This document shows, piece after piece, positions 1 to 64,000 of a stretch of 64,000 bases of DNA (the first letter of the stretch is position 1; every line of letters starts with the position of its first letter). A model generated the notes under the pieces. It had not been told where the DNA came from and searched no databases. It was given only the letters and a program-made list of their open reading frames with translations. Source of the DNA: Betaproteobacteria bacterium (GTDB lineage: Bacteria > Pseudomonadota > Gammaproteobacteria > Burkholderiales > SG8-39); assembly GCA_004298385.1 (NCBI GenBank), contig SCTX01000082.1:1-64000 (forward strand), given 5' to 3'. The translations under genes were made by a program, and so were the position numbers.

Positions 1-1322
1 GCAAGCTGCGGCAGCTCCGGATCGGTGCGGCTGCGGCAAAACAGGCTTGCCAGGCGCAGGCAGAACGCCAGCGCCCAGTCGCCGGGGACGGGACTCAGGT
101 CCTGCAGCTTAGCGAGCTTGCCGCGGTGGGCAAGCACCAGCCGCGCCAACTGCGCCTGTTCCATGCGCGAGAAACCGGGCATGTCGGCATTGGCGATGAC
201 ATAGGCCGAGTGCTTGTGGTAGCCGTTGTGAGCGATGGAGATGCCGATCTCGTGCAGGCAGGCGGCCCAGGCGAGCTGCGGCTCGCTTTGGGTCGCGCTC
301 ATGTGCCGATGCAGTCTGGCCGCGAGCTCGGCCACGCGCTCGGCTTGGGCGGTATCGACGTGGTAGCGGCGCATGAACTGGCGCACCGTCAGCTCGCGCA
401 TGTCGTGTTTTTGCACCCGGCCGAGCAAATCGTAGAGCACGCCCTGGCGCAGCGCGGCGTCCGACACGCTCATGTGTTCGATCCCAAGCTCGGCAAACGC
501 AGCGCACATGATGGCCAGGCCGCCCGGAAGGATGGCCGCGCGGTCCTCGCGCATCCCCGGCAGCAACAGGTGCTCGATGTCGCCCGCCTTGAGGAAGGCG
601 CTTCTGAGCTTATCCAGGCCGGCGGCCGAAATACCGTGCTCGCTCCAGCCGTTGGCTTCCAGGATGGAAGCAATCGAGCGCGCCGTGCCGGACGAGCCCA
701 CTGCCCCGGTCCAACCATGCCTCGCGTACTGCTTGACTATGGTCTGCAACTCGCTCCTCGCCGCAAGCTCGGCCTGCTTGAACGCGGACTTCTCGACTTT
801 GCCGTCGGCGAAGTATTTCAGGCTGTAGCTGACGCAGCCCATGTACAGGCTGTCCATCAGCTCCGGCTGCATGCCGGTGCCGATGATGAACTCGGTCGAG
901 CCGCCGCCGATGTCCATCACCAGGCGCTTTTTTCGGCTAAGCGGCAAGCTGTGCGCGACGCCGAGATAAATCAACCGCGCTTCCTCGCGCCCGGCGATGA
1001 CTTCAATCGGGAAACCCAGCGCTTCCTTGGCCTCGGCCAGGAACTGGCGCGAGTTCTTGGCCACGCGCAGCGCGTTGGTGCCGACGACGCGCACCGCTTC
1101 CGCCGGAAAGCCGCGCAAGCGGTCGGAGAAGCGCCTCAGCGCTTCCAGCGCGCGCACCTGGGTGGCGCGGTCGATGCGCTTGTCCCGCGTCAGCCCCGCG
1201 CCCAGGCGCACCTGCTCGCGCAAGCCGTCGAGCAGGTAGATCTGATCATCGACGATCCGGCCGATCTGCAGGTGAAAGCTGTTGGAGCCCAGGTCGACCG
1301 CGGCAAGCGTCTCGTATTGCAT
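1..1322 (-). CDS. ppx: Exopolyphosphatase / Ppx-GppA phosphatase (3' end outside window)
   Basis: Ppx/GppA enzymes remove terminal phosphates from polyphosphate (GppA acts on pppGpp) in the cytoplasm. Translating the minus strand from the ATG at 1320-1322 gives MQYETLAAVDLGSNSFHL, the first phosphate-binding motif of the ASKHA fold (residues 10-18), then DIGGGSTEF (about 137-145) and GREEARLIY, which carries the catalytic-type Glu near residue 114. A C-terminal HD-like helical part follows, including LHEIGISIAHNGYHKHS. The frame is open to the window edge, so the C-terminus is missing. It is divergent from ppk1 with 228 bp between them, so synthesis and breakdown of polyphosphate sit side by side. 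Ppx is preferred to GppA because of that neighbour; the sequence alone does not separate them firmly. Confidence 0.93.
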   Translation of the reverse strand, partial: MQYETLAAVDLGSNSFHLQIGRIVDDQIYLLDGLREQVRLGAGLTRDKRIDRATQVRALEALRRFSDRLRGFPAEAVRVVGTNALRVAKNSRQFLAEAKEALGFPIEVIAGREEARLIYLGVAHSLPLSRKKRLVMDIGGGSTEFIIGTGMQPELMDSLYMGCVSYSLKYFADGKVEKSAFKQAELAARSELQTIVKQYARHGWTGAVGSSGTARSIASILEANGWSEHGISAAGLDKLRSAFLKAGDIEHLLLPGMREDRAAILPGGLAIMCAAFAELGIEHMSVSDAALRQGVLYDLLGRVQKHDMRELTVRQFMRRYHVDTAQAERVAELAARLHRHMSATQSEPQLAWAACLHEIGISIAHNGYHKHSAYVIANADMPGFSRMEQAQLARLVLAHRGKLAKLQDLSPVPGDWALAFCLRLASLFCRSRTDPELPQL

Positions 1323-1550
1323 GGCGCGATTACCTTAGCACCGGGAACATGGACACGCAACGAATTTGGTGCGAACCTGTGCCAACTGGACATCGAATCG
1401 CGTATAGGCGCGGGCGCCGGCGGGAGCGGCCATCGGATCCGCTAGTCCTGTCGCTCCGGGGATCCTGGCAAAGCAACATAACCATAATCATGTTGCCGCT
1501 TCTCCGAATCGGGTAATATTCCGACAGCATTCAAAGCCGAAGCTTACGCC

Positions 1551-3638
1551 ATGTCAACTAAGAAAAAAGATTCAATGGGCGCCACGCAGGCGCTGTTTCT
1601 CAACCGGGAAATCGGCATCCTGGAGTTCAACCGTCGCGTGCTCGCCCAGGCCGAGGACGCTGACACGCCTTTGCTCGAACGTCTGCGTTTTCTTTGCATC
1701 GTCAGCAGCAATCTCGACGAATTCTTCGAGATCCGCGTCGCCGAGCTGAAGGAGACGATCCGCGTCAATCTGTCCGCCGCGGGGCCAGACGGCATGAGCC
1801 CGCACGAAGTCTTTGCCGCGGTCAACCGCATCGCGCATGAGCTGGTCGAGCGCCAATACCGGCTGCTCAACGAACATATCCTGCCCGAACTGGAAAAGGC
1901 CGGCGTGCGCTTCCTGCGCCGCAACGACCTCAACGAGGCGCAGCGCGCCTGGATCCGCCAGTATTTTTTCAACGAAATGATGCCCGTGCTCACCCCCATC
2001 GGCCTGGATCCGGCGCATCCGTTTCCGCGCGTGTTCAACAAAAGCCTGAATTTCGCCGTGGAGCTGGAGGGGCGCGATGCCTTCGGCCGCGCTTCGCGCG
2101 CGGCAATCGTGCAGGCACCGCGGATTCTGCCGCGCATGATCGCGCTGCCGCGCGAGTTGCGCCAACGCAAGGAGCAGAGCTTCGTCTTCCTCTCCTCCGT
2201 GCTGCACGAACACGCGTCCGAGCTGTTTGCGGGCATGAGCGTGCGCGGCTGCTACCAGTTTCGCGTTACCCGCAACAGCGATCTGTTCGTCGACGAAGAG
2301 GAAGTGAAGAACTTGCGCACCGCGTTGCAGGGCGAACTGCCGCAGCGCAATCTGGGTGCGGCAGTGAGGCTCGAAATCGCCGATAACTGCACCCAGGCCA
2401 TGGCCGAGTTCCTGCTGCAACAGACCGAACTCGGCCCCGAGGACCTGTACCGGGTCAACGGACCGGTGAATCTGGTGCGCCTGATGCAGATTCCCGAGCT
2501 GGTCAACCGGCCCGATCTGCAGTTCCCGGCGTTTCGTCCCGGCCGCCCCGCGGCATTGGAGAAACGGGCAGACATTTTCGCCGCGGTGCGCAAAGGCGAC
2601 GTGCTGCTGCACCACCCGTTCCAATCGTTCACGCCGGTGGTCAATTTCATCCAGCAGGCGGCCAAGGACCCGCAGGTAGTCGCGATCAAACAGACGGTCT
2701 ATCGCATCGGCACCGACTCCGCCATCATGGAAGCGTTGATCGACGCCGCCACCAGCGGCAAGGAGGTGACGGTGGTGGTGGAACTGATGGCGCGCTTCGA
2801 GGAGGTGGCCAACATCAACTGGGCCGAGCGCCTGGAGGAGGTCGGCGCGCACGTCGTCTACGGCGTCGTCGCCCACAAGACCCATGCCAAGATGGTGCTG
2901 GTGGTGCGGCGCGAGGACGGAAAGCTGCGCCGCTACGTTCACCTGGGCACCGGCAATTACCATCCGCGCACCGCGCGCCTGTACACCGACTTCGGCCTGT
3001 TCACCTGCAATCGGGAGATGTGCGCCGACGTCAACGAAGTGTTCAAGCAACTCACCGGCCTGGGTAAGGCGGAAACGCTGCATCACCTGTGGCAGGCGCC
3101 CTTCACCTTGCATGCCAACGTCATTGCCTCGATCAAGAACGAGATCCGCCTTGCCAAGGCGGGCAAGCCGGCGCGCATCATCGCCAAGATGAACGCCCTG
3201 CTCGAACCGACGGTCATCGAGGCACTCTATGCGGCCTCGCAGGCCGGCGTGCGCGTCGACCTGGTGGTGCGCGGCGTGTGCGCGCTGCGGCCCGGGGTCC
3301 CCGGCTTGTCCGAGCGCATCCGGGTGCGCTCGATTGTCGGCCGCTTTCTCGAGCACTCGCGCATTTTCTATTTTCACAACGCCGGCAAGGAGAGCGTCTA
3401 CCTCTCCAGCGCCGACTGGATGGATCGCAACTTCTTCCGCCGCGTCGAACTCTGCTTTCCGCTGCTCGAGAACAAACTCAAGCAGCGCGTCATCAAGGAA
3501 GGGCTCAAGCCCTACCTCAAGGACAACCGCCAGGCCTGGGACATGGATGCGGACGGCCATTACGCGCGCAAGAATCCGCGCGGAACGCTGCCGCGCTCGA
3601 CGCAACTGACGCTGTTGGGGGAACTCGCCCAGGAGTAG
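1551..3638 (+). CDS. ppk1: Polyphosphate kinase 1
   Basis: PPK1 reversibly moves the gamma-phosphate of ATP onto polyphosphate, at the inner membrane. The 695-residue length matches the family (about 690). Visible in order are the N-terminal helical domain (SSNLDEFFEIRVAEL), the middle domain, and two phospholipase-D-like catalytic halves. The autophosphorylated histidine is predicted to be His445 (KTHAKM), followed by HLGTGNYHPRTARLYTD; the second catalytic histidine is His602 (EHSRIFYFHN). The ATG is the first in frame and gives the family N-terminus. The gene is divergent from ppx, and the DUF47/Pit pair follows after 292 bp. A perfect inverted repeat of two DnaA-box sequences lies 28 bp after the stop. 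Confidence 0.98.
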   Translation: MSTKKKDSMGATQALFLNREIGILEFNRRVLAQAEDADTPLLERLRFLCIVSSNLDEFFEIRVAELKETIRVNLSAAGPDGMSPHEVFAAVNRIAHELVERQYRLLNEHILPELEKAGVRFLRRNDLNEAQRAWIRQYFFNEMMPVLTPIGLDPAHPFPRVFNKSLNFAVELEGRDAFGRASRAAIVQAPRILPRMIALPRELRQRKEQSFVFLSSVLHEHASELFAGMSVRGCYQFRVTRNSDLFVDEEEVKNLRTALQGELPQRNLGAAVRLEIADNCTQAMAEFLLQQTELGPEDLYRVNGPVNLVRLMQIPELVNRPDLQFPAFRPGRPAALEKRADIFAAVRKGDVLLHHPFQSFTPVVNFIQQAAKDPQVVAIKQTVYRIGTDSAIMEALIDAATSGKEVTVVVELMARFEEVANINWAERLEEVGAHVVYGVVAHKTHAKMVLVVRREDGKLRRYVHLGTGNYHPRTARLYTDFGLFTCNREMCADVNEVFKQLTGLGKAETLHHLWQAPFTLHANVIASIKNEIRLAKAGKPARIIAKMNALLEPTVIEALYAASQAGVRVDLVVRGVCALRPGVPGLSERIRVRSIVGRFLEHSRIFYFHNAGKESVYLSSADWMDRNFFRRVELCFPLLENKLKQRVIKEGLKPYLKDNRQAWDMDADGHYARKNPRGTLPRSTQLTLLGELAQE

Positions 3639-3665
3639 GCCGGCTGCGCTCGGATAATGCGCAAA

Positions 3666-3690
3666 CTTATCCACAGAGCCTGTGGATAAG
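3666..3690. repeat. Inverted pair of consensus DnaA boxes
   Basis: CTTATCCACA (3666-3675), the 5-nt spacer GAGCC, and TGTGGATAAG (3681-3690) form a perfect inverted repeat. Each arm contains the 9-mer TTATCCACA, the E. coli consensus DnaA box. As RNA it would be a 10-bp stem with a 5-nt loop, but no T-run follows in either direction, so it is a poor intrinsic terminator for ppk1. A DnaA-binding or titration site is the alternative reading. Binding is not shown by the sequence. Confidence 0.55.
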
Positions 3691-3820
3691 CGGGTGCGCA
3701 GGTTCGCGCCGCGCCCGCAACCTATGAATTCGCAAGGATTTTTCCAAATAGACGCAAAGAATAGGCATCCCGCGCCGCCGCTGTCCCATTTTCATTTGCG
3801 AATGGCACGCCGGTTTTTTT

Positions 3821-3850
3821 TCGGACAGCACCTGCGGCTATTGTTACAAT
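3821..3850 (+). promoter_or_regulatory. Candidate promoter of the DUF47-pit operon
   Basis: TACAAT at 3845-3850 is a good -10 hexamer, 80 nt before the DUF47 start codon. The best upstream match at normal spacing (around TCGGAC, 3821-3826, 18-nt spacer) is a weak -35, so activator help would be needed. No clear Pho box was recognised. The 3639-3930 gap otherwise holds only the DnaA-box palindrome. Confidence 0.3.
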
Positions 3851-3930
3851 TCCCCGCCGAAAACGAGAGTATTGCGTGAATAGCCAATACCCCTAACAAG
3901 CAATAATTCCATTTTCCTGTCGAGGTCGCG

Positions 3931-4557
3931 ATGTTCAGCCGCTTCATGCCGCGTCAAGGTAAATTTTTTGATCTGTTCAACGAGCATGCCGAGCTGATCG
4001 TCCAAGGCAGCCGCGAGCTGGCGGCCTTGATGGCGAGCGGTGACGAGCTCGAACGGCGCGCCCACAACGTCGAGTCGATAGAAAAGCGCGGCGACAGGAT
4101 CACCCGCGGCACGATCGAGCTGCTGCACAAGACCTTCATCACGCCGATCGACCGCGAGGATATCCACCAGTTGATCTCAGAAATGGACAACATCCTCGAT
4201 TTGATCGAGGACTCGGCGCAGCTCATGTTCCTGTATGACGTGCGCGTCCTGCCGCCGGATGCGAAGAAACTCGCCGACATCTGCGTCGAGTGCTGCGAGA
4301 AGGTGAAGAGTGCCGTGGCCCTGCTCTCCAGCATGGACAACGCCGATGCGATCATGGCGATATGCCAGGACATCGACCGGCTCGAGTCCGAGGCAGACCA
4401 TGTGATGCGCGCGGCCATGGGGCGCCTGTTCCGCGACGAACCCGACGTGCGCGAGCTGATCAAGCTGCGCACGGTATATGAGCACCTGGAGACGGTCACC
4501 GACCACTGTGAAGACGTGGCGAATATCATCCAAGGCATTGTGATCGAAAACGCTTGA
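3931..4557 (+). CDS. DUF47 family PhoU-like phosphate transport regulator
   Basis: This is a 208-residue helical protein of the DUF47/TIGR00153 family, distantly related to PhoU and almost always encoded next to Pit transporters, whose activity it is thought to control. Family features are ELIVQGSRELAALM, the acidic metal-binding-type helix ISEMDNILDLIEDSA (about 80-95) and the second-half counterpart VYEHLETVTDHCEDVANII near the C-terminus. The ATG is preceded by GAGG with a good gap. The pit gene follows after 31 nt on the same strand, so the two form an operon; a phosphate-starvation role is inferred from family and neighbour. Confidence 0.92.
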   Translation: MFSRFMPRQGKFFDLFNEHAELIVQGSRELAALMASGDELERRAHNVESIEKRGDRITRGTIELLHKTFITPIDREDIHQLISEMDNILDLIEDSAQLMFLYDVRVLPPDAKKLADICVECCEKVKSAVALLSSMDNADAIMAICQDIDRLESEADHVMRAAMGRLFRDEPDVRELIKLRTVYEHLETVTDHCEDVANIIQGIVIENA

Positions 4558-4588
4558 ACGCCGCGAAGCATAGCCGCGAGGTGTGCCG

Positions 4589-5581
4589 ATGAGTTTCAAG
4601 ATTCTCGTCTTCCTGGTAGTGCTCGCGCTGGCGTTCGACTTTCTCAACGGCTTTCACGACGCCGCCAACTCCATCGCCACCATCGTATCGACGCGCGTGA
4701 TGCGGCCGCAGTGGGCGGTCGCGTGGGCGGCGTTTTTCAATTTCATCGCCTTCCTGTTTTTCGGCCTGCTGGTCGCCGCTACCGTGGGCAAAGGCATTAT
4801 CGATCCGGCCGTGGTCGATCACCATGTCGTGTTCGGCGCACTCATCGGCGCGATCACGTGGAACATCATCACTTGGTATTTCGGCATTCCCTCCAGTTCC
4901 TCGCATGCCCTGATCGGCGGCCTCGCCGGCGCGGCTGTGGCCAAGGGCGGAGTGGATACCCTGATCGCAAGCGGCTTCATCAAGACCACGGCGGCGATCG
5001 TGCTGTCGCCACTGCTTGGCCTCGTTCTGGGCGGGACGCTGATGCTCGCCGTATCCTGGATCTTCTCGGGCACCACGCCGCGCCGCATCGACCGCTGGTT
5101 CCGCCGGCTGCAGTTCGTTTCGGCCTCGCTCTACAGCCTTGGGCACGGCGGCAACGATGCGCAGAAAACCATGGGCATCATCTGGATGCTGCTGATCGCC
5201 GCCCAGGTCACCGGTCCGAAGGATCCCCTGCCGTTCTGGGTGGTGATGATGTGCCAGACGGCGATGGGGCTGGGCACGCTTTTCGGCGGCTGGCGCATCG
5301 TCAAGACCATGGGCCAGAAAATTACCAAACTCAAACCCGTGGGCGGCGCCTGCGCCGAAACCGGCGGCGCCATCACCCTGTTCCTCGCCACCTGGCTGGG
5401 CGTGCCGGTGTCGACCACCCACACAATTACCGGCGCCATCGTCGGCGTGGGCTCGGTGAACAAGTTCAACGCGGTGCGCTGGGGCGTGGCTGGCAACATC
5501 GTCTGGGCTTGGATATTGACCATTCCCTGCTCCGCTTTCATCGCCGCGGTTGCCTGGTTCTTGGGAACGCAATATCTTTAG
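4589..5581 (+). CDS. pit: Inorganic phosphate transporter, PiT family
   Basis: Low-affinity H+- or metal-phosphate symporter of the inner membrane. The 330-residue protein has about ten hydrophobic segments. The PiT signature occurs twice: FLNGFHDAANSIATIVSTRV at the N-terminus, and a C-terminal counterpart around GVPVSTTHTITGAIVGVG; IPSSSSHALIGG is also typical. I start it at the ATG at 4589, because GAGGTG at 4578-4583 gives correct ribosome-binding-site spacing; the GTG two codons upstream lies inside that site. It forms an operon with the DUF47 gene. With ppk1 and ppx nearby, imported phosphate and polyphosphate are handled in one chromosomal neighbourhood. Confidence 0.96.
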   Translation: MSFKILVFLVVLALAFDFLNGFHDAANSIATIVSTRVMRPQWAVAWAAFFNFIAFLFFGLLVAATVGKGIIDPAVVDHHVVFGALIGAITWNIITWYFGIPSSSSHALIGGLAGAAVAKGGVDTLIASGFIKTTAAIVLSPLLGLVLGGTLMLAVSWIFSGTTPRRIDRWFRRLQFVSASLYSLGHGGNDAQKTMGIIWMLLIAAQVTGPKDPLPFWVVMMCQTAMGLGTLFGGWRIVKTMGQKITKLKPVGGACAETGGAITLFLATWLGVPVSTTHTITGAIVGVGSVNKFNAVRWGVAGNIVWAWILTIPCSAFIAAVAWFLGTQYL

Positions 5582-5721
5582 CCCGGCCCGCACCGGTCTG
5601 CGATTTCTGCGCTTTGCATCCGGAGCAAGTTTGATTTAAAGCAAAAGGCGTAAGATTGCTTGAGAGCATCATTGCCGGCGCCGGCGCGGCGAAGTACCGC
5701 GTACATTCAAGGAGAATTCAG

Positions 5722-6903
5722 ATGAGCAGAGAAGTCGTGGTAGTGAGCGGTGTGCGCACCGCAATCGGTGATTACGGCAGCGCGCTGAAGGACATCGCCC
5801 CGACCGAACTCGCGGCCAAAGTCGCGCGCGAAGCGGTAGCGCGGGCCAAGATCGATCCCAATGAAGTCGGCCACGTGGTATTCGGCCACGTTATCCATAC
5901 CGAGCCGAAAGACATGTACCTGTCGCGCGTGGCGATGATCAATGCGGGCCTGGCCCACCACACGCCGGCGATGACACTGAACCGCCTGTGCGGTAGCGGC
6001 ATGCAGGCCATAATCAGCGCGACCCAGATCATCCTGCTCGGCGATGCCGACGTCGCGCTTGCTGGCGGCGCGGAATCGATGAGCCGCGGCGGCTACCTGA
6101 TGCCGACGCTGCGCTGGGGCCAGCGCATGGGCGACGGCGGCACGGTCGACATGATGGTGGGCGCGCTCACCGACCCTTTCGACACGGTGCACATGGGCAT
6201 CACCGCGGAGAACATCGCCGCGAAATGGGGCATTTCGCGCGCGCAGCAGGATGAGTTTGCGGTCGAAAGCCACCGTCGCGCCATCAGCGCCATCCAGAAG
6301 GGCCATTTCAAGGAACAGATCCTTCCGATCGAGCTGAAGACGCGCAAGGGCGTGACCTTGTTCGACACCGACGAGCATCCCCGCGCCGATGCGAGCATGG
6401 AGGGCATGGCGAAACTGCGGACGGCATTCAAGAAGGACGGCACGGTTACCGCGGGCAACGCCTCGGGCATCAACGACGGCGCGGCGGCGGTGGTATTGAT
6501 GGAAGCCGGAGTCGCGGCGAAAAAAGGCCTGAAGCCGATGGCGCGCCTGCTCGCCTACGGGCATGCCGGCGTCGATCCCAAGTACATGGGCATCGGCCCC
6601 GTGCTTGCAGTACAGACGGCGCTCGCGCGCGCCGGTCTCAAAGTGAGCGACATGGACGTGGTCGAATCGAACGAGGCGTTCGCGGCGCAGGCCTGCGCCG
6701 TGGCCAAGGACCTGCAATTCGACGCGGCGAAGACCAACCCCAACGGCGGCGCCATCGCCCTGGGCCATCCCATCGGCGCCACCGGCTGCCTGCTCACGGT
6801 CAAGGCGCTGTATGAACTGCGGCGCAGTGGCGGCCGCTACGCCCTCGTGACCATGTGCATTGGAGGCGGACAGGGTATCGCCGCCGTGTTCGAGCGGATG
6901 TAA
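5722..6903 (+). CDS. bktB: Beta-ketothiolase (acetyl-CoA acetyltransferase family, BktB-like)
   Basis: Thiolase that condenses two acyl-CoAs, or cleaves 3-ketoacyl-CoA; in polyhydroxyalkanoate producers it feeds 3-ketoacyl-CoA to PhaB. The 393 residues match the family. Catalytic residues are visible: nucleophilic Cys90 in NRLCGSGMQ, His in ALGHPIGATG, and the second Cys in MCIGGGQG. The N-terminus (MSREVVVVSGVRTAIGDYGS) and VVFGHVIHTEPKDMYLSRV closely resemble Cupriavidus BktB as I recall it, which is why I prefer bktB to phaA. The start is chosen because AAGGAG lies 7 nt upstream; the open frame extends further 5' without support. The polymer genes themselves are 35 kb away (phaC/phaB/phaR). 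Confidence 0.9.
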   Translation: MSREVVVVSGVRTAIGDYGSALKDIAPTELAAKVAREAVARAKIDPNEVGHVVFGHVIHTEPKDMYLSRVAMINAGLAHHTPAMTLNRLCGSGMQAIISATQIILLGDADVALAGGAESMSRGGYLMPTLRWGQRMGDGGTVDMMVGALTDPFDTVHMGITAENIAAKWGISRAQQDEFAVESHRRAISAIQKGHFKEQILPIELKTRKGVTLFDTDEHPRADASMEGMAKLRTAFKKDGTVTAGNASGINDGAAAVVLMEAGVAAKKGLKPMARLLAYGHAGVDPKYMGIGPVLAVQTALARAGLKVSDMDVVESNEAFAAQACAVAKDLQFDAAKTNPNGGAIALGHPIGATGCLLTVKALYELRRSGGRYALVTMCIGGGQGIAAVFERM

Positions 6904-6912
6904 CGCCGCCGC

Positions 6913-7200
6913 TTGAACACGTTTGACTGCCTCTCCTGCGGCGCCTGCTGCGCCTACTCGGACGCCTGGCCGGCGTTCATCGGCGATGGCGATGGCGAAG
7001 GCATTCCGGATGAACTGATCGATTTCGACCACGGGCGCATGCGCTGCCACGGCAATCGCTGTTCGGCGCTGGCGGGCGAGATCGGAAATCGAGCGCAATG
7101 CAGAGTCTATAAGAACAGACCCCTGGTGTGCCGCGAGTTTCAGCCGGCGTCGGAGGACTGCATCATGGTTCGACGCAGATTCGATCTGCCCGCGACATAA
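6913..7200 (+). CDS. YkgJ family cysteine-cluster protein
   Basis: Small (95-residue) protein with the YkgJ/UPF0153 pattern: CLSCGACC at residues 6-13, then scattered cysteines (MRCHGNRC, AQCRVYKNRPLVCREF) that probably bind zinc or an Fe-S cluster. Family function is unknown. The only sensible start is TTG at 6913, nine nt after the bktB stop, so it is probably co-transcribed with and dependent on bktB translation. A strong hairpin lies about 110 nt downstream. Confidence 0.8.
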   Translation: MNTFDCLSCGACCAYSDAWPAFIGDGDGEGIPDELIDFDHGRMRCHGNRCSALAGEIGNRAQCRVYKNRPLVCREFQPASEDCIMVRRRFDLPAT

Positions 7201-7307
7201 CGGCGGCCTCTCAGCACTTTGACGCCTTGCAACCGCACTAAACTTTTTCCTGCCGATAGCGTGAAGCGAGGCATGACCATCCGGGAACTTCCGCGCCGCG
7301 AGGCGCA

Positions 7308-7347
7308 GGCCCTGAACGGCGCCCGAAATAGGGCGCCGTTCAGGGCC
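7308..7347. terminator. 17-bp perfect inverted repeat between convergent genes
   Basis: The arms 7308-7324 and 7331-7347 are perfectly complementary over 17 bp (outer end GGCCCTGAACGG) with loop GAAATA. The structure lies directly after the stop codon of the minus-strand pyruvate-kinase-like gene and downstream of ykgJ on the plus strand, the place of a bidirectional terminator. Neither side has a clear T-run, so it may instead act as a barrier or mRNA 3' stabiliser. Confidence 0.6.
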
Positions 7348-7349
7348 TA

Positions 7350-9269
7350 TCAGTTCTTGGCGGATTTCTTCGTGCCACCCCAAGCATTGAGGGCGCGCAA
7401 CAGCGGCCGCTTCTTAGTCTGATGCGCCTGCATGCGGTGCAGGATATCGTCCAGGGTTCGCATGGCTTCGATAATGTGCGGCCCCTTGTTCAGCATGACG
7501 CATTCGGCCCGTTCCCCCATGGCCGCATCGGTAATTTCCGCGCGCGATGGCAATCCGGTCTTGGCTAGCGTCTCCAACACCTGGGTCGCCCAGATCACCG
7601 GCATATGCGCGGCCTCGGCCGCCCATAGAATCTCCTCCTGGACCTCCGCCAATCGTTCGTAGCCGCACTCCACGGCAAGATCGCCGCGGGCGATCATGAC
7701 CCCGGCCGCCTTGCCGGCCATGGCCGAAAACAGCAGTTCCGGGAGATTTTCAAAGCTGCGGCGGGTTTCGATCTTGAGCACAATGCCTAGATCGGCGGCG
7801 CCGAGTTCGATCAGGCGGGCGCGCAAAGTCTCCACATCCCTGGCCCCTTGTACAAATGACAAGCCCACCAGATCCGCCAGTTTGGCGACGATCTTCAGGT
7901 CCTCGATGTCCTTCGCGCTCAAGGCCGGCAGGTCGAGCTGGCTATCCGGCAGGTTGATGCCTTTGTCGCCGGCCAATTTTTCTCCGACATCCCGGGCCTG
8001 GGTGATTTCGATCTCCAGCCTATCCTTGCCAATGTGGCGGATCACGCCGCCGATGCGGCCATCGTCAAACCAGATTCTCTCCCCAACGCAAACCTGCTCA
8101 AATACTTCCGGTAAGGTGCAAGCCAGCGCGGGCGCCGGGCGTTGCCTTTTTCCCTTTTCCATGTGTGCCGGTTGACCGATGCCGCTGCGGGTCAGGTGCA
8201 GGGTGCTGCCGCGCTCCAGACGCAGCACCCCCTCCCTACGCGGCAACTCGGCCAAGAGATTGGTCCGCGTTCCGATTACCTTGCGCCGCAGCTTGAGCCG
8301 CGTTTCGGGCACCAAGTAGACGGTTTGAGCGCACTCGGCCAGCACACCACTCTCGTCCCGACGAACAACCCGCAGGCTGCGCTCGGCGCCACGGGCGTCG
8401 GTAAGATCGATGTGGTCGCCCGCCTTCATCTGACCCAGCCACTCCGTACTCACCCCAACATGCACGGGCGCGCCGACTATCGGCGCTGTCGCTACCGCCG
8501 TCCGCAGGCCGACGCGGGCGGGAGCAATAATGCGACCGAGATCATCCCGCTGCGGCCGCAGCTTGAGCACGGCAGGTCCGGGGGCAATGGGGCCAGTGCG
8601 CAACTTGGGCCCTCCAAGATCCATGAGTATTCTTACAGGCCGACCTGCCGCTTTGGCTGCACGGCGAACATGGGCCACCATTGCTTTCCACTCGTCAGCC
8701 CCGTCGTGGGCGCAATTGACGCGGGCTATATCCATGCCGGATAGAACCAATCCCCGGACCAGTCCGAAATCGCCGGCGGCTTCCGACGGCAGGGTTACCA
8801 TGATGCGGACCGTCCTCCCCGGGGGCGGCGCCCCAAGCAGATCGGCCGTATGCCGTTCAAGCAGCTTTCGGCTGCTCTGGATTCCGGCCGGTTCGTCCCT
8901 GGAGTGGGCTCGCCAGGGCTGCCCGGTCAAACGGTGCAGAATGCCGAGGACCTTGTCCAGATTGGCCAGAACATGGGATTCGGCGCGTCCAAGGGACGAT
9001 ACACCGATCCGGGCGAGCTGTTCTTGCAACGGGCGCCGGTCGCTCCGGCGGAGAGCCAGATAGTGGGCGAGATTGCGCGCGCTTGCCCTATAGCCGGGGT
9101 CGACACTCCGAAGCCAGGGCGCCAAGGTCACCTCGTTTTTCAGCATACTCGCGCGCAGGGACCACAACTGGTCGATGAGTGCTTTGCACGCCCCTTCGTC
9201 CCATGGATCGACGATCTGCAGCTGTCTATTCTTTCGCATCGCGTTCCCCGCGGGCTGGGGGTTCCTCAT
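7350..9269 (-). CDS. Pyruvate-kinase-like protein with N-terminal extension and enlarged B region
   Basis: The protein has 639 residues, against about 470-480 for normal PykF/PykA. Residues 1-150 are a helical extension I cannot assign. A pyruvate kinase barrel starts near 153. Substrate, metal and nucleotide motifs are kept: RVN (183-185), GGPKLRTG (219-226), LKIE (498-501), MIARGDLAVE (525-534), WATQVLETLA (560-569) and PSRAEITDA. Between PKLR and KIE there are about 275 residues instead of the usual 150. Two B-domain-like stretches are visible: AGDHIDLTDARG (283-294), and GERIWFDDGRIGG (396-408) with KGINLPD (436-442). The C-terminal allosteric domain is absent. Probably an active but unusual pyruvate kinase family member. 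A second in-frame ATG at 9239 is also possible as the start. Confidence 0.78.
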   Translation of the reverse strand: MRNPQPAGNAMRKNRQLQIVDPWDEGACKALIDQLWSLRASMLKNEVTLAPWLRSVDPGYRASARNLAHYLALRRSDRRPLQEQLARIGVSSLGRAESHVLANLDKVLGILHRLTGQPWRAHSRDEPAGIQSSRKLLERHTADLLGAPPPGRTVRIMVTLPSEAAGDFGLVRGLVLSGMDIARVNCAHDGADEWKAMVAHVRRAAKAAGRPVRILMDLGGPKLRTGPIAPGPAVLKLRPQRDDLGRIIAPARVGLRTAVATAPIVGAPVHVGVSTEWLGQMKAGDHIDLTDARGAERSLRVVRRDESGVLAECAQTVYLVPETRLKLRRKVIGTRTNLLAELPRREGVLRLERGSTLHLTRSGIGQPAHMEKGKRQRPAPALACTLPEVFEQVCVGERIWFDDGRIGGVIRHIGKDRLEIEITQARDVGEKLAGDKGINLPDSQLDLPALSAKDIEDLKIVAKLADLVGLSFVQGARDVETLRARLIELGAADLGIVLKIETRRSFENLPELLFSAMAGKAAGVMIARGDLAVECGYERLAEVQEEILWAAEAAHMPVIWATQVLETLAKTGLPSRAEITDAAMGERAECVMLNKGPHIIEAMRTLDDILHRMQAHQTKKRPLLRALNAWGGTKKSAKN

Positions 9270-9293
9270 CCGGCCACCCTTGTGAAAGTCAGG

Positions 9294-9491
9294 TCAGACA
9301 GCGAACTTCCCGGCCTCGATCATGGCATCGATTTCCCACTCGGCCTGCGGCCGATCGTCATGGGACGAGGCGCCCTGGAAACCCCGCCCCTCCGCAATGC
9401 GTTCCGGCGACGCGCCGAACGCAACCGTGCACGACTGCCGAAGATTCAGAGTTAGCTGCGCCGCAGCGACGGCAAAACTTCTGCGCCCCGG
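9294..9491 (-). pseudogene. Coding-like remnant in frame after the glcG-like stop
   Basis: Directly after the TAG of the next (upstream) gene the same minus-strand frame stays open for 65 codons. It reads like protein near its end (HDDRPQAEWEIDAMIEAGKF, then AV and a TGA at 9294-9296). There is no start codon or ribosome-binding site of its own. It may be a degraded gene end or a C-terminal extension separated by a stop mutation. In GC-rich DNA this could also be chance, so this is a weak call. Confidence 0.22.
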
Positions 9492-9995
9492 CTAGAACTC
9501 CAGGCTTTCCTGGATCGCGGCAATGCCCGCCTTGGCGCAGGCCTCGTCCGCCTCCCCGCCCGGGGCGCCGGACACGCCGATCGCGCCGAGCATCTGGCCG
9601 CCGCCTTCGATGATCACGCCCCCGCCCAGGACCACGACATGGGGCAGGTGCCGCACTCCGCTCTGCGCCTTGCCCGGCTGAGTCAAATCGACCAGCGCGC
9701 CGGTGTTGCTGCGAAAACTCGCCGCGGTCCAAGCTTTGCCGCCCGCGGTGCGCGGGGTATGCGGTCCGGCGTAGCGATCGCGCAGGACCACCTGCACTAC
9801 GCCGCTGCGATCGACCACCGCCACGGCGGCCTGCCAGCCGCTGTCGCGGCATTTCTTTAGCGCCGCCCGCGCCGCCTTGAGCGCGGTCTCGAGCGTCAGA
9901 TTGCGCGTGGCATAGGTAGCTGCGTCCTGGGCCAGAACCTGGCCAGGGAAAACCAGCAGCGCCGCGCACAACAGCATGCCTGCTGCTGCTCTCAT
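9492..9995 (-). CDS. Secreted GlcG/HbpS-type (DUF336) protein
   Basis: 167-residue protein with a clear Sec signal peptide (MRAAAGMLLCAALLVFPGQVLA, cleavage before QDA). It then has the DUF336 fold seen in GlcG and the haem-binding HbpS: LTLETALKAARAALKKC, WQAAVAVVDRSGVVQVVLRDR, KAWTAASFRSNTGAL, LPHVVVLGGGVIIE, LGAIGVSGAPGGEADEAC. Members bind haem or small ligands in the periplasm or outside the cell; no single function is established. The gene is divergent from the secreted protein at 10112. The 222-bp stretch up to the pyruvate-kinase-like gene contains the in-frame remnant described separately. Confidence 0.85.
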   Translation of the reverse strand: MRAAAGMLLCAALLVFPGQVLAQDAATYATRNLTLETALKAARAALKKCRDSGWQAAVAVVDRSGVVQVVLRDRYAGPHTPRTAGGKAWTAASFRSNTGALVDLTQPGKAQSGVRHLPHVVVLGGGVIIEGGGQMLGAIGVSGAPGGEADEACAKAGIAAIQESLEF

Positions 9996-10111
9996 CTCGT
10001 TCTCCTCATGCTATGCTCGCCCTGCGATTCAAAGTTGCGGCGGCGCGCCCAGCGCCATCCGCTGCCAATATAACGCGGTGCCAGCATTCGTATCTTGAGT
10101 TTTGTCAATCC

Positions 10112-10816
10112 GTGCCGATTCGTTCCCGCCGCCTCGTAATCCTGAGCCTGCTGCTAGTGTTGGCGCCGATTCCCGCGTTCGCGGCCCGCCCGTTCAACAC
10201 CGACGACGCGCGCATCGTCGATGCCGGCGGCTGCCAGATAGAGACCTTCGTCAAACAACAAGGAAAACTCGGCGAGCGCGAGGCCTGGCTCCTGCCCGGT
10301 TGCAATCCCGGCGGAAATCTCGAGCTCACCTTCGGCGGGCTGAATATCAGGAACGATGCCGAAGGGCGCGCGAGCACTCTCGTCGCGCAGGGTAAGACCC
10401 TGCTCAAGCCGCTGCAAACCAATGGCTATGGCCTGGCGACGACCCTGGGTGCGGCCAGGCAGCGCCCGTTCGCCGCCGACCCGGCGTCGCATTGGAGCCC
10501 ATTCGTCAATCTGATCTCCAGCATTTCGCTGCAAAACGATACGACCGTCATCCACGTCAATGCGGGTGCGCAGGACGATCGCAACACGGGGGTGATACGC
10601 TCGACCTGGGGCCTGGGAGCGGAGATCCTGGTCGCGCCGCGCCTGCAAGCGATCGTCGAGAGCTACGGCCAAAAAGGCGAAAAGCCGAGCCAGCAGACCG
10701 GCCTACGCTACTGGATCGTGCCCGAGCGCGTGCAGGTCGACGGCACGCTGGGCTCGCAACGCAGCGGCCAGCCGGCACGCAACTGGATCTCCTTGGGGCT
10801 CCGACTCCTGTTCTGA
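10112..10816 (+). CDS. Secreted or outer-membrane protein of unknown function
   Basis: I do not recognise the family with confidence. From the GTG at 10112 the product is 234 residues with a good signal peptide (MPIRSRRLVILSLLLVLAPIPAFA before ARP). Upstream in-frame codons exist but would bury the signal peptide. The mature part has alternating polar/hydrophobic strands (LELTFGGLNI, GYGLATTLGAA, TTVIHVNAGAQ) and ends in SLGLRLLF, a terminal Phe as in outer-membrane beta-barrels. It is divergent from the glcG-like gene and convergent with the PPK2 gene, with only 11 bp between stops. Confidence 0.7.
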   Translation: MPIRSRRLVILSLLLVLAPIPAFAARPFNTDDARIVDAGGCQIETFVKQQGKLGEREAWLLPGCNPGGNLELTFGGLNIRNDAEGRASTLVAQGKTLLKPLQTNGYGLATTLGAARQRPFAADPASHWSPFVNLISSISLQNDTTVIHVNAGAQDDRNTGVIRSTWGLGAEILVAPRLQAIVESYGQKGEKPSQQTGLRYWIVPERVQVDGTLGSQRSGQPARNWISLGLRLLF

Positions 10817-10827
10817 GCCGGCGCCTA

Positions 10828-12306
10828 CTATAGATTGCGCTCCATCCGCTCGACGATGGTCTTGAGGATTTTGACGCGCGCGAAATATTTGTCTTCGGCC
10901 TCGACCACGGTCCACGGCGCGATTTCGGTGCTGGTGCGGTCTATCATGTCGCACACCGCCTGCTCGTATTCGTTCCATTTCTTGCGGTTGCGCCAGTCCT
11001 CCTCGGTGATCTTGAAGCGCTTGAAGCTGGTCTTCTGGCGCAAGGTAAAGCGCTTCAACTGTTCTTCCGCGGTGATCTGCAGCCAGAACTTGCACACGAT
11101 CGCGCCGCCGCGCACCAGTTGCTCCTCGAAATCGTTGATCTCGCTGTAGGCGCGCATCCAGTCGGCGACGCCACAGAAGCCTTCGACGCGCTCCACCAGC
11201 ACGCGCCCATACCAGGACCGGTCGAAAATGGTGATGCGCCCGCGCCGCGGCGCATGACGCCAGAAACGCCACAGATAGGGCTGCGCGCGCTCCTCCTCGG
11301 TCGGCGCCGCCACCGGCACCACCTGGAAATGGCGGGCATCGACTGCGCCGGTGATGCGCCGGATCGCCCCGCCCTTGCCCGCCGCGTCCGAACCCTCGAA
11401 CAGCAGGATCAGCGAGTGCTTCTTGAAGTACTTCCGGTCGCGCGACAGCAGGTTCAGCCGTCCCTGCCATTTCTCCAGTTGGGTGTCGTATTTCTCCTTG
11501 GCGATCTTCTGCGTCATGTCGAGGTTGCGCAGCAGCCCGAGGTTGTCCATTTCCGGCAACGGCGGCACCTGCACCCGGCGTTCCTTGTAATTGCTTTTCT
11601 CCAGCCGCTTTTTCATCGCATCGAGCAGCAGCTTGCCGGCGGTAAGGCTGCGATAGCGCGGATCCGCGCCTTCGATCACCGTCCAGGGGGCGTTGGCATT
11701 GCTGGTTTCACGCAGCGCGCGCTCGGAGACCTCGCGGAACGCGTCGTACCTCTTGAAGTTATCCCAATCCATTTTGGTGACCCGCCAGCGGGTGAGCGGG
11801 TCCTTCTCCAGCTCCTGCATGCGCTTTTTCTGCTGTTTCTTGGAAAGGTGGAACCAGAACTTCAGCAGCAGCACGCCCTCGTCGCAAAGCATTTTCTCGA
11901 AACGCACGATGTCCTCGAGGCTGGCGTTCAGTCCGGCATCGTCGGACTGCCCCAGCACCCGGCTCACGATCGGGGCGGTGTACCAGGAACCGAACATGAT
12001 GCCGATCTTGCCCTTGGGCGGCAGTTCGCGCCAGAAGCGCCACATCCGCGGCCGCTCGGCTTCTTCGTCCGAGGGGTCGCCGAAGGCGCGCGTCTGGATG
12101 TGGCGCGGGTCCATCCATTCGTTGAGCAAGTTGACGGTTTCGCCTTTGCCGGCTCCGTCCACCCCGCCGATCAGGATCAGCACCGGGAATTTTCGCGCCT
12201 GCGCCAGATCGAATTGCGCGTTAAGCAAGGCCTCGCGCAACTTGGGCTCCTGCCTGGCATAGACTTGCTTCGTCACTTTGTGGCCTAACTCAGCGGATTC
12301 AAACAT
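10828..12306 (-). CDS. pap: Two-domain PPK2: polyphosphate:AMP phosphotransferase
   Basis: Class II PPK2 (PAP) uses polyphosphate to phosphorylate AMP to ADP. The 492 residues hold two tandem PPK2 domains. The first has Walker A GVDGAGKGE (about 48-56), the second GSDAAGKGG (about 305-313). The second keeps the Walker B/lid residues FDRSWYG (361-367); the aligned site in the first reads MFGSWYT (104-110), so its Asp and Arg are lost and that half is probably not catalytic. The start at 12306 has AAAGGGGG just upstream; the frame runs much further 5' but overlaps the CHAD gene. Two nt separate it from the CYTH/CHAD stop, making it the last gene of the relA operon. Confidence 0.92.
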   Translation of the reverse strand: MFESAELGHKVTKQVYARQEPKLREALLNAQFDLAQARKFPVLILIGGVDGAGKGETVNLLNEWMDPRHIQTRAFGDPSDEEAERPRMWRFWRELPPKGKIGIMFGSWYTAPIVSRVLGQSDDAGLNASLEDIVRFEKMLCDEGVLLLKFWFHLSKKQQKKRMQELEKDPLTRWRVTKMDWDNFKRYDAFREVSERALRETSNANAPWTVIEGADPRYRSLTAGKLLLDAMKKRLEKSNYKERRVQVPPLPEMDNLGLLRNLDMTQKIAKEKYDTQLEKWQGRLNLLSRDRKYFKKHSLILLFEGSDAAGKGGAIRRITGAVDARHFQVVPVAAPTEEERAQPYLWRFWRHAPRRGRITIFDRSWYGRVLVERVEGFCGVADWMRAYSEINDFEEQLVRGGAIVCKFWLQITAEEQLKRFTLRQKTSFKRFKITEEDWRNRKKWNEYEQAVCDMIDRTSTEIAPWTVVEAEDKYFARVKILKTIVERMERNL

Positions 12307-12308
12307 GA

Positions 12309-13856
12309 CTACCCCCTTTCGGAATTTCCATGCGGTGATTTCCAGAACGGCTTCTGTCTCTGCCAATGATCCCATGCGCGCCCAAGCGCGTCGAGTTGTA
12401 GGTGCGTACTGGCCGCGCTCCAGCCTTGGATCATGCCACTGACGCGCGCATCGGGTGCGGGGGCGCGCGCCCGCGCCGCCACCTCCGGCAGCAGGCGCAG
12501 CAAGGTCGCCGCGTCGTTCAGGCGTCCAAGCACTTCCTGTATCCCGGCGAGCGACTGAACGTAAGGCCGCACGCGACGTTGCGGGAACAGGGTCGCAAAG
12601 AATTCCGCCGCATAGCGCAGTTTCTTGGCCGCGATACGTAGGCGATGGCGCCCGGCGGCATCGAGTTCGTGCAGACGTTGCCCCCGCTTTTGCAAAGTGG
12701 CTTCGCGCTGCTGCAACAGGCTTGCGGCAAAGCCCGCGAGCGGCAGGGAAAACGCCGCATGCTCCGGCATCGATACGCCCTCGGTGAGCAGCCGTCCGAG
12801 TTCCAGCCACAGGCGCTGCCACGCGGGCGAGGCGACAATGCCCTGCGCGGCGCGCAGGTGTATGCGTCCCAACCGGGCGCAGCGCCGTTCGAACGCGATC
12901 ACCGCAGATTCGTCTGCGCGCTGCTCGCGCAGCGCGCGCAGCGTCTCGTGCACGAACACATCCCAGTCGCGCGCCTTCCCCAGTGCGGCGCCCTGCTCCT
13001 TGAGCTGGACCATGACCGGCGCGAACGCGGCCTGCGGAATTACGTTCTTGAACAAGCTAAAGCAGGCGCGCAAGCGCCGCAAGGCGACACGCACTTGGTG
13101 CAGGTATTCCGGATCCTTGCCTGCGAGAAAACCGGTCTCGTTCGCCTGCACCTGCGCCATGCAACTGTGCATGATGGTGGTGAAAGCCGTCGCCACGCTG
13201 CCGCGCTCGTCCAGTTCGAGTTGCGCCGCCTTGACCGGACACGCCGGCTCCTTGCGCGCGAGCGCGTAGCCGCGCTCGGCCTTGCTCGCCTGGCCGAGGC
13301 GCAGCGGCAGTCGCTCGAGCAATTCCAGCGCAAGCTCGTACAGGCGCGCGGGGCTGCCGGCGAGCAGCTCTATTTCGGCTTCGCTGATCGGGCTCGCACA
13401 CCGGCCGCTGCGGATGTTCCCGCTGTCCAGGCAGAGCTCGGCCAGGCTGCCGTCGGCGAAACCAAGGCGCAGGCGGGTGCGCGCGAACTCGGTCGCAAAA
13501 ACCGGCGCGAGCTTCGCCCGCAGACTCGGGGCGCGAAACAGCTTCCCCTCCGGCGTCGCGGCGAGCAGGCCGAAATCCAGCGCCTCGCCCGCCAGAGGCC
13601 ATTCCCACTCTTCGCGCACATGCAGCCCGGCCGCTGCCTTGCCTTCGGTCTTCAGCGTCTGCAGCCAGCGCCCGCCGTCGGAGCGCAGGCGCAGCGCAAG
13701 GCCTGCGCGCAGCAAAGCCCGCTCGGGCGTGTCGTAATAGATGCTGCGGACGCCGCGGGTCGATGCGCGCCCCTGCTGCAGCGCCTTGATCCGCGGATCA
13801 CGGCGCAGCCGGCGCAAATCCTGCGGCGCGAGCAACAGCTTGAGTTCGGTTTCCAC
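12309..13856 (-). CDS. CYTH-CHAD domain protein (inorganic triphosphatase-like)
   Basis: 515 residues. The N-terminal CYTH domain starts METELKL, the metal-binding ExExK signature, followed by SIYYDTPERALLRAGLALRLR; this fold hydrolyses triphosphates (for example E. coli YgiF on inorganic triphosphate). From about residue 215 a CHAD domain follows (basic helices such as YLHQVRVALRRLRACFSLFK and RLRIAAKKLRYAAEFF); CHAD domains are known to bind polyphosphate. The GTG start overlaps the relA TAG by one base (TAGTG), so translation is coupled. The neighbours RelA and PPK2 suggest a job at the junction of (p)ppGpp and polyphosphate metabolism; this is inference. Confidence 0.9.
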   Translation of the reverse strand: METELKLLLAPQDLRRLRRDPRIKALQQGRASTRGVRSIYYDTPERALLRAGLALRLRSDGGRWLQTLKTEGKAAAGLHVREEWEWPLAGEALDFGLLAATPEGKLFRAPSLRAKLAPVFATEFARTRLRLGFADGSLAELCLDSGNIRSGRCASPISEAEIELLAGSPARLYELALELLERLPLRLGQASKAERGYALARKEPACPVKAAQLELDERGSVATAFTTIMHSCMAQVQANETGFLAGKDPEYLHQVRVALRRLRACFSLFKNVIPQAAFAPVMVQLKEQGAALGKARDWDVFVHETLRALREQRADESAVIAFERRCARLGRIHLRAAQGIVASPAWQRLWLELGRLLTEGVSMPEHAAFSLPLAGFAASLLQQREATLQKRGQRLHELDAAGRHRLRIAAKKLRYAAEFFATLFPQRRVRPYVQSLAGIQEVLGRLNDAATLLRLLPEVAARARAPAPDARVSGMIQGWSAASTHLQLDALGRAWDHWQRQKPFWKSPHGNSERG

Positions 13857-16063
13857 TATCTTCTGCTCGCGGTGAGCACGCCCTGCACTTCCCTCACCAG
13901 AGCGAGGGTTCGCTGCAACTGCTCCAGATCGGAGACTTCGACGGTGAAAGACATGTAGGCCCTATGCTGCTTCGATTGCGTGTAGACCCCGGTGACGTTG
14001 ATTTTCTCTCGCGCGAGCACCTCCGAAATATCGCGCAGCAGCCCCTGGCGGTCCTGCGCCTGCACCACGATGTCGACCGAAAACACGCCATCGTTCCGCT
14101 GACCCCAGGCGGCTTCGATCATGCGTTCGGGTTGAAGCTCGGCCAGGCGTTGCAAGTCGCGGCAGTTGCGGCGGTGAATCGACACCCCGCGGCCACGGGT
14201 GACGAAACCAGCGATGACATCGGGTGGCGCAGGCCTGCAACACTTGGCCAATTGCGTCAGCAGCTTGTCCATGCCGACGATGAGAATACCGCTGCCTGTC
14301 GCATCGGCTCGGATCTTGCCCGGCAACAGGGATTCCGGCTCCGCCCCGGCCGGCATCGCGCCGCGCAGAACGGTCTGAAGCTGCTTCGCCCCGATTTCCT
14401 CGCGTCCGGCGGCGGCGAACAATTCCTCGCTCCTGGCGTAGCCGAGCTGCTGCGCCAAGTGGTCGAGATTGGCGCCGGTCATGCCTACACGCTGCAGTTC
14501 GCGCTCGACCATGGCGCGCCCCTGGGCGACGGTCTCGGCCAGCGACTGCGCGTTGAACCACTGCCTAACCTTGCTGCGCGCGCGCGAACTGTGGATGTAC
14601 CCCAGTGCCGGATTCATCCAGTCGCGGCTCGGTCCGCCGGTCTTGGCGGCGACGATTTCCACCCGCTGGCCATTGGCGAGCCTGTAATTGAGCGGCACCA
14701 TCACGCCGTCGACCTTGGCGCCGCGGCAGTGGTGGCCGAGATCGGTGTGCAGACGATAGGCGAAATCCACCGGTGTCGATCCCTGCGGTAAATCCAGTAC
14801 CCGCCCCTGCGGCGTGAGCACGTAGACCGTGTCGTCCGGCGCCGTCTGCTTGAACCGCTCGGCCCGGTTGACGGATTCGACTACGTCGTCGCGCCAGGCG
14901 AGCACCTGCCGCAGCCAGGCGATTTTCTCGTCGAAGGGGTCCGGCCTGGAGACGGAGGCCGCTCGCCCCGTCCCTGCCTCCTTGTAGCGCCAGTGCGCGG
15001 CCATCCCCAGTTCGGCGTGGCGATGCATGTCGTGAGTGCGGATCTGCACTTCCAGCGCCCGTCCGTCGGCGCCGACCACCGCGGTATGTAGCGAGCGGTA
15101 GTCGTTGCTTTTCGGGCGCGAGATGTAATCGTCGAACTCTTTCGGAATCGGCGTCCACAGGTTATGCACTATGCCGAGCGCGGTGTAGCAGTCCTTCACC
15201 GAGTCCACCAGCACGCGCAGCGCGCGCACATCGTAGAGCTCGGAGAAGTCCAGCGACTTGCCGCGCATTTTGTTATAGATGCTGTAGATGTGTTTGGGCC
15301 GGCCCTGCACTTCGGCGCGTAGGCCCGCCGCCCGGAGTTCGGCGTCGAGGCCGGCCACCGCGCCAGCGATGAAATTCTCGCGTTCGTCGCGTTTCTCGTC
15401 CAGCATGGACGCGATTTTTTTGTACACCTCGGGCTCGAGATAGCGAAACGCGTAGTCTTCCAACTCCCACTTGAGTTGCCAGATGCCCAGCCGGCTGGCG
15501 AGCGGGGCAAAAATGTCCAGCGTCTCCTGCGCATAGGGGCGGCGCAGCGCGTCGGGCGAGCGCGCCAGGAAGCGCAGCGTCTGAGTGCGGCTCGCCAGCC
15601 GCACCAGCACCACGCGGATGTCCTCGACCATGGCGAGGAGCATCTTGCGCAGCACCTCGGCCTGCGAACTGCGCGCCGCGCCGGCTTCCTGTCCCGGCAG
15701 TCCGCGGGTGAGCATGCGCAACTGGTTCAGCTTGGCGATGCCCGCCACCAGCGCCGCTACGGCCGGGCCGAAGGCGGAGACGAGCTTGTCCTGACTGTCG
15801 GCCAGATACTGCGGCAGCGCGAACAGGATGCCGGCGATGCGCGTCTCGGCGTCCAGCCGCAGCGCGGCGAGGGAGGAGGCTAGGCCCAGCGCATGTTCCA
15901 GCGCCGGCTCGCCCGTGCCGAGCAGCTTGTCCGCGTACACCGACACGGCGAACTCGTAGGCACGGCGCAGCCGGGCGGCATCGGCTTCGGGCAAGCCGGT
16001 GGCGATCGGAACCAGCGCCGGCTCGGCCAAATCGACTTGTGCGCTGTGCACGGCGGTGCCCAT
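13856..16063 (-). CDS. relA: GTP pyrophosphokinase RelA ((p)ppGpp synthetase I)
   Basis: Ribosome-associated stringent-response enzyme making pppGpp/ppGpp from ATP and GTP/GDP. The 735 residues match RelA. The pseudo-hydrolase domain lacks the His-Asp dyad (the SpoT LHDV-type segment reads ILFALPQYL at 79-87), so hydrolysis is not expected. The synthetase domain shows GRPKHIYSIYNKM (254-266), YDVRALRVLV and RPKSNDYRSLHTAV, and carries EFDD at 309-312, the acidic motif of monofunctional RelA rather than RxKD of SpoT/Rel. TGS (VYVLTPQGRVLDLPQGSTPVDFAY), zinc-finger and ACT domains follow. TATAAT at 16070-16075 sits only 6 bp before the ATG. It is the first gene of relA-CYTH/CHAD-pap and divergent from mtfA. 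Confidence 0.96.
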   Translation of the reverse strand: MGTAVHSAQVDLAEPALVPIATGLPEADAARLRRAYEFAVSVYADKLLGTGEPALEHALGLASSLAALRLDAETRIAGILFALPQYLADSQDKLVSAFGPAVAALVAGIAKLNQLRMLTRGLPGQEAGAARSSQAEVLRKMLLAMVEDIRVVLVRLASRTQTLRFLARSPDALRRPYAQETLDIFAPLASRLGIWQLKWELEDYAFRYLEPEVYKKIASMLDEKRDERENFIAGAVAGLDAELRAAGLRAEVQGRPKHIYSIYNKMRGKSLDFSELYDVRALRVLVDSVKDCYTALGIVHNLWTPIPKEFDDYISRPKSNDYRSLHTAVVGADGRALEVQIRTHDMHRHAELGMAAHWRYKEAGTGRAASVSRPDPFDEKIAWLRQVLAWRDDVVESVNRAERFKQTAPDDTVYVLTPQGRVLDLPQGSTPVDFAYRLHTDLGHHCRGAKVDGVMVPLNYRLANGQRVEIVAAKTGGPSRDWMNPALGYIHSSRARSKVRQWFNAQSLAETVAQGRAMVERELQRVGMTGANLDHLAQQLGYARSEELFAAAGREEIGAKQLQTVLRGAMPAGAEPESLLPGKIRADATGSGILIVGMDKLLTQLAKCCRPAPPDVIAGFVTRGRGVSIHRRNCRDLQRLAELQPERMIEAAWGQRNDGVFSVDIVVQAQDRQGLLRDISEVLAREKINVTGVYTQSKQHRAYMSFTVEVSDLEQLQRTLALVREVQGVLTASRR

Positions 16064-16131
16064 GGCTGAATTATACTCGCCACGGTAGGGTGATCCGCCG
16101 TGAGCAAACGCAAATCGACGATAATCTCCTC

Positions 16132-16896
16132 ATGTTGGGATTTTTCAAAACTTGGCGCAGAAAACGCGTGCTGCGAAACGAAAGGCTGGACCAGTCACTG
16201 TGGCAGCGGGTAACCGGCAGCCTGCCTTTCCTGCGCGGCCTGACGGCTGCGGAAGAGCAGCGTTTGAAGGAATGCGCCGCGCTGTTCCTGGACGAGAAGG
16301 AAATGCACGGCGCGCGCGGCTTTGTCCTGACCGATGCGGTGCGCCTTTCGATCGCGGTGCAGGCCTGCCTGCCCATCCTCAATCTTGGCCTGGACGCCTA
16401 CCAGGGCTGGGTGGGCATCGTGATCTATCCGGGCGAATTCAAGGTGCGGCGCGAGGAAACGGACGCGAGCGGCGTGGTGCACGAATACGACGATGAACTC
16501 TCGGGCGAAGCCTGGCCCGGCGGGCCGGTGATCCTTTCCTGGCAAGACGTCAAGCTGGGCGCGGCTGGCTACAACGTGGTGATCCACGAATTCGCGCACA
16601 AGCTGCATATGAGCGGCGGCGATATGGACGAATTTCCGCTGCCGCACGCGGATATGGATCGCGAGCGCTGGCTGGCGGTGTGGGATTCGGCCTACGACGA
16701 TTTTTGCGACAACGTCGACCGCGGTATGAACACCGTGATCGATCCTTATGCAAGCGAGCAGCCGGCGGAGTTCTTCGCCGTGCTCACCGAAGCTTTTTTC
16801 ACCGCGCCGCGGACAGTGCGTTCGCTTTATCCGGAACTCTATGGCCAGTTGGCCCTGTTCTACCGGCAGGATCCGGCTGCGCGGGTTCAGGCGTAG
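16132..16896 (+). CDS. mtfA: MtfA-type zinc metallopeptidase
   Basis: 254-residue cytoplasmic M90-family peptidase. E. coli MtfA binds the glucose repressor Mlc and is a zinc-dependent aminopeptidase. The zinc motif HEFAHKLHM (HExxH at 152-156) is present, with the distal glutamate region PAEFFAVLTEAFF. The N-terminus MLGFFKTWRRKRVLRNERL is typical. I chose the ATG at 16132; the open frame extends upstream into the relA promoter area without a family match. The ribosome-binding site is poor. Repeat copy A of the dispersed hairpin element follows directly. Confidence 0.9.
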   Translation: MLGFFKTWRRKRVLRNERLDQSLWQRVTGSLPFLRGLTAAEEQRLKECAALFLDEKEMHGARGFVLTDAVRLSIAVQACLPILNLGLDAYQGWVGIVIYPGEFKVRREETDASGVVHEYDDELSGEAWPGGPVILSWQDVKLGAAGYNVVIHEFAHKLHMSGGDMDEFPLPHADMDRERWLAVWDSAYDDFCDNVDRGMNTVIDPYASEQPAEFFAVLTEAFFTAPRTVRSLYPELYGQLALFYRQDPAARVQA

Positions 16897-16911
16897 TTAT
16901 GAAGCGGAAGA

Positions 16912-17148
16912 TTTGCGCGCTGCGCGCGCCAACCGTGTTTCCCGCGCGGACGAAAAACGTATCCGCACGGAAAACACGGTTATGAATAAAACCAAAATCG
17001 GTTTGGGGTGGCTTTTGTCCAAGATCGTCGATTGCGCGCGGATGTGCTTTTCATCCGTGCGCTATCGACGATCCGCGCGGACGGCTTCTCGTCCGCGCGA
17101 CATCTCAACCCCGCAACGACGGGGCGCGAATAATGTCGCCGTGTATAG
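16912..17148. repeat. Dispersed hairpin element, copy A
   Basis: This is one of three related intergenic elements. In this orientation the order is: GC palindrome (GCGCGC-type, 16915-16930); hairpin I, arms 16931-16950 and 16962-16981 (18 of 20 pairs); a 41-nt spacer; hairpin II, arms 17023-17044 and 17052-17073 (20 of 22 pairs) around a TGCTTTT loop; hairpin III, perfect 10-bp arms 17074-17083 and 17090-17099; then a roughly 49-nt tail ending TATAG. The tail also occurs in copy B. It lies between the convergent ends of mtfA and the hydrolase gene. No transposase is present. Confidence 0.85.
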
Positions 17149-17163
17149 TCATGAAAGACACTA

Positions 17164-18024
17164 TCAGTCCGCCAGCAGAAAATCGCGCACGATCGCGATC
17201 TGGTCCGCATGTATCAGCGTCGGCGCATGGCCGACCCCGGAAATCTCCACGGTCTTCGGGCGCGGGCCGCGGCCGGCCATTTCCGCAAGGGTCTCGCGCG
17301 TGAGCAGGTCGGACAGGGCGCCGCGGATCACCAGCGTCGGGCAGCGAATGGCATCGTAAGAGGGCCACAATTGGATGTCCTTGCCGGACTTGGCTGCGTT
17401 GAAAGGCACGGCGATGGCCGGGTCGTAGTGCATGTGGAAACTGCCATCGGGCTGCCTGCGCGTGACGTGCTCGGTGAGCGTGGACCATTGCGCATCGCTG
17501 TGCGCCCCGAACGTCGCGGCGATCGTGCGTATGTATTGCACTGCCGCGGCGAAATCCGGAAACTGCGGCGCGACACCCAGATACTCGCCGATGCGCGCGA
17601 GCGAGGTCGCCGTAAGAACGGGTCCCACATCATTCAGCACCAGCTTTTGCAGCGGCGTCTCCGGCAGGCTCGCGAGCGTCATGCCGATCAAGCCGCCCAT
17701 CGATGTGCCCACCCAGTGCACGCTGTCGGCATCCACGCGCGCGAGCAGCGTCACCATGTCGGCGACATAGGTCTGCACCTGGTATTCCATGGGATTTTTC
17801 AACCAGCCGCTCAGGCCTCGGCCGGGCACGTCGGGACAGACCACGCGGTAATGGCTGGACATGACCCGCGCCAGGGAATCGAAATCGCGGCCGCAGCGCG
17901 ACAGACCGTGCACGCACACCAGCAACCTGCGGTTCGCCGGATCGCCCCATTCCGTGTAAGCGAGCTGATGCAGGCCACTTGGGGTGATGCACTGCACCTG
18001 GCGCTGCCTGAATTCCGCGTTCAT
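17164..18024 (-). CDS. Alpha/beta hydrolase
   Basis: 286 residues, no signal peptide. The catalytic triad can be placed: nucleophile Ser108 in the elbow GTSMGG, the oxyanion strand LLVCVHGLSRCG, an acid after strand 6 (CPTLVIRGALSDLLT) and His in VGHAPTLI near the C-terminus. Substrate unknown; the family includes esterases, haloperoxidase-like and meta-cleavage hydrolases. The gene stands alone between repeat copy A and comEC; 155 bp separate it from comEC with nothing else visible. Confidence 0.85.
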   Translation of the reverse strand: MNAEFRQRQVQCITPSGLHQLAYTEWGDPANRRLLVCVHGLSRCGRDFDSLARVMSSHYRVVCPDVPGRGLSGWLKNPMEYQVQTYVADMVTLLARVDADSVHWVGTSMGGLIGMTLASLPETPLQKLVLNDVGPVLTATSLARIGEYLGVAPQFPDFAAAVQYIRTIAATFGAHSDAQWSTLTEHVTRRQPDGSFHMHYDPAIAVPFNAAKSGKDIQLWPSYDAIRCPTLVIRGALSDLLTRETLAEMAGRGPRPKTVEISGVGHAPTLIHADQIAIVRDFLLAD

Positions 18025-18179
18025 TCATCGCTCCCTGAATCGCTCGCCGCGCCCCACGGTGGCCGGGCTGACAGCTCGCTTGCGCCAAAAGTATAGCAGG
18101 CCGGACACGCGCCGATCACCGGCGCGAATGCGCCGCCTTGGCGCCGGGAAAGATAGATACGCCGCGCGGACCAAGCGTT

Positions 18180-20576
18180 TCATTCCGCATACCAGTAACG
18201 CCTTCTCAGCCCGCGATAAGGCTGCACGCTGATTCCCTCGCCCTCAAGCCGCACCAGCACCGCGCCGGCGCTGTCGGTGCGCAGCATTTGCGCGCCGACC
18301 GCGCGATAACGCGCAACGACCGCTTCCTTCGGGTGGCCGAGGCGGTTGCGGTAGCCGACCGGGAAAACGGCCCAGCGTGGCTGCACCGCGGCGATGAATT
18401 CATCCGTGGACGAAGTGCGGCTGCCATGGTGCGGCACCACCAGCACGTCCGCGCGCAGCTCGCCCGGCGCACGCTCGAGCAACTCCTCCTCCGAGCGCGC
18501 CTCGATGTCGCCGGTAAGGAGCACCGTACCGCGTGCGGCGGAGATTTTCAGCACGCAACTGCGGTCGTTGGATTTAAGCCTGTCTACGGCATAGCTGCCG
18601 GCGGTCGGATGCAGCAGGTCGAAACGCACCCCATCCCAGTCCCATCCCTGCCCTGCCGCGCACGGCAGCCTGTATGCGGGTGCAACGAGCAGTGCCGCAT
18701 GGCTTGCGGACAACGAGGAGTAAAGAACCCCGACCGGCAAGCTCGAGAGCACCGCGACGGCGCCGCCCGCATGATCGTTGTCGTCATGCGTAAGGACCAT
18801 CGCGTCCAGCCCTGCGATACCTGAGGCGCGCAGATAGGGCAGGATGACGCGGGTGCCGCTGTCGGCATCCGGACCGTAGGCGGGACCGGTATCGTAGAGC
18901 AGGGCATGCCGCTCGGTCTGCACAAATACCGCCAGCCCCTGGCCCACGTCGAGCACGCTGATCCACGCGCCGCCGGGCGCGGGCGCCGGCGGCGCCACGG
19001 CAAACATCGGCAGCATCAGCGGCAGCCCCAGCCAGCGCGCCGGCACCCCCCGCGGCAGCAGCATCCAGGCGGTCCCGAGAAGCGCCAGCGCCACGGTCCA
19101 GGCAGCGGGCGCATGCTGCTGCCACACCGCCAGCGGCAGTCCGGCGCACCATTCAAGCAGCCACATCTGCACTGCCATCGCCGCATGGGCGAGTTCCAGG
19201 ATGAAATCCCAAGGCAGCACGCTGCCGGCGAGCGCCAGAGGCGTCACCACCAGGCTCACCAGCGGTATCGCCACCGCATTGGCGAGCGGCGACACCAAGG
19301 ACATCTGCTGAAACCAAACGAGCAGCAGCGGCGCCAATGCCAGCGTGATCGCCCACTGGACGCATCCCCATTGGACGAGCCTCTGGCGAAGCGCAAGGCC
19401 ATGGCCAGGCGCAAGCTCCTGCCTTGCCCGCAGCCGGCCCGTCACCACGTAAAGAATGACCGCGACAGCGCCGAAAGAAAGCCAGAAGCCCGGCGCGAGC
19501 ACCGCCCAGGGATCGAGCAGCAGCACCAGCGCGAGCGCCAGACACAGCACGCGCGATACCGAACTCATGCGGTTCGCCCATAGCGCCAGGGCCACCACAC
19601 CCACCATGTAAAGCGTGCGCTGCGCCGGCACGGCGAAACCGGCGATCAGGCAATAGGCGAACGCGGCGAAGAACATGGCCAGTGCCGAAGCCTTGCGCGC
19701 CGGCAGCGCCAGCATCAGCGCGGATGAGCGCCGCCACAACCAGTGGACGAGCAGCGCGAACAGGCTGGCCACCATGGTGACATGCAGACCGGAAATGGAC
19801 ATCAGGTGCGATACGCCGGTACGCGCGAACAACTGCCATTGCTTCGCATCGATGGCGTTTTGGTCGCCGATCGCGAGCGCGATCAGGATGCCGGCGTAGG
19901 GATAGCCGGACAGCGTATCCCAGTGGCGCTCGCGCAGGATTTCGCGCGCACGCTCGATAAGGTATGCCGGCCGCGGCACCAGGTCGTCCAGGCGCGCCGT
20001 GCCTCCGGGACGGACATAGCCCGTTGCACCGATGGCGCGTTGCATCAGCCAGGATTCGTAATCGAAGCCGTGCGGATTGGCATTGCCGTGCGGACGCCGC
20101 AGGCGCACGCTGAAGCGCCAGCGCTCTCCGGCGCGGATGAACGCGACGTCCTGAAACTCTTCGCGGGTGCCGCCTTCGTACCATGACAGCGCAATGCGCC
20201 GCGGCAACCGGGCCTCGGCCGGTTCGACTTGTTCGACCTCGAAATCGAAGCGTACGCCGCGCTCGAAAGGCTGCGGCAACCCCGCCACCACGCCGGTCAC
20301 GCTGAGATCCGGGCCTTCCCACTGTGGCGCTAGGCGATCGGCCAGGCGCCACTGCGCCCAGGCCGCGGCATAGAAATATCCCGCCGCGGCAAACATGGCG
20401 TTCGCCAGCAGCATGGCGGCGAGCTTCGCGCCGCGGCCATCGGCTGCGCGCAGGCTCAAGCGCCACCACAAAACCAGGATCGGCGCCAGCAGCAAAGCCC
20501 ACGCAAGCGGCGGCAGTTGCGGCTGTTGCTGCAACAGGCAGACGCCCAGGGCAAAACCGATGATATTGAATCTCAT
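18180..20576 (-). CDS. comEC: DNA uptake channel ComEC/Rec2
   Basis: Inner-membrane channel that takes single-stranded DNA into the cytoplasm during natural transformation. The 798 residues show a short N-terminal membrane part and OB-like domain (DUF4131, about 40-190), then the Competence domain with many hydrophobic helices (LMSISGLHVTMVASL, GFAVPAQRTLYMV). A C-terminal metallo-beta-lactamase-like domain follows, with VLTHDDNDHAGG and VVPHHGSRTSS. It looks intact and suggests competence or a conserved remnant of it. It is divergent from the DUF2062 gene. Confidence 0.95.
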   Translation of the reverse strand: MRFNIIGFALGVCLLQQQPQLPPLAWALLLAPILVLWWRLSLRAADGRGAKLAAMLLANAMFAAAGYFYAAAWAQWRLADRLAPQWEGPDLSVTGVVAGLPQPFERGVRFDFEVEQVEPAEARLPRRIALSWYEGGTREEFQDVAFIRAGERWRFSVRLRRPHGNANPHGFDYESWLMQRAIGATGYVRPGGTARLDDLVPRPAYLIERAREILRERHWDTLSGYPYAGILIALAIGDQNAIDAKQWQLFARTGVSHLMSISGLHVTMVASLFALLVHWLWRRSSALMLALPARKASALAMFFAAFAYCLIAGFAVPAQRTLYMVGVVALALWANRMSSVSRVLCLALALVLLLDPWAVLAPGFWLSFGAVAVILYVVTGRLRARQELAPGHGLALRQRLVQWGCVQWAITLALAPLLLVWFQQMSLVSPLANAVAIPLVSLVVTPLALAGSVLPWDFILELAHAAMAVQMWLLEWCAGLPLAVWQQHAPAAWTVALALLGTAWMLLPRGVPARWLGLPLMLPMFAVAPPAPAPGGAWISVLDVGQGLAVFVQTERHALLYDTGPAYGPDADSGTRVILPYLRASGIAGLDAMVLTHDDNDHAGGAVAVLSSLPVGVLYSSLSASHAALLVAPAYRLPCAAGQGWDWDGVRFDLLHPTAGSYAVDRLKSNDRSCVLKISAARGTVLLTGDIEARSEEELLERAPGELRADVLVVPHHGSRTSSTDEFIAAVQPRWAVFPVGYRNRLGHPKEAVVARYRAVGAQMLRTDSAGAVLVRLEGEGISVQPYRGLRRRYWYAE

Positions 20577-20658
20577 CGAAGCTTAACGAACGAGCATGGT
20601 TGCGGTTGAATTGCCTTACAATTGCAGCATGGAAACAGTGATTTCGACTGCCGCTCCG

Positions 20659-21213
20659 ATGCCACGCAAGTTCTTCAGGAAATATCTGCCCAGCCACGAG
20701 AGCGTGCGCGATAACAGGCATATCGCGCGCTTCGGCGGTTTTCTGCGCCACCCCAACTTATGGCATCTGAACCGCCACTCGGTGGCGGGCGGCGTGGCGG
20801 TCGGAATGTTCTCCGGCCTGGTCCCCGGCCCGTTCCAGATGCTGGCCGCGGCGCTGCTCGCCGTGCCGTTGCGAGTCAACCTGCCGGTGGCGCTTGTCAC
20901 CACCCTGTACACCAATCCCGTCACCATCGGCCCGCTGTACCTGCTCGCCTACCTGATCGGCCGATTGATCATGGGCGGTGAAGGCGTGCCGCTCAGCCCG
21001 CCGCCCGAAATGGAGTGGTCGCGCTTGGGTGCGTCGCTCGAGGCTTTTCTGGGCTGGGTCCTGTCCATGGGCGCGCCGCTCGCCGTCGGCCTGCTGGCCC
21101 TGGCGCTGATCCTTGCCGCTCTCGGTTACGCTTGCGTGCAGATCGGCTGGCGCGCCTATGTGATCCGCGCGTGGCGTCAACGTCGCCATTTACGAAACAA
21201 ACATGCCCGCTGA
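20659..21213 (+). CDS. DUF2062 family membrane protein
   Basis: 184-residue inner-membrane protein, family function unknown. MPRKFFRKYLPSHESVR, FLRHPNLWHLNRHSVAGGVAVG and NLPVALVTTLYTNPVTIGPLYLLAY are the conserved family blocks, with two or three hydrophobic helices. I place the start at 20659 because it matches the family N-terminus. An in-frame ATG at 20629 lies only 6 nt after a possible -10 (TACAAT, 20617-20622), so use of that one would need a nearly leaderless mRNA. The 3' end overlaps the potassium channel gene by 11 nt, indicating an operon. Confidence 0.82.
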   Translation: MPRKFFRKYLPSHESVRDNRHIARFGGFLRHPNLWHLNRHSVAGGVAVGMFSGLVPGPFQMLAAALLAVPLRVNLPVALVTTLYTNPVTIGPLYLLAYLIGRLIMGGEGVPLSPPPEMEWSRLGASLEAFLGWVLSMGAPLAVGLLALALILAALGYACVQIGWRAYVIRAWRQRRHLRNKHAR

Positions 21214-22234
21214 TACCATCGCGCAGCGCGCTTACCAGCGCTTCGCCGCCCCGGCGCTGGCCCTGGTCGGTGTCCACGTCATCGGCATGGTCGGCTACAA
21301 GATCATCGGCGGCGCGCAGGTATCGTGGTTGGACTGCCTGTACATGACCTTCATCACCGTCGCCACCATCGGTTTTGGCGAGATCGTCGATCTCGCGCAT
21401 TCCCCGGGCGGACGCGTGTTTACCATGTTCATCGCCCTGATCGGCATCGGCGTGACAACCTACTTGATTTCCATACTGACCGCCTTCATCCTCGAAGGCG
21501 ACATGAACCAGGCACTACGGAGGCGAAGAATGCAAAAAAGCATCGCGGCACTGCGGCGGCATTACCTCATCTGCGGCATCGGCCGCGTTGGCACCAACGT
21601 CGCGCACGAGCTAGAAGTCACCGGCCGTCCCTACGTGGTGATCGAAAGCGACAGGGAGGCGATGGAGCGTTATCTTGAAAGATACCCCGACGCATTGTGG
21701 ACGCACGCCGATTCCAGCGAGGACAGCGCGCTGACCGAGGCCGGCATCGAGCACTGTGCCGGCGTGTTCGCGGTCACCGGGGACGACAGCAAGAACCTGG
21801 TGATCACGCTCTCGGCCAAGCTGCTCAATCCGCAGGCGCGCGTGGTGGCGCGCTGCCACGAGGTCAACTATATCGACAAGATACGCAAGGTCGGCGCCGA
21901 CGCCATCGTTTCTCCCGATTTCACCGGCGGCATGCGCATCGTGTCCTCGATGGTGCGGCCGCAAGTGGTGAGCTTCCTCGACGAGATGCTGCGCGCGGAC
22001 AACGCGTTGCGGGTGGAGGAAGTGCATATCCCCGAGGGCTTTGGCGCAGGCACCATCGGAGGGCTCAAATTGAACCGGCGCGCCTACATCCTGCTGGCGG
22101 TGCGCGCCCTGGACCAGTGGGAATTCAACCCCGCGGACAACTATTTCATCGGGCCGGGCAATACCCTGGTAGTGATGACGACGCCAGAAGGGCGCAAGTC
22201 GCTCGAACGCAGCTTGGGGGCGACCGCAGCGTAG
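21203..22234 (+). CDS. Potassium channel with RCK/TrkA-N domain
   Basis: 343 residues. Two membrane helices flank a pore with filter TVATIGFGE (52-60), that is GFG in place of the common GYG. An RCK NAD-binding domain (LICGIGRVGTNVAHEL, about 120-135) and a TrkA-C-like end follow. It should gate K+ (or possibly non-selective cation) flow in response to a cytoplasmic ligand. It overlaps the DUF2062 gene, so the two are co-translated. It is convergent with lolD. Confidence 0.88.
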   Translation: MPADTIAQRAYQRFAAPALALVGVHVIGMVGYKIIGGAQVSWLDCLYMTFITVATIGFGEIVDLAHSPGGRVFTMFIALIGIGVTTYLISILTAFILEGDMNQALRRRRMQKSIAALRRHYLICGIGRVGTNVAHELEVTGRPYVVIESDREAMERYLERYPDALWTHADSSEDSALTEAGIEHCAGVFAVTGDDSKNLVITLSAKLLNPQARVVARCHEVNYIDKIRKVGADAIVSPDFTGGMRIVSSMVRPQVVSFLDEMLRADNALRVEEVHIPEGFGAGTIGGLKLNRRAYILLAVRALDQWEFNPADNYFIGPGNTLVVMTTPEGRKSLERSLGATAA

Positions 22235-22255
22235 GAATGCCATACTTGCAACTGC

Positions 22256-22936
22256 TCAGTCCGGATTCAGGACGCCATCCTGCAACCGCAACACGCGCTG
22301 GGTGCGCGCGGCGATGCCCGGGTCGTGGGTAACGATGACGAAGCTGGTGCCGCGGCTTCGATTGAGATCCAGCATCATCGCGAACACCTGGGCCGCGGTA
22401 TGGCGATCGAGGTTGCCGGTGGGCTCGTCGGCAAGCACACAGGCGGGCCGGGTCACCAGCGCCCGCGCCAGCGCCGCGCGCTGGCGCTCGCCGCCGGAGA
22501 GTTCGGCCGGCGTATGTGAAAGACGGCTGCCCAGCCCGACTTCCTCTAGAATGGCCGCAGCGCGGCTCTGCGCCTCGCTCGCGGGCATGCGTCGTATCAA
22601 CAGCGGCATGGCCACGTTCTCCAGGGCGGTGAATTCCATCAGCAGATGATGGAACTGGTAGACGAAGCCGAGCGATTCGTTGCGCAGGCGGCCGCGCGCC
22701 GTCTCGGAGAGGCTTTGCATGGGACGGCCGAGGATGGTGACCTCGCCCGACGTCGCGCTGTCCAGCCCCCCCAGCAAATGCAGCAAGGTACTTTTTCCAG
22801 AACCCGAAGCGCCGACGATGGAAACTAGTTCCCCGGCGCGCACTTCCAGGTCCACGCCGAGCAATACCCTCACCTCGACCGCGCCCTGCCGGTAGATCTT
22901 GGCGAGCCTGGCGCAGCCGAGAACGAGGTCACTCAT
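22256..22936 (-). CDS. lolD: Lipoprotein-releasing ABC transporter ATPase LolD
   Basis: 226-residue ATPase of the LolCDE complex, which extracts outer-membrane lipoproteins from the inner membrane and hands them to LolA. Walker [10 protein letters not shown], the Q-loop [10 protein letters not shown] typical of LolD/MacB-type ATPases, signature [15 protein letters not shown], and Walker [12 protein letters not shown] are all present. The start overlaps the stop of the permease gene by 8 nt, so the two are coupled. Confidence 0.96.
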
Positions 22937-24188
22937 AGCGCAAGGCCTCGGCGGGATTGACGCGCGATGCGCGCCAGCTCGGATACAGCGTGGCGAGCAG
23001 GCTCAGCACGAACGAAATCGCGGCGATCGCGATCACGTCGCCGCCTTGCAGGTCGGACGGCAGCTCGCTGATGTAATACACGTCCTTTGCCAGGAAGTGC
23101 ACGTTGAACAGGCTCTCCATGAAAGGCACCACCACGTCGATGTTGAGCGCGAGCAGCACGCCGCCGCCGACGCCCATCAGCGTGCCGATGACGCCGATCA
23201 GCGCGCCCTGCACGATGAAAATCGCCATGATGCCCGAGGGCGCGGCGCCCAGGGTGCGCAGGATGGCGATATCGGGCTGCTTGTCGGTGACCGCCATCAC
23301 CAGGGTGGAAACGATGTTGAACGCGGCCACCGCGACGATCAGAAGCAGGATGATGAACATCACGTTCTTCTCCATCTGCACCGCGCGGAAAAAATTGGCG
23401 TGGCTGCGCGTCCAGTCGCTGATGTACACATCCGGGCCCAGCTTGGGCAGCAGCGCCATTGCCACTTGGCGCGACTCGAACAGGTCGTGCAGCTTCAAGC
23501 GCACGCCCGACACCCTGTCCTCCATGCGGTACAGCTTCTGCGCATCCTCGAGGTGGATCAGCGCGAGTCCGGAGTCGTATTCGAACATGCCCATTTCGAA
23601 AATCCCGACCACGCGGAATTGTTTCAGGCGCGGCACGATGCCGGCCGGCGTGACCTGCCCCTGCGGCGCGATCAGCGTGAGCTTGTCCCCGGCCATGACG
23701 GCGAGCGCGCGCGCGAGCTCGCTGCCGAGGACGATGCCGAATTCACCCGGCTTGAGCGCGGCCAGCGTGCCCGACTTCATGTGGCGGCCGATTTCCGCCA
23801 CCCGGTCCTCCCGCTCGGGCAGGATGCCGCGAATGACCGCGCCGCGCACCGCGCCGTCGAACGTGAGCATGCCCTGCACGTTGACGTAGGGCGCCGCCGC
23901 AACCACGCGCGGATTGGACGCCGCGAGTTCGGCCACCGCCTGCCAGTCGGCGAGCACATCGCCCGTCCCGCTGATCTGCACATGCGAGGCCACCCCCAGG
24001 ATGCGCGTGCGCAGCTCGATCTGGAAGCCGTTCATCACCGACAGCACCGTGATCAGCGCCGCCACGCCGAGAGCAATGCCCAGCATCGAGGTGAGCGAGA
24101 TGAAGGAGATGAAATGGTTGCGCCGCTTGGCGCGGGTATAGCGCAGGCCGATGAACAGTTCGTAGGGGAGTTTGGTCATGGTCGTCAT
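22929..24188 (-). CDS. lolC: Lipoprotein-releasing ABC transporter permease LolC/LolE
   Basis: 419 residues with the FtsX/MacB layout: N-terminal helix after [21 protein letters not shown], a periplasmic domain of about 200 residues, and three C-terminal helices ([21 protein letters not shown], and so on). Only one permease is seen here, so LolC versus LolE cannot be decided. The start could be three codons later (the second ATG of MTTMTK). It forms an operon with lolD and is divergent from the rpfE-like gene. Confidence 0.93.
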
Positions 24189-24271
24189 TGCGCGCCCGGT
24201 CGCCGTCTTTCAGGGGTATTTTGACACACTCGGGCCCGGCTAATGCGTGTGCCGGGGTGATAAACTTTGGC

Positions 24272-25297
24272 ATGCATTGCCATCTGCTGGTCCCTGACCT
24301 GTTCTGGCCCGACCGCGAATTCCGCGACATTTATCGCGGACTCGACACGCCGGCGCTGGCGCAGCTCCTCGCCAAAGGACGGCGGCGGCACGCGGAAACC
24401 GCATCGGTCGAAGCCTGGCTCTGCGATCAATTCACCGTGGAGCGGCGACAGGACTTGCCGGTCGCGCCCTATAGCCTGCTCGCCGACGGCGGCGCACCGG
24501 GCGCGCACCATTGGCTGCGCGCGGATCCGGTGCACCTCAAGCTCGAGGGCGGGCGGCTGGCGCTGGCCGACAGCAGCATGTTTTCCATATCACAGCAGGA
24601 GGCCGATGGCTTATGCGACAGCCTCAACGCGCATTTTTGCGCAGACGGTCTGACTTTTTGTCCGCTACGGCCGGACCGCTGGTATTTGAGCGTCGAAACG
24701 GCGCCGGCGCTGGAAACGACCGAACTCGCCGCAGCCGCGGGAAGGGGCATTGATGACCTGCTGCCGCGCGGCGCCGACGCTCAAACCTGGCGCGCGCGCC
24801 TGAACGAGGTACAGATGCTGTTGCACGGCCACGCGATCAACGAGGGGAGAGAGGGCGCAGGCAAGCCGCCGATAAACAGCGTCTGGATCTGGGGCGGCGG
24901 CACCATGTCGGAGCTCGAGCCGGCGCCGTTTGATGCGGTCTGGTCGCGCGATCCATTCGCCGCGGGACTGGCACAGGCGGCGCGCGTCGCCGCGCGCGAT
25001 CTGCCCGATAGCGCGGCGGACTTGTTGCGCGCGAGCGCCGGCGAAGGCATCAACCTGATCGTGCTCGACGCCTTGCGCGGAGCGGTGCAGCATGGCGATG
25101 CCCATGGCTGGCGCGAAGGCCTCGCGCTGCTCGAACGCGAATGGTTTGCCCCGCTGCTCGAAGTGCTCAGGCAGGAGCGCATCGGCATGCTGAGCGTGCA
25201 CGCGCTCGGGCCCGCGGGCGTGCTTTCGGCCGAGGTCACGCGCGGCGACCTGCGCCGTTTCTGGCGACGGATCGGGCCGCTGGCGGATTTCGCATAA
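24272..25297 (+). CDS. RpfE-like / cofactor-independent phosphoglycerate-mutase-related protein
   Basis: 341 residues. It resembles the proteins called 'regulatory protein RpfE' in Xanthomonas and relatives, usually encoded just before recJ. The C-terminal half has features of the alkaline-phosphatase-like phosphoglycerate mutase superfamily (NSVWIWGGGTM, INLIVLDAL), but the metal-binding set of true iPGM is not evident, so enzyme activity is doubtful. The ATG at 24272 starts the conserved MHCHLLVPDLFWPD. recJ starts 2 nt after the stop, so they are co-expressed. Confidence 0.75.
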   Translation: MHCHLLVPDLFWPDREFRDIYRGLDTPALAQLLAKGRRRHAETASVEAWLCDQFTVERRQDLPVAPYSLLADGGAPGAHHWLRADPVHLKLEGGRLALADSSMFSISQQEADGLCDSLNAHFCADGLTFCPLRPDRWYLSVETAPALETTELAAAAGRGIDDLLPRGADAQTWRARLNEVQMLLHGHAINEGREGAGKPPINSVWIWGGGTMSELEPAPFDAVWSRDPFAAGLAQAARVAARDLPDSAADLLRASAGEGINLIVLDALRGAVQHGDAHGWREGLALLEREWFAPLLEVLRQERIGMLSVHALGPAGVLSAEVTRGDLRRFWRRIGPLADFA

Positions 25298-25299
25298 GC

Positions 25300-27030
25300 A
25301 TGACCGCTATCGTCGCCCGCCGCATCCCCTCGCGCGCGCGCGACCTGCTGGTGCAGCAGGGCTTGCATCCAGTGCTGGCGCAATTGTATGCCGCGCGCGG
25401 TGTGCGCGACAAAAGCGAGGTGGGGAGCGAATTCTCCGGCTTGATCCCGCCCGAGCGCCTGCTGCATGCGGCCCGGGCCGCGGTGCTGCTCGCCGATGCC
25501 ATCGAAATGAGGCAGCGTCTGCTGATCGTCGCCGACTACGACTGCGATGGCGCCACGGCCTGCGCCGTCGGCGTGCGCGCCCTCTCCGCCTTCGGCGCGG
25601 ACGTCGCCTATCTCGTGCCCAACCGCTTCGAGTATGGCTACGGGCTCACTCCGGAAATCGTCGAGCTCGCCGCGCGCCAGGCGAAGCGCCCCGACCTCTT
25701 GATCACCGTGGACAACGGCATCGCCAGCAACGAGGGCGTGGCGCGGGCGAGCGCGCTTGGCATCGACACGCTGATCACCGACCATCATCTGCCCGGCGAC
25801 GTCCTGCCGCAGGCAAACTGCATCGTCAATCCCAACCAGCCCGGCTGCGACTTCCCGAGCAAGGCCATCGCCGGTGTGGGCGTGATGTTCTATGTCATGT
25901 TGGCGCTCAGGGCCGAGCTGCGCCGGCGCGGCCACTTCAACAACCGGCCGGAATTCAATCTGGCGGCGCTGCTCGATCTGGTGGCTCTGGGCACGGTGGC
26001 AGACGTGGTGCGGCTGGACCGCAACAATCGCATCCTGGTGGCGCAGGGGCTGAAGCGCATCCGCGAAGGCAAGATGCAGCCCGGGATCGCCGCGCTGCTG
26101 CGCGTCGCCGGGCGCGAGGCACGACGCGCATCGTGTTTCGACCTGGGCTTCGCCGCCGGACCGCGGCTCAATGCCGCCGGGCGCCTCGCCGACATGGCCC
26201 TGGGGATCGAGTGCCTTATCACCGACGACACGGCGCGCGCACTCAACATCGCGCAGGAACTGGACCAGCTGAACCGCGAGCGGCGCGAAATCGAAACCAC
26301 CATGCAGGATCAGGCGCTGGCGATGCTGGAGGCGCTGGGCCCGGACCTGGCTCCGGCCGTGGCGCCGGACGCGGAAGCGGCCTATACCCTGACGCTGTTC
26401 GATGCGTCCTGGCACCAGGGCGTGGTGGGCATACTCGCGGCGCGCATCAAGGACCGGCTGCACCGGCCGGTGATTGCGTTTGCCGCCGGCAATGCGGGCG
26501 AACTGAAAGGCTCGGGGCGCTCGATCGCCGGGCTGCATCTGCGCGACGCGCTCGATCTCGTCGCCAAGCGCGCACCCGGCCTGATCCTGCGCTTCGGCGG
26601 TCACGCCGCCGCCGCCGGACTCACCCTACGCGCTGAAGGCCTGGCGCAGTTCAGGGAACTGTTCGAGAGCACGGTGCGCGGCCTCCTCGCCGCTTCCGAT
26701 CTGGCGCGCAGCACCGAGACCGACGGCCCGCTCGCATCGGCATACATTAATCTGGACACCATACGCATGCTGGAGCGCGAGGTCTGGGGCCAGGGCTTTC
26801 CGCAGCCGCTGTTCTGCGACCGCTTTGTCGTCGCCAGCCAGCGCGTGGTCGCGGACAAGCACCTGAAGCTGCGGCTGCAAAAAGACGGCAAGTCGTTTGA
26901 CGCGATACGCTTCAATTCGCTCGCGCCTGCCGGCGCCGCCATCCGCGCGGCCTATCGCCTGGCGGTGAACGAGTACAATGGCGTGCAGAGCGTACAGCTC
27001 ATCGTCGAGGAGTGGGAGCTCGCTGCATGA
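25300..27030 (+). CDS. recJ: Single-stranded-DNA exonuclease RecJ
   Basis: 5'-3' single-strand exonuclease used in recombination and mismatch repair. 576 residues. The DHH phosphoesterase motifs are present: VADYDCDGATA (78-88), VDNGIASNEG, TDHHLPGD, NPNQPGCDFPSKAIAGVGV; the DHHA1 motif is LRFGGHAAAAGL; a C-terminal OB fold follows. The start at 25300 follows the rpfE-like stop by 2 nt and gives the family N-terminus. The stop overlaps the next gene (ATGA). Confidence 0.96.
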   Translation: MTAIVARRIPSRARDLLVQQGLHPVLAQLYAARGVRDKSEVGSEFSGLIPPERLLHAARAAVLLADAIEMRQRLLIVADYDCDGATACAVGVRALSAFGADVAYLVPNRFEYGYGLTPEIVELAARQAKRPDLLITVDNGIASNEGVARASALGIDTLITDHHLPGDVLPQANCIVNPNQPGCDFPSKAIAGVGVMFYVMLALRAELRRRGHFNNRPEFNLAALLDLVALGTVADVVRLDRNNRILVAQGLKRIREGKMQPGIAALLRVAGREARRASCFDLGFAAGPRLNAAGRLADMALGIECLITDDTARALNIAQELDQLNRERREIETTMQDQALAMLEALGPDLAPAVAPDAEAAYTLTLFDASWHQGVVGILAARIKDRLHRPVIAFAAGNAGELKGSGRSIAGLHLRDALDLVAKRAPGLILRFGGHAAAAGLTLRAEGLAQFRELFESTVRGLLAASDLARSTETDGPLASAYINLDTIRMLEREVWGQGFPQPLFCDRFVVASQRVVADKHLKLRLQKDGKSFDAIRFNSLAPAGAAIRAAYRLAVNEYNGVQSVQLIVEEWELAA

Positions 27031-28292
27031 ACCTGGGCTTTCTCGAAGCCACCGGCCTGGCGCCGCTGCCGGCCTTCCTCACCAGCCTCGCCCTGGGGCT
27101 GCTGATCGGCCTTGAGCGCGAACGCAACCCGGCGAGCAAAGCGGGCCTGCGGACCTTCGCCCTGGTCGCGCTCCTCGGTACGCTCGCCAGCCTGATCGCC
27201 GAAAAGACGGGTTCGCACTGGATCCTCGGGGCAGGGCTCGCCCTGGTCGGCCTGATGATGATCGCCGCCTACGCGCGCGAAAGCGACGAGGCGGCCGACC
27301 CCGGAACCACTTCGGTGGCGGCGGTGTGCGTGTGCTACAGCCTGGGCGCGCTGATCTGGCTGGGCTATCCCACGCTGGCGGTGATGCTGGGCGTGATCAC
27401 CACCATGCTGCTCTACTTCAAACCGGAACTGCGCGGCCTGTCGCAGAGCCTGACGCGCCAGGACCTGTTCTCGATCCTGCAACTGGCCGCGCTCACCTTC
27501 GTCATCCTGCCGGTGCTGCCCGACCAGGACTACGGGCCCTACAACGCGCTCAACCCGCACCAGATCTGGCTCATGGTGGTGCTGATCTCCGGCATCAGCC
27601 TGGCCGGCTACGTCGCGCTGCGGATCACCGGCGGACATCATGGCGTGCTGCTGCTCGGCCTGTTCGGCGGGCTGGTTTCGAGCACCGCCACCAGCATGGT
27701 CTACGCGCGTCACGCGCGCGACCCGGGGATGCTGCAGCTCGCAGCGGTGGTTATCCTCACCGCCAATCTGGTGGTGCCGGCGCGCCTCGCGGTGCTGGGC
27801 GGCGTGGTCTCGCCCGGCCTCCTGCCGCTGCTCTTACCGGCACTCGGCTGCGCGCTCGTCGGCAGCGCCGCCGGCGCGCTCTACTGGTGGCGCAGGCTGC
27901 GCGAGCAGCCCGCGCTGGTGGTACCCGAAATCCGCAATCCGACCGAGATCCGCACCGCGCTGGGATTCGGGCTACTGTTCGCCGCGGTGCTGTTCTTTTC
28001 CGCCTGGTTGTCGGACGTCGCCGGCAGCCGCGGCCTGTACGCGGTGGCGCTGGTGTCCGGCCTCACCGATGTGGACGCGATCACGCTTTCCACCCTGCGT
28101 CTGTACGATCTGGGCAAGCTCGAGCCCGTGCAGGCGGCGAGCGCCATCGTGCTGGCGCTGGTATCGAACATGGCGTTCAAGCTCGGCCTCGTGTTCGCGG
28201 TCGGCGGCGCCGCGCTCGGACGCCGCTGCGCGCCGGCCATGCTGGCAGCGGCGTCCGGCGCCGGCATTACCGTCGCGTTGCTTCCCGCCTGA
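27027..28292 (+). CDS. MgtC/DUF4010 family membrane protein
   Basis: 421 residues with about 11-12 hydrophobic segments. The first part is MgtC/SapB-like (LALGLLIGLERERN, AGLRTFALVALLGTLASL), the second DUF4010 (ISGISLAGYVALRITGGHHGVLLLGLFGGLVSSTATS, given here as a region spanning about 185-220). The role is unknown; MgtC-type proteins have been tied to low Mg2+ and ATP homeostasis. The ATG overlaps the recJ stop; GGAGTGGGAG just upstream is the ribosome-binding site. It is convergent with the aldo/keto reductase gene. Confidence 0.85.
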   Translation: MNLGFLEATGLAPLPAFLTSLALGLLIGLERERNPASKAGLRTFALVALLGTLASLIAEKTGSHWILGAGLALVGLMMIAAYARESDEAADPGTTSVAAVCVCYSLGALIWLGYPTLAVMLGVITTMLLYFKPELRGLSQSLTRQDLFSILQLAALTFVILPVLPDQDYGPYNALNPHQIWLMVVLISGISLAGYVALRITGGHHGVLLLGLFGGLVSSTATSMVYARHARDPGMLQLAAVVILTANLVVPARLAVLGGVVSPGLLPLLLPALGCALVGSAAGALYWWRRLREQPALVVPEIRNPTEIRTALGFGLLFAAVLFFSAWLSDVAGSRGLYAVALVSGLTDVDAITLSTLRLYDLGKLEPVQAASAIVLALVSNMAFKLGLVFAVGGAALGRRCAPAMLAAASGAGITVALLPA

Positions 28293-28326
28293 GCGCGACT
28301 GCCATCAGGCGCGGTCTTGCGTCGCG

Positions 28327-29250
28327 CTAGAAACTGCGCATATGCTGCACCATGCGTCGGCGCATGGCCGCATCGGGCAGTCGCCCCACAGCCGCGCCCA
28401 TGTTGTCCACCAGGTAATCCGGGTTGCGCGTGGCGGGAATGGCGCAGGTCACCGCCGGGTGGGAAAGGATGAACTTCAGGAAAAACCGCGCCCAGCTATT
28501 GCAGTCGAATTCCTCGGCCCATTGGGGCAATTCCCTGCCCTTCACCCTGCGGAACAGATCGCCTTCCTCGAACGGTCGGTTGACGATCACCGCGGTCTGA
28601 TACTCCGCGCAAACCGGCAGCAGGCGCTGCTCCGCCGCCGTGGCCAACACGTTGTAATTGAACTGCGCGAAGTCGAGCTGCTCCGACTTGATCAGGCGCT
28701 CAAGCTCGGAGTAGGCGCCCTCGTGGTAGTGGGTGATGCCGAGGTAGCGAATCCTGCCCTGTTCCTTCCACTCGCGCAGGGTCTTCAACTGGGTCTTCAC
28801 GTCGGTGAGGTTGTGCACCTGCATCAGGTCCATGGCCCGCGGGCTGAGCGTCAGGGTGCGCATGCGGCGCATGGATTCTTCCATCTGGCGGATACCCGCC
28901 TCGCGTCCGCTGCTCCAGACCTTGGTGGCGAGGAACAGCGATTTTTCCACTCCGAGAGCGGCGGCAAGGTCGCCGACAACCGCCTCCGAACTGCCGTACA
29001 TGGGCGAGCTGTCCACCATCTGCCCGCCCGCTTTGACGAAGCGCGCGAGCACTTCGCGCGCTTCCGCGCGGCCAATCGCGTTGTTGCCGACGTCGAAGGT
29101 CTGCCAGGTGCCCAGTCCTACCGCGTGCAGCAATTCGCCCGTCCTCGGAATGGGGCGCTTGAGCGGCGCTTCGGCCGCGCGCGCCGGCGGAACCAGAACC
29201 ATGGCGGGCACGCCGGCAATCAGTTTCAGAATCTTGCGGCGCGATAACAT
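28327..29250 (-). CDS. Tat-exported aldo/keto reductase
   Basis: 307 residues. The N-terminus [25 protein letters not shown] carries an SRRKILK twin-arginine motif and a cleavage site, so this oxidoreductase is probably exported folded to the periplasm. AKR features: the catalytic Asp/Tyr region DSSPMYGSS, Lys in ATKVW and His in MQVHN, plus [12 protein letters not shown]. Cofactor use outside the cytoplasm is puzzling but seen in related Tat-AKRs. It is divergent from prfB with 96 bp between starts. Confidence 0.85.
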
Positions 29251-29346
29251 GAGTCAATATTGCGTTTACAAGCTCGGGAGAACCGAGGCCGAACCCAGTG
29301 GGAAGCACGCGAGTATAATCGCACAATTCCGACAAAAAAGCCGATC

Positions 29347-30451
29347 ATGGAAGCCGAAAAAATCAACGCCCTCGCCAACAGCCTCGCCGACCTTGGCGCC
29401 CGCGCCGGGGAAATGCGGAGGTATCTTTGACTTCGACGCCAAGCAGGAACGCCTGATCGAAGTCGGGAGGCAGCTCGAACAGGCGAACGTCTGGAGCGAC
29501 GCGAAACACGCGCAGGAGCTCGGACGCGAAAAGAAAATTCTCGAGGGTATCGTCGGCAACCTCGCGCTACTCGACAGCCAGCTACGCTATGCCAGCGAGC
29601 TGTTCGAGATGGCGCGCGCTGAAGACGATGACGCTGCCCTCGCGAGCGTGGCCGCGGACATCGCTGCGGCGGAGAAGCTGGTGGCGGGCATGGAGTTTCG
29701 CCGCATGTTCTCCAATCCACTTGACCCGAACAACTGCTTCGTCGACATCCAATCCGGCTCGGGCGGCACCGAGGCGCAGGACTGGGCATCCATGCTGGAG
29801 CGCATGTACCTCAAGTACTGCGAGCGCAGCGGTTTCGCGGTCGAAATCCTGGAGGAATCCGAGGGCGAGGTGGCGGGGCTCAAGAGTGCGACCATCAAAG
29901 TCTCGGGCGAATACGCCTACGGGCGACTGCGCACCGAAACCGGCATCCATCGCCTGGTGCGCAAATCGCCGTTCGATTCAGGCAACCGGCGCCACACTTC
30001 GTTCGCGAGCGTATTCGCCTACCCCGAAGTGGACGACACCATCGAAGTCGAAATCAACCCCGCGGACCTGCGCATCGACACCTACCGCGCCTCCGGCGCC
30101 GGCGGCCAGCACATCAATAAGACCGACTCGGCGGTGCGCATCACCCACCTGCCCACCAATATCGTGGTGCAGTGCCAGAACGACCGTTCGCAGCACCGCA
30201 ACCGCGCCGAAGCCATGGCGATGCTGAAGTCGCGCCTGTACGAGCGCGAGCTGCGCAAACGCCAGGACGAGCAGCAAAAGCTCGAGGACTCCAAGACCGA
30301 CATCGGCTGGGGCCACCAGATCCGCTCCTACGTGCTCGACCAGTCGCGCGTCAAGGACCTGCGCACCGGCGTCGAGACCGGCAACACCCAGGCGGTGCTG
30401 GACGGCGACCTGGATCAGTTCATCGAAGCGAGTTTGAAGAAGGGCGTTTAG
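29347..30451 (+). CDS. prfB: Peptide chain release factor 2 (programmed +1 frameshift)
   Basis: RF2 releases peptides at UAA/UGA. It is encoded in two frames: 27 codons from the ATG at 29347 to an in-frame TGA (29428-29430), then a +1 shift to the frame that runs from GAC (29429) to 30451, 367 residues in total. The anticodon-like tripeptide SPF ([12 protein letters not shown]) marks RF2, and GGQ is in [15 protein letters not shown]. The short first frame should not be called a broken gene. lysS follows after 61 nt, the usual prfB-lysS order. Confidence 0.97.
29417..29431 (+). promoter_or_regulatory. prfB autoregulatory +1 frameshift site
   Basis: GGAGG (29417-29421), TAT, then CTT TGA C (29425-29431): the internal Shine-Dalgarno three nt before the CTT slippery codon, and the UGA followed by C, match the well-known RF2 autoregulatory site. 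Low RF2 favours slippage and more RF2. Confidence 0.95.
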
Positions 30452-30512
30452 GCGCGCGCAGAGCCCACGCAGGTCCCGCTTGGGATGCGCCATCAACCAA
30501 TCGAGAACCAAT

Positions 30513-32030
30513 ATGGCTGAAGAAAAGCAAACACCCGTCGTCGACGAAAACCAGATCATCGCCGAGCGCCGCGCCAAGCTGGCCGCGCTACGTGAACAGG
30601 GCAATGCCTTTCCCAACGACTTCGAGCGCAAAGACCTGGCTGCCGACTTGCACGCGGCGCACGATGCGAAATCCAATGAAGAGCTCGAGGCCAGACTGGT
30701 GCATGTGGCGGTCGCCGGGCGCATGCTGCTCAAGCGCGTCATGGGCAAAGCGAGCTTTGCCAGCATCCAGGACTTGAGCGGAAAGAACATGGACGGCCGT
30801 ATCCAGCTCTACATCACCAACGACCACGCCGGCGTTGCGGTGCACGAAACGTTCAAACACTGGGACCTGGGCGACATCCTCGGCGCGGAAGGGACCTTGT
30901 TCAAGACCAAGACCGGCGAGCTATCGGTGCGCGTGTCCGGGCTGCGCCTGCTCACCAAGGCGCTGCGGCCGCTGCCGGAGAAGTTTCACGGCCTCACCGA
31001 TCAGGAACAGCGCTACCGCCAGCGCTATGTCGATCTGATCACCAACCCGGAGGCGCGCAGGGTGTTCAGCGTACGCAGCCGGATGATCCAGGCGATCCGC
31101 GCCTTCATGGTGGGCAAGGGCTACCTCGAAGTCGAGACGCCGATGATGCATCCGATCCCCGGGGGCGCCGCGGCCAAGCCCTTCGCCACGCACCACAACG
31201 CGCTCGACATGCAGTTGTTCCTGCGCATCGCGCCCGAGCTGTATCTGAAACGCCTGGTGGTAGGCGGCTACGAGAAGGTATTCGAGATCAACCGCAATTT
31301 CCGCAACGAAGGCATTTCCACCCGGCACAATCCCGAATTCACCATGATCGAGTTCTACGAGGCTTACCGCGATTACCGCTACCTCATGGACTACACCGAG
31401 GAGCTGCTACGGACGGTGGCGCAGGAGGTGCTCGGCAGCACGGTCCTGCCCTACGCCGGGCACACGGTCGACCTGGGCAAGCCGTTCGAGCGGCTCACCG
31501 TGGCGCAGGCAATCCGCAAGTATCATCCGCAGATCAGCGCGGCCGAGCTGGCCGACCGCGAATACCTCACGCGGGCGCTGAAAAAGCTCGGCGCCGATGT
31601 CTCGCGCGCGCATGGCCTGGGTTCGCTGCAGCTCATGCTGTTCGAGGAAACCACCGAAACCCTGCTGATCCAGCCGACCTTCATCATCGATTATCCGGCG
31701 GAGGTGTCGCCGCTGGCGCGCCGCAACGACCACAACCCGGACGTCACCGACCGCTTCGAGCTGTACATCACCGGGCGCGAGATGGCCAATGGCTTTTCCG
31801 AGCTGAACGATCCGGAGGACCAGGCGGCGCGATTCGCAGAGCAGACGAAGCAGAAGGAAGCGGGTGACGAAGAGGCCATGTACTACGACGCCGATTACAT
31901 CCGCGCGCTCGAATACGGCCTGCCGCCCACTGCGGGCGAAGGCATAGGCATAGACCGGCTGGTGATGCTGTTCACCAATAGCGCAAGCATCCGCGACGTG
32001 ATCCTGTTCCCGCATATGCGGCCGGAGTGA
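30513..32030 (+). CDS. lysS: Lysyl-tRNA synthetase, class II
   Basis: 505 residues. An N-terminal OB-fold anticodon-binding domain (about 60-150, [21 protein letters not shown]) precedes a class II core with motif 1 ([13 protein letters not shown]), motif 2 ([20 protein letters not shown]) and motif 3 ([13 protein letters not shown]). The start is the ATG of [10 protein letters not shown]; further upstream codons belong to the prfB-lysS spacer. It is convergent with the permease gene, only 2 bp between stops. Confidence 0.97.
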
Positions 32031-32032
32031 GC

Positions 32033-33358
32033 TTAGTTCGATCCCCGGCGTAGCGCCAGCGCGAGCAGCGGCAGGCCGGCGGCGAGCACCGCGACGCCGA
32101 CCAGTGCGCCCATGCGCGTATAAACCAGGCTGGAATACAGCAGCCAGGCGCTGCTGGCGCAGAAGGCCAGCGGCAGGAACGGATACAGCGGCACCCGGAA
32201 TGGCCGCTCGCGCTTCGGCTCGCGCCGGCGCAGCACGAACAGCGCCAAGCCGGTAAGCAGGAAAAACAGCCAGAACACCGGCGCGGTATAATCCACCATG
32301 GTCTCGAAGCCCTGGCGCATGAACGCGCCGAACGCGATCAGCGCCAGCGCCACAGCCCCCTGCGCGAGCAGCGCCTGCGTGGGCGAGCCTGTGCGCGCAT
32401 TCCAGCGCCCGAGAAAGCCGAGCAGCGGCCAGTCGCAGCCCAGGGCGTAGTTGCTGCGCGCGCCGACCATGATGGTGGCATTGATCGAAGTCAGCGCCGA
32501 TAGCGCGATCATGACGCTGATCAGGCGCGCACCCGCGCTGCCCCACACCTGCTGCAGCAGATCCGCCGCGACCACCTGCGAGCGCGCCATGCCGGCCAGA
32601 CCCAATCCGCGCAGATAGGCGAGATTCACCAGCAGATAGAGCGCGGTGAGGAAGAACATGCTCCACACCAGCGCGCGCAGCATGTTCTTCCGGCCTTGCT
32701 TCAATTCGGCCGAGATATAAGCGGCTTCGTTCCAGCCGCCGTAGGTCAGCAGCACGAACACCATGCACAGGCCGAATGCCGGCTGTCCCGGCGCGGCGGA
32801 GACGGGCAGCGCCACTGCGGGTACAGCCGGCGCAAGCATCGAACCGGCAACGGCGACTACGAGCAATCCGAGCACTTCCACCATGGTCAGCCAATTCTGC
32901 GTCCCCGCGCCGGCCTTCACGCCGGCGATGTTGACCGCGGTCAGCACGATCACGATCAAGGCGGCGTAAAGCGCGGACGAATGCTCGCCCAGCGAATAAA
33001 GGCGCGAACAATAATCGCCGAACACGAATGCGAGCAAGGCGATCGAGCCGGTCACGATCACCGCCAGGCGCGCCCAGGCGAACAAAAACGATAATTTCCT
33101 GCCGTAGGCGCGGGTGAGAAAATGGTAATCGCCGCCGGCATGCGGAAAGGCCGTGGCGAGTTCGGCGTAGCACAGCGCGCCGATCAGCGAAACGATCCCG
33201 CCCAAGAGCCAGGCGGCGAGCATGGTCCATGCGCCGCCCGCATTGGCCGCCACCAGCGAAGGCGTCTTGAAGATGCCGGCACCGACGACGAGGCCGACGA
33301 TCAGGGCGATTGCATCCCGAAGATCGAGCACCGGCTCAGGCTGCGCGGCCTTGTGCAT
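32033..33358 (-). CDS. APC-superfamily amino acid permease
   Basis: 441 residues, about 12 hydrophobic helices. The first helix has IVGLVVGAGIFKTPSLVA, the broken-helix substrate site of the APC fold; LCYAELATAFPHAGGDYHFLTRAYG is the family block after helix 2, and TYGGWNEAAYISAELK precedes the middle helices. Substrate unknown. The start at 33358 has GAGG with a 5-nt gap; an in-frame ATG at 33382 is the alternative. Upstream, 33383-33596 contains no gene I can support. Confidence 0.88.
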   Translation of the reverse strand: MHKAAQPEPVLDLRDAIALIVGLVVGAGIFKTPSLVAANAGGAWTMLAAWLLGGIVSLIGALCYAELATAFPHAGGDYHFLTRAYGRKLSFLFAWARLAVIVTGSIALLAFVFGDYCSRLYSLGEHSSALYAALIVIVLTAVNIAGVKAGAGTQNWLTMVEVLGLLVVAVAGSMLAPAVPAVALPVSAAPGQPAFGLCMVFVLLTYGGWNEAAYISAELKQGRKNMLRALVWSMFFLTALYLLVNLAYLRGLGLAGMARSQVVAADLLQQVWGSAGARLISVMIALSALTSINATIMVGARSNYALGCDWPLLGFLGRWNARTGSPTQALLAQGAVALALIAFGAFMRQGFETMVDYTAPVFWLFFLLTGLALFVLRRREPKRERPFRVPLYPFLPLAFCASSAWLLYSSLVYTRMGALVGVAVLAAGLPLLALALRRGSN

Positions 33359-33596
33359 AGTATCCTCGCGCTTCTCGCTCATGCCCTGGATTATGCGGTG
33401 ATCGCGCACCGCGGCCAAGTGCTCTGGTAGACCCCGAAAATCAATCGACGACGCCGGATCCGCGCCGGGACTTGAGAATTGCGCTGGAGCGCATGCAACT
33501 GCCGCTCTCGGGCTAGGCGTTGCGCGCCGAAACCCTGCCCGGCGGCTGATTCCCGCCAAGGCGGCGACCGAACCCGGCTGCTCGTTCGAACCAGCC

Positions 33597-34559
33597 TCAG
33601 CCGGGGTTACGGCTCCGAAAGTCCCGGTAAGCCGCCGCTATGCCCGCATCGATGCGGGTGCGCGGCCGCCATCCCAATGCATTGATTCGGCCCGAATCGA
33701 GCAGCTTGCGCGGCGTGCCGTCGGGCTTGGAGGTGTCGAATCGCAGGCTACCGCGAAAACCGACCACGCGCGCCACCGTTCGCGCGAGCTCCGCGATGCT
33801 CAGGTCTTCGCCGTAGCCGATGTTCACCAACGGCGGACCGGCATTGCCGAAGAGTCCTTCGGATGTTTCGGTCGGAAGTTCCAGCAAATGGACGCAGGCT
33901 TCCGCCATATCCTCGCTGTAAAGGAATTCGCGCATCGGCGTACCCGTGCCCCAGACGGGCACTTCCGCGAGGCCGCCCTTCATCGCCTCGTGCATTTTCC
34001 GGATCAGGGCGGGCAGGACGTGGGAGTTGTTCAAATCGTAGCTGTCGCCCGGCCCGTAGAGATTGGTCGGCATCGCCGCGAGGAAGCTGGTTCCGTACTG
34101 CCGGTTGTAGGACCAGCACATCTCGATGCCGGCGATCTTGGCAATGGCGTAAGGGCGGTTGGTCGCCTCCAGCGGTCCGGTGAGCAGATATTCCTCCTTG
34201 ATCGGCTGGGGACAATCGCGCGGATAGATGCACGAAGACCCCAGGAACAGCAGGCGCATTACGCCGGCCCTCCAGGATTCGTGAATCACATTCGTCTGGA
34301 CCGCAAGATTGCTGTGGATGAATTCAGCCGGATAACTGCTGTTGGCGATGATGCCCCCGACCTTGGCGGCGGCGAGAACAACGCAATCGGGCCTTTCCCG
34401 CTCGAAAAAATCCCGCACCGCTGCCTGATCGGCGAGTTCCAGCTCGGCATGGGTGCGCAACAACAAGTTGCCGTAGCCTTTATGCCGGAGCTGTCTGACA
34501 ATCGCGGAACCGGCCAGGCCGCGGTGGCCGGCAACGTAGATTTTCGACGTTTTATCCAT
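33597..34559 (-). CDS. fcl: GDP-L-fucose synthase
   Basis: 320 residues. Epimerase-reductase that turns GDP-4-keto-6-deoxy-D-mannose into GDP-L-fucose with NADPH. Rossmann motif [10 protein letters not shown] at the N-terminus; the catalytic Tyr-x-x-x-Lys is in [21 protein letters not shown] and [18 protein letters not shown] are family blocks. The ATG overlaps the gmd stop (TGATG); a GTG one codon upstream is possible. Last gene of manC-gmd-fcl. Confidence 0.95.
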
Positions 34560-35644
34560 CACTCATGCCGGTCGAAGGTCTTATGGCCGTGGCTCTTGAC
34601 GAGCTCGTCGCGCTCTGCCGAGCGCAGGTCTTCGCGCACCATCTCCGCCACCAGTTCTCCGAATTTCACTTTGGGCACCCATCCCAATTTTGCTTTCGCT
34701 TTCGCCGCATCGCCCAAGAGCGAGTCCACCTCGGTCGGACGGAAGTAACGCGGATCGACGGCGATGACGCAGCGGCCGTTGTGGTCGTAGCCTTTCTCGT
34801 TCTTGCCCTTCCCTTTCCAGGTGAGTTGCATGCCCAGTTCGGTCGCGGCGGCCTCGACGAATTCGCGCACGCTGTGCTGCTCGCCGGTGGCGATGACGAA
34901 GTCTTCCGGCTGCGGCTGCTGCAGCATCAGCCACATGGCCTCGACGAAATCGCGCGCGTGCCCCCAGTCGCGCCGGGCGTTGAAATTGCCGAGGTAGAGG
35001 CAATCCTGCAGGCCGAGCTTGATGCGCGCGAGCGCGCGCGTGATCTTGCGCGTGACGAAGGTCTCGCCGCGCACCGGCGACTCGTGGTTGAACAGTATGC
35101 CGTTGCAGGCGTAGATGCCGTAAGCCTCGCGATAGTTGACGGTGATCCAGTAGGCGTAAAGCTTGGCCACGCCGTAGGGGCTGCGCGGATAGAACGGCGT
35201 GGTTTCCTTCTGCGGCGTCTCCTGCGCGAGGCCGTAAAGCTCGGAAGTGGACGCCTGATAAAAACGGGTTTTCTTCTCCAGGCCGAGGATGCGGATGGCC
35301 TCAAGCAGGCGCAGGGCGCCGAGGGCATCGGAATTCGCCGTGTATTCGGGTTCCTCGAACGACACGGCGACGTGGCTCTGCGCCGCAAGATTGTAGATTT
35401 CGTCCGGCTGGGTCTGCTGGATGACGCGCACTAGGTTCGACGAATCGGTGAGATCGCCGTGGTGGAGAATGAAGCGGCGTTCCGCTTCGTGCGGATCCTG
35501 ATACAGATGGTCGATGCGGTCGGTATTGATCAGCGAGGTGCGCCGCTTGATGCCGTGGACGACGTAGCCTTTGCCGAGCAGAAATTCGGCCAGGTAGGAC
35601 CCGTCCTGCCCGGTGATGCCTGTGACAAGCGCGACTTTGGCCAT
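34559..35644 (-). CDS. gmd: GDP-mannose 4,6-dehydratase
   Basis: 361 residues. It makes GDP-4-keto-6-deoxy-D-mannose from GDP-mannose, using bound NADP. Motifs: [16 protein letters not shown] (8-23), [18 protein letters not shown], and the catalytic [15 protein letters not shown]. The start at 35644 gives the family N-terminus; a slightly longer open frame exists upstream. Seven nt separate it from the manC stop, and its own stop overlaps fcl. Confidence 0.97.
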
Positions 35645-35651
35645 TGTGTGC

Positions 35652-37091
35652 TTACTTCCTTCCATAGTTGTCTTCAAGACGAACGATATCGTCTTCGCCG
35701 AGGTAATCGCCGCTCTGCACTTCGATCATCACGCAATCGTCTTTGCCGGGGTTGGCGAGGCGGTGGGCGGTACCGGCGGGAATGTAGGACGACTGGTCCG
35801 CGCCGAGGATGATTTCGTGCTCGCCGTTCACTATCTTGGCGCTGCCCGAGACCACCACCCAGTGCTCGCTGCGGCGGTGGTGATATTGCAGCGACAGCGA
35901 GGCGCCCGGCTTGACCACGATGCGCTTGATCTTGAAGCGCGGCCCTTCCTCCAGCACGGTGTAAGTGCCCCAGGGTCGATGCACGGTGCGGTGCAGGCGC
36001 GCACTCTGGTGGCCGCTATCGTTCAAGCGGCGGACGATGCTCTTCACCTCCTGTGCGCGGCTGCGGTCGGCGATCAGCAGGGCGTCCGGCGTATCCACCA
36101 CCAGCAGGTTTTGCACGCCCAGCGCCGCCACCAGCCGGTCTTCGCTGCGGATGAAACAATCGCTGCTGTCGACGAGCACCGCCTCGCCCTGAACGCGATT
36201 GCCGTCCGCGTCGGCGGGAACGAGTTCGCCGAGCGCCTGCCAGGAGCCGATGTCGCTCCAGTCGAAACGTCCCGGCACGACTGCGACGCGCGTCGCTTTT
36301 TCCATCACGGCGTAGTCCACCGAGATGTCGGCGATGCGCGCGAACGATTCCGGGTCGATGACGAGGGGCGCCTGGTCGCGCGGCGTTGCCTGCCAGGCCG
36401 CCGCCACGGCGTCCGAAACCTCGGGCGCGCAGCGCGCCAGCTCGCCCAGGAATTCGCCGACGCGAAAACAGAACATGCCGGAGTTCCAGTAATAGCGCCC
36501 CGATGCCAGATATTCCTCGGCCTTCTCGCGCGACGGCTTCTCGACGAAGCGGCGCACGCTTAAGCCCACGCCGCCAAGCTTGCGCGATTGGTCTGCCTCG
36601 ATATAGCCGAATCCGGTATCGGCGCCGGTCGGCGCAATGCCGAAGGTGACCAGATAGCCTCGACGGGCGAGTTCGCCGGCGGCCTCGACCGCTTCGGTGA
36701 AGGCGGCGAAATCGTGGATCAGGTGGTCCGAGGGCAGCACCAGCATCGTCGCCTCGTCGCCGAATTGTTCGCGTATGCGCAAGGCCCCCGCCGCGATGGC
36801 CGGCGCGGTATTGCGGCCGGCGGGCTCGAGCAGGTAATCGAGGGCTATCCCGGGGGCCAGCGCCATTTCAGCATACGCATCGCGGGTGATGAAGAAATAG
36901 TCCCGGTTGGTGATGGTTAGAATCGAGTCAGGTTTCAATGCCGCCGCGCGCAGCAGCGTTTTCTGCATCAAGCTCTGTCCGTCGGGCAGAACGATGAAGG
37001 GCTTGGGATGCGCCTCGCGCGATACCGGCCACAGGCGGGTGCCGGCGCCGCCGGACAGAATGACTGGGATCAGCAAGTGAAAAACCCGCAA
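35652..37091 (-). CDS. manC: Mannose-1-phosphate guanylyltransferase / mannose-6-phosphate isomerase
   Basis: About 479 residues. The N-terminal nucleotidyltransferase is visible in [23 protein letters not shown], which makes GDP-mannose. The C-terminal cupin-type isomerase is visible in [33 protein letters not shown]. Both activities are expected in one chain, as in XanB/AlgA. The start is uncertain: TTG at 37091, or a TTG/CTG a few codons later (the usual [10 protein letters not shown]). It is first in manC-gmd-fcl, so this operon supplies GDP-mannose and GDP-L-fucose, likely for surface polysaccharide. Confidence 0.95.
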
Positions 37092-37175
37092 GCGACGAGC
37101 ACGTCTTGGATTCCAAACCGAAACAAGCTTGGATTTTAGCTCACATCAGGAGCGGCGACAGACCTTGCTGGCAGA

Positions 37176-38183
37176 TCAACAGTAAGTGGGGCGTCCGCTA
37201 ATGGCATAGCGCGGATCGTTGAATCCCGGCGTTGACGGGTGCCCGCTCTTGACCATGGAATCGACGAGCGCCTCGTCCTCCGCGGAAAAACGATGCTCCA
37301 GCGCACCCAGGTACTCGGTCCATTGCTCGAACGTGCGCGGCCCCGCCAGCACCGACGTGACGATGCGATTGTTGAGCACCCAGTTGAGCGCGAACTGGCC
37401 CGCGCTCATGCCGCGCTTCCCCGCATGCGCCTTGAATTTCTGTGCCATGGCAAGGGACTCCTCGCGGAACTCGGTCTCCATCATGCGCTTGTCCTTGCGC
37501 CCGGCGCGGCTGTCGGCGGAAGGCGCCTCGCCCGGCACGTACTTGCCGGTGAGCACGCCGCGCGCGAGCGGGCTGTAAGGCACCACGCCCAGGCCGTAGC
37601 AGGCGCAGGCCGGCAGGATCTCCGTTTCCGGCATGCGGTTCATCGCGTTGTAGTAAGGCTGGCATACGATCGGCGCCGGCAGGCACAGCTTGGCGCACAG
37701 CTCGGCGATCTGCGCGATGCGCCAAGCGCGGTAGTTCGATACGCCGAAATAGCGCGCCTTGCCCGAGCGAATGATGTCGCCCATCGCGACCAGCGTTTCT
37801 TCGATCGGCGTGTCGGGGTCGTCGTGGTGCAGATAATAAATATCGACATGGTCCATGCCCAGGCGTTTCAGGCTGCCGTCGATTGCGCGCATGATCCAGC
37901 CGCGCGACAGGCCGGTTTCGTTGGGGCCCTTGCCCATGGGGTTGCCGACCTTGCTCGCCACCACCCACCGGTCGCGATCATCGGCAAGCAGCTTGCCGGC
38001 AAGCCGCTCGGATTCGCCCCTGGCGTAGACGTCGGCGGTGTCGATGAAGTTGATGCCCGCGACTCGCGCCGAATCGACGATGCGGCCCGCTTCGGCGGCG
38101 TCGGTGCTCGCGCCGAACATCATCGTGCCGAGGCAAATGGGCGAGACTTTGATGCCGCTATTGCCCAGTTTGCGATATTCCAT
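37176..38183 (-). CDS. Aldo/keto reductase
   Basis: 335 residues, cytoplasmic. AKR tetrad: Asp and Tyr in NFIDTADVYARG, Lys in VASKVG, His in YLHHDD; SNYRAWRIAQ and GLGVVPYSPLARGVLTGKY are typical of the AKR11/YajO-like group. Physiological substrate unknown. GGGAG precedes the ATG. The first ten codons and leader of this gene are repeated 320 bp upstream, just after rimO, on the far side of repeat copy B, suggesting the gene once followed rimO directly. Confidence 0.92.
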   Translation of the reverse strand: MEYRKLGNSGIKVSPICLGTMMFGASTDAAEAGRIVDSARVAGINFIDTADVYARGESERLAGKLLADDRDRWVVASKVGNPMGKGPNETGLSRGWIMRAIDGSLKRLGMDHVDIYYLHHDDPDTPIEETLVAMGDIIRSGKARYFGVSNYRAWRIAQIAELCAKLCLPAPIVCQPYYNAMNRMPETEILPACACYGLGVVPYSPLARGVLTGKYVPGEAPSADSRAGRKDKRMMETEFREESLAMAQKFKAHAGKRGMSAGQFALNWVLNNRIVTSVLAGPRTFEQWTEYLGALEHRFSAEDEALVDSMVKSGHPSTPGFNDPRYAISGRPTYC

Positions 38184-38239
38184 GTCACTCTCCCTTAAAG
38201 AACACTATCATCCTTAGCGCGACCGAGGATCCCTCTTTT

Positions 38240-38474
38240 CTATACGTGGCGACGTAAATTGCGCCCTCGTTGTTACACAATTGCGATGTTGCGCGGACGA
38301 GAAGCCGTCCGCGCGGATCGTCGATTGCGCGCGGATGAAAAGCGCATCCGCACGCAATCGACGATCTTGAATAAAACCCCCACGGCCTGTTTGGTGTTAA
38401 CAATAACAGTGTTTTCTGTACGGATGCGCTTTTCATCCGTACAGAAAACACGGTTGGCGCGCGCAGCGCGCAAA
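38240..38474. repeat. Dispersed hairpin element, copy B (reverse orientation to copy A)
   Basis: Read on the minus strand it has the same order as copy A: GC palindrome, hairpin I (arms 38405-38426 and 38434-38455, 21 of 22 pairs, loop CGCTTTT), a spacer with a GTGGGGGTTTTAT block, hairpin II (arms 38316-38337 and 38345-38366, 21 of 22 pairs, loop AAAAGCG), hairpin III (perfect 9-bp arms 38291-38299 and 38306-38314) and the tail to CTATAC at 38240. It lies between rimO and the aldo/keto reductase gene and abuts the duplicated gene start at 38475. Confidence 0.88.
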
Positions 38475-38517
38475 GCCGCTGTTGCCCAGTTTCCGATATT
38501 CCATGTTCCTGTTCCCT
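38475..38517 (-). pseudogene. Duplicated 5' end of the aldo/keto reductase gene
   Basis: The minus strand reads a ribosome-binding site, ATG at 38504-38502 and codons for MEYRKLGNSG, then runs into repeat copy B. It matches 38154-38195, the true start of the reductase gene, in about 36 of 42 positions; within the codons the differences are silent (CGG/CGC, AAC/AAT). It starts 13 nt after the rimO stop. It is a long direct repeat flanking the element, with about 45 nt of other sequence between element and repeat on the reductase side. Confidence 0.75.
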
Positions 38518-39876
38518 CTATGCAGCGAGTCGTCCCCACAAATCGTGCGCGTCGGCGCGCTCGATCTCGACCGTGGCCCAATCACCCGGTTTGAGTTTCT
38601 TGCCGTCGGTAATAATCACCAAGCCGTCGATTTCCGGCGCATCAGCCGCGGAGCGCGCGAGCGCGCCGTCCTTGTCGACCGCATCGACCAATACCTTGAG
38701 CGCCTTGCCGACCTTGCGCTTGAGGCGCCGCCGGCTGATTTTCTCCTGCACCGCCATGAAACGCGTGCGCCGCTCCTCGCGCACGACCTCCGGCACCTGG
38801 TCGGGCAGCACGTTCGCCTTCGCCCCCTCGACCGGCGAATAGGCGAAGCAGCCGACGCGGTCGAGTTCGGCTTCCTCGAGAAAATCGAGCAACTGGCGGA
38901 ACTCGGCTTCGGTCTCGCCCGGAAAACCGGCGATGAAAGTGCTGCGGATGGTGATGTCCGGACAGATGGCGCGCCAGGCGCGGATGCGCTCGATGTTCAT
39001 CTCGCCCGAGGCCGGCCGCTTCATCAGCTTGAGGATGCGCGGGCTGGCGTGCTGGAACGGCACGTCGAGATAAGGCAGGAGCCTGCCTTCGGCCATCAGC
39101 GGAATGACTTCGTCCAGGTGCGGATAAGGATAGACGTAATGCAGGCGCACCCACAAGTCCCCGGCGGATCCACCGAGTCCGCACAGCGCGCGCACCAGTT
39201 CGGTCATGCGCGTCTTCAGCGGGCGGCCCTGCCAGAAGCCGGTTCGGTACTTGATGTCCACGCCGTAGGCGCTGGTGTCCTGCGAGATCACCAGGATTTC
39301 TTTCACCCCGGCCTTGGCGAGGTTCTCCGCCTCCTGCATCACCTCGCCTAGCGGCCGGCTCACAAGGTCGCCGCGCATGGATGGGATGATGCAAAAGGCG
39401 CAGCGGTGGTTGCAGCCTTCCGAAATCTTGAGATAGGCATAATGCGCGGGCGTGAGCCGCACGCCCTGCGGCGGCACCAGGTCGGTATGGGGATCGTGCG
39501 GCCGGGGCAGGTGCGCGTGCACCGCCTGCATCACTTCCCCCGCGGCGTGCGGCCCGGTCACGGCCAGTACCTTGGGATGGGCTTTGCGCACGATGTCGCC
39601 CTTGGCGCCGAGGCAGCCGGTGACGATCACGCGTCCGTTCTCCGCCAGCGCCTCGCCGATAGCCTCGAGCGATTCCTCCACCGCGGAATCGATGAAACCG
39701 CAAGTGTTCACCACCACCAGATCGGCCGCTTCATAGGAAGGCGAGACGGCGTAACCCTCTGCGCGCAACTGCGACAGGATGCGCTCCGAATCGACCAGCG
39801 CCTTGGGGCAGCCGAGCGAAACGAATCCGACCTTAGGGATATCGGCGGGGACGGCAGTGAGTTTTGAACGGGTCAA
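38518..39876 (-). CDS. rimO: Ribosomal protein uS12 methylthiotransferase RimO
   Basis: Radical-SAM enzyme that adds a methylthio group to Asp89 of ribosomal protein S12. 452 residues. The N-terminal UPF0004 domain has the cluster cysteines at 23, 59 and 88 (SLGCPK, VNTCGF, TGCLG); the radical-SAM core has CNHRCAFC (155, 159, 162); a C-terminal TRAM domain follows ([15 protein letters not shown]...). Intact. phaR lies upstream on the same strand with 15 bp between. Confidence 0.96.
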
Positions 39877-39891
39877 AAGCAGGGCGACGCT

Positions 39892-40524
39892 TCAGGACTT
39901 GTCGCCTTCGTCTTTTTTTTGCGGGGCGGGCTGTCCGGGAAAACCGGGGAAAGGAAAGCCGGCGAAAATGTTCTTGGTCTGGTTCTGCAATTGGTCCTGC
40001 ATTTGCATGAACACATTCTTGCTCTGATCCATGTAGGCCGACATCATCCCTTGCATGGCCGAACCCTGGAAATTCATGAACTGTGTCCACAGATCCTTGT
40101 TGACGTTGCTGTTGTCGCCGAACATCGTGCGCGACTGCTCCTGCAACTGCTTCTGCACCTGGACGAAAGTCTGCATGTTCTTCTCCAGGTAATTGCCGAC
40201 CATGCCCTGCATCGCATTGCCGTAGAAGCGGATCAACTGTGACAGCAGGTCGGAGGTGAACATGGGCATGCCGCCCGCCTCTTCTTCGAGGATGATTTGC
40301 AGCAGGATGGAGCGCGTGAGGTCCTCGCCGGTCTTGGCATCGACGACCTGGAATTGCTCGTGCTTGAGCACGAGTCGCTTCACGTCGGCCAGCGTGATAT
40401 AGATCGAGGTGCGCGTGTCATAGAGGCGACGGTTCGGATATTTCTTGATCAGCCGCAGCGTATCGGTCGCGGTGTTATCCGGTCTACCCGTTTGATTTGA
40501 CGCAGTTCCATGCTTATGTTGCAT
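39892..40524 (-). CDS. phaR: Polyhydroxyalkanoate synthesis repressor PhaR
   Basis: 210 residues. The N-terminal DNA-binding domain (RLIKKYPNRRLYDTRTSIYITLADVKRLV and the following helix, about 24-65) and the accumulation-regulator helices are typical of PhaR. The C-terminal third is Gln/Met/Asn-rich (MQDQLQNQTKNIF) with low-complexity helices like those of granule-associated proteins. PhaR is known to repress phasin genes and its own gene, and to be released by binding polymer granules. It sits downstream of phaB1 on the same strand, the usual phaC-phaB-phaR order. Confidence 0.95.
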   Translation of the reverse strand: MQHKHGTASNQTGRPDNTATDTLRLIKKYPNRRLYDTRTSIYITLADVKRLVLKHEQFQVVDAKTGEDLTRSILLQIILEEEAGGMPMFTSDLLSQLIRFYGNAMQGMVGNYLEKNMQTFVQVQKQLQEQSRTMFGDNSNVNKDLWTQFMNFQGSAMQGMMSAYMDQSKNVFMQMQDQLQNQTKNIFAGFPFPGFPGQPAPQKKDEGDKS

Positions 40525-40560
40525 CGCCGCATCCCTCTTGATTTTTCCGATTAGCAGAGT

Positions 40561-40590
40561 ACAAGCTTGTCATGTTGACAATGCAGCATT
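40561..40590. promoter_or_regulatory. Palindrome cluster upstream of phaR
   Basis: ACAAGCTTGT (40561-40570) is a perfect palindrome. TGTCA-TGT-TGACA overlaps its end, and AATGC-A-GCATT (40580-40590) follows. Three small dyads within 30 bp, 37-66 bp before the phaR start, suggest an operator, possibly for PhaR itself. No consensus is claimed. Confidence 0.35.
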
Positions 40591-40681
40591 ATCGTTTTCA
40601 GCCTAGCACAAATCCCCTCGCCGCGCGCTGCCTTGCCCGTCCCTCGCCGGCTCGGAACGTGAAAACAAGCGCAATCTTCAT

Positions 40682-40860
40682 CCTGTCGCCGGCCTCCCCT
40701 TCTAACGGGTTGTATCCGCGCAAGCGAGGCCCCCGCTCCGCCCGCCGAAGGCGCCGGCTCCGAACCGTACAAGTCATTTAACCTATTTCCCTGTCGCCGG
40801 CCTTCCCTTCTACGGGGTCGCATCCCCGCAAGCGGGGACCCCTGCTCCGCCCTCCGAAGG
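40682..40860. repeat. Imperfect 70-bp direct repeat between phaR and phaB1
   Basis: 40682-40751 and 40790-40860 are about 80% alike (shared blocks CCTGTCGCCGGCC, CTCCGCCC, CCGAAGG). The second copy holds a small hairpin, TCCCCGC-AA-GCGGGGA, and ends at the phaB1 stop codon. It is not related to the hairpin element A/B/C. No gene was found in 40525-40861. Confidence 0.6.
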
Positions 40861-40861
40861 T

Positions 40862-41614
40862 TTATTGCATGTGCTGGCCGCCGTTGATGGCGATGTTGGC
40901 GCCGGTCACGAACGCCGCCTCTTCCGAGCACAGGTAAATGATGAGCCCGGCCACTTCCTCCGGCTTGCCCAGGCGCCCCACCGGAATCTGCGGAATGATT
41001 TTGCTGTCCAGAATCTCCTTGGGAATCGCAGTCACCATCTTGGTGCCGATATAACCCGGCGAGATGGTGTTCACGGTGACACCCTTTTTCGCCACTTCCA
41101 GCGCCAGCGCCTTGGTGAAGCCGTGCATGCCGGCTTTGGCGGCGGAATAGTTGGTCTGGCCGAATGCACCTTTAGAGCCGTTCACCGAAGACACGTTGAT
41201 GATGCGGCCCCAGCCGCGGTCGACCATGCCGTCGCACACCGGCTTGGTCATGTTGAACACGCTGTCAAGGTTGGTGCGCATCACCGCGTCCCAGTCGGGC
41301 TTGCCCATTTTCCTGAAGGTCATGTCGCGGGTGATGCCGGCGTTGTTGACCAGTATCTCCACCGGCCCCACGTCGGCCTCTATATTAGCCACGCATGCCT
41401 GGCAGGAATCGAAGTCGGACACGTCGACGGGCACGGTGTGAAAGTCGTACCCCCGCGACTTCATGTCCGCGTTCCACGCCGCCACGTTCTTGTTTCCCGG
41501 CGAGTGCGTCACCACTACGCCAAAGCCGGCGTCATACATCTTGGTGCTGATCGATTCGCCCAGCCCACCCATGCCGCCGGTAATCAGCGCAATCCTCTTT
41601 GGCACGACAGTCAT
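40862..41614 (-). CDS. phaB: Acetoacetyl-CoA reductase (first copy)
   Basis: Short-chain dehydrogenase that reduces acetoacetyl-CoA to (R)-3-hydroxybutyryl-CoA with NADPH, the monomer for PhaC. 250 residues. Cofactor motif TGGMGGLG; NNAG; the catalytic set is Ser in INVSSVNGSKG and Tyr-x-x-x-Lys in YSAAKAG. GQTNYSAAKAGMHGFTKALA is the PhaB signature block. It shares most catalytic blocks with the second copy at 42060 but differs clearly in the N-terminal half (KNVAAWNADM versus KKDEWLGSMR), so it is an old paralogue, not a fresh duplication. Confidence 0.94.
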   Translation of the reverse strand: MTVVPKRIALITGGMGGLGESISTKMYDAGFGVVVTHSPGNKNVAAWNADMKSRGYDFHTVPVDVSDFDSCQACVANIEADVGPVEILVNNAGITRDMTFRKMGKPDWDAVMRTNLDSVFNMTKPVCDGMVDRGWGRIINVSSVNGSKGAFGQTNYSAAKAGMHGFTKALALEVAKKGVTVNTISPGYIGTKMVTAIPKEILDSKIIPQIPVGRLGKPEEVAGLIIYLCSEEAAFVTGANIAINGGQHMQ

Positions 41615-41707
41615 AATTGCTCATCCTTTTTCGATGCGGTCCGGTACCGCCTCTACCAATCTTACCGAACGATTATGGCATCAAATCGACGCGCATCCTA
41701 ACGCGGT

Positions 41708-42049
41708 CGCTGGCCGCAACCAAAATGACCAGAACATTCGCGCTGATGTGGCAATCGTTGCGGGGTAATTGCATAACCCAGTTTTCTGAACGGATGTGCT
41801 TTTCATCCGTTCAGAAAACTGGGTTGGCGCGCGCAGCGCGCAGGTTTTGGCAAGACCTGCGCGGACGAAAAACCGTCCGCGCGGATCGTCGCTTGCGCAC
41901 GGATGAAAAACGCATCCGTGCGCAAGCGACGATCTTGGATAAAACCCCCACGCCATGTTTGGTGTTTACCTTAGCGCTGCCGCTGGCCGCAACCAAAATG
42001 ACCAAAACATTCGCGCGGATGCGGCAATTGTCGCGGAGTAATTGCATAA
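41708..42049. repeat. 69-bp direct repeats bracketing hairpin element copy C
   Basis: 41708-41776 and 41981-42049 are 69-bp direct repeats with 6 mismatches (about 91% identical). Both begin CGCTGGCCGCAACC and end AATTGCATAA. They flank element copy C: the first ends inside the first two bases of hairpin I, and the second begins about 10 nt beyond the element spacer. Both lie between the two phaB genes. Confidence 0.9.
41775..41970. repeat. Dispersed hairpin element, copy C (permuted order)
   Basis: Hairpin I: arms 41775-41796 and 41804-41825, perfect 22 bp, loop TGCTTTT. GC palindrome 41826-41842. Hairpin III: perfect 9-bp arms 41859-41867 and 41874-41882. Hairpin II: arms 41884-41905 and 41913-41934, perfect 22 bp, loop AAAAACG. 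The spacer block with the AAACCCCCAC-type sequence then runs to about 41970. Compared with A and B the module of palindrome plus hairpin I stands at the other end, a circular permutation. Confidence 0.88.
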
Positions 42050-42059
42050 ATACCCGCGC

Positions 42060-42800
42060 TCAGCCCATGTGCAAGCCGCCATTGATCGAAATGTTGGCGC
42101 CGGTGATGTAGCCGGCGGCGTCGGAGGCGAGATAGGACACCAGTCCGGCGATTTCGTCCGGCTGCGCCAGCCGCCCCATCGGGATCGTGGCCACGATCTG
42201 CTCGCGTACCTCGGCACGGATCGCCATCACCATGTCGGTCGCGACATAGCCGGGGGAGATGGTGTTCACCGTCACGCCCCTTCTCACCACCTCGTGGGCC
42301 AGTGCCTTGGAAAAACCGTGCATGCCGGCCTTGGCCGCCGAATAATTCGTCTGCCCGAACTGGCCCTTTAACGCATTCACCGAGGATATATTGATAATCC
42401 TGCCCCAGCCGCGATCCGTCATGCCCTCGACCACATGGCGGGTTACGTTGAACACGCTGTTCAGGTTGGTGTTGATCACGTCGTACCAGTCGCTCTCCGG
42501 CATGCGCTTGAACACGCCGTCGCGGGTGATGCCGGCGTTGTTGACCAGGATATCGACCGGCCCGATGAGGGAGCCGATGCGGTAGAACATGTCGGCGCAG
42601 GAATCGAATTCTTCCACATTGCCCTCGGCAGCATGCACGGCATAGCCCTGCGCGCGCATGCTGCCGAGCCACTCGTCTTTCTTGTCGTAACCGGGCAGGC
42701 AATTGGCCACGACCTTGTCGCCGTTCGCAGCCAGACGCTTGCAGATCGCAGTGCCGATGCCGCCCATGCCTCCGGTCACGAACGCTACCCGGTTAGCCAT
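42060..42800 (-). CDS. phaB: Acetoacetyl-CoA reductase (second copy)
   Basis: 246 residues, same reaction and fold as the copy at 40862. TGGMGGIG cofactor loop, NNAGITRDGVFKRM, IINISSVNALKGQFGQTNYSAAKAG with catalytic Ser, Tyr and Lys, and ISPGYVATDMVMAI. It is 70 bp downstream of phaC and probably co-transcribed with it; between it and the first phaB copy lie 445 bp filled by element copy C and its flanking direct repeats. Two reductases may differ in cofactor preference or expression; the sequence does not decide. Confidence 0.94.
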   Translation of the reverse strand: MANRVAFVTGGMGGIGTAICKRLAANGDKVVANCLPGYDKKDEWLGSMRAQGYAVHAAEGNVEEFDSCADMFYRIGSLIGPVDILVNNAGITRDGVFKRMPESDWYDVINTNLNSVFNVTRHVVEGMTDRGWGRIINISSVNALKGQFGQTNYSAAKAGMHGFSKALAHEVVRRGVTVNTISPGYVATDMVMAIRAEVREQIVATIPMGRLAQPDEIAGLVSYLASDAAGYITGANISINGGLHMG

Positions 42801-42870
42801 CTATACGTCCTTTTGCAATAATCCCAAACCGGACAAGCCGGAATCCGCAATGACATTCAAGCAACTCGAG

Positions 42871-44598
42871 CTACACCCTCACTTTCACATACCTGCCCGG
42901 CGCCGGCTCGATCGCCTTGAATTTTGCGTTGCCCGATTTCTTCGGCGCCGCACGCACGCCCCCGGAAAAGCCTTCCAGCCACGCATTCCAGTTCGACCAC
43001 CAACTGCCCGGCGTCTCCTCGGCGCCAACCAGCCATTCTTCCGCGCTCGCGCACAAGTGATCGTTCCTCCAGAAACTGCGCCGTTTCTTCGACGGCGGAT
43101 TGATCACGCCGGCGACGTGACCGCTTGCGCCGAGCACGAAACGCGTGTCGCCCTTGAGGTGCCTGGTCGAAAGATAAGCCGTTTTCCACGGCACGATATG
43201 ATCTTCGCGCGTCGCCAGGATATAGGTCGGCAAGCGGATGGCACCCAGATCGACCGGCACGCCGCACATGCTCAGTTCGCCCGGCTCGCGCAGCTTGTTC
43301 TCCAGGTACATGTTGCGCACGTACCAGCAGTACATGGGCCCGGGCAGATTGGTGCTGTCGGCGTTCCAGTACAGAATGTCGAACGCTTCCGGTGTCTTGC
43401 CCTTCAGATAGTTGTTGACCACGTAGGACCAGACCAGGTCGTTGGCGCGCAGCGCCGAAAACACGAAGGCGAGTTCCCTGCCCGACAGGATGCCACCCTT
43501 GCCTATCGCCGCCTCGCGCGATGCCATGCTGGCCTCGTCCACGAACACGCCAATGTCGCCGGGATAGCTGAAGTCCAGCATGGTGGCCAGCAATGTGACG
43601 CTCGCCACGCGCTCTTCGCCGCGTGCGCGCAGCAGCGCGAGCGCCGCGGCAAGCAGCGTGCCGCCCACGCAAAATCCGAGCGCGTTGATCTTGTCGGACT
43701 TGCCGATCGCGCGCGCCACCTCGATGGCTTTCATCACGCCGTCGGCGATGTAATCATCCCAGGTAAGCCCGCCCAGATTGTCCTCGGTGATGTTGCGCCA
43801 TGACACCATGAACACGGTATTTCCCTGCTCCACCGCGTAGCGCACAAAGGAGTTCTCCGGCTGCAGGTCGAGGATGTAGAACTTATTGATGCAGGGCGGC
43901 ACCATCAGCAGGGGCAGCTTGCGCACATTCGCAGTTGCCGGCTGGTACTGGATCAACTGGATCAACTCGTTTTCGAACACCACCTCGCCGGGGGTGACGG
44001 CGAGGTTCCTGCCGACCTCGAAGGCGGACTCGTCGCTCATCGATACCCGCCCCTGCTTCACATCCTCGATCAGGTGCCGGATGCCGGCGTGCAGGCTCTC
44101 GCCCTTGGTATCGAGCGCGAGCCGCAGCGCCTCGGGATTGGTCGCGGCGAAGTTGGCCGGGCTCATGGCATCGATCAACTGGCGCGTGTAAAAGCGCAAG
44201 CGGTGCTTCGCCGGCTCGTCCAGTTCCGCCGTTTCCACCACGTCGTTGAGAAAACGGGAATTGAGCAGGTAGACCTGCCGCAAATAGTCGTAGTAGGGAT
44301 TCTCGCGCCACTCGCGTCCGGCAAAGCGCTTGTCGCCCTTGTCGGTCGTCGCAACAGGGCCCGCGGGCTTGCCCGGCTCGCGCGCCAGCATGGACCCCCA
44401 CAGGGCCAGTTGCTGCTGCAAATAGGCGGTTTGCAGGGTACCCAGACGGGATGGATCGGCGCTATGCGCGGCGAGCAGCGACTGCCAGACCTGGCCAAGC
44501 TCGGAACCGAGCGGGAACAGCTTTAGGAAATTTTGCAGCAGCGCCCCGCCCGCCTGCGCGAAGCTGCGGGATTGGTCTTCAGAAATGTGTACTTGCAC
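42871..44598 (-). CDS. phaC: Class I polyhydroxyalkanoate synthase PhaC
   Basis: Polymerises (R)-3-hydroxyacyl-CoA into polyester granules. 575 residues, normal for class I. The lipase-like box with the catalytic cysteine is LGFCVGG (Cys310); the His is in GASGHVAGVINPP near residue 500, and the Asp region is in CGVPVDLGAIRLPTYILATREDHIVPW. NPYYDYLRQVYLLNSRFL is the family N-terminal block. The only clear start is GTG at 44598, with no strong ribosome-binding site. First gene of phaC-phaB2; phaB1-phaR follow beyond the repeats. Confidence 0.96.
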   Translation of the reverse strand: MQVHISEDQSRSFAQAGGALLQNFLKLFPLGSELGQVWQSLLAAHSADPSRLGTLQTAYLQQQLALWGSMLAREPGKPAGPVATTDKGDKRFAGREWRENPYYDYLRQVYLLNSRFLNDVVETAELDEPAKHRLRFYTRQLIDAMSPANFAATNPEALRLALDTKGESLHAGIRHLIEDVKQGRVSMSDESAFEVGRNLAVTPGEVVFENELIQLIQYQPATANVRKLPLLMVPPCINKFYILDLQPENSFVRYAVEQGNTVFMVSWRNITEDNLGGLTWDDYIADGVMKAIEVARAIGKSDKINALGFCVGGTLLAAALALLRARGEERVASVTLLATMLDFSYPGDIGVFVDEASMASREAAIGKGGILSGRELAFVFSALRANDLVWSYVVNNYLKGKTPEAFDILYWNADSTNLPGPMYCWYVRNMYLENKLREPGELSMCGVPVDLGAIRLPTYILATREDHIVPWKTAYLSTRHLKGDTRFVLGASGHVAGVINPPSKKRRSFWRNDHLCASAEEWLVGAEETPGSWWSNWNAWLEGFSGGVRAAPKKSGNAKFKAIEPAPGRYVKVRV

Positions 44599-44639
44599 GG
44601 ACGCCCGTGTCTCCGAAAGCAGTGCACCAAGAGTAGGGG

Positions 44640-44672
44640 AGCTCTAATTAAGTCCATGACTTAATTAGAGCT
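44640..44672. repeat. AT-rich perfect hairpin upstream of phaC
   Basis: 15-bp perfect arms (AGCTCTAATTAAGTC and its complement) around the loop CAT. Unusually AT-rich for this genome, with no T-run on either side. It lies 42-74 bp upstream of the phaC start and may be an operator, cruciform site or 5' leader hairpin. Confidence 0.6.
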
Positions 44673-44692
44673 TCCTCTGACTTAGGGGATTT

Positions 44693-44715
44693 ACAAGGGG
44701 GCATCGCCCCCTTGT
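44693..44715. terminator. 10-bp hairpin downstream of dgkA
   Basis: ACAAGGGGGC - ATC - GCCCCCTTGT, perfect 10-bp arms and 3-nt loop, between dgkA and phaC (both minus strand). It is stable enough to end transcription but lacks a clear T-run. The rest of 44716-44891 shows nothing I can assign. Confidence 0.35.
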
Positions 44716-44891
44716 TCACAACATCCACGTCCAGTCCGACCCTGATAAGCCCAGGGAAAAACTAGCTAAAGCGGTTCATTTTGCGCTGCACCAATGAGGC
44801 TGTCAAGGCGAAAACTGCGGCTAGAAATACTGCAAGCCGGATTTCGGCGCCGACCGCCGTAATCTAGGCTAAGCCATTGTACCAAAAAGTC

Positions 44892-45269
44892 TTATCGTCC
44901 CAGAATTCTCAAGACATGTGGGCCAAACACGAGTGCGCCGACGATCAAGGATCCGATCGCTGCGATCAGAACGGCTGCAGCGGCCACGTCCTTTGCTTTG
45001 CCGGCGAGCGGGTGGGGGTTCGGGGATGCCAGATCGACCAGAAACTCGATTGAGGTGTTCAGCGCTTCCGCGACCCATACGCACACGATGGCCAGCGCGA
45101 TCAGCGCCCATTCCGCCGGCGAAATGCGCAACAGAGCCCCAGCGGCGGCGACCAGAATAGTGGCCACGGCGTGAATCCTGGCGTTGTGCTGCGTCCGCAG
45201 CAAGACCGCGACGCCGCGAAAAGCATGCCCGAAACTGCGCAAGCGTCCGGTCGGATAGGAAGTTCGCAT
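44892..45269 (-). CDS. dgkA: Diacylglycerol kinase DgkA
   Basis: 125-residue integral membrane kinase that phosphorylates diacylglycerol, recycling it during lipid and surface-glycan turnover. Three hydrophobic helices are visible; the catalytic block is AEALNTSIEFLVDL (the family E-x-x-N-T-x-x-E), and the N-terminal amphipathic RLRSFGHAFRGVAVLLR is typical. The ATG at 45269 is preceded by an AGGA-type site; an in-frame extension upstream is not supported. Confidence 0.93.
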   Translation of the reverse strand: MRTSYPTGRLRSFGHAFRGVAVLLRTQHNARIHAVATILVAAAGALLRISPAEWALIALAIVCVWVAEALNTSIEFLVDLASPNPHPLAGKAKDVAAAAVLIAAIGSLIVGALVFGPHVLRILGR

Positions 45270-45416
45270 CGGTGTGGTCCTGGGCAAGCGCGTTGGGGTG
45301 AGCGTAGGCCTGTAATTCAGTTGTGCAATTATCGATTGGTACACGTCGCACACGGCGACAGGGCGACAGGGCGATTATGCCCGATTGAAACGCATTGCAG
45401 GCGCGTCGCCGCGACC

Positions 45417-46004
45417 TCATCGCCTCGCCTCCGCCAAAGTCTTCCTCCGGAGTATTTCGTCCCGGAGCTGCCCGAAGCGTGCGCGCGTTTCGAACTCCAC
45501 GAGGACGCGACCGATGATCGGGGGCACCCAAGCATCCGGAATTGATTCCAGGTGATACGCGATGCGGGTGCCGCTTGCGTCGGCAACGAGCCTGGTCGTG
45601 GACTCGTTTTTTTTCATGTTGCCGCTGACCATGCGCGCCTGCATTTTCTCGTACGGGATCAGGCGCACTTCGGTCACCGTTTCGATCGTCAGCGAAAACG
45701 GCCCGTAGCCCATCTTGCCTTTTTGCGACACCACGAGCAGCTCATCGGTACGCGACAGAATGACGCTTTTTTCCAGTTTCGAGATGAAACCGGTGGCGTG
45801 ATCGTAGTCGGTCATCACCGCCCAGGCCTCCTGCGGCGTGGCGCGAACATGGAAGTTGACGTCGACGAATACCTCTTCATCGTGAATCCGCACGTCAACG
45901 GCTATCGCTTCGCCAGAATCTGCAAGCGTGGGAACCGCGAATAAAGAGAAGAGCGTCGCGGCAGCAAGAACAAGAAATCGTCGAATGAAGCGGTTCTTGA
46001 GCAT
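45417..46004 (-). CDS. Exported SRPBCC/START-like (polyketide cyclase-type) protein
   Basis: 195 residues. Signal peptide MLKNRFIRRFLVLAAATLFSLFAVPTLA. The mature part has the SRPBCC pattern: VNFHVRATPQEAWAVMTDYDHATGFISKLEKSVILSR, spanning about 45-80, and GTRIAYHLESIPDAWVPPIIG near the end. Such periplasmic lipid-binding-like domains have no settled function. The start at 46004 is chosen for the signal peptide. A 7-bp inverted repeat lies 30-53 bp upstream. Confidence 0.82.
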   Translation of the reverse strand: MLKNRFIRRFLVLAAATLFSLFAVPTLADSGEAIAVDVRIHDEEVFVDVNFHVRATPQEAWAVMTDYDHATGFISKLEKSVILSRTDELLVVSQKGKMGYGPFSLTIETVTEVRLIPYEKMQARMVSGNMKKNESTTRLVADASGTRIAYHLESIPDAWVPPIIGRVLVEFETRARFGQLRDEILRRKTLAEARR

Positions 46005-46033
46005 TGTCGATGATTGATTGAGTCCCACTTTTA

Positions 46034-46057
46034 TTGGACAATTTATAGTGTGTCCAA
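46034..46057. promoter_or_regulatory. Operator-like inverted repeat
   Basis: TTGGACA (46034-46040), 10 nt, TGTCCAA (46051-46057): a symmetric 24-bp site in the promoter region of the START-like gene (minus strand). The minus-strand centre contains TATAAA, so a bound protein would cover a possible -10. It is about 200 bp before the FecR-domain gene. Confidence 0.35.
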
Positions 46058-46091
46058 GCGGTGGTTGCACTCCAGCCCTTGTTTAGGCTAT

Positions 46092-46100
46092 TGTTATAAT
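46092..46100 (+). promoter_or_regulatory. Extended -10 promoter of the FecR-domain gene
   Basis: TGT-TATAAT (46092-46100) is an extended -10 (TGn before a perfect TATAAT). No good -35 at 17 nt. It leaves a leader of about 145 nt before the start codon; no riboswitch was recognised in it. Confidence 0.45.
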
Positions 46101-46252
46101 TCTTTGCAGGGAGGGAGCGAAAATCGCTGAGGTATGATTTTTCTCAATATAGTATTGCGGTCCTAGTCGAGGATACTAGCTTGGAATCAGCAAGGCAAAG
46201 GGCAAATTATTCGTTTCATAGTTTTGATGACGTACGTCTAAGGGAGGTTCAT

Positions 46253-47056
46253 ATGCGCCGGTCATTGTTGGTGGCATTATGTTTTGGTTTATGGTCCCTG
46301 ATCGCAGCACCTTTTGGATTTGCCAACGGGGTTTATCAGAGCGTGACCGGAGACGTGAAAGCTGCGGCGGGCACGGCCGCAGCCGCAAGCGTTGCCAAGG
46401 ACCAGCGCGTCGTCCCGGGAACGACCATCACCACCGGGCCCGGCGCACAGACCGTCATCCGATTCGATGACGGCCACACGGTAGTCCTGAACGAAAACAG
46501 CGAATTTCGCGTCAACCAATATATTTTCGACAAGGACAAGCCGCAAAGCGACAGCATTGCGATGCAGATCGTCAAGGGCGCAATGCGCTCGGTGAGCGGC
46601 CTGATCGCATCAAGGAACCGTACCGCGATCGCTCTGCTCGCTCCGCAGGCGACCATCGGCATACGCGGCACGGACTTCATGATCGCGCTGGTCAACCCGG
46701 CTTATCTCTCGGTATTGCAAGGCACGATCGGGGTAACCAACGCGGCGGGGTCGGTTGCGTTTGCGGCCGGCGCAACCGCAACCGTGGCATCGGCCACGAC
46801 GCTCGCCGTGGCGATTTCTGCCGCCGCGCTGCCCGCCGCCGTGGCGGCGTCCTTCAGCAACATGGCCTCGGTCGCCGTCGGTGCGGCGGGTGCAGGCGCG
46901 GCTTCGGGCGCGGCGACCGGTGGCATTACGGGAGGCATGGTCGCAGCCGGTGCCGCCATTGTCGGCGTGGCTGCCGCGGCGGCGTCCTCGGACGACGGCA
47001 CGAGCACCCCTGGAACCACGACCACGACGACCACGACGACCACGACGAAGAAATAG
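46253..47056 (+). CDS. Exported FecR-domain protein with poly-Thr tail
   Basis: 267 residues. Strong GGGAGG site 5 nt before the ATG. The signal peptide ends PFGFA-NG. A FecR domain follows (VVPGTTITTGPGAQTVIRFDDGHTVVLNENSEFRV, spanning about 55-95, and TAIALLAPQATIGIRGTDFMIAL). From about 170 an Ala/Gly/Val-rich hydrophobic stretch is followed by SDDGTSTPG, eleven threonines and KK. FecR domains outside iron signalling are common in secreted proteins; no anti-sigma partner is near. The tail resembles that of the YjbE-like protein at 53387, so a role with the same surface system is plausible. Convergent with the MORN gene. Confidence 0.85.
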   Translation: MRRSLLVALCFGLWSLIAAPFGFANGVYQSVTGDVKAAAGTAAAASVAKDQRVVPGTTITTGPGAQTVIRFDDGHTVVLNENSEFRVNQYIFDKDKPQSDSIAMQIVKGAMRSVSGLIASRNRTAIALLAPQATIGIRGTDFMIALVNPAYLSVLQGTIGVTNAAGSVAFAAGATATVASATTLAVAISAAALPAAVAASFSNMASVAVGAAGAGAASGAATGGITGGMVAAGAAIVGVAAAAASSDDGTSTPGTTTTTTTTTTTKK

Positions 47057-47061
47057 ATCGA

Positions 47062-47085
47062 TCGGGGGGGCAGGACGCCCCCCGA
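47062..47085. terminator. GC hairpin after the FecR-domain gene
   Basis: TCGGGGGG (47062-47069) pairs with CCCCCCGA (47078-47085), 8-nt loop, 6 nt after the stop codon. No T-run, so only a possible terminator. Confidence 0.4.
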
Positions 47086-47154
47086 CAATCGAATGGCAAT
47101 TGAAGCCGGCGTGCCGACTTAGGCGGGCAAGCTCCTAGAAAGGCGAGGCGCCGT

Positions 47155-47847
47155 TCACACACACGGCGTCCAGTCCGCCGCCGCGGACCAGATGGTCATG
47201 CCACTGGCTAGCGGCAAATCGTCGATGACATGCGGCTGCCGGCCGGGATCGTCGATGCGCACCGCTACCCGGTCCGCGTCCACTGCCGTCACTTCACCGC
47301 GGATCCAGTCGCGCACCGCAATGCCGACCAGCAGCGCGCGGCAAACCCTCACCCCTGGTTTTGCTACCGCCGCGAGGGCCTCCGTTTTCGCCCGCGCGCG
47401 CGCGATCATCATCGGCGTCGGCATGCCGGTGATCGCATCGTGCGCCCAAGGCCCGGTGTAGCGATCGCCCGAGGGCCACTCGTACACGCCATGGCCATGG
47501 CGCAGATCGTTCAGATAGGTACCGCTATAGCTCTCGCCCGCGGACGGACCACGCGGGCTCCAGGTGTACTTGCCGGCGCCTTCCTTCCGGTCCTCCACGA
47601 ACTCGCCTTCGTAACGGTCGCCCGAAGGCCAGGTCTTGACGCCCTTGCCATGCTTGCGACCGGCGCGAAAATCTCCGCGGTATTCGGCCGACCCCTTCGC
47701 GTCACCGTAGCCCTCGGCCAGCCCGTCCTTGCATCCACCCTGGTAGATCCCGGCGAGTTCCGAATCGTGCACCCGGCACGCGGTCTGTGCGCCCGCGCTT
47801 AGCGGAAAAAGCGCCGCTGCGGCGATGCACGCGAAAAACGATCTCAA
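47155..47847 (-). CDS. Exported MORN-repeat protein
   Basis: 230 residues from a TTG at 47845-47847, which overlaps the stop of the upstream fusion gene (TTGA), so translation is coupled. The signal peptide runs [19 protein letters not shown] before QTAC. Four MORN-type repeats follow ([47 protein letters not shown]), then about 80 residues without match. MORN proteins often bind lipid or scaffold complexes. The coupling to the YjbG/H-type gene suggests a part in the same envelope export system. Longer in-frame starts would run into the fusion gene and lose the signal peptide. Confidence 0.8.
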
Positions 47848-50800
47848 TTCAACCCCCAGGCCAGATTGATGCCTGATGGATGAATCAGCACGCGCGGTTC
47901 GCCTCTTTTCGGCGCGCGGGAAGATTCCCAAAATACCCTGCCTATGGCGTAACCGAGCACGCTGCCCGCGACGGTGTCAGACACCCAGTGCTGGCGGCTG
48001 CCGACACGGGCGAGGTTGGTGACCGCCGCGAGGCCATATAACCAGGGCGCGTTGTATTCCTCCGCAAAAGGGGTCGCGACCGCCCAGGAGATGATGGTGT
48101 GTCCGGACGGAAGCGAATCGTAACCGGCTCTCGTGGAAAATGGTTTGAACGCGTGGTTTCCGAGTTCATTCCCCGGACGCGCGCGGCCGAATGCATATTT
48201 CAGCCCCGTCACCGCTAGAAACGCGGTGCCCCCCGCCTCCAGCGCGGCGTAGCCGGCGCGCGAACGCGCAGGATCGCTGCCGTCCAGGGCCGCCACGGCA
48301 CTACCGGCGAGCGCCAGCCAGGGAAGCGCATTGCCCATGCTGTTCACGCTTTTCAGCCATCGGTTTCCGCTATGGTCCTTGGCAAACTGGTCGGCACGTC
48401 GATCGAGTGCACTGCTCGCAAGCACCAGGCCGGTGCCGAACATGCCCAGGCGCAGCCAGGTGGTATCCGCGGCAACGCGGGCCGCGCCGGAGATGTCGTC
48501 CGCCACCCGGCCGGCCGGTTGCGTCGCCAGCGCCAGCAGATCGGCAAGGCGCGAATCTTCCGCTTTGGTATCCACGTCGTCTATGCGTGCGAGCGGATCC
48601 TGTTCCCGCGCGGATGGATTCAGGTAGTCGACGGCGACGGAGTCGGAGAGTTGGGCGGCGCTGATCTTGCCATCAAAGTAGCGCTGGAGCCTCGTCAAAT
48701 CAGCAAAGTTGTAGGTCACGACGGGATCGGTACCTTGCGCGAATACAATCCGGATTTCACGCATGTCCAGCGGCCCGAGTCGCAGCGCCGTGCGCACCGC
48801 GCGCCCGACCGCGCGGCTGATCGGATTCGCGTGCAAGCGCGCTCCCACGGGGTCCGCGAGTGCAACAGTCAGCCGGCGCGATGCATCGTACGCGACGCGG
48901 ATGTTGCGGAACTGCTGCCGGTACAGCGCCTCGACCAGGCGCTGCTCGTAGCCCGGCGCATCCGCTGCCCATTGTTCCGCGGCCGGTTTCGGCGCGACGC
49001 GTGAATAAGGCTCCGGCCCCTTACGCGGCGGGTTCCAGGTCTCGCGCCGGTCGGCGGGGATCGTTTCATCGTTCGGCGGCGGTGCCGCTTTATAGCTCAA
49101 AGTGCGATCGTCGCGAGCGCTGGTAAGGCCGTACAACTGGACGCTGCGGTTCAGTTTGGCGCCGCCATCGCGGGTGAGGGGTTTCCAAAGGACGTTGGCG
49201 AAACTGTTGCTGGATCGGGTGAGAAAGGCGTCGAAGGGAACGCTCAGGTACACGCCCTTGTCGAAACTGCCCTCGCCGAATTTCTCCGCCGATACGTTGG
49301 TCTTGGTGAAGAACGCGCCGACCGTAACGCCGTTCTGAAACACGCGCGACATCGCGACCGTGACGCCTGCGTCTTTCGCCAGATAGCGCCCGGCGCTAAT
49401 ATTGGCCTGCACGTCGTTCCATCCGGTATCCCAGTACAGCGTCGCATGTCCGGTAGCCACGCGATAGCGGGTCTGCGTACCGGCATTGCCGAAGCCCAGG
49501 TCCTGTGCAAAATTGCGCTGCTGCACCAGATTCGCGTCCACGCCGAAAGCAAGCCGGCTGGCGAACGGCCGATATAGCCATTCGCCGCCGACGCCGGCGA
49601 ACATCGACTCGAGGTAGCCGCCGTACAAGCTGTAGTATTGATTCCCGCCGAGCCTGCCGGCATGCGTGGCCTGCAGATAAGGCAGGATGAGCTTCGAGGT
49701 GGTCACGTATTCCCGCAGATACGTGCGCACCCGCGGCAAGTCACTTGAACCGCGATTGCTGAACTTATTGTAGTTGTCGATCAGGCCGAGTTGCAGGCTG
49801 CCCTGCAGCCAGGTGTCGTCGCGCAGCCGCAGCTTGACCTGCTCCGCCACCCCGGCCTGGAACAGCACAAATCCGTCGGGACCACCCAAGGTCTGCTGGT
49901 AGTGGGGCGCCAATCCGGTCTCGAGCATCGGCAGCGTGTCCTGATACAGCGTAGATTGGAGCGCCTCGGTCTCGGCCGCGCGTGCGATCATTGCTGCACG
50001 CTGCTCCCGCGGCGCCAAGGACTGCGTCTGCTGCGCGACCCAGGCGTCGCGGTCGATCACGTGTTCGGCCACATCCACCCCGCGCTGGCGGTAGGTGAGC
50101 GCAAACCGATCAACAATCGCCGGGGCATCGCGGTGAAGCACCGCGGCCGCCCGATCGGCGCGCTCGCGCCAATAGACGGCGCCCGCATCGTCGAGTGTCA
50201 CCCGCAGCTCGCGCCCGCGCTGCTCGATTCTGCGTACGTGCCAATCGGTCTGCGCCGCGATATCGCGGCTGGTCGTCGACCAGTCGGGTGCCTGCTGCGG
50301 ACGGCCGGCGGCCACGGCCACCCGCGGCGGATCGTTCAACTTGGGCATGGAAAGCCCGTCCAACTGGGTGTGCAAGGTGACGCCCAGCATGGCCGTATTG
50401 CCGCGCTCGACGCCGAAGGCGATATCCACCGCGCGCCCGGCCCGGTACACCGCGCCGAAGTTCCAGGCGGAGCTTTGCCGCAAGTTATTTCCCAGGCCTT
50501 CGTGCTGATAATCGTTGCCGTCGTACTCCAGTTTCAGGATTATCGGCTCCCAGGGCGTCTGGTATTGAACGCCGCCGAACAAGGCGGTGGGACCCCGAAA
50601 ATAGCTCCCAAAGGCGAAATTGCCGGCGGTATCTGTCGCGCGCCGCGTTTCGAACGATGATCTGATGAGCGCCAGCGGGTTGCGCAGCTTGCCCCGCGAG
50701 CCCACGTTGCCCCAACCCAGGCCGAGACTCCAATCGAATGCGCCGGTACGCTTGCTCGCCACCAGATACTCGCCGGAGAAAATTCCTGTACCGCCGAAGT

Positions 50801-52376
50801 CGCGCATGCCGAGCGCGACTTGCGGCACATAGGCCGATTCGGTCAAGAGCCTGAATTTGGCGTCGAAGCTCTTGTCTTTGTAGGCTTGATCACCGCTAAA
50901 GGCCGGGTCACTGCTGTAGAGCCGGTTGCTCACGCTGGTGTAGCGAAATCCCGCCTCCAGCCAGTCCAGCGGTTGCACCATGATGTTGCCCTGAAAATAG
51001 GGATAGATGCGGCTGAAGTTGACAGTGAAATGACCGGCCTGCTCCATGCGCGCACTGGGCGTCTGCAACAGACCGACCCCGCCCCAGTCGCTTGCAGTGG
51101 TTTCGAGGCTGCGTGAACGCGAGGGAACGCTAGTCGGAGGTGGCAGAACGGCGATCCCGTCCGCGTCAGATACGCCTGCCCCGCCGGGCCTCAACCGGTC
51201 TCCCGGGCCTGGTGCTGCCCCACCAAGTTCAGGAAGCCCCGCTGCCCACGCCTCGGATACCCCCCCCGGAGCGGCCTTAGGGGCATTCACACGCGATTCA
51301 GCTACCATATCAGGGTTCGTGGGAGCGGGCATGCGCCCCGAAGGTCTTGATCCCCCTTCCTCGGCCCCGCTTCCTCGGCCCCGCTTCCTCGGTCCCGCTT
51401 CCTCGGTCCCGCTTCCTCGGTCCCGCTTGACGGGAGACGGGAGACGGGAGACGGGAGACGGGAGAGGGGAAAATCCCAACCTCTTCGGGTGGTCCCGACC
51501 TTCGGTCTCCCACCTTGGGGGACTTGCGAGCGGCTGCGGATCGGGAGCGGGCCCTTGCGTAGCCAGGAACGCAATGAGCTGATGCGATAGGTGCTGCGGA
51601 AACCCACCATCTCGAGGCGGCGCCCAGATCCAGGCGCCAGGCGCGGGTTCGTCCTGCGTCTCGCGGTTCCAAGCGGCGACACCGAAGCGCTGCACCTTCC
51701 CGTCCGGCTGCGCCACCCACGCCCACTCCGTTCGCTTCGCACTGCCGGGGCTGCAAGCCTGTACGTAGGCCATCGCCTCGAGACCGGCGGAATGAACCAC
51801 CGAGCAGCGCTTGCCGCGCGCAGTAACCACCGTAACCGTACGCGGACGCTTGGGCAACACCGCACTATGACCAGGCTGAAGCACGGGGTCTCGAGCCGGG
51901 TTGGCCTGCAGCCAGCGTGCATCGGACACGGCGACCGGAACGCGACCAGTGACTGAAAGCGTGCGCACCCAGTCGCGCAACCGCCCCAAAACCTCGCTAT
52001 CGGCCTTCACCCCGCGATCAAGGCCGGAGAGACTGTGCAAAAGGTCGAGGCGCAGCTGGCTCTGAGCAGTCACCTCCCCCGGAACCCGCCAACTCAAACC
52101 CAGCGGATAGGCGTCCGCGCTGGCGGGCTGTTCCAACAGCCAATCACTCAGCCGTTTCGGAGCAAGCTGCGCGTATAGAAGCGAGGGCGCCAGCACGAGT
52201 AACCCAATAAGGCCAATTGCAAGTTTATGCAGAAGCGCCCTTAGCTCCCAGCTCCCTCGCGGCAGCGACAGGCGATTTTCTCGCTCACCCCTCTTGCGAC
52301 CGAAGCGAGTCCCCGTGGGATGGGGAGCGAGCAGAGGTGAGGGGGAAACCGCGCCTTGAAATGACCCCGCCTTCAT
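47844..52376 (-). CDS. GfcC/YjbG - YjbH - PAP2 triple-domain fusion protein
   Basis: 1,510 residues from an ATG overlapping the yjbF stop (TGATG). The first 45 residues are basic and repeat-derived, then a signal-like helix [20 protein letters not shown]. About 70-290: GfcC/YjbG domain ([40 protein letters not shown]). About 300-420: low-complexity linker encoded by tandem repeats. From about 428: YjbH barrel ([40 protein letters not shown]). From about 1280: PAP2 phosphatase-like end with KYAFGRARP (about 1390), LPSGHT (about 1422) and [11 protein letters not shown], the three PAP2 catalytic motifs. E. coli encodes YjbG and YjbH separately and without PAP2. Probable role: exopolysaccharide passage across the outer membrane plus lipid-phosphate cleavage. 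The frame is open throughout. Confidence 0.85.
51357..51470. repeat. 14-bp and 7-bp tandem repeats inside the fusion gene
   Basis: Four full and one partial copy of TCGGYCCCGCTTCC (14 bp, 51361-51428) adjoin five exact copies and one degenerate copy of GACGGGA (7 bp, 51429-51470). Neither unit is a multiple of three. All three minus-strand frames are open across the array, but two of them end at stops within about 60 bp beyond it (near 51310 and 51302), so a unit gain or loss would truncate the protein before the YjbH domain. Confidence 0.9.
52284..52341. repeat. Imperfect palindrome within the 5' coding end of the fusion gene
   Basis: CTCACCCCTCTTGC (52284-) pairs imperfectly with GCAGAGGTGAG (about 52331-52341), with an inner stem TCCCC/GGGGA. 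It is the kind of dispersed intergenic palindrome common in GC-rich proteobacteria. Here it is translated (residues about 12-30), placing an odd basic stretch before the signal helix. Confidence 0.5.
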
Positions 52377-53089
52377 CACTTCTGCCCGCCCGCCCGTACC
52401 GGCCACCTCTGCCAGGTAAAACACAGGTCCGGCGCAAGGCACTGCTCAGCATAGACAACCGTTTCCGCCCCCGCGCGAAGGTCCACCGCATAGCGTGCGG
52501 GCAGTAGCGGAAGATCTGCGCTTGGTTCATTGCCGAAAATCGCCGCGAGCCCCGCAATCGATCCAGACTCAACCCGTTCCTCGAACCAGGTCAGGCGCTG
52601 CGGATCTAGCCCCCTCAATTCGCTCCGCATCGGCGCCGCAACAACGCGAAGCGACAGGACGTCTTTCACCCCGAACCGGTACCCGGGCATGATGTCTCGA
52701 GCCCGCGTCCATAGGCTTGCCTGACTGGCACGAGCCGCTGCAGACCAGGACGGAGGTTCAGACAGCGACACATCGCGCCATTCCGTCGTGAGGCCAACCG
52801 CCCCGACGAGGCGCCCATTTTGCAGCCGCAGCACTTCCCGCTCTGCGCTGTACCACACCTCGATCGGGCCCTGTGCATGGCTGTCCAGGTTGCCCAGCGC
52901 AAGCAGAGCCACGCGGCCACCAAGGGTGACCCGGAGATAGCGGAAATTTGGATTCAGGCGGGCGTTATCAACGCCTAGGTTTCGCCCATAGGCGTAGGGC
53001 AAGGTCTGCAGGATTGCATTGCCGCCCGCGGAGCAAGCGGATAGCGTAGCGACCAACGAAAGTACCGCAGCGCGGACTTGGATTTTCAC
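52376..53089 (-). CDS. yjbF: YjbF/GfcB-like outer-membrane lipoprotein
   Basis: 237 residues from the GTG at 53089; the open frame continues upstream but that part is translated palindromic repeat. Lipoprotein signal KIQVRAAVLSLVATLSAC with lipobox LSAC. The mature part matches the YjbF/GfcB family by pattern (RYLRVTLGGRVALLALG, VEVWYSAEREVLRLQNGRLV-type strand with EVWYSAEREVLRL seen here, PARYAVDLRAG). In E. coli YjbF belongs to yjbEFGH, an exopolysaccharide export set. The stop overlaps the fusion gene start. Confidence 0.82.
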   Translation of the reverse strand: MKIQVRAAVLSLVATLSACSAGGNAILQTLPYAYGRNLGVDNARLNPNFRYLRVTLGGRVALLALGNLDSHAQGPIEVWYSAEREVLRLQNGRLVGAVGLTTEWRDVSLSEPPSWSAAARASQASLWTRARDIMPGYRFGVKDVLSLRVVAAPMRSELRGLDPQRLTWFEERVESGSIAGLAAIFGNEPSADLPLLPARYAVDLRAGAETVVYAEQCLAPDLCFTWQRWPVRAGGQK

Positions 53090-53149
53090 GTGTACTGGGA
53101 CGGAACTCAATGGCACTATCTTAAGCCATGCGCTCGCCGCTATGGGTTC

Positions 53150-53220
53150 CCTCTTTGATAAAGAGGAAAATGCCCTGGCCGGCATACGTCTCCCCCTTTT
53201 GCTAGAGGGGAACAAGGGGG
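53150..53220. repeat. Small palindromes between yjbE and yjbF
   Basis: CCTCTTT-GAT-AAAGAGG (53150-53166) and CCCCCTT...AAGGGGG (53192-53198 with 53214-53220). Typical intergenic palindromic filler; it separates the yjbE terminator from yjbF. A promoter for yjbF in 53221-53340 is possible but I see no clear one. Confidence 0.4.
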
Positions 53221-53336
53221 ATTTCACCGTGGGAACAATCGGGCGATCGATAGGCCCCTTTCCGACGTATTGTCCGCGTACCGCCCCGTCTTCTACTAAC
53301 TCGTCACAAAGCCCGCAACGTGTAGGACGCTACAGA

Positions 53337-53369
53337 AACAAAAAATCCTTGGCCACAGGCCAAGGATTT
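53337..53369 (-). terminator. Intrinsic terminator after yjbE
   Basis: 12-bp perfect stem AAATCCTTGGCC - ACA - GGCCAAGGATTT (53343-53369). On the minus strand the stem is followed by a T-run (GGATTTTTTG). It is a textbook terminator 18 nt after the yjbE stop, so yjbF and the fusion gene depend on read-through or their own promoter. Confidence 0.88.
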
Positions 53370-53386
53370 CGCTAAGTTCAGTCGAA

Positions 53387-53623
53387 TTACTTTGTCGTAG
53401 TTGTGGTCGTAGTCGTGGACGCGGCCGCGGTGCTGTCGTTTTGGGATGCGGCAATGGCTACTGCAACTATAGCCACGGTGGCGGCAATCATGCCGGCCGT
53501 CATCCCGCCGACCGCTACGGTTGTAGCCGGAACAGCACCAGCAACAGGTGCAGCGGGCGCTTGCGCCAAGGCACTGCCCGCAACAAATACGGACGCAATC
53601 AAAACAGCCAGCGCTTTCTTCAT
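53387..53623 (-). CDS. yjbE: YjbE-like small secreted protein
   Basis: 78 residues. Signal peptide MKKALAVLIASVFVAGSALA before QAP; Ala/Val/Gly-rich centre (VGGMTAGMIAATVAIVAVAIAA); tail QNDSTAAAS then eight threonines and K. E. coli YjbE has the same size, composition and poly-Thr tail and is the first gene of yjbEFGH. GGAGAG precedes the ATG. Tandem promoters lie 75-170 bp upstream, and a terminator directly follows, so it should be made in excess over the downstream genes. Confidence 0.8.
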   Translation of the reverse strand: MKKALAVLIASVFVAGSALAQAPAAPVAGAVPATTVAVGGMTAGMIAATVAIVAVAIAASQNDSTAAASTTTTTTTTK

Positions 53624-53698
53624 CTTTCTCTCCTGAATTTATCTGAGCAGAAACCGAACTCGAAGGAACATCCAAATAATGGGACGTAATCGGACGTT

Positions 53699-53794
53699 CA
53701 TTATCCACAAATACCAGAAAGTTGCAAGCTTGAACCGCCTAGCTCGCATTCTCTTTGATCGCCATTATCCACAAAAAATTAGAATGTTGCAAGC
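53699..53794 (-). promoter_or_regulatory. Tandem duplicated promoters overlapping DnaA boxes
   Basis: Two direct repeats of 31-32 bp (53699-53729 and 53763-53794). On the minus strand each reads TTGCAA, a spacer (16 nt in the proximal, 17 nt in the distal copy), then GATAAT: -35/-10 pairs for yjbE. Distal: -35 at 53787-53792, -10 at 53764-53769. Proximal: -35 at 53722-53727, -10 at 53700-53705. Each -10 lies inside TTATCCACA (plus strand 53701-53709 and 53765-53773), the consensus DnaA box. Confidence 0.65.
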
Positions 53795-53992
53795 CCTAGC
53801 CAGTCCGCTCCCCCCCTGCGCCCCGGAACAAATGCACGTTGGCAGTGAAATAGTCCTTATCGAGAATGATTGACGATCGACCGTCAAATCCTTTCTGCCT
53901 GCTGCAGGCGTCCAAATAGCCGCCGATTATCCCGGAGCAACGAGAGGAGAGTAGCAGCGACCCGGATGCTTAAGGTACCCATAATGCAAATT

Positions 53993-54097
53993 CTAATTAT
54001 CTTTCTGATCTAACCATCGTTCAAACATTTCAAAGTAGACGTTCTCCAGGGACATTGCCAAGCCGCGCGCATCGCACAACGGGCACGCAGCGATCAG
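53993..54097 (-). other. Coding-like in-frame stretch after the gspI stop
   Basis: Following the gspI TAG, the same frame is open for 34 codons to a second TAG (53993-53995). It includes CPLCDARGLA and then a possible 20-codon reading frame starting ATG at 54055 (MSLENVYFEMFERWLDQKDN). It looks protein-like but has no visible ribosome-binding site. Otherwise 53795-54097 holds no gene. Confidence 0.25.
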
Positions 54098-54520
54098 CTA
54101 TTTCAAGAACGCTTTGTTATCGCGCACTTTCTTGTAGCCCACCTGGCGCAAGGTGAAATCGAACCAGAGCGTCCCATCCGGGTTATTGACACGAACCATT
54201 GTGTCGTAAAGCGCGAGTTGGTACAGACCGATTCCCTGCGGATAGCTCACGCCGTCCTGGATCGGCGTGACCACCTTCGCGTTCCACGTCAGTCGGAATG
54301 CCGTGAAGGAAAACGCCCCCTCCGGCGTCAGCATGGGATTTACCGTGTGCATGAGCTCCAGCACGTTTGCCAGCGTCTGGGCGCGCGCGTTGGATTGCTG
54401 TAATCTGGACACCGAAGCGAGTTCGGTATTTATCCAGCTGAACAAGGCCGCCCCCGTGCCGCTGATCAACACCATGGCGACTACCGCTTCAAGCAAGCTA
54501 AAACCTCGCTGCCTTGTCAT
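54098..54520 (-). CDS. gspI: Type II secretion minor pseudopilin GspI
   Basis: 140 residues. Prepilin signal MTRQRG|FSLLEAVVAMVLISG with cleavage after Gly6 and Glu at +5. GspI caps the pseudopilus with GspJ and GspK. The C-terminal domain (TFRLTWN-like AFRLTWNAKVV, GLYQLALYDTMVRV) fits the family loosely, and its place after gspH supports the call. GspH stop and gspI start are 4 nt apart. Confidence 0.75.
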   Translation of the reverse strand: MTRQRGFSLLEAVVAMVLISGTGAALFSWINTELASVSRLQQSNARAQTLANVLELMHTVNPMLTPEGAFSFTAFRLTWNAKVVTPIQDGVSYPQGIGLYQLALYDTMVRVNNPDGTLWFDFTLRQVGYKKVRDNKAFLK

Positions 54521-54524
54521 CGCC

Positions 54525-54917
54525 TCAACTGCCGGAACTCACCTTGCAGGCGGGAGGAACGAGATCGAATCTTTCCATTACGTTATCGGGTGCGATCAAG
54601 GTCACTTCCCCGCCCCCGCAAATTCCGTTGAAAAGAAAAACGATCGGTTGCTTCACGCGAAGCTGCCAGCCCTCAGGCATTTCGATCGGATATTCCGCTC
54701 GGACATCAGACGCGCTGCTCGACAGCGTGACCGATTTACCGGACAAATATGCCTCGTAGCTCAATTCGCCTAAGCGGCCCAAAATCGCATCGCGTTCTGT
54801 TTTCAGCTGCGAAGTGCGCGCCATTCGCTCCATAGACGGAAACACCACCGCCGTCAGCAGCCCGACCAGGAAAAGCACAACCAGCAACTCGATCAGGGTA
54901 AATCCGCGCACTGGCAT
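54525..54917 (-). CDS. gspH: Type II secretion pseudopilin GspH
   Basis: 130 residues. Prepilin signal MPVRG|FTLIELLVVLFLVGLL, Glu at +5. The C-terminal part is a short beta domain (YPIEMPEGWQLRVKQPIVFLFNG, with ICGGGEVTL) as in GspH/FimT. It lies 18 nt after gspG. Confidence 0.85.
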   Translation of the reverse strand: MPVRGFTLIELLVVLFLVGLLTAVVFPSMERMARTSQLKTERDAILGRLGELSYEAYLSGKSVTLSSSASDVRAEYPIEMPEGWQLRVKQPIVFLFNGICGGGEVTLIAPDNVMERFDLVPPACKVSSGS

Positions 54918-54935
54918 TGCGACGCGCGCCCAGTC

Positions 54936-55373
54936 TCAGGGGGCAGGCAGATATCCGACGTCCGCGTCTGTACCTTCGCCGCCCCGCCTGCCGTCGGCGC
55001 CGAAGGAATACAAGGCGAAGGGCTGGCCTTTTGAGCCTGGCACCGAGTACTGATATGGCGTTCCCCAAGGATCAAGAGGAACGTCATCGTCCAGATACGG
55101 TCCGCGCCAACGGCCGCGAATCTTCTCGTCCTTGGGCGAGGTGTTAAGCAGCGCCAATCCCTCCTCGGGCGTGGGAAAGCGCCCGATATCGAGACGCATC
55201 GACTCGAGCGCCCCTTTCAACATTCTTACCTGCGTCTGCGCCGTCTGCACCTTGGACGAATCGACTTTTCCGAACAGCTTAGGTCCCACTAATCCGGCCA
55301 GCAGCCCAATGATCACCAACACCACCAACATTTCGATCAAGGTAAAACCAGCAACTTGACGATCTCGATTCAT
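54936..55373 (-). CDS. gspG: Type II secretion major pseudopilin GspG
   Basis: 145 residues. MNRDRQVAG|FTLIEMLVVLVIIGLLAGLVGPKLF is the classic GspG N-terminus, and KVQTAQTQVRMLKGALESMRLDIGRFPT with LDPWGTPYQY and YSFGADGRRGGEG are its signature blocks (calcium-binding loop at the end). The ATG at 55373 is used; longer in-frame codons only lengthen the leader. 92 bp separate it from gspF. Confidence 0.95.
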   Translation of the reverse strand: MNRDRQVAGFTLIEMLVVLVIIGLLAGLVGPKLFGKVDSSKVQTAQTQVRMLKGALESMRLDIGRFPTPEEGLALLNTSPKDEKIRGRWRGPYLDDDVPLDPWGTPYQYSVPGSKGQPFALYSFGADGRRGGEGTDADVGYLPAP

Positions 55374-55465
55374 TTGCGCAACCACACTAGAAAAAATTGC
55401 CAAAAAAAGTGGAACATGCAGTGGCAGCCATACCGCACCGATCTGCGCCATTTTACACGCAATGG

Positions 55466-56665
55466 CTATCGAACCGAGGTGCTCAAGCCCGTTATGGCCA
55501 TCATGATGGCGATCATGATGGTGCCGATCACCGCGCCGATCAACAAAATGGCCACTGGCTCCAGCAGAATCAGAAACCGTTTCATGCGCTCGCTCGCTGC
55601 TGTCTCGTGCAATGTAGCCAGCGTGCGCAGCATGGCTGCCAATTCACCAGAGCGCTCACCGACCCGGATCAGGTTCAGGCCTGTTGGGGCGAACATGGCG
55701 GTCGATGTCAAAGCGTCCGCCAGGCGTTTTCCGGCGCGTAGATCGCGCAGCGCCAACTGAAACTTGAATCGCATCTCGTCCAACCGCACGGCCTCCTGCG
55801 CCAGCTCCATTGCGCGCACAATGGGAACCCGGTTCTCAAGCAATATCCCAAGCAGCGCCGCCCATCGCCCGATCTCCATCTCCACCAGCCAGCGGCCCAG
55901 CAAGGGCGCCTGGGCTAGGCGCCTCCAGGCCCACGCCCGCACGCCGGGTCTGGAAAACGCAGCCACTACGGAAAAGATCAGCGCCAGCACTCCCAGACCG
56001 AGCCACAACAGATTTTCCTTTACGAACAATCCAAACTGCAATACCCAGACCGACAACAAGGGCAGATCGGCGCGGCTGTTCTTGAGCAAGTTGGCGAATT
56101 TCGGAACGACGACGATGAAGGTCAACAAGGTCGCGCCGATACCGGACAGCACCAGCACGCTCGGATAGATCAAGGCATTGCGCATCTCCTGCTGCACCCG
56201 CTCCTCGTACTCCATCTGGGTCGCCGCATCCGCCAGCGCCTGGGCGAGTTTCCCGGTCATCTCGGCCGCTGCCGTCATCTGGTACACGTAAGCCGGCAAT
56301 ATCAAGCCCGAATCGGACAATGCAGCCGAAAAGCGCGCCCCCCCGCGCAAAGCGGCATGCACGCGGGAGAATGCCTCGCCGATCTGACTGGCCGCATGCG
56401 CTCCCGCAAGCGACTCGACGGCCTCGCCCAGAGGGACTCCAGCCTTCAGCAGCGTTGCCAGTTCACGCAGCGCGAGGCGCCGGTCCTGTGCCGATGCCCG
56501 GCCGCGTTTCTTGGTCCCTTTGGCCGCATCAAGCTCCAGTAACGTCGGCGTCAGCCCCTGTTGCTGCAACAGGCGCACGGCCTCGGCCTGATTCGCAGCC
56601 GGCAAGTGGCCGCTAACCGCCTGCCCGGCCGCCCCCGTTGCCTGGTAGCGAAACTCCATGCTCAC
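55466..56665 (-). CDS. gspF: Type II secretion inner-membrane platform protein GspF
   Basis: 399 residues. Two GspF repeats with three hydrophobic helices (NALIYPSVLVLSGIGATLLTFIVVVPKF region about 165-195; ENLLWLGLGVLALIFSVVAAF; ILLIGAVIGTIMIAIMMAI at the end). ELATLLKAGVPLGEAVESLAG and GERSGELAAML are family blocks. The ATG overlaps the gspE stop (ATGA). Confidence 0.95.
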   Translation of the reverse strand: MSMEFRYQATGAAGQAVSGHLPAANQAEAVRLLQQQGLTPTLLELDAAKGTKKRGRASAQDRRLALRELATLLKAGVPLGEAVESLAGAHAASQIGEAFSRVHAALRGGARFSAALSDSGLILPAYVYQMTAAAEMTGKLAQALADAATQMEYEERVQQEMRNALIYPSVLVLSGIGATLLTFIVVVPKFANLLKNSRADLPLLSVWVLQFGLFVKENLLWLGLGVLALIFSVVAAFSRPGVRAWAWRRLAQAPLLGRWLVEMEIGRWAALLGILLENRVPIVRAMELAQEAVRLDEMRFKFQLALRDLRAGKRLADALTSTAMFAPTGLNLIRVGERSGELAAMLRTLATLHETAASERMKRFLILLEPVAILLIGAVIGTIMIAIMMAITGLSTSVR

Positions 56666-58365
56666 CCGCCCTCGTTATCCATGCCGGTGACGCGCAACAC
56701 CTCCTCCAGGCTGGTCAAACCCCGCCATGCCTTGATCAGTCCGTCCTCGCGCAGGCTGCGGCTGCCGGCAACGCGCGCCAACTGCGCCACCTCGGAAGAA
56801 GATGCGCGCCGCAGGATCGCCTTCTGCATGGCCTCGTCCACCGCAATCAACTCGTAGATGCCCAGCCGGCCGCTATAAGCCGTGCCACGGCACCGTTTGC
56901 ACCCCACCGGGGCGCGCCACTGAGCAGGCGCTGACATCAATTGAGGAATGCGCGCCTGCAGCGCCTGGATGCCGGGTGCGAAAGCCGCCTCCAACCGAGC
57001 CGGCTGCGCGCACTCGCACAGTTTACGCACGAGGCGCTGTGCCCCCACCGCGCGGACCGACGAGGCCACCAGAAACGGCTCCAGGCCCATATCCAGCAAG
57101 CGGTTGAAGGCGCCGGCCGCATCGTTGGTGTGCAGGGTGGATAGCACGAGATGGCCGGTCAAGGCCGACTGCACGGCGATCGCCGCCGTTTCTGAATCGC
57201 GCATCTCGCCGATCATGATGATGTCCGGATCGTGGCGCAGGATGGAGCGCAGCGCGCGCGCGAAATCGTAACCGATGTCGCTCTGCGCCTGAATCTGCAC
57301 CACCCCGCGCATCTGAAATTCGACCGGATCTTCCACCGTCACGATCTTGCGCGACTGATCGTTCACGCCCTCCAGCGCCGCGTATAGCGTGGTGCTCTTG
57401 CCCGAGCCGGTCGGCCCGGTAATCAGCACGATGCCGTGCGGCTGGGCAACCGCCTGCGTAAATTGCGCCAGATGATCCGGCTCCATGCCGAGGTGCGCCA
57501 ATTGCAGTTGCGCACGCTCCTTGGGCAGCAGGCGCGCCACCACCGATTCCCCGGTGGCACAGGGGATCACCGACACGCGCACATCCAGTTCCACGCCGCT
57601 CACCCGCACCGTGAGGCGGCCATCCTGCGGCAGGCGACGCTCCGCAATATCCAATCCCGACACCAGTTTGATCCGGGACACCAGTGCATCCATGCGCGCG
57701 CGCGGCAATTCCAGATGCGTCTGCAATACGCCGTCGATCCGGTAGCGCACCACAAGTTGCCGCGCTTCTGGCTCGAAGTGAATGTCCGAGGCTCCCGCAT
57801 CCGCGGCCGCGGACATGATCGCGTTGAGCAATTCGATTACCGGCGCCTCTTCCGCCAGTTCGCGCAGGTGGGCGACATCCTCCCCGCCGGGGGACTGACC
57901 GTCATCGTGCAGTTGGCGCAGTGCGGTCTCGAGATCCTGGCCGCGAGCCAGATACCATAGGCTGGCCTGCAGCGGGAAAGCCGCCGCCACCGCCTCGCGC
58001 AAGCCGCTATCCAGCGGGTTGCGGGCGACGCAATGGACGACGCCCTCCGCGCCTTGCCACAGCAGCAACTGCTGGGCCTGCAACCACTCGCCAGCCATCA
58101 CGCCTGCGCCAAGCGCTTCCCTGGCCAGCGGGAGATGCTGCCAAAGCGCCTGCGCATCGAGCAGCGGCAGATCCAGTTGCTGCGCCAGGACCGGCAATAG
58201 CACATCCTCGGACACGGCTCCCATGCGCACCAGGACTGCACCCAGCCGACCGCCGGATTCGCGCTGATAGGCCAACGCGCGCTCCACTTCGGCCGCCGGT
58301 ACATGGCCCTGCGCCACCAGCAACTCCCCAACCATCGCGGCCCGCTGTGCGCCTGCGTTCGTCAT
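56662..58365 (-). CDS. gspE: Type II secretion ATPase GspE
   Basis: 567-residue hexameric ATPase powering pseudopilus assembly. N-terminal MshEN-type domain (VGELLVAQGHVPAAEVERAL), then Walker A GPTGSGKST, the Asp box VEDPVEFQMRG, Walker B IIMIGEMRDSETA and the His box LVLSTLHTNDAAGA. The zinc-finger-like segment has CEC near KLCECAQP and CKRC later, so the usual first CxxC is shortened to CxC. Upstream, a bidirectional terminator separates it from the secreted-protein gene; a possible TATCAT -10 lies just before the start. Confidence 0.95.
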   Translation of the reverse strand: MTNAGAQRAAMVGELLVAQGHVPAAEVERALAYQRESGGRLGAVLVRMGAVSEDVLLPVLAQQLDLPLLDAQALWQHLPLAREALGAGVMAGEWLQAQQLLLWQGAEGVVHCVARNPLDSGLREAVAAAFPLQASLWYLARGQDLETALRQLHDDGQSPGGEDVAHLRELAEEAPVIELLNAIMSAAADAGASDIHFEPEARQLVVRYRIDGVLQTHLELPRARMDALVSRIKLVSGLDIAERRLPQDGRLTVRVSGVELDVRVSVIPCATGESVVARLLPKERAQLQLAHLGMEPDHLAQFTQAVAQPHGIVLITGPTGSGKSTTLYAALEGVNDQSRKIVTVEDPVEFQMRGVVQIQAQSDIGYDFARALRSILRHDPDIIMIGEMRDSETAAIAVQSALTGHLVLSTLHTNDAAGAFNRLLDMGLEPFLVASSVRAVGAQRLVRKLCECAQPARLEAAFAPGIQALQARIPQLMSAPAQWRAPVGCKRCRGTAYSGRLGIYELIAVDEAMQKAILRRASSSEVAQLARVAGSRSLREDGLIKAWRGLTSLEEVLRVTGMDNEGG

Positions 58366-58520
58366 TTCATAGCCTCAAACCGGCATCAACGCGACATGAT
58401 AGCCATTCCTTCCGGCCCCGGCGAGATCCAAATGCGGGACAAGAAGAAAGCCGACGTACAAGGCCGGCTCCAGTTCCCGGTAGCACTCGTCACGCGCCAG
58501 GTCGAACCTGAACTGGAATG

Positions 58521-58551
58521 AAAAAAGGCGGCTTGCGCCGCCTTTTTTTTT
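58521..58551. terminator. Bidirectional intrinsic terminator
   Basis: AAAAAAGGCGGC - TTGC - GCCGCCTTTTTT with T-runs in both directions (stem 58527-58532 with 58537-58542). It ends the minus-strand transcript of the secreted-protein gene before gspE. The flanking 58366-58520 has no supported gene. Confidence 0.92.
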
Positions 58552-58614
58552 ACTTCTGCAACCACTCGCCAAGTTACACGGGTATTTCCACCCCCGGCGA
58601 GGTATGCGAACCAA

Positions 58615-60087
58615 TTACTCCTTGCCGTGAATGATGGAGAATTGGCCGCTCGGCGTGAATACGTAGGTCTGCACATCCATGCCATTGGTCGGCGCAGTGA
58701 GTCGAACACGCGGACGCGCACCTACCGCCTGCGCGCCAAGTACTCCCTCGATAGCCGAGGAGGTTATCGTGGCGGCCCCACCGGACACCAAGTTCGAAAC
58801 AAGCGTCCCGGATGTGCCAACAACACCAGTCGTTTCATTGATAAATGCTCCAGAAACGTTGGCCGTGACCGTACCGGTATTAATGATGCGCAGAATCGTC
58901 GACCAGCCCGTATTCGCCGCCGGCACGTAGTTGCGTACGTCCACCTGCGAGCCGTTGTATGCCAGCGTGTACAGGCTGCCAGCCGCCGTGGTCGCCGCAT
59001 CCGTAGTGGTCGTCTTCGTGAACGTAAAGCTCGCCGTCGGCGTGCCAAGCGGTATCTGCGCCGTGGTCGCCGGCACAGTAAGGCAGACGTAGTTAGCAGT
59101 CCCTGATGTCGGCAATGTGCCGCCCGAGAACGTGAAGGTCGTCAACGCGGTGTTCAGGGTGCCCGAGCTACCTGCGACAATGCCAGCCGTGCAAGCAAGG
59201 TCCGTGGTCAGCGCCATGGTGGACGAGGCTTTGAAGGTCCCGGTAACCGTGCCGGCGAGAGTCGCCGCCGTGCCACGGCCCGCTATTGTATAGGCAGTCG
59301 TGCCGTCGACGGCCATCGTCGTGGCAACGTTCGTAAATGTGAGACTGCCGAGGTTAACGACGGTCGTGGAATTGGCGTTGGACGACGTCGTACCGGGCGC
59401 CGTAAAGCGGCTGCCAGGAGTGGTCGCCAATAGATCCACCTTCTGCGTCTCCGCCACTGCGAAAGTGCTGGATGCAGCAATTGCGGCAGTGATCGCCGAG
59501 CCAGAAGTTGCCAAAGTTACGGCAGTGCTTGCGCCATTGTCCAGATCAGCCGGCAAAGCGGTGCTCGCGCTAGGCGAACTCGAGGAACTCGCCATCGAGC
59601 CTTGAATCGTGACAGCACCGGCAGCAGCAGCCAGGGTGGTGTTAACGGCGCCCACGCTATTCGCTGCAGGGGTCCAAGTCATGGTACCGCCTACGCCAAT
59701 GGTCTGGTTAACGGTGCTGGTGTTGGTAATGGTAACCCTTACCGTCGACGAGTCAGTGACTATCGAGGTCGCAGTTGCGGCCAAGCCCGAGATGCCGGCG
59801 CCAAAAGCAAAATCGGCGACCGTCGCGGCCGCGAATGTTCCGCCGCTCAATCGCAGATACGCATAGATAACGCCGGAGGGGTTGATGACAATGCCGCCGG
59901 GGGTATTGAAAGTGTAGACCGCGGCCGAGGGTTTAATGAGCACGTTCGTAGCAGAAGCACTCGACCCGAACAGCTCTGTGGCAAACTTGACCGCTGTAGC
60001 AGACATTACACCCGCTTGCGCGCCGCCCGCCATATTCAGCAAGGCGCTGGCTACAGCTGCGTGAAGAATTACATTACTTCTTTTCAT
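58615..60087 (-). CDS. Thr/Ala/Ser/Gly-rich secreted surface protein, candidate T2SS substrate
   Basis: 490 residues, no family recognised. Sec signal peptide MKRSNVILHAAVASALLNMAGGAQA before GVM. The mature chain is built of short beta-prone stretches dominated by Thr, Ala, Ser, Gly and Val, with few charged residues and only two cysteines (LACTAG, NYVCLTV). The C-terminal 100 residues are more varied (GWSTILRIINTG, AQAVGARPRVRLTAP) and may be a folded domain. No PEP-CTERM or LPXTG tail. GGAG lies 9 nt before the ATG. Two near-consensus promoters and its own terminator suggest very high expression, as for an S-layer or extracellular matrix protein. Its position between the two T2SS arms suggests export by that system; inference only. 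Confidence 0.8.
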   Translation of the reverse strand: MKRSNVILHAAVASALLNMAGGAQAGVMSATAVKFATELFGSSASATNVLIKPSAAVYTFNTPGGIVINPSGVIYAYLRLSGGTFAAATVADFAFGAGISGLAATATSIVTDSSTVRVTITNTSTVNQTIGVGGTMTWTPAANSVGAVNTTLAAAAGAVTIQGSMASSSSSPSASTALPADLDNGASTAVTLATSGSAITAAIAASSTFAVAETQKVDLLATTPGSRFTAPGTTSSNANSTTVVNLGSLTFTNVATTMAVDGTTAYTIAGRGTAATLAGTVTGTFKASSTMALTTDLACTAGIVAGSSGTLNTALTTFTFSGGTLPTSGTANYVCLTVPATTAQIPLGTPTASFTFTKTTTTDAATTAAGSLYTLAYNGSQVDVRNYVPAANTGWSTILRIINTGTVTANVSGAFINETTGVVGTSGTLVSNLVSGGAATITSSAIEGVLGAQAVGARPRVRLTAPTNGMDVQTYVFTPSGQFSIIHGKE

Positions 60088-60194
60088 ATTTTAACTCCAT
60101 AAAATAGTTGATCAAACTATGTGCAGACACCTAGGTTGGTTCATCATGCAGCTTGCGTGCAAGTCTTAAAAAAACAGATTTAAGGCACATCGGT

Positions 60195-60320
60195 AATATA
60201 GCAGGCTAAAGCAATGTGTCAAGTGAACTAATTCGCACTCAAGCACAAGCACCGCACACCAACTCACCTATGCCACCCTTAACTGTCGACGAAGTATAGC
60301 AACGCGAAGCGACGTGTCAA
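60195..60320 (-). promoter_or_regulatory. Two tandem near-consensus promoters of the secreted-protein gene
   Basis: On the minus strand: TTGACA (60315-60320), 16 nt, TATACT (60293-60298); then TTGACA (60217-60222), 16 nt, TATATT (60195-60200). The two 28-bp units are alike over most positions and lie 98 bp apart, so one arose by duplication. Both face the gene at 60087, with a leader of about 100 nt from the nearer one. Confidence 0.8.
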
Positions 60321-60377
60321 CGCCGAGCCACCTTTTTCTGGAAGGCTGTTGCAGAAAAACAACAGGTTTGCTATTTC

Positions 60378-60407
60378 TTGTCATTTCTTTCTATTTTTCT
60401 TTATATT
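60378..60407 (+). promoter_or_regulatory. Candidate promoter of the gspJKLM operon
   Basis: TTGTCA (60378-60383), 18 nt of T-rich spacer, TATATT (60402-60407), 133 nt before the gspJ start. With the minus-strand promoters it makes 60088-60539 a divergent control region for the secreted protein and the second T2SS arm. The stretch is AT-rich compared with the genes. Confidence 0.5.
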
Positions 60408-60539
60408 CGCCGAAAATTTGCTTCGAAACAGAGCGATACCTCGGCTGGACACATCGTGCTAGGATCAAGGTGGTTTTGGCTGGCAAGCAAATGCAATAGC
60501 GTTCAGCCGGCCTCGAATTGCCCGCTTGACGGATGCCAG

Positions 60540-61169
60540 ATGCTCCCTTCTCTTCACCCGCTTTGGCGCAAGCTAAGCTCCCAGCATGGCTTCACTCTGG
60601 TGGAGATGCTCGTGGTATTGATCATTGTCGGCATGGTCAGCGGCCTGTTGTTCGAAGGCGCCACACAGCTAATGGGCATGCAAGCGCGGCTCGAACGTCA
60701 ACTGAAAGCGCTGCGCGGCGATGCCTTGAGCGCGGACTGGTTGCGCCAGGTGGTGCAGGGCCTGCAACCGGATTACCCGGAGGGCAAGCAGGTTTTCAAG
60801 GGGTCGCCACGCGGCTTTTCCGGCCTGAGCACCAATCCGCTTGCGTCCGGCTACGGCGCGCTGCAACCATTCGCAGTGACGCTTGCGCACGATGTGGCGA
60901 CAAACAGGATGTTGTTGCGCTATGGCGGCGCAAACAATGCATCCGTCCTGTTGAGTTGGACGGGCGACCGCGGAGGCCTGCGCTACCTGGATGAACGCGG
61001 CGAAGCGCACGAGGACTGGCCTCCGCCGCTCGGCTTGTGGCCGCAGCTGCCACGGGCGATCACCCTGGAGGGGGAAGGCAATGGCGCATCGTGGTTGATC
61101 GCCGCCGCGCCGTTCGGGCCGAGCTCGCCGTTCCCGCGTCCGCGCGATATAGTCGGAGCCACGCGGTGA
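60540..61169 (+). CDS. gspJ: Type II secretion minor pseudopilin GspJ
   Basis: 209 residues. Prepilin signal with cleavage QHG|FTLVEMLVVLIIVGMVSG after Gly17, Glu at +5. The rest (QLKALRGDALSADWLRQVV, PFAVTLAHD) fits GspJ by size and place. The ATG at 60540 is used; an in-frame extension upstream overlaps the promoter. The stop overlaps gspK (GTGA). Confidence 0.82.
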   Translation: MLPSLHPLWRKLSSQHGFTLVEMLVVLIIVGMVSGLLFEGATQLMGMQARLERQLKALRGDALSADWLRQVVQGLQPDYPEGKQVFKGSPRGFSGLSTNPLASGYGALQPFAVTLAHDVATNRMLLRYGGANNASVLLSWTGDRGGLRYLDERGEAHEDWPPPLGLWPQLPRAITLEGEGNGASWLIAAAPFGPSSPFPRPRDIVGATR

Positions 61170-62206
61170 CAGCGCTCCGCTCGGTGCAAGCGGGCCGGAG
61201 CATCCAGCGCGGATTCGTGCTGGCCGCCACGTTGTGGATGCTGGCGATTCTGACCGTGTTCGCAATCTACTTCGCCCAGCGCATTCAGCGAGCCCGGGAA
61301 CTGACACAACTGGCCGCGACGCATGCAGCGGCCTTGCTGGACCTCAGCAATACGCGCGCCGAAATTCTGTTTCGAATCGCCACCACCCCTTTTTCAATTT
61401 ATGGCCTCGGCACTTCGGCAAACGACGCGATCGCGTTGGACGACCGCCCTTACCTGGAGCCGGGCGATACGCTAGTCCGGTTGCAGGACAACCGCGGACT
61501 GCTCAATCTGAATCTAGCCGACGATGATCGCCTCGATCGTTTTCTCAATGTGTTGGGGGCGCCTGCCACCAGCCGCGCCGCATTGATCGATGCATTGCGC
61601 GATTACATCGACGAGGATGACCTGAAGCATTTGAACGGCGCCGAAGCCACGGATTACGCGGCGGCGGGCCTGCCCGCGCCGCGCAATGCCAAACTGGTCA
61701 CGCCGATGGAAGCACGAAGGATTTACGGCTGGGCAGCCGTGGCGCAGCTATGGCAAGATAATCTGCTGCCCAGGCTCGCCAGCACAAGCGGTTCGTATTC
61801 GCTCAATCCGAACACGGCCTCCTGGCAGGTGCTGGCAACCATGCGCGGAATGACGCCTGAGGGGGCGCTAGCCATAGTTCAGGCACGCAAGCTTGCGCCC
61901 ATTGTCAATCCCGAACAGATCGAAGCGCTGACCGGAATCCGAATATCCACCGATCCGTTCCAGGCCGGTGCACTCGCTTTTCCCGCCGACAGCGTGCGCG
62001 TCACGCAACAGCCCAAGGCGATGAGTTGGGGCTGGGAATACAACGTAACGCTCACACCGGTCAGCGATACGGCGCCATGGCGCATTGACTATTCTTATCG
62101 TGTTGAATTACCATCCTTCGATGCCGCTAGGCAACCCGTACGGCCTCTTCCGGCGCGCGTGGCGCCCACCGCGTCTCAACCTGGGAGCCTTGTTCCATTC
62201 CTCTGA
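61166..62206 (+). CDS. gspK: Type II secretion minor pseudopilin GspK
   Basis: 346 residues from the GTG overlapping the gspJ stop. Prepilin-type N-terminus QRG|FVLAATLWMLAILTVFAIYFA, without Glu at +5, as is normal for GspK. The large helical domain is typical (LQDNRGLLNLNLAD; NPNTASWQVLATMRGMTPEGALAIVQAR is the SAM-like/helix-hairpin-helix part; YRVELPSF at the end). Longer in-frame starts would overlap gspJ. Confidence 0.88.
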   Translation: MTALRSVQAGRSIQRGFVLAATLWMLAILTVFAIYFAQRIQRARELTQLAATHAAALLDLSNTRAEILFRIATTPFSIYGLGTSANDAIALDDRPYLEPGDTLVRLQDNRGLLNLNLADDDRLDRFLNVLGAPATSRAALIDALRDYIDEDDLKHLNGAEATDYAAAGLPAPRNAKLVTPMEARRIYGWAAVAQLWQDNLLPRLASTSGSYSLNPNTASWQVLATMRGMTPEGALAIVQARKLAPIVNPEQIEALTGIRISTDPFQAGALAFPADSVRVTQQPKAMSWGWEYNVTLTPVSDTAPWRIDYSYRVELPSFDAARQPVRPLPARVAPTASQPGSLVPFL

Positions 62207-62208
62207 CC

Positions 62209-63291
62209 GTGTATAGCCAATTACGGCGCGCATTGCGCCTCAATCCGAGGATCTTCGTCCATTTCCCCGACCACGTGCAGCAGCCGGACGCCGGTTTTGG
62301 CAAAATCGAATGGGTGCTGACCCGGGGGTTGTGCCATTTCAAGCTGATTGACCTGTCGCACGTTCCCTTGCGCGAACGTGCGCGGGCGTTGTCGCTGCAA
62401 GTCGGGCAGTTCAGCCCCTATGCGAGGAGCGACCATTATACGGTGTGGCAGGATGGCAGAGCCCTAGTCTGGTATTGGGACCGGGAATCCGTGCAACGCC
62501 GCATGAGGGAGGCGGGGCTGGCGCCGGAGCGGGTACGGGTGCTACCGGAAAGCGTTCTTTACGCGCAGGGTAATTCCGGATTGCGTCTGATCAGGAATCT
62601 GCAGGGCGTGGAAGGACAGTCTTGGCAGGATGGTCGTCTGCTGCAATCCCGCTGGTGGAAAGACGTTCCCGACGCAGCCGAGTGGCTTGCGTTTCAGCGT
62701 GACCTCGGCTTGGGCAGCGAAACACGTCAAGCGGAAGCGCCGCCGCCGCTCGGGCTCGAACTGCATCATGCGCCACAGTTCGTCTCTAGTGCCCGCGGCG
62801 AAGGCGCGAACTGGCGTGATGAGCGCGTCCTCTATGCGCTGCTCGTCCTGGCGCTCTTTATCCCCACCGCATGGGCCGGCGCAAAGCTGATCAAGTCAGA
62901 ACTGGCGAGGCGGGCGGTCCTGGACTCGACTGCCGAGCTCGAGGGTAAGGCCGCGCCGCAGATGAAGGCGCGCGAGCAGGCCCTGCGCGCGGCGGCGCGC
63001 TCCCAAGCCCTGCACAATCTCGATCCGTATCCAAACCAGCTCGAATTGATGGCGAGGGTCGCAGGCGCCCTGCCAAAGGGGGCCACATCTCTCAAGGAGT
63101 GGGACTTCCGTGACGGAAAGCTGAAAATCGTGCTGGTGCTGCAAAACGAAGCGTTTTCAAGCAGCGCGCTCGTCGGCGCCCTGCAGAAAGCCGGCGGTTT
63201 CGACAATGTGCAGGCTGCGCCTGGCACCGACCCCAAGATACTGGCCATCAACATGGATGTCGCCGGCGTTAACGCGGTTCCCCATGCTTGA
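62209..63291 (+). CDS. gspL: Type II secretion assembly protein GspL
   Basis: 360 residues from a GTG 2 nt after the gspK stop. The N-terminal cytoplasmic part is shorter and less conserved than in classical GspL (actin-like fold expected). One membrane helix VLYALLVLALFIPTAWAGAKLI near 210-230 precedes a periplasmic ferredoxin-like domain (DNVQAAPGTDPK, KLKIVLVLQN). Called by operon position and topology; similarity to PilN/PilM fusions is the alternative. Confidence 0.7.
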   Translation: MYSQLRRALRLNPRIFVHFPDHVQQPDAGFGKIEWVLTRGLCHFKLIDLSHVPLRERARALSLQVGQFSPYARSDHYTVWQDGRALVWYWDRESVQRRMREAGLAPERVRVLPESVLYAQGNSGLRLIRNLQGVEGQSWQDGRLLQSRWWKDVPDAAEWLAFQRDLGLGSETRQAEAPPPLGLELHHAPQFVSSARGEGANWRDERVLYALLVLALFIPTAWAGAKLIKSELARRAVLDSTAELEGKAAPQMKAREQALRAAARSQALHNLDPYPNQLELMARVAGALPKGATSLKEWDFRDGKLKIVLVLQNEAFSSSALVGALQKAGGFDNVQAAPGTDPKILAINMDVAGVNAVPHA

Positions 63292-63883
63292 ACAACTTCA
63301 GGCGGAGCTCAAGGGCAATGCACGATTGCGCATTGCGATCGTACTGATTTTCGCCGTGCTTTGGCTCTACCTCATCCTCGTGATGCGCGATGCGCTTGAC
63401 CACAGCGCGCGCGAGCATCGCAGCGCCGCGGTCAAATTGGGCAGGCTGCAATCGGTCATCGAACAAGGAGACTGGACAGAACGGTTGAATGCTGCGAAGA
63501 CCTTACAGGCGCAAATGGAAGGTGCGCTTTGGCGCGGCGACACCTTGGGCCTGGCGCACGCTTCCTTTCAGGATTGGCTCAATCAACAGATGCAGCGGGC
63601 CGCGGTATCGCGCCCTGTCATTTCGATGGGAACCGCCACCGAGGAAGCGCCGGGCGAGCAGGCGCGCGCGGCAGGACTGGACGACTTGTGGAAGGTAAGA
63701 GCGAAACTGGCATTCGACTTCAACCCCGAAAGTCTTAACAAGCTGCTCCTACAGATGATAAGCCATACGCAGCATGTCGCAATCGAGAATCTGCGTATCA
63801 CCAAGGAGCCGATCCCGCGCGTCGAAATCGTGGCAACTGCGTATTTCCAGAAGTCCGAACCTCAGCCATCGCCGGGCCAATAG
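63284..63883 (+). CDS. gspM: Type II secretion assembly protein GspM-like
   Basis: 199 residues. N-terminal membrane helix ARLRIAIVLIFAVLWLYLILVM, then a coiled region and a small periplasmic domain (KAKLAFDFN-like VRAKLAFDFNPESLNKLLLQMI, VAIENLRITKEPIPRVEIVA), the GspM/PilO layout. It overlaps gspL by 8 nt. Confidence 0.68.
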   Translation: MLEQLQAELKGNARLRIAIVLIFAVLWLYLILVMRDALDHSAREHRSAAVKLGRLQSVIEQGDWTERLNAAKTLQAQMEGALWRGDTLGLAHASFQDWLNQQMQRAAVSRPVISMGTATEEAPGEQARAAGLDDLWKVRAKLAFDFNPESLNKLLLQMISHTQHVAIENLRITKEPIPRVEIVATAYFQKSEPQPSPGQ

Positions 63884-63885
63884 CC

Positions 63886-64000
63886 ATGCAGACCTTTCTT
63901 GATCACCTTGGCAAACTGACCGCGCTAGCGCTGACGCTCGCCGCGGGCCTGTCATGGTGGCTTGCACCGGAACCACCGGCATGGCAACCGGCGCAGGGGC
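63886..64000 (+). CDS. N-terminus of the next T2SS gene (cut by window end)
   Basis: ATG two nt after the gspM stop. 38 codons are visible: one membrane helix (LTALALTLAAGLSWWL) followed by Pro-rich sequence. GspN or a GspC-like protein is expected here; the fragment is too short to decide. Confidence 0.55.
   Translation, partial: MQTFLDHLGKLTALALTLAAGLSWWLAPEPPAWQPAQG

Follow-up and report, generated by a model that had tools for sequence, protein, structure and literature searches.

In this study we found that the start of an aldo/keto reductase-type gene is present twice at its junction with the neighbouring gene rimO in an uncultured betaproteobacterium, and the doubling looks like the scar of a recombination between two versions of the junction rather than the footprint of a hairpin repeat that inserted there. 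Our analysis concerns a window (the whole stretch of DNA analysed) of 64,000 nucleotides from a 3.5-Mb genome, designated G000, and 13 relatives of the same genus, all of them draft metagenome-assembled Betaproteobacteria. On balance we favour a chimeric origin, which we hold to be reasonably probable, whereby an empty allele was joined to a repeat-bearing allele by illegitimate recombination, with short-tract exchange later.

The genes and the repeat are on the reverse strand, and are described here in the direction of the reductase gene. The junction begins at the end of a ribosomal protein S12 methylthiotransferase gene (38518..39876, stop codon 38518-38520), presumably rimO, a label given by an earlier sequence-only reading of the window; its orthologues are 86-94% identical across 12 same-genus genomes. 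It is followed by the remnant of a reductase gene start (38475..38517; ribosome-binding site, an ATG at the complement of 38502-38504, and ten codons), by the core of a repeat that we term copy B (38289..38473), running from TTGCGCGC through two long hairpins to GTCCGCGCAA, and by the complete right arm of this copy (38240..38288), ending in ...GTCGCCACGTATAG. Hairpin 1 (38405..38455) and hairpin 2 (38316..38366) each have 22-bp arms, 95% complementary, and a 7-nt loop. A spacer similar to the right half of a second type of hairpin repeat (TGTCATTCCGAG...CTCGGAATGACA, the ATTCC type) occupies 38199..38239 on the same strand, and leads to the intact reductase gene start (38154..38198; ribosome-binding site, ATG 38181-38183, ten codons) of an intact gene of 335 aa (37176..38183) that has orthologues in same-genus genomes. 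An Rfam scan of the window returned zero matches.

The doubling of the gene start, first proposed in the sequence-only reading, is borne out: 38154-38194 and 38475-38515 form a direct repeat of 41 nt with 35/41 matches (85%) at a spacing of 321, and the pair is unique within the window, where the next-best place for the 41-nt start on either strand has fewer than 24/41 matches. The remnant ATG lies 13 nt past the rimO stop codon, also as proposed. Two further claims hold in part. The remnant was said to lie directly against the element, which is so on the remnant side; on the other, 41 nt (38199-38239) separate the right end of the repeat (38240) from the intact start. The copies were also said to differ only silently, which is true of G000, where the ten codons contain two differences, CGG/CGC (Arg) and AAC/AAT (Asn), both silent, and is not true of the other species that carry a remnant, as described below.

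Copy B belongs to a hairpin-rich, non-coding repeat family with ~45 copies in its own genome. The core of this family comprises TTGCGCGC, hairpin 1, a linker, hairpin 2, a small hairpin and GTCCGCGCAA, to which longer copies add a left arm of ~43 nt (TATATACGGCGTC...AGAGCGGCCA) and a right arm of ~49 nt (...GTCGCCACGTATAG). The left arm that many other copies possess is missing from copy B, and the remnant occupies its place. Repeat matches number one to three per genome in G012, G003 and G006, and ~20 or more in the other same-genus genomes. Bacterial MITEs and short intergenic hairpin repeats are short, non-coding, mostly intergenic sequences with strong hairpins, present in dozens of copies. 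The window repeat is like them in all of these respects and in its terminal inverted repeats (core ends TTGCGCG/CGCGCAA; outer ends, roughly inverted, TATACG/CGTATA), but differs in that no transposase partner was identified among the Y1_Tnp genes looked at, and in that any target duplication of the full-length form would amount to at most a few bases. REP elements likewise exist as many intergenic hairpin copies, and have RAYT (Y1 transposase) partners. The window repeat parallels these in its many intergenic hairpin copies, and Y1_Tnp genes are present in 11/14 genomes of the genus; in contrast to REP elements, its fragments lie near a single one of the Y1_Tnp loci read (in G010), and no Y1_Tnp match was obtained in G002 or G008, incomplete genomes that are both repeat-rich. 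Y1 transposases were rejected as the mobiliser on the ground that this one locus alone lies near repeat fragments. At the locus in question (L230, G010:C409), two repeat fragments in permuted order (1023-1170) are found a few hundred bases from the Y1_Tnp (PF01797) gene.

Comparison of the rimO-reductase junction among the relatives revealed empty sites with one gene start in three genomes. In G011, the sister of G000 on both flanking genes (support 98/99 and 100/99), rimO is followed by 16 nt and then by a single gene start, the repeat being absent, and the junctions of G008 and G003 are likewise empty with a single start. Given such repeat-free, single-start junctions in close relatives, something was added to a junction of this kind, and to that extent the earlier view of an original rimO-reductase junction invaded by an element stands. 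The G011 assembly has an estimated contamination of 7%, and it also contains a second, more distant rimO-like gene (G011:C147:3085-4398) with 62% identity to the window rimO.

What does not stand is the duplication of ~42 bp of target that was thought to have accompanied the insertion, whereby the repeat would have entered the reductase start and the insertion reaction would have copied the ~42 bp that rebuilt the gene. The empty one-start sites would fit such a history, as would the TAT at codon 3 of both G000 copies, absent from every other start or remnant seen, and the identity of the two G004 copies over ten codons. Yet host sequence does not directly flank both ends of a complete element here, with the left arm gone on one side and, on the other, a 41-nt gap that resembles a different repeat. 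Nor do other copies of the family have duplications of like length: a flanking direct duplication was detected in 1/30 complete copies of the own genome, this being copy B itself (score 29), with the next score of 14 within the range of mismatched pairs; the 29 other complete copies lack one, as do 11 out of 11 copies in other genomes. The orthologous empty sites of the copies L005 and L007 contain no long duplication, and for a copy at 41.8 kb of the window the orthologous G011 site is empty and any duplication is <=5 bp. Finally, the relative G001 lacks a remnant although the repeat occupies the junction there. These points largely refute the target-site duplication model, to which we attach very little probability.

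The 41.8-kb copy (window 41699-42049) has its halves swapped, the hairpin 1 half and the hairpin 2 half being permuted, and lies between 78-nt direct repeats that are 88% identical. The whole unit recurs in the own genome (e.g. G000:C32:669-1029, 91%) and in G011, and thus represents a separate subfamily. Its direct repeats were considered as a second long duplication and rejected, both for the recurrence of the unit together with its 78-nt ends and for the limit of 5 bp at the empty G011 site.

Further states of the junction were found in the remaining relatives. In G012, G013 and G002 a complete ATTCC-type repeat is the only element that separates rimO from the one gene start; when the window spacer was compared with the right half of this repeat, shuffled sequences that matched as well numbered 0/2000 for G002 (the best), 18/2000 for G013 and 82/2000 for G012 (weaker). 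In G001 the order is rimO, a left part of the ATTCC repeat, a left arm, the core, the right flank known from the window, and the gene, a reading that rests on two contig ends joined by overlap; here no remnant was found, although the repeat is present at the junction. Depending on the species, the junction (L044, L045, L046, L047) has taken at least three hairpin repeat types, namely the window repeat, the TGTCATTCCGAG type and, in G006, a TGTAGGAGCGAGCTTGCTCGC type.

The remnant is carried by five genomes (G000, G004, G010, G009 and G007), all with a common left breakpoint between GGCN and TTGCGCGC; three of these, G010, G009 and G007, have lost the right arm of the repeat through a deletion that runs from one CGCGC stretch to another. 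The remnant frame extends for 23 codons to a stop inside hairpin 1, and is equally long in all five carriers because they have this joint in common. In G004 the remnant is identical to the gene of its own genome over all ten codons; that of G010 has missense changes, and the start codon has been lost in G009 (ATC) and G007 (CTG). Given these lost start codons and missense changes, the remnant is probably non-functional. It had been suggested that the remnant was kept by once being read, or that little time has passed, both of which are at odds with its decay in three of the five carrier species and with an arrangement that spans at least four lineages. The ribosome-binding sites of the remnants look like those of empty alleles; in G004 this site (AAGGGGAGCATGAACATGG) equals the G011 sequence.

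Two types of allele, both of which occur in the genus, would be the parents of the chimeric junction that we favour. The empty type would consist of rimO, the ribosome-binding site and the reductase gene, and the filled type would possess the older ATTCC hairpin repeat between rimO and the reductase gene, with copy B inserted into that repeat. An illegitimate crossover would then have connected codon 11 of the empty allele's reductase gene with the left part of copy B in the filled allele, probably at the shared short stretch AGCGGC, or up to CAACAGCGGC. The product would owe rimO and the first ten codons to the empty allele; what is left of copy B, the end of the older repeat and the complete gene would come from the filled one. 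The gene start would thus be doubled because the two alleles overlap, and the downstream reductase gene would never have been broken. Subsequent homologous recombination of short tracts at these starts may have carried the arrangement from lineage to lineage, reshuffled it or eliminated it. Remnant ribosome-binding sites of the empty type, such as that of G004, together with downstream ones that are accompanied by the tail of the other repeat, fit such an overlap. We infer the order of these events, the microhomology and the mechanism from the junction sequences; no reciprocal or intermediate allele was found among the relatives.

At the joint itself the rimO side is continuous and AGCGGC lies next to the repeat core on the other side. 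This stretch occurs in the gene and in many left arms at similar distances from the core, and the fit of the intact gene's codons to the left-arm profile in the five carriers is equalled by ~0.5 to 2% of random 12-mers, which is suggestive and lends modest support to a microhomology at the joint. The breakpoint is the exact end of the repeat core as well, and the core end may instead have been joined directly. The odd TAT codon shared by the two G000 copies and the identical codons of G004 would need gene conversion or duplication after the lineages split, and suggest conversion between the copies or a later origin. Across the five genomes, a permutation test gave a weak signal that remnants are most similar to the gene start of their own genome, with 5/120 permutations as low.

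A fragment of a gene start upstream of a whole gene could also be produced within one chromosome if the reductase gene, or its start, had been duplicated in tandem, the repeats had inserted between the two copies, and what remained of the first copy had been deleted. Short repeats do serve as end points of deletions at this junction, as illustrated by the right arm lost between the CGCGC stretches of G010, G009 and G007. However, no second reductase gene, full or partly deleted, was found at the junction in any of the 13 relatives searched, which likewise speaks against the simple gene duplication that the sequence-only reading had named as the alternative to its own. The remnant moreover has one and the same end point in all five species, and extra steps would be required for the single-start alleles with the other repeat (G012, G013 and G002). 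We consider a tandem duplication unlikely.

On a tree of two linked genes, rimO and the reductase gene, monophyly of the five remnant carriers is rejected (AU p = 9e-5), and G000 and its sister G011 differ in the state of the junction. An identical breakpoint in five non-monophyletic species points to an exchange among lineages at a later time. In G009 a short recombined tract at the reductase start is seen directly: its gene has 0/30 differences from that of G001 in the first 30 nt and 120/900 further on, versus 10/30 and 40/900 from that of its sister G007 (p = 1e-6). Horizontal exchange may accordingly have caused the patchy distribution, which would be explained by later exchange or by loss, and we rank neither as dominant.

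Loss would be the main process if the arrangement had arisen once, in the ancestor of the genus, and had then been inherited vertically, with repeated precise slippage between the two starts leaving empty sites. Precise deletion is known to result from slippage where direct repeats flank hairpins, and here it would give exactly the G011 type of sequence; the identical breakpoint in all five carriers would also be accounted for. Against this, the carriers are scattered, and slippage between the starts of a chimeric junction could not produce the intact older-repeat junctions of G012 and of G013, the sister of G010, which leaves a single ancient origin unlikely.

Three other sources of evidence were tried and dropped. 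Junction divergence relative to fourfold sites was low, and suggestive of recent transfer, in the non-sister pairs G000-G004 and G010-G007, and this test was abandoned when a control, an orthologous repeat copy elsewhere, proved about equally conserved. A tree of repeat cores, intended to show whether the junction copies have a common origin, was poorly resolved and not decisive (p-AU 0.053), and rpoB was complete in too few of the draft genomes to serve as a species marker.

The chimeric junction has a parallel in natural transformation, for which the joining of DNA at a few matching bases beside an anchored homologous stretch is an outcome described in PMC6382021. Such homology-facilitated illegitimate recombination is known in Acinetobacter baylyi, Pseudomonas stutzeri and Streptococcus pneumoniae (cited in PMC6382021). 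The present junction is similar in that one side lies over long homology (rimO) and the other was apparently joined at a few bases, but differs in being a junction deduced from sequence in uncultured bacteria, with a short microhomology modestly above chance.

Although speculative, and to our minds improbable, the doubled start might itself serve as a pair of homology arms, whereby a repeat cassette enters and leaves empty junctions precisely by homologous recombination, without transposition and between species, the gene always remaining intact. If the doubled start does drive such gain and loss, the junction would offer a case, open to testing, in which host recombination moves a repeat cassette. 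The locus across 13 related genomes also provides a record of short-tract exchange at one intergenic junction, which has hosted at least three hairpin repeats. Duplication of host sequence beside a mobile repeat is commonly read as a target-site duplication, and recombination between alleles can imitate one here.
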